In this document: piece after piece, positions 1-39,762 of the stretch | How positions within the stretch are numbered: position 1 is the first letter of the stretch | How the letters are laid out: each line of letters starts with the position of its first letter | Assembly (NCBI GenBank): GCA_009602725.1 | Contig: WELB01000123.1 | Span: 211,393-251,154, forward strand | Length of the DNA stretch: 39,762 nucleotides | Direction of reading: 5' to 3' | Origin: Spirogloea muscicola | Lineage: Eukaryota; Streptophyta; Zygnematophyceae; Spirogloeales; Spirogloeaceae | Notes under the pieces: generated by a model | Told to the model about the DNA's origin: nothing | Databases searched by the model: none | The model's input: only the letters and a program-made list of their open reading frames with translations | Translations under genes and position numbers: made by a program

Positions 1-5923
<5,923 letters not shown>

Positions 5924-6652
5924 CGAGCCTGTCAGCGAGGACATGTGGGCTCTGCTAGGATGGAGCTTGTATACAAGCCATCAGACTCTTCTGCAGCCAT
6001 GCTGGTTTCTTCATTGCAAATGGAAACTGGGATTTCAGTAGCTAACTTTGCTACCCCATTCCATAGCTTCTTTTTTCACGTGGGTAGTTGACCTCACTTC
6101 CCCATAGCTTAATTTGCACATGTTGGTGCAAGAGTGGGTCTCAGGACTCTAGTCTGTGCCACTGTCGCAGTGTCTTCGTGGAGCCAAGATACAATTTGCA
6201 GCACTACAAGATGACCTACTTTACTGGGGTTTCTGGTGTTCAAGAGACGGCCCAGGTCCTTCGAGCTGCCATTCACAATATGGTAGACTTCACAGAAGCT
6301 TTACTTAGTGCGGCGCACCAGACAGTAACACATGCATAATCGTGGTTGTGCAATGGTGTACTTAATGCATAGGCTAATTGCATTTGCTACCCAAACACAG
6401 AGCTTTTGTGGTGACAATCGCAGCTGCGAGCAGCAACCATTGTTAATCCCACAGCACTTCGTATAAATCAAATGTGAAGGAAAGCAGGATGACTAGAGCA
6501 CAGGGCCCCAAGACCCTGACTGGTCAAAATTGTCATCATGTTGGTGCATGAAAGAATGGGTGGCAGCCTGCCTGGAGGATTTCCCGGCATCACAGTATGC
6601 AGTCCATGGCAACATGTTGCGTGACACAGGCCGATAACACCCATGGCAATGA
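5924..6652. other. Intergenic space between convergent genes
   Basis: This holds the 3' flanks of the FtsHi gene and the CBM48 gene, which converge. I see no coding pattern, no RNA gene and no repeat shared with the rest of the window. Base composition is visibly more AT-rich than the exons. No TGTAA, the usual green-algal polyadenylation signal, is visible in the first 200 bases after the FtsHi stop. Confidence 0.5.
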
Positions 6653-8866
6653 CTAATTTAGGGATAATATCTTCTGTGCAAAGAGGCGCTTGCGTACCCA
6701 GAACACGAGCAGCTCGGCCGTAATCTTGCGCTCATCAATCAAGAACGGCTCCACAGTACTTGGTGTCCCGCCGTGGGACGTCAACGAGAAGCCGCGTGGG
6801 CCTGAAATTGGACCGAGAGTGTCTATTAGCAAGGGGTTGTATTTAAGCTACAAACTTGACGAGCAGCAAAGATGCCAGGTAGTGTAATCATGCTGACCCC
6901 ACAAGAGCAGACACAAGGTAAGGTAGCTAGCCAATACTGATCGTGCCAGTGGTCGGTACAGATTCTTCCAGTAACATATATGAGCAGGCCTGACAACAGA
7001 CAATGAGAGTGAGGTACCTTCAAGAGTGCCGCTGGGAAAGTAGGCCCAGAAGCAGTATGGGACAGGCCCTTTGACAAAGCTGCCGCGCAACTGCAGGTCC
7101 ACACAGTGCAACGCGAGGAGCATTGAATGCTTAGCTTCTGCGGCTTACAACACTGGAAAGTACCCCGCTTGCTGGATGAGCTAGAGAGATACTGCCTCGC
7201 AGATATATTGGTCAACCTCGTCCACTTTCACAAACTTTGCCCTGCCTCAATCCTGGAATTGAAGCAGCTAAGATTTCCAGCAGTTGGAGGCCATTGCAAG
7301 CCAGCCGATCAGCTCCCTCTGGAAATACAAAGATCTGCCTTGTCGCTTGAAGTTGCTGGACGACCTCAGCATGCGTGTTATGGGCATATAGACTCCTGTG
7401 CCTGCTGTCAGGTTTGGGCTGGGTGACCACTCCGTCAGGTAGGAGCGTCTCCCCATCGCCAGCTGCTCCTGTGCCTGATTGTGACCAGCCAAAAGACATG
7501 GCAGCCTCTTCTAGGTGTCTCAACTCACCTGGTTGTCAGCGAATGTGAGGTCAACACTGCTCACGTCCGGCTCCTTCTGCAGTGCCGCCGCGAGCTGAGG
7601 AATGACCTCGCCATTCATGACCTCCCCAATGGGCCGCACGACGGTGGCCTTCTTCCCCGCCGCCTTCCCAGCGGGCTTCTTCTCGTCAGCCTTGGCAGCA
7701 GCAGTGGCCTCGCCAGTCACCACCTTCACTGCCGGCTTGCCATTCTCCTCGTCACCTTTGTCTTTAGGCAAGGGCGACGGCGACTGTTTCGGAAGGCTGT
7801 CTGCCTCGGTTGCATTAGCTTGTGGCGGAGTGCTATCACCGGAGGGCAGCGCATCCTTGGCTTCCACGTCCGAGGCCCCCTGTGCTGGTTGCACTGGGGC
7901 CTTCTCCTCAGCATCGGCAAGAGGTGGAGCTGCGGCATTGGCAGCAAGGCACACTATCACAGCACAGTCTGCCTATAGAGCCTATGAACATTCTGTATCT
8001 GAGCATTCACAGACCAATCTGACCCAGTGTGCACGACGCGAAGCGCTGATGCAGCTGCAAGGACCAAACCAGCTGGACTCATTTTGCTACTTGGGCAGCA
8101 CCAGCACAGGACTTCAAGTGGGCCAGCCCACAAGTGCAGAACGGCCGGTCCGGCTAAGTGGGAGCATCCCATCCGCGCACCTTGGATGGTGATGGTGTTG
8201 TTGAAGCCATCCACGCCGTCGCCGGTGCTGGGCTGGTCGGGCGCGTGCCGCCACCGGCCGTCCACGATGAACTTGTAGCTGTATGTCCCCGGTGCCAGGC
8301 TCTGCAACGTGGGCAGGCGCGCTACAGATCCATTGGAAGAAGCGCGGTTCAAGTCCTATTTGGCTTCGCGGAGCTGCTTGGGGTCCGAGGCCTGTTTGAT
8401 GACGCTTTCTGAATTCGGCGCACCTGCTTGAGCGTGAAGGCGACGCCATCGGCGGCGCGCGCCATGGGCAGCTGCGCGCCCCAGCCGCAGAAGTCGCCCG
8501 TGAGCCGCACATCGTCGCCGCCGCCGGCCCACCGGAACTCCACCTCGCGAGCGCCGCCGCCGCCGCTGGCGGCTGCCGGCGCCGTCGCTGCTGCCGCTGC
8601 CGCGCGCGCGGGCCACCAGACTCAGCTCTGGCGGTCGTGGGAAAGTGGTCATGGCGGCCTACATTGCCATGAGGGCAGCCGCAACGGGCTCGTTGTCGTC
8701 CTGCAGAGCGGCAGCCCATTGGCGCTGCAAGCCAGGATGAGAGCCCTGCGGCGGCTGCGGCGGCGAAGGCGGCGGGCTCAGACCTGCGGAGGCGGCGTCT
8801 GCGCCAGTGGCCGCCACCGGCGCCGCCAAGGCCGCGCAGCGGGTTCNCACTGCAGCCGCCGCCGCT

Positions 8867-8899
<33 letters not shown>

Positions 8900-8914
8900 T
8901 AGCAGGGCCGCCAT
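6653..8914 (-). CDS. CBM48 (AMPK glycogen-binding) protein with uncharacterised C-terminal region
   Basis: Seen on the minus strand: an Ala-rich start (ATG at 8914) that could be a plastid transit peptide, a frame change at the N at 8847, then a CBM48 module split over two exons (about 8580-8424 and 8355-8181). The first reads VRLTGDFCGWG, the second GTYSYKFIVDGRW and DGFNN, the usual glycogen-binding signature. An acidic, Ala/Lys-rich exon (about 7929-7529) follows. C-terminal exons are tentative: about 7490-7330, 7241-7217, 7090-7018 (GPVPYCFWAYFPSGTLE) and 6847-6653 (LLIDTLGPISGPRGFSL ... FLIDERKITAELLVF, TAG at 6655-6653). An exon between 7018 and 6847 is missing from my model. Known: CBM48 binds alpha-glucans in starch-related proteins. 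Inferred: a plastid protein linked to starch. I do not recognise the C-terminal family. Confidence 0.7.
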
Positions 8915-8956
8915 GGTCGGGCTGCCAGGGAAGAAGTGCTGGGCATCTTATCAGAA

Positions 8957-9006
8957 GAGGCAAGTGCTCGCCCATTGAGAACAGGGGCTGGAAAAGCCAG
9001 CCCAAA
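8957..9006 (+). repeat. Hairpin repeat copy
   Basis: This is one copy of the dispersed short repeat found many times at 23.6-26.8 kb and 39.3 kb. It reads GTGCTCGCCCATTGAGAA and then GGGGCTGGAAAAGCCAGCCC, an inverted repeat around a short A-rich loop. It lies just upstream of the CBM48 start codon, so it may sit in that gene's promoter or 5' leader. Confidence 0.75.
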
Positions 9007-9023
9007 ACAATCAACTAAGGACG

Positions 9024-9144
9024 AGAAGCCCTCTGTGCCAAATACTGTCGTGGTGAATGGATTCATCGTACCACAGTGTCTGCAGGCAGGACTGGCCTCC
9101 CGTGTAACGGCGAAACGGCAGACCCTGCACTCCCCAAGTCGCAT
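9024..9144 (-). CDS. Possible short zinc-ribbon ORF or exon
   Basis: Starting at an ATG at 9144, the minus strand encodes a short Cys-paired stretch: ECRVCRF, eleven or so residues, then CRHCGTMNPF. The CxxC...CxxCG pattern is that of a small zinc ribbon. The frame then runs into the hairpin repeat at 9006-8957, so only the first 40 or so residues look meaningful. There is no visible partner exon. It could be a remnant, an upstream exon of the CBM48 gene, or chance. Confidence 0.25.
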
Positions 9145-9660
9145 TGAGCTGCCTGTGAGCCGCTTGCACCACTATCAACTCTCTGCCATGCAACTGCGCC
9201 TTCCCACCCCTTTACACTGTACACGGTTTTTTGGTTTGTTTATTTTACCCCAGCACACTGTGCTTCTTGGCTTCAAAGAGAGAAGGCGCGCGAAGTGCAT
9301 GTAATGAAAAAGGGAGGCCAATGCAAGACCAAACATTGTCCAGGCAGAAGCTAGAGCAAATGAAACACAACAACAAGGCTACAGAATATGGAGACCTAAA
9401 CTAAGGTGCCTAAGGTAAACGAGATATTACCCAGCAGTGGAAGTATGTGCATCATGTCGTGCCTGCCTGTATAGCGCTCACAATACGTCGAAGTGCCACA
9501 CCTGAAGCCCCGCCTACAGGCCAGGACTCTGCTTGGCTAGCAGCAGCCTGCCCTGCATGGCCTCACTACCAGATGAGCAGGCCTGCGACGAATGTGGCAG
9601 AAGAGTCACCACCCCCCCACAATATACGAGCATCNCACCCCCCCCCAGCTGCCTGGACCC
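9145..9660. other. No gene seen; candidate polypurine tract and LTR zone of the gypsy fragment
   Basis: No coding pattern is visible. A C-rich run at about 9636-9650 (G-rich on the minus strand, interrupted by the N at 9635) lies about 60 bases downstream of the pol stop of the minus-strand gypsy fragment and could be its polypurine tract. An LTR would then lie at lower coordinates, but I find no matching second copy in the window. Confidence 0.35.
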
Positions 9661-9707
9661 GAGGCAGCTGCATCCTCTGAGGGTTAAGCATCCTGACTAT
9701 GACAGCG

Positions 9708-12297
9708 CTATGCGCAGCGCGGACAGAACCACTGCCCGGCCGGCACCTCAGCAAACAGTCAGTGTGCCACCCTGCGTTGCAGCGGTCGCATAGCAGCATG
9801 GTCGGCTCAAGCCGCCACACACTTTACACCTCATCCCCTCCATCGTCCACGCCAAGGTGTAGTCGATTGTGCAGTCCAGGTCAGGAAGATGGCACGGCGC
9901 ACAGTTGCGCTGGTGCTCTGCGACAGTGGATCCGCACCGGCCCTGCAGCAGCAGCACGCCGCTGGGCCTCACCTCCTTCACTTGCAGGACGACCCGCCGG
10001 ACACCCACGTCCAAGGTGATGCGCTGCTGGCGCTGCACATAGACGTAGTCGCCCCTCTCAAACTTCATCACCCGTGGCTGGTACTTGCCCGACCGCACCT
10101 GCGCGTAGCGCAGCTTGTCGCGATGCTGCGCCACTGCCAAGTTGCCCATCGCCATTGGCATGACCCTGCAGAAGAGCCTCCCGCGCTCCTTGCAGATCGC
10201 CACCCAGCGCCCTGGGCTGTTCATGTCCACCACTGGCTCCACCGCGGTCGGATGGCAGCTGGCAGCAGAGGATGCCTGCCAAAGAGCAAGAAGTACAGCT
10301 CGCCAACGCCGCCTGCTTACTCATGCGGTACCCCATCAGCAACCAGGGGAGATCCCAATCCGTGGTGTCCCTCTCCAGGCAGAACTTTCGCAGTCCCCTC
10401 TTCACTGTCAGAACCATCCACTCCGCCAGCCCGTCTGCCTGCGGGTTGTTGCGCGAGGTCGTCCTGTGGTCGATCAAGGCCTCCTCCAACCCAACGTCGA
10501 AGGCGCCGCGGAACTCGGTACAGCCATCAGTGAGCACCTCAGCGCAGGCCCCAAAGCGGCACAACACCCGATCCAGGAAGCAAGCTGCGATCAACGAGCT
10601 GGACTTGTCCGGGATGGAAACCACTTCTACCCACTTGCTTGCATGCTCCACCATAATCAAGATGTAGCGCAGCCCACGCTTCGAAAGTGGCAGCTTGCCT
10701 GCAAGATCAAGACTCCACCTGTAGAAGAGTCCGTTGATGGGGAGTGGATGCAGCTGCACGCTGCGCACCGTGAGGTTGGCACGGACGCGGTCACAGGCCT
10801 GGCACCGCGCCACCACTGCAGCCACATCCCTGGCCATCCCCTTCCACCAGTGACCACACGCCACCAGGCTTTGGGTCCTCTTCACCCCAAAGTGCCCAAG
10901 CAGCTCATGCTTGCTGCAGCACCAACAGCGTCCGCTCCGCCGGCCTGGGCACCACTCTCTCCCCACCATCCTTCTTCAACCGCAGAAGGTGGCACCTCGC
11001 GCCACCGGTACCGTTGCGCCCGCTGCTGCACACGGTCCTTGCTCGCCTTGCTCCTCCCCAACTGATGTTCAGGCCGTTGGAGGTACTCCAGCACCTCCAG
11101 GTCGCTCCACACGTCCGGATCACCCCCAGCCGCCTGCTGGGAGGTCTTCCCTGGCACGAGCCTCGGAGCGGTATATGTGGTCAATCTGCCTCCTGCCACG
11201 GCCCCGTCCTCACGTACAACATCGCTAGTGGCAAAGCCTAGCAGCTGCGGCATGGCTCCACGGCGACAGTACCACCTGGAGGTCTCTTCCATAACGGCGG
11301 CCAGGCTATTTGCTACCCCAGCGTTCTTCAATCACCGGCTCCCGCTCCACGCTCCCGTCACTCCCGACGCTCTTACTCCAGCCGCGCCGCCGCTCATTCG
11401 AGACGCCACGGTGGTCGGACTGTGCCGCCAGGCCGGAGATGACTTCAAACCGCATTGCACCGTTCCAACATCACATGCATGCGCCCCAGCGCCGGCAGAA
11501 GGAGTGGAATCGACCTGCATGGGCCCCTTTCGGAAGCCCCTGAATTCTCGCTGCAGGCGGTCGGAGCGTCCGCCCCCCGCGCGGCCTTCGGTCGTGTCAA
11601 GCAGCTGCAGCAGCATCGCTGAAGCCGACCACGCGGGCAGCTCCACCTCCGCACTGTCGTAGTCCGCCCGTGCCTCACTCCTGTCTTGAGTGCTCGGGTT
11701 AGGGTTGCGGCTGAGGCCGTCCGCGTCCAAGTGTGCCTCCCCCGCACAATGGCAGATCTCGAAGTTGTACTCCTGCAGGATATGCGCCCATCTTGCGTGC
11801 TTGCCGGTAAGCTTCTGGTTCGTCATATGCCCATTTCAACGGCTGATGATCGGTGACCAGCACGAATGTTCGGCAAGACAAGTATGGACGGAAGTGCACC
11901 ACCGCCCACACAACGCAAAGGCACTCGCCCTCATGAGAGCTGTAATTAGCCTCCGCGGCGTTGTTGGAACGGCTCGCATACGCTACTACATATTCCTGTC
12001 CCTCCTTCTCCTCCTGCACCATAACTGCTCCAAGCCCCAGACGGCTCCAATCTGTATGTAAGTGGAAAGGCTTGAAGTAGTCCGGCCGCCTCAGCACCGG
12101 CGCAGAAGACAGGCGCTCCTTCACCTCCTCGAACGCCTGCTGCCGCGGCGCTGTCCGCACCCACAGCTCCCCCTTCTTCAGCAGCTCGTTCAGCGGCTTC
12201 ACGACAGCGGAGAAGCCCTTCACAAATTGCCGATAATAGCATGCCAGGCCCAGGAAGGCCCGCAGCCTGCTGATGTCCGTAGGCACTGGCACGCGCT
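9708..12297 (-). pseudogene. Gypsy pol fragment: RT end, RNase H, integrase, PHD finger
   Basis: Read from 12297 downward: RT connection (ISRLRAFLGLACYYRQFVKG), then RNase H with HTDWS (about 12055), SSHEGE and TDHQPLKWAY (about 11850), a linker, the integrase zinc-binding region HELLGHFGVKRT ... CQAC (about 10910-10800), and the integrase core with DLAGKLPL, EVLTDGCTEF and the late Glu in GLAEWMVLTVKRGL. A basic GPY-like region follows, then a PHD-type finger at 9828-9708 (CKVCG, LLCDRCNAGWHTDCLL, QWFCPRCA, stop TAG at 9710-9708). At least four frame changes break the reading frame, near 11827, 11330, 10960 and 10240, and another lies inside the finger. The RT side ends abruptly at about 12297 in an inverted junction with gag sequence. 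Confidence 0.85.
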
Positions 12298-12365
12298 CAA
12301 GGCGCAGGTCGCGCAGATGCAAGCTACAATGGCAGCCACCGCCACGGCAGCGCAGGCCGAGCAGC
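12295..12365 (+). pseudogene. Gag coiled-coil scrap
   Basis: These 70 bases read LKAQVAQMQATMAATATAA and match, in opposite orientation, the coiled-coil end of the gag fragment near 18.7 kb. They abut minus-strand RT sequence at about 12293-12300, where the two parent sequences share a few bases, as expected for end joining or template switching. Confidence 0.75.
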
Positions 12366-12481
12366 GGCGGAGAGAAGAGGAGGAGGCTGACCACCGTCAC
12401 TGTTGCGGTATGGGTGTCCAGTTTGTTGACGCAGCAATGGCGGGGCGGCAGGGGCGCGGCAGCCGCCAGCTTCGAGAGGGC

Positions 12482-12561
12482 AAGCGGCTGCTGATATGAA
12501 AGAATCGGCTGTGAAATGCCAGCCAGATGCATACAGGTGTTCATGACGGAGCCAAAGGCTA
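12482..12561 (-). mobile_element. Approximately 80-base dispersed element, copy 1 (introner/MITE-like)
   Basis: The element runs from AAGCGGCTGCTGATATGAAA to GAGCCAAAGGCTA. It is flanked by an exact 8-base duplication GAGAGGGC at 12474-12481 and 12562-12569. The related sequence at about 18285-18310 has a single CAGAGGGC at the same place and no element, so it serves as an empty site. On the minus strand the element contains GTCATG and GTATGC donor-like sites and ends a pyrimidine-rich stretch with TATCAG, like a small intron. Related copies lie at 14238 and 34391. Confidence 0.85.
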
Positions 12562-12562
12562 G

Positions 12563-12855
12563 AGAGGGCGCAGATCGCTTGGCGGGTAGGGAGCACGGCC
12601 GCCGGGAGGAGCAGGGCGCGCGGTACCCCTTGTCGTTTGCGCGCTTGACGGAGGTGGCTGCAGACGGGCCAGCGGCGGTCGGAGAGGGCGCGGCGCAAGT
12701 CTCTGCGTGGCAGCTATCGGCCGCACTCATGAGCACGCCCTTGCTGTCGTTGGCAAGCGTGGGCTGCTCTCAGTTGGCGCTGAGGAGGGCGCTGCAGCAG
12801 CACCTGCCGGGTCTGCTGGAGGGCGATGTGGCGGGGTCGAGCGAATCAGCCAAGG
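12563..12855 (+). repeat. Direct repeat copy A, segment upstream of gypsy protease
   Basis: This segment matches 18297-18590 in the same orientation with only scattered differences. Both read LSFARLTEVAADGPAAVG and ALQQHLPGLLEGD. I do not recognise a domain. By position it belongs between gag and protease of the same retroelement family. Confidence 0.75.
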
Positions 12856-12856
12856 C

Positions 12857-13050
12857 CGCGCGGGGGGGGGACACCCCGACCGCCTGCAGTGACAAATCAG
12901 GGGCTTCCGAAAGGGTCGATTCAACTCCTGCAGGTCGATTCAACTCCTTCTGCCTGCGCCGGCACCCGCGGGCGAGTGCTTGGTGGCCGTGGAGCGGCCA
13001 CCAAGCACTCGTGCCGTTGGGGCCCATGCAGGGGAGAGCCCGTCGCTTCC
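12857..13050 (+). repeat. Linker repeat, copy in front of the protease
   Basis: This linker resembles 15167-15350, which lies between methyltransferase and RT. Both start with a G run and GACACCCCGACCGCCTGCAG, continue through GGGGCTTCCGAAAGGG and a CGATTCAACTC block, and end with the coding match PSTRAV ... SPSL. The first 100 bases also occur at about 11590-11495 (-), 17220-17115 (-) and 18590-18670 (+). The copies therefore mark several domain borders of the polyprotein. Confidence 0.7.
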
Positions 13051-15110
13051 TAAGCGGCGGGTGGCGGAACGAGTGGGGATCACCCCCAACGTGGCGCAGA
13101 TGGTACAACAAGACGGCTTTGCAAAAGTCAACGGCAAAGCTCCTGCCCGTGTCATGCTGGACACGGGTGCGCAGCCGGTGCTGCTTGGCCGCAGCATGGT
13201 GCCGCTGCTGGGGCTGCGTCCACAGGACCTGCAGCCGTCACCGGTGGCCATCAAGACGGCGACGGGCGGCGTCACGACGGGGCTGCGGCAGACACGCGAG
13301 CCTATTTGCATCACCCTCAACCAGGGCGGCGCAGACGAGGTCAGCAGGCGCCTCCACTGCTCGGTAATGGAGGCCACAACATACGACGTGCTGTTGGGCA
13401 TGGAGTTCTTGTACCCATGTGGGGTGAGTGTAGACCTGTGGGAGGAAGTGGGGAGTTACCGGCCCAGGTACGCATGTGGAGAGGGACGCAAGGTAGGGTT
13501 CCCACTGCAGCTGGTTGCCGCAGTGGAGGAAGGGGCCGCATTCGCGTGCCACGGGGAGGGTGCGTGGGTGGGCAGCGACCTGCTGTCCATGCCGCCGGAG
13601 GAGGAGGCCTCCACGCCACTGGCGGCAGTACGCTCAGGAGTGGCTTCTGCAGGCCACGGGGCCGCTGCGCATGCGGTGCAGGTGGAAGAGCTGGTGGATC
13701 GCGTATGGAAGCAGCTGTTACTGGTGGCGCAGGAGCTGCCAGCGTGTCTGCCGGCAGTTGTGCAGCAGCATGGAGAGCCGTTGGTAGACAGCACAACTAT
13801 TGAGTGGACGATCCTGCACGGCGGGGTTGTCCTTGTGGAGCTCTTTGGCGGCATCACCACCGGGCTGGCGGCGGTGCTGGCCAACGGTGTGCGGGTCTGA
13901 CGGTACATGTACGTCGACCCGGATCCAGTGGCGCAGGCCACAGCAGCACATCACATTCGGCGGCTGATGGACGAGTACCCGGAGCTGCTGACCCCGGAGG
14001 CCATCAAGGGGTACCTCACCACCCTGCCGGCTGACATCCAGCTAGTGGGCCACATCATCTCAGGGGGTTGGGACAGGTGGATCTGGTGATTGCAGGTTTA
14101 GGAAGTGCCAAGGCCATTCCAGCGCTGGTGCAGGTCGGGGGTTAGCTGACGCCCGCTCACGGCTCTGTTGGGAGCTGGAGTGTGTTTTGGCACTGCTGCA
14201 GGGGGGGGCAGGAGGCCCCCCTAGCATATGTGTTAGAAAGCGGCTGCTGATATGAAAGAATCGGCTGTGAAATGCCAGCCAGATGCATACAGGTGTTCAT
14301 GACGGAGCCAAAGGCTAGGCAGACAGGGCGCCCTCAATACCCCCGTGTCAGCAGTAGGAAGTCAGATGAGCTGAGGGGAGGAAGAGCAACCCCGCTGCGC
14401 AAGCCAGAGGCTGCTGCAAGGGCGCGACCAGCGCGGCGGTGCAAAGCAAGCGCTTGGGAGCGCTGCAGGGACATACGTGTTGGAGACTGTGCCGGCAGGC
14501 GACGACCGCCGCGAGAATGTGCGGCGTGACTTCCAGGTGGTGGAGAGCCGAATTGGGCGCGGCGTGCCTCTGGACGCAGCTGCTCTGGGCAGCCGCGCGC
14601 ACCGGTTGCGAATGAAGTGGACCAACCTGGCTCAGCCAGAATTTATGGCCGCTGCAGTCGCGTTAGTCAAGCGCCCAGCCGGGCTGTTAGTGGCAGACAT
14701 ATTGAACCCGGGGAGGGTGCCTCAGCCAGTGAAGCGGGACGACAATTCCTCCGCACGCGCTGTGCAACAAGGTGGGACAGCCAAGGGCGGCGTTGCCCAC
14801 GCTGGTGAGCTACCCGGCATCTTACGCGTTCAGGAATGGAGGCCAGGGTATGGTGTGGGACAACACCATGTAGCGCCTGGAGGAGCCCCGTGCCGAAGAG
14901 CGGGAGCGGGCGTTGGGCTTCCAGACCGGCACAACAGCGGCTCCTGGGCTCACTGAGCGGCAGCGTCGGAAGCTGTTGGGGCAGGCTATGGATCTGAGGG
15001 CTCTCGCGTGGGTGCTGTCGGTAGGCTTTGCCGCGCAGCCGAGCCAGCAGGCAGAGTGGCAGCTGGCGCAGGGGCTCTCCATACAGTGGGCGGCGCACGC
15101 AGGCGCTGGC
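12980..15110 (+). pseudogene. Gypsy retropepsin fused to a DNA (cytosine-5) methyltransferase domain
   Basis: A retropepsin comes first: ARVMLDTGAQPVLLG (about 13145-13190) and YDVLLGMEF (about 13383). A methyltransferase domain follows: VLVELFGGITTGLAAVL (motif I, about 13830), YVDPDPVA (motif II, about 13910), VDLVIAG followed one frame later by CQGHSSAGAGRGLADARS (motif IV zone with the catalytic Cys, about 14085-14155), YVLETVPAGD (motif VI zone, about 14473), VGS-type GSRAHRLRMKWTNL (motif VIII zone, about 14588) and LTERQRRKLLGQAMDL (late motifs, about 14950). Damage: in-frame TGA at 13898-13900, frame changes near 14045 and 14095, an insertion at 14238-14470, further breaks at 14720-14880. 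The motif IV Pro is not preserved (KCQG). The copy cannot be active. Known: a few gypsy and copia elements carry such domains. Confidence 0.8.
14238..14470 (-). mobile_element. Approximately 233-base insertion in the methyltransferase, starting with element copy 2
   Basis: The coding sequence stops after GCATATGTGTTAGA and resumes at ACATACGTGTTGGA, an imperfect 11-13 base duplication encoding YVLE twice. The first 80 bases (14238-14317) match the dispersed element at 12482. The remaining 150 bases resemble repeats at about 24020-24150, 25540-25680 and 39640-39762, sharing pieces such as CAATACCC, a GTCAG block and repeated CGCG/GCAGC-rich stretches. This may be a longer form of the element, or two nested insertions. 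Confidence 0.6.
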
Positions 15111-15453
15111 GGCTTTCCACTGGGGGGGGGAATAGAGCCGCAGCTTGAACAGGTGGCACCCAAGTCCGCGCGGGGGGCGGACACCCCGACCGCCTGCAGC
15201 GAGAATTCAGGGGCTTCCGAAAGGGGCCCCTGCAGGTCGATTCAACTCTTTCTGCCTGTGCCGGTATCCTTGGGTGAGGCATCGGAGTTTGTGGAGCAGC
15301 TACCAAGCACTCGTGCCGTAGTGGTCGTTCCTGCAGGGAGGAGCCCGTCGCTATACGGGGCCCAGCAGCAGGAGGCTGGGGGGGGGGCCCGCATAGCAAC
15401 CACAGCAGGAGAAGTGGGGAGCAGGGAAGGAGAAGCTGCTCCACGAGAGGGAT

Positions 15454-16095
15454 GTGGGCGAGGAGTTGTCCAACGAGGAGCGAAAGCAGTTTATGGAGCT
15501 GCTGGAGAGGCACCGGCAGACGTTTGCCTTCTCCATGGCGGAGCTTGGCACCTGCCAGTTAGGGGAAATGACAATTGCGCTGACTACGGCAGAGCCGGTG
15601 TACTGGCGGAGGCATCGGCTCAGCCCGGTGGAGTGGGCGCTGGTGCAGGCGCGCTGTGAGGAGCTAATGCAGGTGGGGCTCATCGAGGAGTCGGATTCTC
15701 AATATGGGGCGCCAACGGTGATGCCGGTGAAAAGGACCTTTTTGGCCGGTGGACGGAGAGGAGGATGTGCGGGGACTACCGCGCCCTGAATGAGGTGACT
15801 CAGCCCGATCGCTATCCCATGCCCACCCCAGAGGAGATATTTGATGAGCTGGGTGCAGCGTGCGTCTTCAGCGTTTTGGACCTGCGCCCGGGATCAATAA
15901 GATTGGGATCAAGATGGAGAACAGGCCAAAGACAGCCTTCTGGAGAGCGGAGCGGCTCTACCATTGGACACGCATGCCATCTGGGTTGCGCAACGCCCCG
16001 GCCAGGTTTCAACGGGTGATGGATCAGGTCTTGGCGGGGTTGCACTTCGCCAGATGCTACATTGACGACGTGTTGGTGTTTTAGCACAATGGTGT
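15454..16095 (+). pseudogene. Gypsy reverse transcriptase fragment, plus-strand copy
   Basis: The RT starts with EELSNEERKQFMELLERHRQ, continues MCGDYRALNEVTQPDRYPMP (about 15763), LDLRPG, RLYHWTRMPSGLRNAPARFQ and ends CYIDDVLVF (about 16060). It has a frame change near 15740, a deletion in the LDLRQGF motif near 15890, and a TAG right after DVLVF at 16083. It lies about 350 bases after the methyltransferase end in the same orientation, placing the methyltransferase between protease and RT. The sequence turns round into the inverted copy at about 16095. Confidence 0.85.
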
Positions 16096-17745
16096 CCGTA
16101 GGCCCTGGCACGCGCATTAACGCGTCCACCTTCGTCTGCTGCACGTCCAACCCTCCTGGTGTCACCTTATGTCCCAAATACAATGCCGTGCCCACCCCGA
16201 ACCGGCACTTGCCGGGGTGACACTTATTCCGGATGTCCCAATCCTCCCCAGCACTGCCTCCACGTGCGCCACGTGCTCTGCCACCGTTGTGCTAAACACC
16301 AACACGTCGTCAATGCAGCATCTGGCGAAGCGCAACCCCGCCAAGACCTGATCCATCACCCGTTGAAACCTGGCCGGGGCGTTGCGCAACCCAAATGGCA
16401 TGCGTGTCCAATGGTAGAGCCGCTCCGCTCTCCAGAGGGCTGTCTTTGGCCTGTTCTCCATCTTGATCCCAATCTGATTGAATCCCTGGCGCAGGTCCAA
16501 GATGCTGAAGACGCACGCTGCACCTAGCTCATCAAATATCTCCTCTGGGGTGGGCATGGGATAGCGATTGGGCTGAGTCACCTCATTCAGGGCGCGGTAG
16601 TCCCCGCACATCCTCTTCTCCGTCCACTGGCCAAAAAGGTCCTTCTTCGCCGGCATCACCATCGGCGCCGCGTATTGGAACTCCGACTCCTCGATGAGCC
16701 CCACCTGCATTAGCTCCTCACAGCGCGCCTGCACCAGCGCCCACTCCACCTGGCTGAGCCGATGCCTCCGCCAGTACACCGGCTCTGCCGTAGTCAGCGC
16801 AATTGTCATTTCCCCTAACTGGCAGGTGCCAAGCTCCGCCATGGAGAAGGCAAACGTCTGCCGGTGCCTCTCCAGCAGCTCCATAAACTGCTTTCGCTCC
16901 TCGTTGGACAACTCCTCGCCCACATCCCTCTCGTGGAGCAGCTTCTCCTTCCCTGCTCCCAATTTCTCCTGCTGTGGTTGCTATGCGGGCCCCCCCCCCA
17001 GCCTCCTGCTGCTGGGCCCCGTATAGCGACGGGCTCCTCCCTGCAGGAACGACCACTACGGCACGAGTGCTTGGTAGCTGCTCCACAAACTCCGATCCCT
17101 CACCCAAGGATACCGGCACAGGCAGAAAGAGTTGAATCGACCTGCAGGGGCCCCTTTCGGAAGCCCCTGAATTCTCGCTGCAGGCGGTCGGGGTGTCCGC
17201 CCCCCGCGCGGACTTGGGTGCCACCTGTTCAAGCTGCGGCTCTATTCCCCCCCCCAGTGGAAAGCCGCCAGCGCCTGCGTGCGCCGCCCACTGTATGGAG
17301 AGCCCCTGCGCCAGCTGCCACTCTGCCTGCTGGCTCGGCTGCGCGGCAAAGCCTACCGACAGCACCCACGTGAGAGCCCTCAGATCCATAGCCTGCCCCA
17401 ACAACTTCCGACGCTGCCGCTCAGTGAGCCCAAGAGCCGCTGTTGTGCCGGTCTGGAAGCCCAACGCCCGCTCCCGCTCTTCGGCACGGGGCTCCTCCAG
17501 GCGCTGCGTGGTGTTGTCCCACACCATACCCTGGCCTCCATTCCTGGACGCGTAAGACGCCGGGTAGCTCACCAGCGTGGGCAACGCCGCCCTTGGCTGT
17601 CCCACCTTGTTGCACAGCGCGTACGGAGGAATTGTCGTCCCGCTTCACTCCCCGGGTCCAATATGTCTGCCACTAACAGCCCGGCTGGGCGCTTGACTAA
17701 CGCGACCGCAGTGGCCACTAACTCTGGCTGAGCCAGTTTGGTCCA
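16090..17745 (-). pseudogene. Gypsy methyltransferase C-terminus and nearly intact RT, minus-strand copy
   Basis: Read from 17745 downward: TKLAQPELVATAVALVKRPA, ERERALGFQTGTTAA, LTERQRRKLLGQAMDL, then the recurring linker (about 17220-17115) and an RT open over about 266 residues (16962-16162). RT motifs are MCGDYRALNEVTQPNRYPMP, LDLRQGFNQIGI, GLRNAPARFQRVMDQ and CIDDVLVFS, where the usual YIDD Tyr is Cys. A long frame (17605-16718) covers the methyltransferase end and linker. It lacks everything before motif VIII. A further stretch to 16090 gives the RT thumb (GHKVTPGGLDV) after a frame change. Confidence 0.85.
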
Positions 17746-18160
17746 CTTCGGGGTGGGCACGGCATCGTACTTGGGACATGAGGTGACACCAGGAGGGTTG
17801 GGCGTGCAGCGGGCGAAGGTGGACGCGTTGATGCGCGTGCCAGTGCCTACGGACATCAGCAGGCTGCGGGCCTTCCTGGGCCTGGCAAACTATTATCGGC
17901 AATTTGTGAAGGGCTTCGCCGCAGCTCGGTCAGGGCTTCACAACAGCCCTTCACAGATTGCCAAAAATAGCTTGCCAGGCCCAGGAAGGCCCGCAGCCTG
18001 CTGATGTCCGTAGGCACTGGCACCCGCATCAACGCGTCCACCTTCGCCCGCTGCACGCCCAGGAGTGTTTTCCCCAACCCTCCTGGTGTCACCTCATGTC
18101 CCAAATACGATGCCGTGCCCACCCCGAACCGGCACTTGCCGGGGTGACACTTCATTCCGG
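17740..18160. repeat. Small inverted repeat of RT thumb sequence
   Basis: At 17740-17935 (+) the sequence reads FGVGTASYLGHEVTPGGLGV and AFLGLANYYRQFVKGF. At about 18150-17950 (-) the same stretch recurs in opposite orientation, with a 12-base insertion coding GKTL near 18060. The centre is near 17940. The minus copy continues to about 18270 with YIDDVLVFSTTV. The whole forms a hairpin with arms of nearly 200 bases. Confidence 0.8.
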
Positions 18161-18296
18161 ATGTCCCAATCCTCCCCAGCACCGCATCCACGTGCGCCAC
18201 GTGCTCTGGCCACCGTTGTGCTAAACACCAACACGTCGTCAATGTAGCATCTGGCGAAGCGCAACCCGGCATGGGCGCGGCAGCCGCCAGCTTCCA

Positions 18297-18590
18297 GAGG
18301 GCGCAGATCACTTGGCGGGTAGGGAGCATGGCCGCCGGGAAGAGCAGGGCGCGCGGTACCCCTTGTCGTTTGCGCGCCTGACGGAGGTGGCTGCAGACGG
18401 GCCAGCAGCGGTCGGATAGGGCGCGGTGCAAGTCTCTGCGCGGCAGCTAGCGGCCGCACTCATGAGCACGCCCTTGCTGTCGTTGGCAAGCGTGGGCTGC
18501 TCTGAGTTGGCGCTGAGGAAGGCGCTGCAGCAGCACCTGCCGGGTCTGCTGGAGGGCGACATGGCGGGGTCGAGCGAATCACCCAAAGCC
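18297..18590 (+). repeat. Direct repeat copy B; carries the empty site for the 80-base element
   Basis: This matches 12563-12855 in the same orientation. At its left edge (about 18285-18310) the sequence runs uninterrupted through the point where copy A is split by the 80-base element, so it is the natural unoccupied site for comparison. A TAG at about 18418 breaks the frame. Confidence 0.75.
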
Positions 18591-18670
18591 AGGGGGGGGG
18601 GCGGACACCCCGACCGCCTACAGTGACAATTCAGGGGCTTCCGAAAGGGGCCCCTGCAGGTCGATTCTGC
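18590..18670 (+). repeat. Recurring linker module inside the gag/pre-protease junction
   Basis: This copy of the roughly 100-base linker has a G run, CGGACACCCCGACCGCCTAC, GGGGCTTCCGAAAGGGGCCC and TGCAGGTCGATTC. At its right end it joins gag sequence in the opposite orientation. The module contains an imperfect inverted repeat, CGACC..CTGCAG against CTGCAGGTCG, at its two ends. Confidence 0.65.
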
Positions 18671-20060
18671 CCCTTCTGCTCGGCCTGCGCTGCCGTGGCG
18701 GTGGCTGCCATTGTAGCTTGCATCTGCGCGACCTGCTCCTTGAGCAGCTCCAGTTCGGTGGACGAGCTGGCCTGTGCAACGGCTGACGATGCGGCTGCGC
18801 TCCTGGCCGCCCGGGACACTGCGTGAGCCTGCCGCTGCGCCGGCCGCTGCTCTGGATGCAGCGTCCAACAGGTATCCGCCCCGTGACCTGCCTTACCGCA
18901 ATGGGTGCACCGCATGCCAGCCCCCCTTGGGCAATCCCTCTTGGTATGCCCGGGCTGGTTGCACGTGTAGCAGAGACCGGCCCCAGCCGGCCCAGCTGGT
19001 ACTACCGACGCCGCCGCCATGCCCTGCTTGCTGGGCACCCGCCACTGTCTCGGCTGAGTCCTGAACCACAGCCGCAGCTGAGCAGCCGGCCTCCCTTCGC
19101 TCTTGACTGAAGCCGCCACCTCCACCGCCTTCCCTGCGAAGTGGCGCTCGACGTCATGGCGAGATCCGCCACCTGGTCGATGGTGAAGGTATGGTGGTAG
19201 GCTGCGAAGACCTGTTGCTCAAGCCAAGCCCCATTTTTGCCTCCTCCAAGGGCCTCTAGGAACTTGTGAGCCGCATCGATCTCTGTCAGCCTGCCTGTGT
19301 CTCGGCGCAGCTGCTTGAGGCGCTGTGCCATGACCATGACGTCCTCGCCTGGCAGGCACTGGAAATTAGCCAGCTCCGCCACCTTGGCCGCGGAGTCTGT
19401 CTTGAATTGAAGGCTGAGCAGATGCAGGAAGTGCTGGTGAGTCTGCCAGTAAACGCTCCCGCTGGGCCGGCGTCCCCGCCCCCAGGGCCCCCTCCGCCAC
19501 CACCGACAGACCCGCAATGAGCTCCTCTGCTGCAGCACCATAATCCTCATCGCTGGCTAGCCTCCCGCCAGCCGGCACCTCCTCCTTGGCGGCCAGAATC
19601 TCCTTCATGACCGACCGGTAGTACCATAGCGCGGGCCCGTCCAAGAAATTCCGGCAGTCTTGAAACCCACCCACCGCGTGAAGCGGTGGTTGAGTTCCAT
19701 CCTTGCCATAGTCGCTTCGACCTTCATCTCCAGTCCCAAGAGCGAGATCCCATCCGCCCTCCCAGTGTACTTCCTCCCCGGTCTCGCGGCCGTCTCCTCC
19801 ATGCTGTCGTTGGACGGTGCGCTGCCCTCGTTGTCGCTGGCCGCAGCACCGTCGTCCGACAACTCCGGCGGCAGATCTGCCTCGTCCCGCTGCCAATCTG
19901 CAGGCGGTAGCGAGTAGTGCGCGCCGCTCCTGTTGGGCATCCAGATCCCAACCCCGGTGGCCCGATGCGCCGCTCCCGCTGCCGCCGCGTCGCTCGCCCT
20001 CCACAGATCTAGATATAGATCTGGAGCTGGATCTCGATCTCGATCTCGATGTCTCCGCAA
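18670..20060 (-). pseudogene. Gypsy gag with two CCHC zinc knuckles
   Basis: Read from 20060 downward: an Arg/Asp-rich start, an acidic region (LPPELSDDGAA), a gag-like helical region FLDGPALWYYRSV (about 19650) and FKTDSAAKVAELANFQCLPG (about 19400), ALGGGKNGAWLEQQVF, then two zinc knuckles CYTCNQPGHTKRDC and CTHCGKAGHGADTC (about 18970-18860) and a coiled coil EQVAQMQATMAATATAAQ. FLDGPALWYY and FKTDSAAKVAELANF resemble retrotransposon gag. The frame changes about three times. The predicted role is coat and RNA binding. Its pol continuation is not adjacent. Confidence 0.85.
20005..20052. repeat. GATCT-rich simple repeat
   Basis: This is a short degenerate run of AGATCT/GATCTC units, ending in three tandem TCGATC units. 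On the minus strand it encodes the Arg-Asp run at the start of the gag frame. Confidence 0.8.
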
Positions 20061-21275
20061 GTAGATACTCGCACCTCGCCTCTCTCTCGCTTACGTCGTC
20101 ACCCCCGCCGGGGGATCTCTCGCCGCTTCGGCCCCCTGACCAACCTGGCCCGGAGCTTCAACCTGCGGCGCGCCAAACCCTGCCAACCCTTGCCGGCGGC
20201 TGCGGCGGCGCGCTAGGTTCTTTCTCCACTGAGGGACTTGCGGAGAGATGGCCTCTTTCCGCCGTCCGATCTGTTAAGACCCCACCCTGCGACTCAAGCT
20301 CCCTCAGACCTTGTCCATTCTTTTGGGCTGGCCTTTCCCAGCCACCAGTCAATCTGGCCGCGCTTTCTCGCGAAGGGGGGTCAAGGCAGTAGGTATAGGG
20401 ACTTCATACTCGGCGCCCCGGGGCTCTCCAGCCCGCCCATACGGGTTGCGCCCTACTCAGCGAGTCACCCCATAGGTTACCCCCGCTGAGGTTCCCTGAA
20501 CCACCTTCCTACCTGAGATATCTAACCAGGGTTAGCCCTGGTCAGTTTCGCCCAACCACCCTCTAGCCGACGCTACAACGACGCTCTGCGCCCGGGCATG
20601 ACATTCACTCCCCACCACAAGGATGCCCTGGAGCGCACTAGTAGCATGAAGGCAGCCACCTGACCGGCATCGAAAAGGCAAGTGCTACGCCTCATCGACA
20701 TACTTGATCTCCAACTCTCCTTCTATGATGATGCACACTTGCTTCGTGTGAAGATTAACAACTCATCTTCACAAGCTCTCACCTTTTGGCGCTTTTTGGC
20801 CCCCTTCGAACCTTGTCTTGTTTTTTAGAGCTGGCTTCTCACAGCCTTTGCCACTACTGAAGAGCCACTTCTTCTCACCTACTCGCCCTGTTACACACGG
20901 CCAATTTTGCAACCTTGCATACAAGTGCAGGCAATCCAGGCTTGGCCAACCATAGCACTACTGCAAGTAGCGCATTAGTCAAACACATACTAGCACGGCT
21001 TTGGTTGCTCAATCATGGGAATCTCCACACGGGCTAATGTCAGAGTTTTGAAAACCTCAACAAGGAAGTCATTTGTTATCAGAAGATCCCAGCCAGATCT
21101 GGTAAGCCTAACGAAAACGGGAACGGTGGATCCCTTTATCACTGCACAATACATGAAAGACATGTCGGACCACCACTTTGTGTATTTGTCAAATCCATGG
21201 CCGAAGAGCTTTACAGAGCCCTCCAGCTTTAATATCCTGTGCTGATGAAGTAGCTCCTACTGAAGGTCTGGGCTT
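20061..21275. other. No gene seen; retroelement flank plus hairpin-repeat relatives
   Basis: 20061-20650 lies directly upstream of the minus-strand gag and is where its 5' leader and LTR would be; I see no matching LTR partner. 20310-20370 carries a variant of the hairpin repeat (TTGGGCTGGCC, then CCCAGCCACCAGTCAATC and TGGCCGCGCTT), which returns at about 24195-24245. A weaker variant is at about 20820-20860. A short perfect hairpin ACCAGGG-TTAG-CCCTGGT lies at about 20525-20542. The rest is featureless. Confidence 0.5.
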
Positions 21276-23352
21276 TTAGTCATGCAAGGTCTCTGGGCCT
21301 GCTGGAGCATGTCCAATCTCGCCCTTCACGCCGCCGACATGCGCTTTCACACTGAACCAGCTCAGCACAATCAGAACAATAGGATCGACGCCAGTGGTTC
21401 CCCTCAAACGCAACACAGCAGAGCTCTTCACGCCTAAATAAGTGCCAACCTCCTCCCCGGGCTCCCCCTCTCTCTTTTTTGCAGTGAACACGAAGCTGTT
21501 CCCATTCTTGGACTTCTGGAGTTCCACCATGCTCGGGCCAAGAGTTGGCCGCTCTGAGCCATCAATCTGCAGCATAGGCGGACAGCTCAATGACTCCCCT
21601 CCTCGAGTAAGAGTAAACCTCCACCCCAGTGATTGCTACGCCTGTGCTGTGGTTCTTCTGTCTATGGAGTTAGTACCAACCACCACAGAGGACCATCATT
21701 CCTGGACGAACCTCTAACATCATGGTCAGAGAGCACTGAAGTACCTGAGACGAAAGAGCAGCGAACAGGCGGTCCTTGACAAACTGCACCCCCACTGGCC
21801 GCCCATTGGCATACAGGCGCACCTCTGTAGCGCCTCCGACTGAGCAGCGGTAGTTGTCGCCCGAGTGCCACGGGTAGTCGTTGTGCTCACGCACAAGAAG
21901 CATAATGACCTCGCCAGTGGCGCCATCCTGCCGAGAACCGCACCACCTACCAAGAGTGTGAGCAAGCCTGGTACTTACAGAGGCGCACAACCATCACATC
22001 TGCAAGAGTTTTCCCCTGACTGGCGCCTGGCAGCAGTGGCTCCCTCCTATCCCAAGCTTGACCAGTTGCCTCAGAAGTGGGAGCTAAGGATGGCCTCCTC
22101 GACCGTGTCTTCAGAAGTCAATTCCGTCTGCGTGCCTGCACCAGGCTTATACTACTGCACAAAGTCTCTGTCTCTGACAGGAGCTCAGATGTATGGTGGT
22201 TTGCATGCTCTGCAGATGTGGCTCTACCTTGATGCTGGCGGAGCGGGTGCTGGGGTGGTGTTCGAGGTACAAGAGAGGCTTAAGCTGCCACACGACAAAG
22301 GGATTTTGTACAGTGCTCCTTCGCGCTTAACCGGCACCAGGGCTCTGTTAAAGGAACAGATAAACAGCGACGAAGCCGAGTGCGCGAGCATTGCATAGCT
22401 TCTTTGACCTCTTAAGTTTGCTGCTTCACAAAGGCAAAAGCCATCGTGCGTCACTGAAGGTAACATCCCTGTGACCTCAACAGGCAATTGACATGCAATT
22501 GGTCTACCAACCTGATTCAGCTCAGCGGCTCCTTCCGCCGAGACATCGCCTGCGTAGACCATACGGTCGCCTGCGAGGCCCTTGGACGGCTTCAACGTCA
22601 CCATGTTGCCTGCAGCCCTGTATGATCCACAGCAAGCACGTTGTTTAAAGGCCCCGCCGCACCGCCAGAGAGAGCCGATAACGGCTGGTCAGGCGTCGCC
22701 AAGAAGAGCTGAATGACATCGTCTTAATTCCAGCGCCACCTCCTGCCGCGCGCCCAGGTGGCACTCGACGGCCTGCTCGGCCTTGACTGCTCAGCAAGCT
22801 CCTGCGCCTGGGGAGCTTGGCAGCTGACGCCGGCACTGCTGCGGTCGCTCGTACCTGATGGCATTGCGTATGGTGCTGAGGAGCGCGGCGTCGACGTGAA
22901 GCTCCTTGGCCTGGCGGGCCACGCGCAACGGAGAGCTCCGGCGGTAAATGTCCGGGCGAGCTGAGTGGTCAGCTCCTGCCGAAAGGAGCTGACTCGGCCT
23001 CAAGCTCGGAACTTGAGCGCTGGGTCACGGCAGAGGGCGGGCCGGACGCGCTAGGGCCCGCGGCGGCGCCGGCCGTAGCTGCCGTCGTAGCGAGCGGCGG
23101 CGGCGGCGGCGGTGGCGGTGGGCTAGGCCGCCATGGCGCCGCGAAGCGCGCCGCGAGTCGCGGCGGGGAACGCGGCGCGGCACGCGGCGGGGGGGACAAG
23201 CGCCGGGCCTGGTCGCCGCGCGGGACTTCAACTGCCGCCTTTCTCTCCGACGGGTGACGGCTCCTAACTGGAATCGTCTTCATCTCTAACTGCCGCTTTG
23301 CGAGTGCCCCGACACCGTCTTCTTCGCGGAGGTGATGGAGGTAGACGGGCAC
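21276..23352 (-). CDS. Unidentified multi-exon gene
   Basis: Seen on the minus strand: a first exon rich in Pro, Ala and Ser (from an ATG at 23352 or 23286 to about 22975), an exon ending at 22855 (QAKELHVDAALLSTIRNAIR), one near 22790-22710 (VECHLGARQEVALELRR), 22609-22512 (MVTLKPSKGLAGDRMVYAGD), one ending at 21979 (GASQGKTLADVMVVRL), 21927-21745 (61 codons, VGGATEVRLYANGRPVGVQF) and a last exon from about 21600 to a TAA at 21278-21276 (GPSMVELQKSKNGNSFVF, then a weakly hydrophobic VDPIVLIVLSWFSV). Donors such as GTAAGT after 21979 and the clean 183-base exon support a real gene. I recognise no family. The join between the first two exons needs a frame change or an unseen intron. Confidence 0.55.
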
Positions 23353-23619
23353 GGGACAGCTGCCGGCAGGCCCGGTGGCCCGCCCGCTTACCGACAGCTA
23401 ATCACTACTGCCCACGCCGGTTCTCGACAGCTACAACAGAAGAGGAAGACGCTTCCAATCAAGGAGACGAGTGCTGTAATTGGCCACAAAGGTGTGAAGA
23501 CATTGAACAACAACGCCAAGCTGCTGCGGCGCCGGCGACTGGGAAGAGATTTGCTCGCCCACAGAGCGTAGGGGCTGGGAGAGGAGAAGAAGGGAAAGGC
23601 TATCCCAAAACGAGCCTAA

Positions 23620-26600
23620 CATCTCCGACCTGCGGCTGCTTAGCAGAGGTTACTGAGTGATTCGTAGCTGCTCTGTTTCTGTTTCTTAGCGCTTCCCCTG
23701 GCCACCATCTCGTACTTTGTTCATTCTTGTTCGGGCTGGTTTTTCCAGCCCCTATTCTCAATGGGCGAGCACTTTCTATCCCAAAAAGAATGGACAAGGT
23801 CCAAAGAGGCAAAACACGTCTTTTCGCCTGCTAGCTATTCAGAGTTGCATCTACTGACTAGAGATTACTGAGAGTCCCCTTGCTGATGTCTTCGTCCTTC
23901 AAGAAGAAAGGGCTCGCCCATTGAGAATAGGGGCTGGACAAACCCGCCACAAAAAGAATGAACAAAGTACGAGAAGGGGCCAGGGGAAGCGCTAAGAAAG
24001 ACAAGCACACGAAGACACAAGCAGCTACGAATCACTCAGTACCCCCTGCTAAGCAGGCGCAGGTCAGAGAAGCTAGGCTCCTAGAAGTGGGCCCCCTGAC
24101 CAGAGCCAGAGGCAGCAGCGAGGGCTCTGCCGGCACGCAGGTGAAGAGCGCGGGCCATGGACTTTCGCACTCCGGCTCCTTCAGACATTGGCATTCCTTT
24201 GGGCTGGCCTCTCCCAGCCACCAGTTAATCTGGCCGCGCTTGTCTGAGAGGGGCCGAGAAGGAAAAACCAAAGAGCTAGACAAGACACTACCAAAAGGTC
24301 AGCCGTCAGAAGAAGCAGCACTTTCAAGTAAAATTCTCTCGTTCAGAAAGAAGCAGCTGCCGAAGAGGGCGCGTCAGGGCTGTAAAGGAAGGCCAGCCCA
24401 AAGAGGAAGGAAGAGATGGCTTGCTCGAAGTAAGTAAATGGCTGTACGAGCGGCCACGAGTATGTAGCAGCTGGAACGAAGAGGCAGCTCTTCAAGCGGG
24501 CGTGGACTAGGACAAGCCAGCCCACAAGAGAATGAACAATGTCTACAAGCTGGAAAATTTTAGACGGCAGCTTCGCAAGGCAGCGCTACTGGCGGGCGGC
24601 AGATGTGTACAGTCGTAGCCCAAGTAGGCGGGGCATCCAACATTGCAGCGGCGCGCGCCAGCACTGCCGCCAAGCACTCGTCCTATAGGCTGTCCATGGG
24701 GGGCCTCTCATGGAAGCGTCCTTTCTTTCTTCTTTCTTCAGCCGCCGCACACAGCTCAGCAGCAGCGCAGGCTCGGTCGCCGGGCCTGCCCGAGGAAGTA
24801 CGTTACAGGGAAAATTCGTGTATTTGAAACAGTCGAAGGCCAAAATGGCCGTATACAACCAATGACGTACATCACCAACTACATATTGACCGGCTCAGTA
24901 GCCACGGGTCAACACATGAAGATTGCTATTTAATGCCTGCTGATCGATGTCACAGGGGAGAAGCGCCTGCTATCATAAGGGGCGGCTGTGAAGGGGGTGA
25001 TGTATGTGGGAGCCCAGCCCAACGGGAGTGGACAAAGACCGAAGAGGCCCGAAGTGCTGAACCACATAGCTATGCAAATGGCAACTGCGCAAGAAAGTGG
25101 CTCTTCCAAACGGGAGCGAAGGCCTTGAAAAGCCAGCCCAAAGAAATTGTGACGAGGATAATGGATTAGTAACCTCCACTTAGCAGCCGCATGTCAGAGT
25201 AGCTTGTGACTGGGAAAGTGCGGAAAAGTGCATCTGCAGCAGCAAGCCTACCTCCTACACTGCAGACGAAGAGGAAGTAAGTTTCTTCTACATAGCTTTT
25301 TGTAGCTGCTAAGCGCTTCTAAGAGAGGAGCTCGCCCAAAGAGAAGAGGAGCTGGCAGAAGCCAGCCAAAAAAAGAATGGACAAAAACCAAAGAGCCACA
25401 ACAGGTGCCGGAAAGAAGATGAGCTCGCCCATAGAAGAGAGGGGCTGGCAGAAGCCAGCCAAAAAAGAATGGACAATATCCAAAGAGCTCCAACACTAGC
25501 TAGGCATCTAGACAACTAGACATGACGGAACCACACGAAGTTCAATACCCGCGGGTGAGCAACATCAGGTCAGAGTAGCTCGAGGCTGGAAAAGATGCAG
25601 CCGGGCGAGACCCGGAAGCAGCAACAAGAGCACGGCCCGCGCGCGAGTGGACGGCATGAGCGAGTGAGCGTTGAAGGGACACGAAGAGCCGCATCCGGAA
25701 AACCTGGGCAAAACCTGGGGGGGAAAAGAAGGGAAATACAAAGGCTTTGGTCCCTCCGAACCTTTGTCAAATCTTTTCGGGCTGGCTTTTCACAGCCTTG
25801 CCCACTTCTTTCTTTCTTCGAGGAAACGAGAGCTGTGGAAAGAAAGTGCTCGCCCATTGAGAATAGGAGCTGTGGAAAGCCAGCCCAGAAAGAATGGACA
25901 AGGTCCAAAGAGCCGGAGGTGCTCTAGTGTTACAGCGATGCCAATGACTTCACAAAAGGGAGCTGAGTAAACCCGAGTCAGAAGCCGGAACAATGGCGCC
26001 GCAAGCAGCCACGCCACCGGTGCAGACCCCAGATGGCATGAAGAGAAGCTCTTATTTCTCTCCATTTGTCTCTCCTTTTCTGCGCAGCTGCCTTCCACAG
26101 CCATCGCGCTTTCTTCTCTCCGGCATGGAGGAAAGGAGGCGTCAGGAGAGTGAGCTCATCCAAGGGGACGAGGGCTGTGAAAGAAAAAGAAGAAAGTGCT
26201 CGCCCATTGAGAATAGGGGCTGGAACAACCAGCCCGAAAAAGAATGAACAAAGTACGAGAAGGGGGCCAGGGGAAGCGCTAAGTAACAGAAACAAAGCTG
26301 CTACGAGACACTCAGTAACCCCTACTAAGCAGCCGCAGATCAGAGATGCTGGGCTCCTGGAAGTGGGTCCCCTGGCCAGAAAGAAAGCGCGTCCAAATTG
26401 ACTGGTGGCTGTGAGAGGCCAGCCCTAAGGAATGGACAAGGTCTGAAGGAGCCAGATGGTGCAGAAATTCTCCCAATTCTCCCAAAGGCAAGGGCTGTGA
26501 AAAGCCAGCCCGAAAGAGAGAGAAGAGCGCTTCTTAGCGCTTCCTCTGGCTTCCTCTGGCCCCCTTCTCGTTCTTTGTTCATTCTTTTTTGGGCTGGCTT

Positions 26601-26810
26601 GTCCAGCCCCTATCCTCAATGGGCGAGCCCTTTCTTGAAGAGAACGCTCGACAAGAAAGTTCTACCCTTTCGGCTGTAGACGAGGCGCCGGAGCGTGAGA
26701 AAGCAGGCCAGGCCGAGACGGTGGTGGTCGTGGAGGGACCTGCGGCGTTCCAATGGGCTGGCTTTTCCAGCCCCTATTCTCAATGGGCGAGCACTTTCGC
26801 CAAGGAGCCG
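23620..26810. repeat. Gene-poor stretch packed with short hairpin repeats
   Basis: I see no credible gene here. Copies of one short repeat occur in both orientations: about 23725-23765 (-), 23908-23965 (+), 25326-25395 (+), 25420-25490 (+), 25846-25912 (+), 26200-26255 (+), 26556-26630 (-) and 26753-26800 (-). Partial copies are near 24195 (variant), 24500, 25010, 25125, 26400 and 26500. The core is GCTCGCCCATTGAGAATAGG, then GGGCTGGaaaaGCCAGCCC, then AAAAAGAATGGACAAGGTCC and AAAGAG. A second motif, an ACTCAGTACCCC-CTGCTAAGCAG-like block followed by AGGTCAGAG, often follows (about 24035, 26310; weaker at 25165 and 25550). Confidence 0.8.
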
Positions 26811-27380
26811 CCGTCGTGCTGGGGTTGGCGGGGGTTCACGAGATGCTTGCGGCGGTTGCAGACGGCCCAGCACAGTCTTACTCGACTGAGGCCACGCGGC
26901 AGCCGCCCAGGTGGGCCAACAGGGGCGGCCCGATCCCGACCAGGCCAGTGCCCCGTCGTGCGGCGAAAACCACGCCGTGAGATGCGGGCCCTGCCGCGCA
27001 TCGGACGGCCGCGGGCGGGTCGCGACAGGCGCCGCCGGCGCGAAGCGCCCCCCGCTGACGTCGGCGCGTGCGCGGTCGTGGGCAGCACGTGCGCCAGCCC
27101 GCATGGCGGGCCCCGCCACGCGGCACGCCAGGGGGTGGGGTGCGGCAAGTGGCCGCGCGGCGACTCGCCACGTGGCCGGGCGGGCTGACGGGGCGGGCGA
27201 AAGCGACAGGCGATGGAAAGGGGTCTCCCTCAGCCCGCCGCCCGCCCAAGCTGCGGTGCGGGTTCGAAGCCCCCCCGCTCCGCCGGAGCTGGCCCCGAGC
27301 TGCGGCCGCCGCTGGAGCCATGGCCGCGGCCAGGACGCCGGAGCGCCACTGAGCGCGCACCTCNTGCCTGCGACGGCGCC
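26811..27380. other. Very GC-rich upstream region of the fusion gene
   Basis: This roughly 570-base stretch is visibly much richer in G and C than its left neighbour and leads straight to the ATG at 27381. Long open frames exist on both strands, as expected from composition alone, and none shows protein-like character. It probably holds the promoter and 5' leader. The N at 27364 is 17 bases before the start codon. Confidence 0.5.
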
Positions 27381-30300
27381 ATGGCGCCCCGGCGGCACGC
27401 CCGCTGCGGCACACGGCTGGCGCGCGCTGTGGCCGCCGCGCTGCTGCTGCTCGTCGGGAGCGCGCTGGCGCACCCCATCTGCGAGGACTTCTGTGAGCAC
27501 CGCCACCGCTGCTCCCGCGGGCGTGGCCAGCTGTGGCTCCTCTGTGTCGTCAGCTCTCGTCGGTAGCTCCTTGGCTTGACATAGATCACGCCTCCGTCAC
27601 CGCGACAGCTGTGCTGCGGGCGTCGTGGTGCTTGCAATGGCGCCCTGATCGGTGCCCTTGGACTTGGCGCTCGCAGCCGGGCCTGTGCCGCAGTCCCCCG
27701 TGGGCCCCTTCTGCATGCAGCTCTACGGCGGCGCGTACGCGCACCTGGGGTGCTGCGATTACGACGCGGACGTCCGGCTGCAGCAGCAGGTCGGCGAGAT
27801 GTCCTTCTCGGGTGGCTCCGCCGACGAGGTTGCGCGCTGCCGGACCTTCCTGCAACTCGCCACCTGCGCGGTGAGCTCCGTCGTCTGACCGGTCGCTGCT
27901 AATGGCGGCCACCATGGTCGCTGATCGACTGGCAGTGTGCCGTGTCGCGAAGGTCGCTGACGGGCTTTGGCGGCCCGTCATGGCGTCCAATGCAGCAATG
28001 TGACCCGTGGGCGTCGCACCTGTTCGACTCGGAGGTTGGCGCGGCGCGCGCTCTGCCACTGCTCTGCCTGGGGAGCTACTGCGACGGCGCATACGCAGCT
28101 TGCGCCGGTCTCAACATCACGTACTCACCGCTTTACCTCCAGTACCTGCAGGCGCAGCGCGACGAGCTCAACTTGCCACCGAGCCCGGCAGCGTTCCGCC
28201 TGCGCGACGAGTACCCGACGCTGGCCGCATTCCGGCTCGACTTCTGCGCGTCACCATACCAGGACCGCTGCTTCTCCGGCTCGCCATACGATCCCGACGG
28301 CCCGCTGCCCCAGCGCCGCCGCCGCCGCCGTACGTGCCGCCGCCGCCGACCAGCTCGGTGCCGCCTCTGCCCAACATCTGTCTCGACCGGGTCGATGATG
28401 GGTACTACCTGGGCATGCTGCCGCACCCCGACGGCTCCAACCGCGTCTTCCTGCACACGCGCAGCGGCTATGTGTTCCTTGCGCAGGTCCCGCCAGAAGG
28501 CAGTGGCAAGAAGTTTGCCAACAGGACCGTTGTAAGCTAAACCCTCCGTATGCCAAGCCCACTGCTGGTTCGTGCTGCTCGAGCGCCAGCGCTTGCCGCC
28601 TCCTGTGTCGAGGCCGCCACGCCTTGGCGGAGGTCCGACCTGGTCACGCTCGTCATATGCGCAGTTTCTTGATATTCACTCGAGGACTTTGGCCAACGGC
28701 GAGCGTGGCCTGCTGGGGTTTGCACTGCACCCGGAGTACCTTGTCAATGGCCGCTTCTTTGTGTCGTACGCAATGGCACCAAGTATCCGGACTGCCAGGG
28801 GCCGTTCGAGTGCAACTCGGTTAATCAGTGTCACATCCCACAGCCCAACCTTGGAGTCTCGCAGCAGCCCTTGTGCGAGGCCAACACGATTGTTGCCGAG
28901 TACAGTGTGGGCTCCAGCCCACGAACAGCGACAGTCACCATCAAAGCTGAAGTCCGAAGGCTCCTCACATTTGCGAGGTAGGGAACGCCGCCAGGGGAGC
29001 TCCTTGGCAGGTGAGGCATCATGTTTGCAGCAGCTGCCGCACAGAGGGTGTTGACTTTGGCTGGCAAATACCACGGGCTTTGCATGTAGGCCATACAGCA
29101 ACCACAATGGCGGCCACCTACTCTTCCGGCGCACTGTGCTGGAGCCGTACATGTACTACATGTCCGGTGATGGAGGTGGAGCTGGCGACATCTTCAACTT
29201 CGCACAGCGGGGCACCACCTTCCTTGGAAAAATCCTGCGGCTTGACGTAGATAATTACACAGCAAGCCGTCCATACGGGATACCGTCACATAACCCATTC
29301 GTCGGCGTCCCATGGATTCGGCCCGAAATCTATGCGCTTGGCTTGCGCAACCCCTGGAGCTGCACTTTTGACCGCGACAATGATGACTTCCTCTGCGCTG
29401 ATGTTGGCCAGGTCTGGCGGCCAGCCACGCGGTGACTGTACAGCTGCATTGGCCAGATTCCGCTTTTCTTTGCTGTCGCCGTTGTAGCTGCTTGCGTCTT
29501 TCTTCTATGGACCGTTGCCTCTACTGCAAGCATTGGGAGATTTCACCAGCTTAGACTTCCTGCACTGCAGGACACCATGGAGGAGATTGATGTCATTGTG
29601 GCTGGAGGAAACTACGGTTGGCGTATGTTTGAAGGTGCGTGTGAAGGTCTGGCCCCTGGCAGGAGCTCCCTGAGGCATCACCAGCACTTGATGCTGCGCA
29701 TTGATGGGCTACCTGCTGGCACCGGATGGTTGGCAGGGTGCACATTTGAACATGCAGCTGACACTCTGTTTTCACAGGAACGTTGAACTTCACAAAGATT
29801 GCAAAGTATGACAAGCATGCCCCGCCAGGCGGCTTCACCGACTCCCACAAAATTTTCGGAACGCTGAAGGTTGGAGCCCACGAGGCCCAGCCACTGCTGC
29901 CCATGACTTGCATCTCCCTCACCGATCAAGCAGTTGCCTTGCAAAAGCTGGAGAGAGCTGAAGCGCTTTCACGACTTCTGCAAAAAGAGCATCACTGACA
30001 CAAGCTTTCTCATGCCTTCGTGGCCGCAGTGGCCGAAGCTGACTTACACACACCAGGACCCGCATGTCAAAGTGACCTCCGTCGCAGTCATTGGCGGCCC
30101 CATCTACCGCTCGCCGCGAGTCCCTTGCTACGGGGGCAAATACTTTTGTGCCGACCAGTATGGCGCGGCGTGGATCGCGACCGACACGAGCGCGCCCGGG
30201 CAGCCGCGGTGGACCACCATGGCCAAGCAGTTCGTCAGCTTCTACGCCGCGCTCAACTCCACGCTCGCCATCCCGTTCGACCACACGCCTGGCAGCCCGC

Positions 30301-32996
30301 TCTCGGTGCCAGAGATCCACACTTGGGGCGAGGACTACATGGGCGATCCATATATGCTGACCCCGAGCGGCGTGTACAAGGTCACCGGTCACGACAGCTG
30401 TGCCATCCCAGGCTGCAGTGCGCAGCAGCCAGCGCCCCCGCCCAGAAGCCCAAACCCCCCACTGAGCCCCCACTCACCGCCGCCGAGGCCGCCGCGGCCC
30501 CCACCTCCCAGCTCCTCGCCGCCTCCCTCTCCATCGCCGCCAAGAGTCCCCCCTCCCAGGCCGCCCAGTCCTCCGCCGCAGCAGAGGCCGCCCGTCCATT
30601 CTCCACCTCCACTGAGCCCCCACTCACCGCCGCCGAGGCCGCCGCGGGCCCCACCTCCCAGCACTCCGCCGCCTCCCTCTCCATCGCCGCCAAGAGTCCC
30701 CCCTCCCAGGCCGCCCAGTCCTCCGCCGCAGCAGAGGCCGCCCGTCCATTCTCCACCTCCTCCCTTTGCCGGTGCCTTCACTGTGCTCAGCAGCGACATG
30801 GGAATTTCCGGCACGCTGGCAGCGCTGACTCGGCAAAACACGATCCTTTTTGTGGACCGCACAGACATCGTGGAGACGGGGATCAGGGCCAGTGACGATG
30901 CGTCCCGCTTCGCTCATGCTGTGGAGTTCAGCACAACCACCTTCCAGGTCTGTAGTTACTGAGCTTGTCTGCAGCTGGAGCTCAACACTGTGACAGTGGA
31001 CTTGATACCTGGTTTGCGTCTTGAACGAGTTATAACTGCTGCACAGGTGCGTGGCCTCCATGGGCCTGTGACAAACACGTATGGCGCTTGCGGTCACACA
31101 ACATCCACAGGCGCGGTGCTGGTGGCTGGCGGCGTCGGCAATGGGTCGGACCCCAAGGGCTGGTATGCGCTCAGGAGCTTCAATCCGCAGCCGTACGGCT
31201 CAACCGACTTTGACTCTCCTGAGCAGGCTCTCAGAACAAGAAGGTCAGCCTGACCAGCTCTCTGGTTCGCTGTTGCCTTCATGCGCTTGGGCTTGTCTTG
31301 AATAAATGACGAGAACTGGTTATCTGTGTCAGCAGCATAGATTCTGCGACCGTTTCACGAGCATGGCGATGCTCGTTTGCTGAGCTGCTCCATGTGGGCT
31401 GGTCACCAGGTTCTTTTCATCTGCACAGAGGCTGCAGGACGGCAATGTCATCTTTGTTGGTGGCGAGGGCCTGAACAACGACACAGACTCGATCGCTGCA
31501 ACAAGCTACTCATATGAGCTGCTTTGGAAGCAGAGACCTCTTGAGAGATCCAACACGCACTCAATCCCGCTCCTTTTGACGGCTGGATACTACGACCTCT
31601 ACCCGATCATTTACCTTCTTCCTAATGGCAACCTCTTTCTGCTTGTCAACAACCAGGTGCAGAAGCCCATGAGAGAAGCCAGCGTGTCGCGGATCTCCTC
31701 AGCTTCCTGCCTTTGTTGAGCAATCCTGCCTCCAACCTGTTTTCCTGCTGCGTGTGTTACATATGGTCTTGCACGATTGACAACACACTACTACGCTTGC
31801 GCGGCAGGCGTGTGAGCTGAACATCATTGCTGGAAGCGGGAACTGCACCCGACAGTTTCCCAACATTGATGTCAGTGGAGACCCCAGCTCCTTGTCAAGG
31901 ACCAGCCCGTATGCTTCAGGCAGTTTCATGCTTCCATTGCGTGCTGCAGCCGGCTTTGCTGCGGTCATCATGGTCTGCGGAGGCGCTCTCCCTGCCACTT
32001 CTTCTTGCGGTACTCTCCATGTCAGTGATTCCTCACCCACCTGGACTTATGAGGACATGCCAGGACCGCGAACCATGTTCAGCACCATACTTTTGCCCGA
32101 TGGCAAGGTACTCTTCATCAATGGCGCATCATCTGGTTCAGCAGGTATATCCAAAAAACTGTTGATTGAGTACTGCTGTTGTGTGCATGCGCCAATCTCA
32201 CTTGCACAGGGCAGGTGAATACTGGATGCACAAGCATCCGGAATCAATGTCACAATGTCTGATCATATCCTTCAGCTGAGCTCCTCCGGTCACGCTGCTC
32301 GCCACTAACTTTGGCTTGCCCCGAGCTGCCATCACTGGTGTACCGACTGCCGCCATGTATGTCCGAGTGCTCCTCTGTTCTGCAGTGCGCAACACCACAG
32401 ACGAGCCTCTCTTAACCCCGTACCTTCTGGATCCAAGCCAGCCACCTGGCAGTTCTTCGAGATTCCGAGTCCTGCCACCTTCCACCATCGCCAGGCCGGA
32501 TCAAGCATCAGCAACACTCAGCTTTGATGGAACAGTGATCGTTGCAGGGGGCAGCACCGTTGCAAAGGCCCCGTTCCAGTACCCCTCCACTGTCCCGCTC
32601 TCCGTGGAGGCCTTCTCACCGCCCTACCTGTCCGCGCAGCTCTCTCCTCGGCCTAGTATTGACTCTGCCTCACTCCCTGGATACCTTCAGTATTATGTCG
32701 CGAATCACATCTCCTTCTCAGCTGGCTCGGTCAGCTCCGCGGCTGTGCTTCTCATAGACCCTGGAGTAGCAACACACGGCCGGAACATGGGACAGCGTGC
32801 GCTCGTGCTCGACTCCAGCAGTACCACGGAGACCTCAACAGGGAGCTACACAGTGTCCTTGACCAGCCCCCCAACGCCGTCCATTTGTCCCCCGGGCTTC
32901 TACCTGCTTTTTGTCGTGGTGCAGGCCGTAGCAAATGGGCCAGCTGTGCCCTCAACTGGTGTATGGGTCAGTGTTGGACCAGCACCCGCACGATGA
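27381..32996 (+). CDS. Secreted fusion: HHIP-like / sugar dehydrogenase - proline linker - glyoxal-oxidase-like
   Basis: Twelve exons: 27381-27492, 27677-27870, 27996-28531, 28665-28977, 29090-29411, 29571-29634, 29778-29869, 29988-30947, 30975-31243, 31431-31656, 31808-32144, 32386-32996. Allowing one missing base near 28311 and one near 28770, they total 1346 codons. Order: signal peptide (LARAVAAALLLLVGSALA), Cys-rich HHIP/folate-receptor-like region (GGAYAHLGCCDYD, QCDPWASHLFD), glucose/sorbosone-dehydrogenase-type propeller (GERGLLGFALHPEY, DIFNFAQRGTTFLGKILRLD, RPEIYALGLRNPWSCTFDR, GGNYGWRMFEG), Ser/Pro-rich linker (residues about 692-805), then glyoxal-oxidase N- and C-terminal domains (YGACGHTTS, LLPDGKVLFINGASSG, VEAFSPPYL, ATHGRNMGQRALVLD). 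One exon (29988-30947) spans the dehydrogenase end, the linker and the oxidase start, so the fusion is not an annotation join. Inferred: cell-wall or extracellular-matrix protein. Confidence 0.85.
30461..30760 (+). repeat. Two tandem 150-base units coding the proline linker
   Basis: ACTGAGCCCCCACTCACCGC begins at 30461 and again at 30611, and both units end TCCATTCTCCACCTCC. Only a few bases differ. Each unit encodes 50 residues of SPPPP-, PPRPP- and SPSPP-type sequence, as in hydroxyproline-rich algal wall proteins. The period is a multiple of three, so copy number can change without breaking the frame. Confidence 0.9.
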
Positions 32997-33486
32997 CTGG
33001 CTCGTGCTTAATCATCCCTCCCTTCCTGTTGCTTCCGGCAGCCTGCCATTGCCTCCTTCATTCCTCGGGTCTGATTGACCGACTTAGGATATTTTAAAGG
33101 TTATTTCTTAGTTGCCGGAAGGCTCACATGGTCATTAAATGAGTGAGTGATGCCCAGCCCAACCAGCAGACATGCAGGTGGGCAGCACGATAGTCAGTTC
33201 TGCAATCACCACATCAGTCTGACCCTTCAAGTAGGAGGTGGTATGCACACTATCTAGACATTCATTGGAACAAGGTTGCAATAAGAACCTTGGTGTGCTT
33301 GTACAATTGCAGCACACGTGTATGCCTAGTTGCCCACAGGTGCTTTACCACAGCGTCAGGTTGTGTATCTGCCTGCACCCCTCTACCTGCTCGTGCTCCA
33401 GCACTGTGCAGACGACTGCAAGCACCAGATACACGTTGTTTTTATATTTATTGATGTACGCATGACATTTGTTTAATTCATGTTTT
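32997..33486. other. 3' flank of the fusion gene, AT-rich, nothing else seen
   Basis: The region is noticeably AT-richer than the gene before it, with runs such as TTTTTATATTTATTGATG near 33440. I see no coding pattern, RNA gene or repeat. It would hold the 3' untranslated region of the fusion gene and the 3' end of whatever lies on the minus strand. Confidence 0.5.
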
Positions 33487-34029
33487 TTATATGTGTATAA
33501 ACAAGTGTTGGCTACTTACAGCAGTCAAACTCTTAGAATCCCTGAGAATATGTGCCATTGACATGTCATTTTGCTCATCAAAACGGGATTCAGAAAGTGA
33601 TAAGATCTGCTTGAGAGACAGACTGCTCAGCTCATTGGTGGCCACGTAATTCCCCTGAGGATTAAGAGTCAAAAACTAAGAAAGTTGGGCATCTTCCTGA
33701 GGGATCTAAATTCCTGCAGAGAGAAGTATAAGGGGCCCTCAGCTGGAAGGATGGCCGATTAAGTGGCACTGTGACTGGGGTATAGATGAAGGCCTGCTAA
33801 CAACAGAAACATGACTTCCTACTTGCGATAGACTTGTGATACTTTGCAAAGCTTGAGCATATTGTTGCCTTCGGTGCTCTGAAAGACTAATACATGCGGT
33901 GGTCTTGTGTGACTTGAAGAGTACAAGCTCGAGAGCTCTCATGCAGCTGTGATTGTCAAGCAGTACTTGATCTATCAGCACGTCTGGATTTGACATCGGA
34001 TGGTGGTTATCGCCTGCACCATTGCTCAT
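33487..34029 (-). CDS. Possible exons downstream of the second glyoxal-oxidase-like copy
   Basis: Two open minus-strand stretches have protein-like composition: about 34010-33840 (DNHHPMSNPDVLIDQVLLDN, LELVLFKSHKTTACISLSEH) and 33672-33525 (NPQGNYVATNELSSLSLKQI, RFDEQNDMSMAHILRDSK). The second ends at a strong GTAAGT donor. The first follows a Pro-rich tail with TGA at 34028-34026 that a short intron (acceptor TGCAG near 34014) could skip. I recognise no family. They may be the C-terminus of the neighbouring gene, a separate gene, or nothing. Confidence 0.3.
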
Positions 34030-35600
34030 TGAGAGCTTGGTGGTTGCGGTGAGGGGGGAGGCGAAGGCGGGGGTGGCGGGTAGGCTGGAATTCCACCTAG
34101 TTGCACCAACCCACCTATAGCTGGCACAACGGCTGCGCCAACACGGCCAGGTTTGACAATTTCAAAGAGCAAGTACTGCCCTGGCGGGGCGATGTTGCAG
34201 TTGGGCGGGAGGGAGACTGTTGTTGAGAATCTGCCTTTGCTGTTGGCGAAGAACTTGGTGAACTGCTCTTTGACTATGCGCTGGCTCATAGTGAGGCCAT
34301 GAGTGCTCCGCCGGGGTCGATCAGCATAACAGAGACGGCCTCTGCAGCCGCCGCGGAGAACGTGATGGGGACGTTTTGGGAGTAGAGGAGAAGCGGCTGC
34401 TGATATTAAAAAATCGGCTGTACACTGCCAGCCAGATGCATACAGGTGTTCATGACGGAGCCAAAGGAGTAGAGGAGGGAAGTAGGCAAGGACGGGGAGA
34501 TGATGGGCGGTGCAATCAGCTGGTACTGTGGCGAGAAGGCCTCCACAGACAGTTGCATGGCCCCCGAGTACTTGGCTGGCGCGGGGAACGTGTGGGGCTT
34601 CCTCCTGCCAGGATGTCCCTGCCGTCATGGGCGAGAGTGGCAGACGCCTGGAACGGCCTGGCGATGGTGGACGGTGACAAGACGTCGAACTTCGCTGCCG
34701 AGCCGGGCGACACGGCTGCATTGAGAAGGTATGAGTTTGATGCTGGCGTGCCAGCGGTACTATAATCTGCGGCCGGCATCAATGTGCACAAGCGTCTTGC
34801 ATACAGCAAGCAGATGTGGGTCTGGCTGCCAAAGACGAATACCACTAGCTTACAGCCTCGCAAGTTGCATTGAATGACTTATTGAAGTATGCAGCACACT
34901 TCTCAATGGAGTCAACGCTGATCCCTCTTCACACCTGCATAGCCCGAGCTGGCACCGCTTATGAAGAGCACCTTTCCGACGGAAAGCAGGATTGTGTTGA
35001 ACATAGTGCGAGGCTCCAGGCATGGATTTGTACACACACAGGGCTGCCAGATGGGTCGTCAACCCTGAGGGAGCCGCAGGTCGCTGTGACAGGGTAGCCG
35101 CCACCACAGACCATCTTGGTGGTGGAGTAGTTCGTGGCGGCATTCAACGGCAGCGTGAAACTCGACGCCCTGTATGGACTGCTCTGCGACGCCGAGGTAT
35201 TGCTCAGCTGCTGCAATATCCGGACATGTCTTGACGCAGGCGCCACTACCGGCTGTGACACGCATCTCGCACGCCTGCAGAGCTTACATTGGGATGAGCC
35301 AAGCGCGACCCTGGGGTAGAATGGGTGAAGAGCAGGGACGTTGTGGCCATCCTGGTTCACTGCTAAAAAACATAGACAGCCAGGACGCACGACGCTGCCT
35401 CTGGCATTGGGAGGCCCGCCTTACCTTGGTGTTGGCGAGGATGAACATATTGCCGTTCTTGAGGAGGTGGAGGATGGTGTACAACTTGTATTCGCTAGTA
35501 CCTTGCAAGAGAGCAGTAGGGTGAACGTTGGATGCCTCCCCATGCGCATGCTCAAAGCCCAATTTACCTGCTGCAGGCTCAAACGGATCTGGAAGACATG
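34026..35600 (-). pseudogene. Degraded glyoxal-oxidase-like copy
   Basis: On the minus strand the blocks follow the order of the oxidase half of the fusion gene: YKLYTILHLLKNGNMFILAN (about 35490-35425), SSFTLPLNAATNYSTTKMVC (about 35165), EPRTMFNTILLSVGKVLFIS (about 34990), FDVLSPSTIARPFQASATLA (about 34690-34630), GAMQLSVEAFSPQYQLIAPP (about 34560), EAVSVMLIDPGG (about 34330), GQYLLFEIVKPGRVG and a Pro/Ser tail to 34026. Frame changes lie near 35040, 34605 and 34305, and no exons for the first part of the domain are found. An 80-base element splits it at 34391. It is therefore a truncated, inverted paralogue, probably a pseudogene unless the frame breaks are sequence errors. It is clearly diverged from 30.8-33.0 kb, so not a recent duplicate. 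Confidence 0.75.
34391..34467 (-). mobile_element. Approximately 80-base dispersed element, copy 3, in a coding exon
   Basis: AAGCGGCTGCTGATATTAAA to GGAGCCAAAGG is flanked by AGTAGAGGAG at 34381-34390 and 34468-34477; the match extends to 12 bases if GG is counted on the left of each. The insertion adds 87 bases. In the host frame it brings a TAA. Removing a 57-base minus-strand stretch from GTCATG to TATCAG would take out that stop and leave ten extra codons in frame, as expected of an introner. No transcript is available to test this. Confidence 0.85.
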
Positions 35601-36265
35601 GTCGTATTTGCCAAACGTACCCCGCACAGCTGATCTCAAGCCACACACACGCACACATGCTCAAGGGGAGACGGCTGCCTGGCAGGCAGCAGTGTAACTC
35701 CTGCCTCAAGCAGACCTGCAAGGAAAGGTTCCATTGCTATTTGGGTCCGTCCCAATGCTTATGTGACTCCGGGTGTGTGACACGCAATACCGCCCAGCGC
35801 TACCTTCCAAACAGCCATTCAGCACCTCCTCGGGCCTCACTCTTCGGGTGCCTCACGGACGTGACACGATGCAAGTGCGGGGTGGCTCTGAAGGGTGGTG
35901 AAGGTCGTGCCCCATATTGCTCAGCGAGCACATCCACAACCGATGGTGATCCACAAACTTCTGGGAACGCTTATATTAGGATTTTGCGCGAGGTCGGCTA
36001 CCAGGTAATCGTGACAGTTCCTTGCACTTGCCGCGCTAAGATGAGCCCTGGCGGAGCCCACAAGCGCGGGTGCCAATTTTCATCAAGTTCACACTCGGTG
36101 GAGACCTGCGAATCACTGCCGACATTGTCTTCAGGAGACAGCATGGAAGACAGCCATCTGGCCACGTTGGCTGCCGAGGCTGGGTACCTGGTAGAAGAAG
36201 CCTTGCGGGGTAAAGCGATGAAGCTTGCCGAGCACCCTGGCAGGACAAACTCTGCATTGTCCTAG
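35528..36265 (+). CDS. Hypothetical Cys-rich ORF
   Basis: An open frame of 245 codons starts at ATG 35528 and ends TAG-type at 36265. I recognise no family. The last 130 residues look most protein-like: Cys pairs in VTRCKCGVALKGGEGRAPYC and VPCTCRAK, then a helical acidic tail (HLATLAAEAGYLVEEALRG). The first 80 residues overlap, on the other strand, the start of the glyoxal-oxidase-like pseudogene and may be non-coding. No intron signals are needed. It may be a real single-exon gene starting further in, or chance in GC-rich DNA. Confidence 0.3.
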   Translation: MDASPCACSKPNLPAAGSNGSGRHGRICQTYPAQLISSHTHAHMLKGRRLPGRQQCNSCLKQTCKERFHCYLGPSQCLCDSGCVTRNTAQRYLPNSHSAPPRASLFGCLTDVTRCKCGVALKGGEGRAPYCSASTSTTDGDPQTSGNAYIRILREVGYQVIVTVPCTCRAKMSPGGAHKRGCQFSSSSHSVETCESLPTLSSGDSMEDSHLATLAAEAGYLVEEALRGKAMKLAEHPGRTNSALS

Positions 36266-37279
36266 GCGCCTGTGTCAGCCTCGGGCAGGCTTGCTGTCTC
36301 GACTCAACGCACTCTATTAAGGACTTAAGCCAAGGACGGCAAGCAGCAGACTTAACTTACTCCAAGCAATTTTGCTTTGTTTCACTGCATGCGACTTTCC
36401 CTCTTGCTGCAGCAGTCATTGAAGTCTGTCTTGATTCTGTGTACTCGGTAGGCCCCCAACTCTATTTATTCTGATATGCACTAATTGACTGAGATTATTG
36501 AGCACCTCCTGCTGACGTCTTGAAGAATAGTCCATGCTTCTTATGCCATCCGGCCCTCTCAGACCTTGTACGTTTCTTTGGGCTGGCCTCTCACAGCTAC
36601 TGCCGTAAATAAGAAGAGCTGTTCCCTGGGACCTTGTTCATTCTTTCCAGCAGCAGCTTCTGTGTCTGGTTGACCACTTCCTTCCCTCCTCTCCTCCTGG
36701 ACGGGTGTGGCGAACTGATAAAGGCTACTACTGTATACCATCCCAAGTGTTTCCCCCTGCTGTCCTCTTTCTGGCTGGCTCCTTCCAGCCACCTCCTCAT
36801 ATAGCAACAGCGCTTCCATGTTGACTGGTGGCTGTGAGAGGCCAGCCCAAAAGAATGTACAAAGAACGGCTCATATGAGAGCCCAGTGCTCTCCATCTGT
36901 ACTTGCAAAATGGTTATCACGCAGCCAGTGGTGGTTAAAGACCTTTGCAAGGATGTTCACCTGCCATTGTAAGTTATTTCCAATCTGGGCTTGGCCGGTC
37001 CGCAATAAACGGTTTGCATTCTCTACAAAAGCATTCATGTGCCTGCATGATGGATCTTTGCACAATCATGGTCGAAGGCTCTCAACATTAGCATCGAGGT
37101 TCTTAAGCTGAGTGACTTACACAGTGCCTCCATGAGAGGCCGTTTGCACACACAGCAATCATGACAAGCTGGATATCACTACTATTATGCAAGTATCGCT
37201 ACCGTATAGCAAAATATAAAGAAGAGCGAGCACCAAATTTGCTTGAACCTCACTTCCGTCTCGCACAGATGCTCAGAGT
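36266..37279. other. No clear gene; hairpin-repeat variants and LRR gene 3' flank
   Basis: Repeat variants lie at about 36560-36600 (-; TTGGGCTGGCCTCTCACAGC) and 36815-36860 (+; TTGACTGGTGGCTGTGAGAG then GCCAGCCC). The TGAGATTATTGAGCACCTCC block at 36488 resembles one at 23865. From 37160 downward on the minus strand there may be a last LRR-gene exon (KRPLMEALCKSLSL), which I could not join. The region is AT-richer than average. No RNA gene is visible. Confidence 0.45.
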
Positions 37280-38340
37280 TCAGATCAATCTAGTTCGACG
37301 GACACGATATGTCAAATGTATTGCCACAAATCCCTCCCAAGCGAGCCCCCACTCTCCATCTACACTTTCAAGATGCACTCTTTCTAGCACATGACCTTGC
37401 AGGATCTGCAATTCACATGCCAAGCGACTCATCACTTGTGGAGAAAGCATAGAGCTGCCCAGATTTCTGATGTAAACAAGCTGGAGGCACGAGCGGAGAA
37501 TGTCAAGGATGGCCTTCTTGTTCACGGTGTTGCAGTCTCTCAAGTGTACTTCTTGCAACTTTGGGGACGCTCTTGCCAGTGCAACCAAGTCTTGCCGCTG
37601 CACGTCAATACAGCTAAGGGCTTTCAAAATTTTCCAGTGGAGGACAGGTCCATACAGACTGGTTCATTGTAAGAAGATGAGGGCCGCATAAGGTGAATGT
37701 CACCAACTTGCTGCATCCGGAAAGTGAAAATATCAAGGCCTCGCGCCAACCATGCCTTCCGAGCAGCAAGGAAGTTAGGTTGGGGCACCAGGAACCAGAT
37801 TTCCACCAGCATTCGTAATCAGGCTTAATACATGATGACTGACACTCAATGGAGTGAGAGAAAGCTTGTTGGGTAATGCTTGCATGACACCGACCAAATC
37901 GCAATCCTCCAAGCTCAAGTTCTCCAGCTGGGCGGCATTGACCAAGATTGCTGCAAAGGACGTCCAGTTGATCATTTTGAATCCTTTCAATCTGACTTCC
38001 ACCACTTCCAGTCTTGTTTTAAAATCTGCAATGTGTGGGTCTTGTAGGCAATGGTCTTCCCAAAGTTGCTGATAATGAAGCCTCCTCAGCTCCGGGCAGG
38101 CTACAGCAAGCGCTTGAAAAGATCGATCGGAGAGATTTAAGCATGCGTAAATACTAATGTCTTGCAGGATCGGGCATCCCAAGGCCAAGTGCCGAATCCC
38201 ACTGTCCGTGATGCTGCTGCAATTTTGGATGCGGAACACGCGAAGCTGGGGCAGATTCCCGCCAATCGTCTCCAAACCAGCATCAGAGAAACCAGGCGCC
38301 CAACCTCCTCGAAGTTCCATAGTTCAAGCTCTGTGAGCTG
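37280..38340 (-). CDS. Leucine-rich-repeat protein, F-box/AMN1 type, incomplete
   Basis: From a good acceptor (CTTGCCAG) at 38341 the minus strand reads QLTELELWNFEEV, then SDAGLETIGGNLPQLRVFRI, NCSSITDSGIRHLALGCPIL, ACLNLSDRSFQALAVACPEL, LENLSLEDCDLVGVMQAL, CPNLTSLLLGRHGWREALIF, LSGCSKLVTFTLCG, LVALARASPKLQEVHLRDCN and ERVHLESVDGEWGLAWEGF. The C..L..L.L..C..I.D.G spacing is that of cysteine-containing LRRs as in AMN1 and F-box/LRR adaptors. No F-box is seen; the 5' exons are missing or beyond 38341, next to a LINE fragment. Frame changes near 38305 and 37615 and at least one unplaced intron near 37860 mean the model is incomplete. Inferred: substrate receptor or cell-cycle type adaptor; function not assignable. 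Confidence 0.65.
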
Positions 38341-38589
38341 CTGGCAAGCAGCAGTGATTATGTGTATGTCATGATCTGCATGGATTGAAGGGATGCTTAA
38401 ATTAGCACTTCATTCGCACAAAACTATATCAGATTGTATCCAAAATACAGATATACTAGTCAGTGGCTCCAATCGCACAGTACACAGCAGGAACTGGGCA
38501 GCATATGGCAGCAAAAAGAATGGACAATGTTCAAAGCCAAAGAAAGAGGTGCTGAAAAAGGACTACACTACAAAGTGCAAGATGGTGTC

Positions 38590-39154
38590 TGCAGCGAGAC
38601 GGCCAGGCGTTTTCGATACACTTGCGCCAGCGACCCGGCTGCAGGGAAGTCTACCGGCTCTCCATGGAAGCGCCGGGCGATGGTGTGGCGGGCGAGCTGG
38701 GTGAGCAGCTCGAGCCACCGAGCGCCCAGCGCCCCATGTGTGTCGATGGCCAACGGGAAGAACTCGTCTTCCCGCGGATGATCCGCGTACTTCAGCTCTT
38801 TGGCCCGAGCAGCGCAGGCGACCGCATACCCAGCTGTGGTGGCACAGTTAGCTGGGTGTGAGCGGTCATAGGCATCAGTAGTCACCACGTCCAGGAGAAG
38901 ACGTGGCCCATCGGCCTGTCGGGTGGCCACCAGGTCTACACGCCTAGCGTGGAGACCGTCGGCCCTGTGCTGGATTGGCATGATCCGGAGTGCTCTGCTG
39001 CCACGGAGAAACCAGCCTCCAACAGGATGCCATGCATTACGTCGCGGAGGCGGTCGTGGGCCGCTGTCCGCTCTCCGCCGTGGGAACAGCGCAGAACATG
39101 AGCAGCCAGCTCTCCAGGCTCGGTCCCGCGCTCGCCACACTCACATGGACGCAC
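38590..39154 (-). mobile_element. Non-LTR retrotransposon 3' fragment with zinc finger and endonuclease-like domain
   Basis: The minus strand begins CECGERGTEPGELAAHVLRC and HDRLRDVMHGILLEAGF, the Cys/His finger found after RT in many LINEs. After a frame change near 39000 it continues RRVDLVATRQ and PRLLLDVVTTDAYDR, which fits the Asp...Asp pattern of restriction-like endonucleases, then ARAKELKYADHPREDEFFPL and ARWLELLTQLARHTIARRF. The RT itself is not present, so this is a 5'-truncated remnant, the usual product of incomplete LINE insertion. No poly(A) tail is obvious at the 3' side (about 38570). The family name is not assignable. Confidence 0.7.
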
Positions 39155-39762
39155 ACCCTGGAGACATTAGAAAAGAGGGGCTAGCAAAGAAAGATTGCCT
39201 CACACTGAAGGGCTTATTGTTGTTTGGAGCTGGATTTTTGGCCCACTACTCTTTCTGCCCCGAAAGTCTGGAATTGCTCGCCCACAGAAAGTGCTCGCCT
39301 AAAAGTAGAAAGTGCTCATTGAGAGGATGGGTAGGGGCTGGGAAAGTAAGTGCTCGCCCATTGAGGAGCCACCAGTCAATCGAAGAAGGGCTCGCCCATT
39401 GAGAATATGGGCTGGAACAGCCAGCCCAAAAAAGAATGAACAGAGTACAAGAAGAGGGGGGGGGAAGCCAGGCGAAGCCCAATCTGGCCGCGCTTCTGGA
39501 AGAAGTGGCACTCCCAATGGGGGCAAGGGCTGCGAAAAGCCAGCCCAAAAAGAATTCACAAAGGTTCAGAGGGCCTAAGAGCGGTGAGCAGCTACAAAGG
39601 GGCCTGAGGATGCAATGGTAAAACAGGGGGAGGATGGATCACTCAATAAGTACGAGTGAGGAGCCTCAGATCCGACAGACTAGCTGCCGGGAAGCTATCA
39701 CCCTGACGAAAGCCAGAGCCCGCAGCGAGAGCACGGCCAGCTCGCAGATGCAGAGCGTGGGC
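39155..39762. repeat. Second cluster of hairpin repeats at the window end
   Basis: No gene is seen. Copies of the hairpin repeat: partial at about 39277-39300, a compound copy at 39350-39440 (GCTCGCCCATTGAGGAGCC, then GCTCGCCCATTGAGAATATG, then GGGCTGGAACAGCCAGCCC and AAAAAAGAATGAACA), and a partial one at about 39530-39560. A TCTGGCCGCGCTTCTGGAAG fragment at 39482 is shared with 20355 and 24230. From 39645 to the end the sequence resembles the second motif seen at 14331-14470, 24035 and 25550 (GTCAG-like block, then CAGAGCCCGCAGCGAGAGCA). Confidence 0.75.

Follow-up and report, generated by a model that had tools for sequence, protein, structure and literature searches.

DNA methylation is a main means by which hosts silence retrotransposons, and an element that itself bears a methyltransferase therefore raises the question of why the enzyme is kept. 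The question arises at an algal locus, a stretch of 39,762 nucleotides analysed here at its full length (the window), in which the original prediction placed a cytosine-5 DNA methyltransferase (DNMT) between the protease (PR) and reverse transcriptase (RT) of a gypsy polyprotein. It referred to earlier reports of DNMT-bearing retrotransposons, and the passages of PMC5890265 covered here indeed describe such elements in a charophyte and in dinoflagellates.

The window holds a decayed DNMT-bearing Gypsy copy

The window contains a decayed and rearranged copy of an LTR/Gypsy element with a DNMT3-like C5 methyltransferase between PR and RT. As predicted, the retropepsin and DNMT motif I share one plus-strand frame (12893-13900), which runs from the retropepsin (PF13975, E 1.3e-10) into VELFGGITTGLAAVL and ends at a stop codon at 13898-13900. 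Downstream of this stop, the DNMT continues piecewise in other frames to 15038, and a truncated RT comes next. The remaining motifs do follow in order up to the RT, but they are spread over several frames rather than one; a frame change breaks motif IV, leaving KCQGHS alone, and motif VI is altered to LETV. Motifs VIII and X are legible. The domain is further interrupted by a dispersed 81-bp repeat, and a second DNMT end with RT lies inverted on the minus strand (17748-16210), the two 1016-nt arms being 98% complementary. Frame-broken and rearranged, this copy is dead, as had been surmised. The element parts are listed below, with the identities of the four plus-strand DNMT segments taken from tblastn against the DNMT of L045, a related host locus.

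10289..10909, minus strand: integrase of the element, 58% to locus L040 (Pfam and similarity)
11701..12151, minus strand: RNase H of the element (Pfam and similarity)
13124..13474, plus strand: retropepsin (protease), 95% identity to L045 (Pfam and L045 comparison)
13781..14065, plus strand: N-terminal part of the DNMT with motif I, ELFGGITTGL, and the in-frame stop at 13898-13900, 85% identity (L045 comparison)
14103..14219, plus strand: DNMT segment in another frame with the motif IV remnant KCQGHS, 82% identity (L045 comparison)
14238..14318, plus strand: dispersed 81-bp repeat (family D4) within the DNMT domain, also at 12482-12562 and 34391-34471 (repeat search)
14474..14743, plus strand: DNMT segment with motif VIII, GSRAHRLRMKWTN, 94% identity (L045 comparison)
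14745..15038, plus strand: C-terminal part of the DNMT with motif X, LGQAMDLRALAW, 92% identity (L045 comparison)
15394..15402, plus strand: TAG CAA CCA, a leaky-stop-type motif that precedes the RT in its frame; the DNMT of this copy is in a frame shifted against it
15454..16111, plus strand: truncated RT in several frames (similarity)
16210..16923, minus strand: RT of the inverted second copy, 51% to L040 (Pfam and similarity)
16975..16983, minus strand: TAG CAA CCA of the inverted second copy, read from 16983 down
17339..17748, minus strand: C-terminal half of the DNMT of the inverted second copy, 88-92% to L045 (inverted repeat I1, 98%)
18631..20157, minus strand: Gag region containing a CCHC zinc knuckle; 36% match to the L040 Gag at 18835-18990

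The PF00145 domain search suggested with the original prediction gave a divided answer. Scanned alone, the five DNMT-bearing pieces taken from the window all failed to match the profile, whereas proteins of relatives with intact frames (P0001, P0003-P0007 and P0009) scored 30.5-53.8 bits against a curated cut-off of 22, with the L045 protein P0005 at E 3.2e-7. The identification of the window DNMT thus rests on its relatives. A protein translated from 14874-15659 gave 78 matches in the host genome, many of which cover the repeat-rich linker or the RT end, not the DNMT end (residues 1-55).

The host is a streptophyte

The host had been taken for a chlorophyte, which a photosystem I antenna exon and a gene-model match contradict. 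The light-harvesting (LHC) families gave 68 matches in the host genome, among them a photosystem I antenna exon (L083) that matches an Lhca4 chain, which we take to be from a land plant, at 266.7 bits, against about 160-185 bits for chains that we take to be chlorophyte (those at 184.7 bits or less). The LHCII exon L081 does not discriminate between the two: a chain labelled LHCI-2, matched over two domains, ranks first and is followed by chains at 273.8 bits, presumably of Physcomitrium, and by others close at 254.5 bits, presumably of Chlamydomonas. The EukProt model SM000012S25399 (P0057), located at s12:814352-819161(-), coincides with host contig matches at C12:814443-814934(-); we assume that its SM prefix stands for Spirogloea muscicola. 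The host is a streptophyte, placed in the Zygnematophyceae by taxonomy, and is probably Spirogloea muscicola. The plastid rbcL family PF00016 had no match in the host assembly, nor had PF12499 (DUF3707), which found none in the controls either.

The DNMT belongs to one Gypsy lineage of the host genome

Beyond the window, we searched the host genome (153 Mb in 471 contigs, G000). At E <= 0.01 the PF00145 profile gave 78 matches, including a few (C168, C234, C256) that resemble host genes. The DNMTs of L042 and L043 as queries gave at least 109 matches (at 1e-6) and at least 113, respectively; these counts are lower bounds, with 107 of 274 and 110 of 300 candidates scored, and 147 of 667 for the RT of L040. 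DNMT-like sequence is found at about 100 places, and the Gypsy lineage with a C5 methyltransferase between PR and RT, as originally proposed, is present at many loci. The RT matches split into two groups by identity to L040, one at 48-100% and one at 36-43%. Among the best candidates, a DNMT match lies at most 3.5 kb upstream on the same strand in 37 of the 48 clusters of the close group (the C36 match, consisting of linker and RT only, is not counted as DNMT), and within 6 kb on either strand in 0 of the 87 clusters of the distant group. This ties the DNMT to one RT lineage, and the 37 clusters contradict the possibility that PR and RT are adjacent elsewhere with the DNMT present in the window only. 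The other 11 close clusters have no DNMT among the matches listed. Inspection of the stretches upstream of nine RT loci (L071-L079) revealed a weak DNMT trace (45% identity) in L073 on contig C104, and L072 looks from its sequence like Gag-PR-RT with about 540 bp between PR and RT, the DNMT apparently lost.

Better-preserved copies read Gag-PR-DNMT, a stop, and then RT-RNase H (RH)-integrase (INT)-PHD finger in the same frame. L040 contains a 1411-aa frame (Gag with a CCHC knuckle, PR and DNMT), a stop, and a 1037-aa frame with RT, RNase H, integrase and a PHD finger (PF00628, E 1e-9). This order recurs to a larger or smaller extent in L039, L043, L044 and L047; L041 reads Gag-PR-DNMT-INT-PHD with no RT match, and L042, L045, L046, L048 and L050 hold only parts of the element. 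The order Gag-PR-(DNMT)-RT-RH-INT in L040, L043 and L044 is that of LTR/Gypsy (Metaviridae-type) elements, and P0002 matches the profiles PF00078, PF17919, PF17917, PF17921 and PF00665. An LTR-like pair, a 301-bp direct repeat at 98.3% (767-1067 and 9263-9562), flanks the whole L043 element. The other 10 of the 11 self-compared loci showed no such pair within the stretches covered; L039, L045, L047 and L048 gave shorter or internal repeats only. No clear target-site duplication was seen by eye in the flanks inspected. A DIRS-like repeat layout was also considered and rejected, as none appeared in the repeat search (six loci) or the self-comparison (eleven loci) within the stretches covered. 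The PHD finger resembles those of KMT2D, CHD4, ATXR5, KAT6A, BAZ2B and UHRF1, several of which we take to be readers of unmodified H3K4. It is nearly certain, for the lineage and for its architecture, that DNMT carriage is a stable lineage trait, with the DNMT at the C-terminal end of the Gag-protease polyprotein, followed by a leaky-type stop and Pol.

A readthrough-type stop separates DNMT and RT

We compared 31 DNMT/RT junctions, from 20 short loci, from L039, L040, L042, L043, L044, L045, L046 and L048, from both window copies and from L089, a locus of a different source. A stop followed by CAA stands at 28 of them (25 TAG and 3 TGA), CAA being invariant in these, although many of the 28 rows are closely related and do not represent 28 independent cases. 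Past the CAA, T or C occurs in 28, T or C in 25 and A in 27 of the 28 rows, and the positions on both sides are variable. Examples are GAA TAG CAA TTA in L040, AAG TAG CAA TTA in L044, ATG TAG CAA CCA in L042 and TAG CAA TCA in L089. A complete CAR-YYA, as in the tobacco mosaic virus (TMV)-type, or type I, context, is found at 24 of the 28 junctions, with departures in L043, L069 and L070 (CGA) and in L058 (TCG). L039 and L057 have a sense codon at the stop position, and no junction stop was found in the 800 nt searched in L045. Across the window and twelve long loci, CAR-YYA stands behind 26 of 10,288 stops in any frame, junctions included, and 5 of 461 frames of at least 100 aa end in stop-CAR-YYA. 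RT similarity follows in the frame of the stop at 26 of the 28 junctions; a DNMT tail precedes it in frame at 19, several at E 0.002-0.006 and with reference tails from clades A and B only.

In the passages of PMC2754532 covered, UAG-CAR-YYA is called essential for stop readthrough in TMV, and readthrough is proposed for the rice gypsy element RIRE2. Judged by its sequence context, the stop between DNMT and RT is very probably read through to express Pol. Given the conserved context, most of the product would be Gag-PR-DNMT, and Pol would arise by readthrough. The conserved leaky stop indicates the amount of DNMT to be expected relative to Pol, so that packaging and self-methylation become testable.

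The DNMT is DNMT3-like and under constraint

By sequence and predicted fold, the nearest family of the element DNMT is DNMT3 (DNMT3A/B-like). dN/dS indicates purifying selection on the domain, both in a first set, which left out RT rows with stops (L039, L047), and in a second set restricted to matches of 60-99.5% identity, at least 80 aa and dS below 1.5. This suggests that the DNMT was retained by selection in the relatives. Higher values occur in shorter or decayed pieces, the maximum being 0.84 (L037) in clade A, where L015 has 0.63, and 1.03 (L006) in clade C. The DNMT of the window's own clade, C, is also under constraint.

Copies of clades A and B mostly carry GFPC[EGQ]GFS, ENV, ADRxR and GQAxD, with single-copy departures in decayed loci. 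The PC of motif IV is absent from the window's clade, where seven of the eight readable Spirogloea loci have WECQGHS and one has WGCQGHS. The cysteine is invariant in a 10-row alignment and is kept in the C-clade loci. Glutamate takes the place of the motif IV proline in 18 of 42 scored retroelement DNMT rows, including Closterium, the RH-DNMT-INT group described below and other sources (42 of 56 rows were scored; the 14 left out include C_L048, with WGC). On the DNMT tree, whose deep branches are weakly settled, two changes to glutamate suffice. We take the WEC-clade DNMT, on its sequence features, to be a changed but maintained enzyme.

Relatives extend to bryophytes

Protein searches found one relative with P0003 as query, 16 with P0011 (itself included) and 30 with P0005. 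Named relatives include Calypogeia fissa P0036 (52% identity), Marchantia polymorpha MARPO_0008s0049 P0039 (49%), Sphagnum P0046 (42%) and P0058 (34%), and six Closterium proteins. PR is followed by DNMT in 16 of the 30 P0005-type proteins (P0030-P0039, P0045, P0046, P0049, P0054, P0058, P0059), which include the bryophyte proteins P0036, P0039, P0046 and P0058, and outside the host genome also in P0026 and L089. The bryophyte members retain WPC in motif IV. The Marchantia, Calypogeia and Sphagnum relatives extend the question of why the enzyme is kept to tractable land plants.

An RT tree, calculated without the bryophyte proteins, which have no RT piece, groups the PR-DNMT-RT elements (clades A, B and C, soil, Closterium and P0040; 83/83). 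Elements with the order RH-DNMT-INT form a second group (100/99) that is sister to the first (99/97 together). P0011-P0018 fall apart from both DNMT groups, together with three host Gypsy RTs without DNMT. On the DNMT tree, a branch (97/94) separates 27 retroelement DNMTs, P0011-P0019 among them, from DNMT3A and four phage-type enzymes. Since the DNMTs are united while the RTs divide, either the DNMT was captured repeatedly, each time from a related donor, or it moved from one Gypsy lineage to another. Monophyly of A, B, C and L089 on the DNMT tree is not the best tree and is not rejected (p-AU 0.178). A larger DNMT tree, computed without P0057 and from rows longer than 150 aa, groups C with P0045, not with L089; its deep branches are weakly settled.

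Two outside sources of the DNMT were considered and rejected. For a viral origin, P0003 had no relative in the viral contigs; the profile found 54 loci there, with best-segment identities of 22-50%. In the tree, the methyltransferase loci L093, L094, L095 and L101 fall outside the retroelement DNMTs (L090 was left out). The search for a bacterial source gave four loci. One of them, L089, proved to be a Gypsy element as well; its contig is assigned to a cyanobacterial MAG and is most probably eukaryotic, binned there in error.

Proposed role and alternatives

The best explanation as a whole, which we consider somewhat probable, joins an inherited lineage, a DNMT dose set by readthrough and self-methylation of cDNA. 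Ribosomes would mostly end at the UAG to yield Gag-PR-DNMT, and a minority would read UAG-CAA-YYA and add Pol. As the stop would mostly terminate after Gag-PR-DNMT, the methyltransferase would be a component at particle stoichiometry that is packaged along with RT and the RNA, whereas the published charophyte element has its DNMT within Pol; the enzyme may here be more abundant than the copying machinery. After reverse transcription, it would mark the element's own cDNA, and the new copy would join a methylated genome already resembling host DNA. A possible role of the PHD finger, which follows the integrase and resembles readers of unmodified H3K4, is to guide integration towards quiet chromatin. 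The step of cDNA self-methylation is tentative, and we place it slightly below an even chance. CpG observed/expected ratios of 0.70-0.80 in two LHC loci and the window flanks compare with 0.50-0.69 in clades A and B, a mild depletion, and with 0.77-0.83 in the window's clade, which shows none. Eight comparisons gave a 0.9-2.2 fold enrichment of CpG transitions; such decay is at best a weak sign that copies are methylated. Also speaking against the explanation as a whole are the absence of yeast activity in the closest published relative, KnitGypsy-Dnmt3 (a result called inconclusive), the glutamate at the motif IV proline position in the window's clade, the high dN/dS of shorter or decayed pieces, the two junctions with a sense codon and the one where no stop was found, and the 11 close RT clusters that have no DNMT among the matches listed.

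The motif IV change allows another reading, in which the DNMT would be a decoy, above all in the WEC clade: lacking efficient catalysis, it would bind to DNA, RNA or host DNMT complexes and so blunt silencing by the host. The replacement of proline by glutamate with the cysteine kept, its recurrence across the scored rows and the constraint on the window clade all fit. However, PC, ENV and the motif VIII arginines are kept in most of the clade A and B copies read, as WPC is in bryophytes, and the invariant cysteine also speaks against it, so that we consider a decoy unlikely. The roughly 100 DNMT-like places in the host would also suit an enzyme acting in trans on host or rival-element DNA and shaping the host methylome, as speculated for Symbiodinium and discussed in the passages of PMC5890265 covered. 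This is quite unlikely, as many of the listed copies are fragments or carry stops, and Klebsormidium, which hosts such elements, has a land-plant-like methylome by the description in the same passages.

The stop itself could be an ordinary terminator, with Pol made by re-initiation or from another RNA and the CAA context reflecting shared ancestry, not function. The relatedness of many junction copies and the four departures from YYA agree with this, but the context is kept where its flanks vary, among copies whose RTs show 48-100% identity and also in a contig of another source, which makes a mere terminator very improbable. Chance insertion or an assembly artefact, as the broken, rearranged window copy might suggest, has practically no likelihood: the same order stands at many loci and in other organisms, and the genome census refutes it. 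Returning to the preferred explanation of a readthrough-set, self-methylating element, the sequences permit a wider version of it that we hold to be rather unlikely. Here an old streptophyte-wide Gypsy lineage (Zygnematophyceae, liverworts and mosses) would carry a DNMT3-like enzyme as a Gag-side particle component set by a leaky stop, and the WEC clade would have been kept as an altered enzyme or as an anti-silencing factor without catalysis; writer and decoy would then derive from the same captured gene.

Comparison with known DNMT retroelements

The closest published system, from Klebsormidium nitens, is KnitGypsy-Dnmt3 (de Mendoza et al. 2018, PMC5890265), a Gypsy element whose Pol ORF includes Dnmt3. 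According to the passages covered, it shares with the present lineage a streptophyte host, a Dnmt3-type domain with conserved key residues, and purifying selection on the DNMT; it showed no activity in yeast, a result its authors called inconclusive. Unlike KnitGypsy-Dnmt3, which by its published description has DIRS-like repeats, the present element ends its Gag-PR ORF with the DNMT before a leaky-type stop, its Pol ends in a PHD finger, and L043 has a plain direct-repeat pair. PHD, gag and readthrough are absent from the main text of PMC5890265. The same paper, in the passages covered, describes SymbioDIRS-Dnmt3 and SymbioLINE-Dnmt of Symbiodinium and proposes cDNA methylation. They are alike in being retroelements with a DNMT, the DIRS one being of Dnmt3 type and CG-active in yeast, but they are DIRS (tyrosine recombinase) or LINE elements, whereas the present one is Gypsy. 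PMC12344493 reports, in the part covered, DNMT3 members embedded in Copia and DIRS retrotransposons of streptophytes and dinoflagellates; DNMT retroelements are not mentioned in the passages of PMC6453930 and PMC10952607 covered.

Two further Gypsy arrangements emerged from our searches. P0020-P0025, P0043, P0052 and P0053 read RT-RH-DNMT-INT, with the PHD finger last in P0020-P0025 and P0053. They resemble the present clade in having a sister RT, a kindred DNMT and a PHD finger after the integrase where the protein reaches that far, but their DNMT lies between RNase H and integrase, and their motif IV reads ECQDLS or ECQDFS (PPCQSFS in P0020). P0011-P0018 read RT-RH-DNMT-PHD-INT (P0016 ends after the DNMT), a Gypsy Pol with a related DNMT and a PHD finger, but their RT sorts with host Gypsy elements without DNMT and not with the present clade. 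RIRE2 and TMV-type readthrough share the UAG-CAR-YYA context, with no DNMT mentioned in the passages of PMC2754532 covered. The open-licence PMC literature, as far as it was covered, holds no report of a Gag-side DNMT position, a leaky stop or bryophyte members. Compared with known DNMT-Gypsy elements, the present lineage appears new in the position of its DNMT, in its proposed expression control, in its wider host range and in its motif IV variant.

Repeats in the window's clade and rearrangement of the window copy

Elements of the clade to which the window copy belongs (motif IV mostly WEC) contain a repeat of about 100 bp in several copies, located upstream of the protease and downstream of the DNMT. 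In L045, a better-preserved relative in the host genome, the in-frame translation of this repeat reads KAARGADTPTACSEHSGASERGPCRSI. The DNMT of the window copy also contains an 81-bp dispersed repeat.

Repeat copies in the window and in L045
Window 12849-12945, plus strand: ~100-bp repeat
Window 15159-15255, plus strand: ~100-bp repeat
Window 18583-18679, plus strand: ~100-bp repeat
Window 11486-11592, minus strand: ~100-bp repeat
Window 17113-17219, minus strand: ~100-bp repeat
L045 3369, 3561 and 5613: ~100-bp repeat
Window 12482-12562: 81-bp dispersed repeat
Window 14238-14318: 81-bp dispersed repeat
Window 34391-34471: 81-bp dispersed repeat
L045 6060 and 8881: 81-bp dispersed repeat

The DNMT end and the RT of the window copy are duplicated in inverted orientation (14728-15743 and 16634-17649), forming a near-palindrome whose arms, spaced 890 nt apart, are 98% identical over 1016 nt.

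Variation among host loci

Within one and the same genome, the GC content of the window's clade is 0.62-0.68, compared with 0.46-0.49 in clades A/B. At host loci L039 and L057, a sense codon replaces the leaky stop at the DNMT/RT junction, and the protease-DNMT linker of L040 (4055-4312) is repetitive and rich in Ala and Thr. Downstream of the element at L007, long frames run on the minus strand.

Several light-harvesting antenna (LHC) loci in the host assembly occur in threes with identical exon cuts (contigs C37/C98/C130, C8/C24/C229 and C28/C30/C76), as a genome triplication would give.

Elements and proteins from other sources

The Gypsy relative L089 lies on contig CADCWO010000201.1, which is assigned to an uncultured Synechococcales MAG and is probably a mis-binned eukaryotic contig. 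P0019 (ENA, 2086 aa), annotated with PF12237, RT, DNMT and PHD, is a further mobile-element-like protein that bears a methyltransferase.
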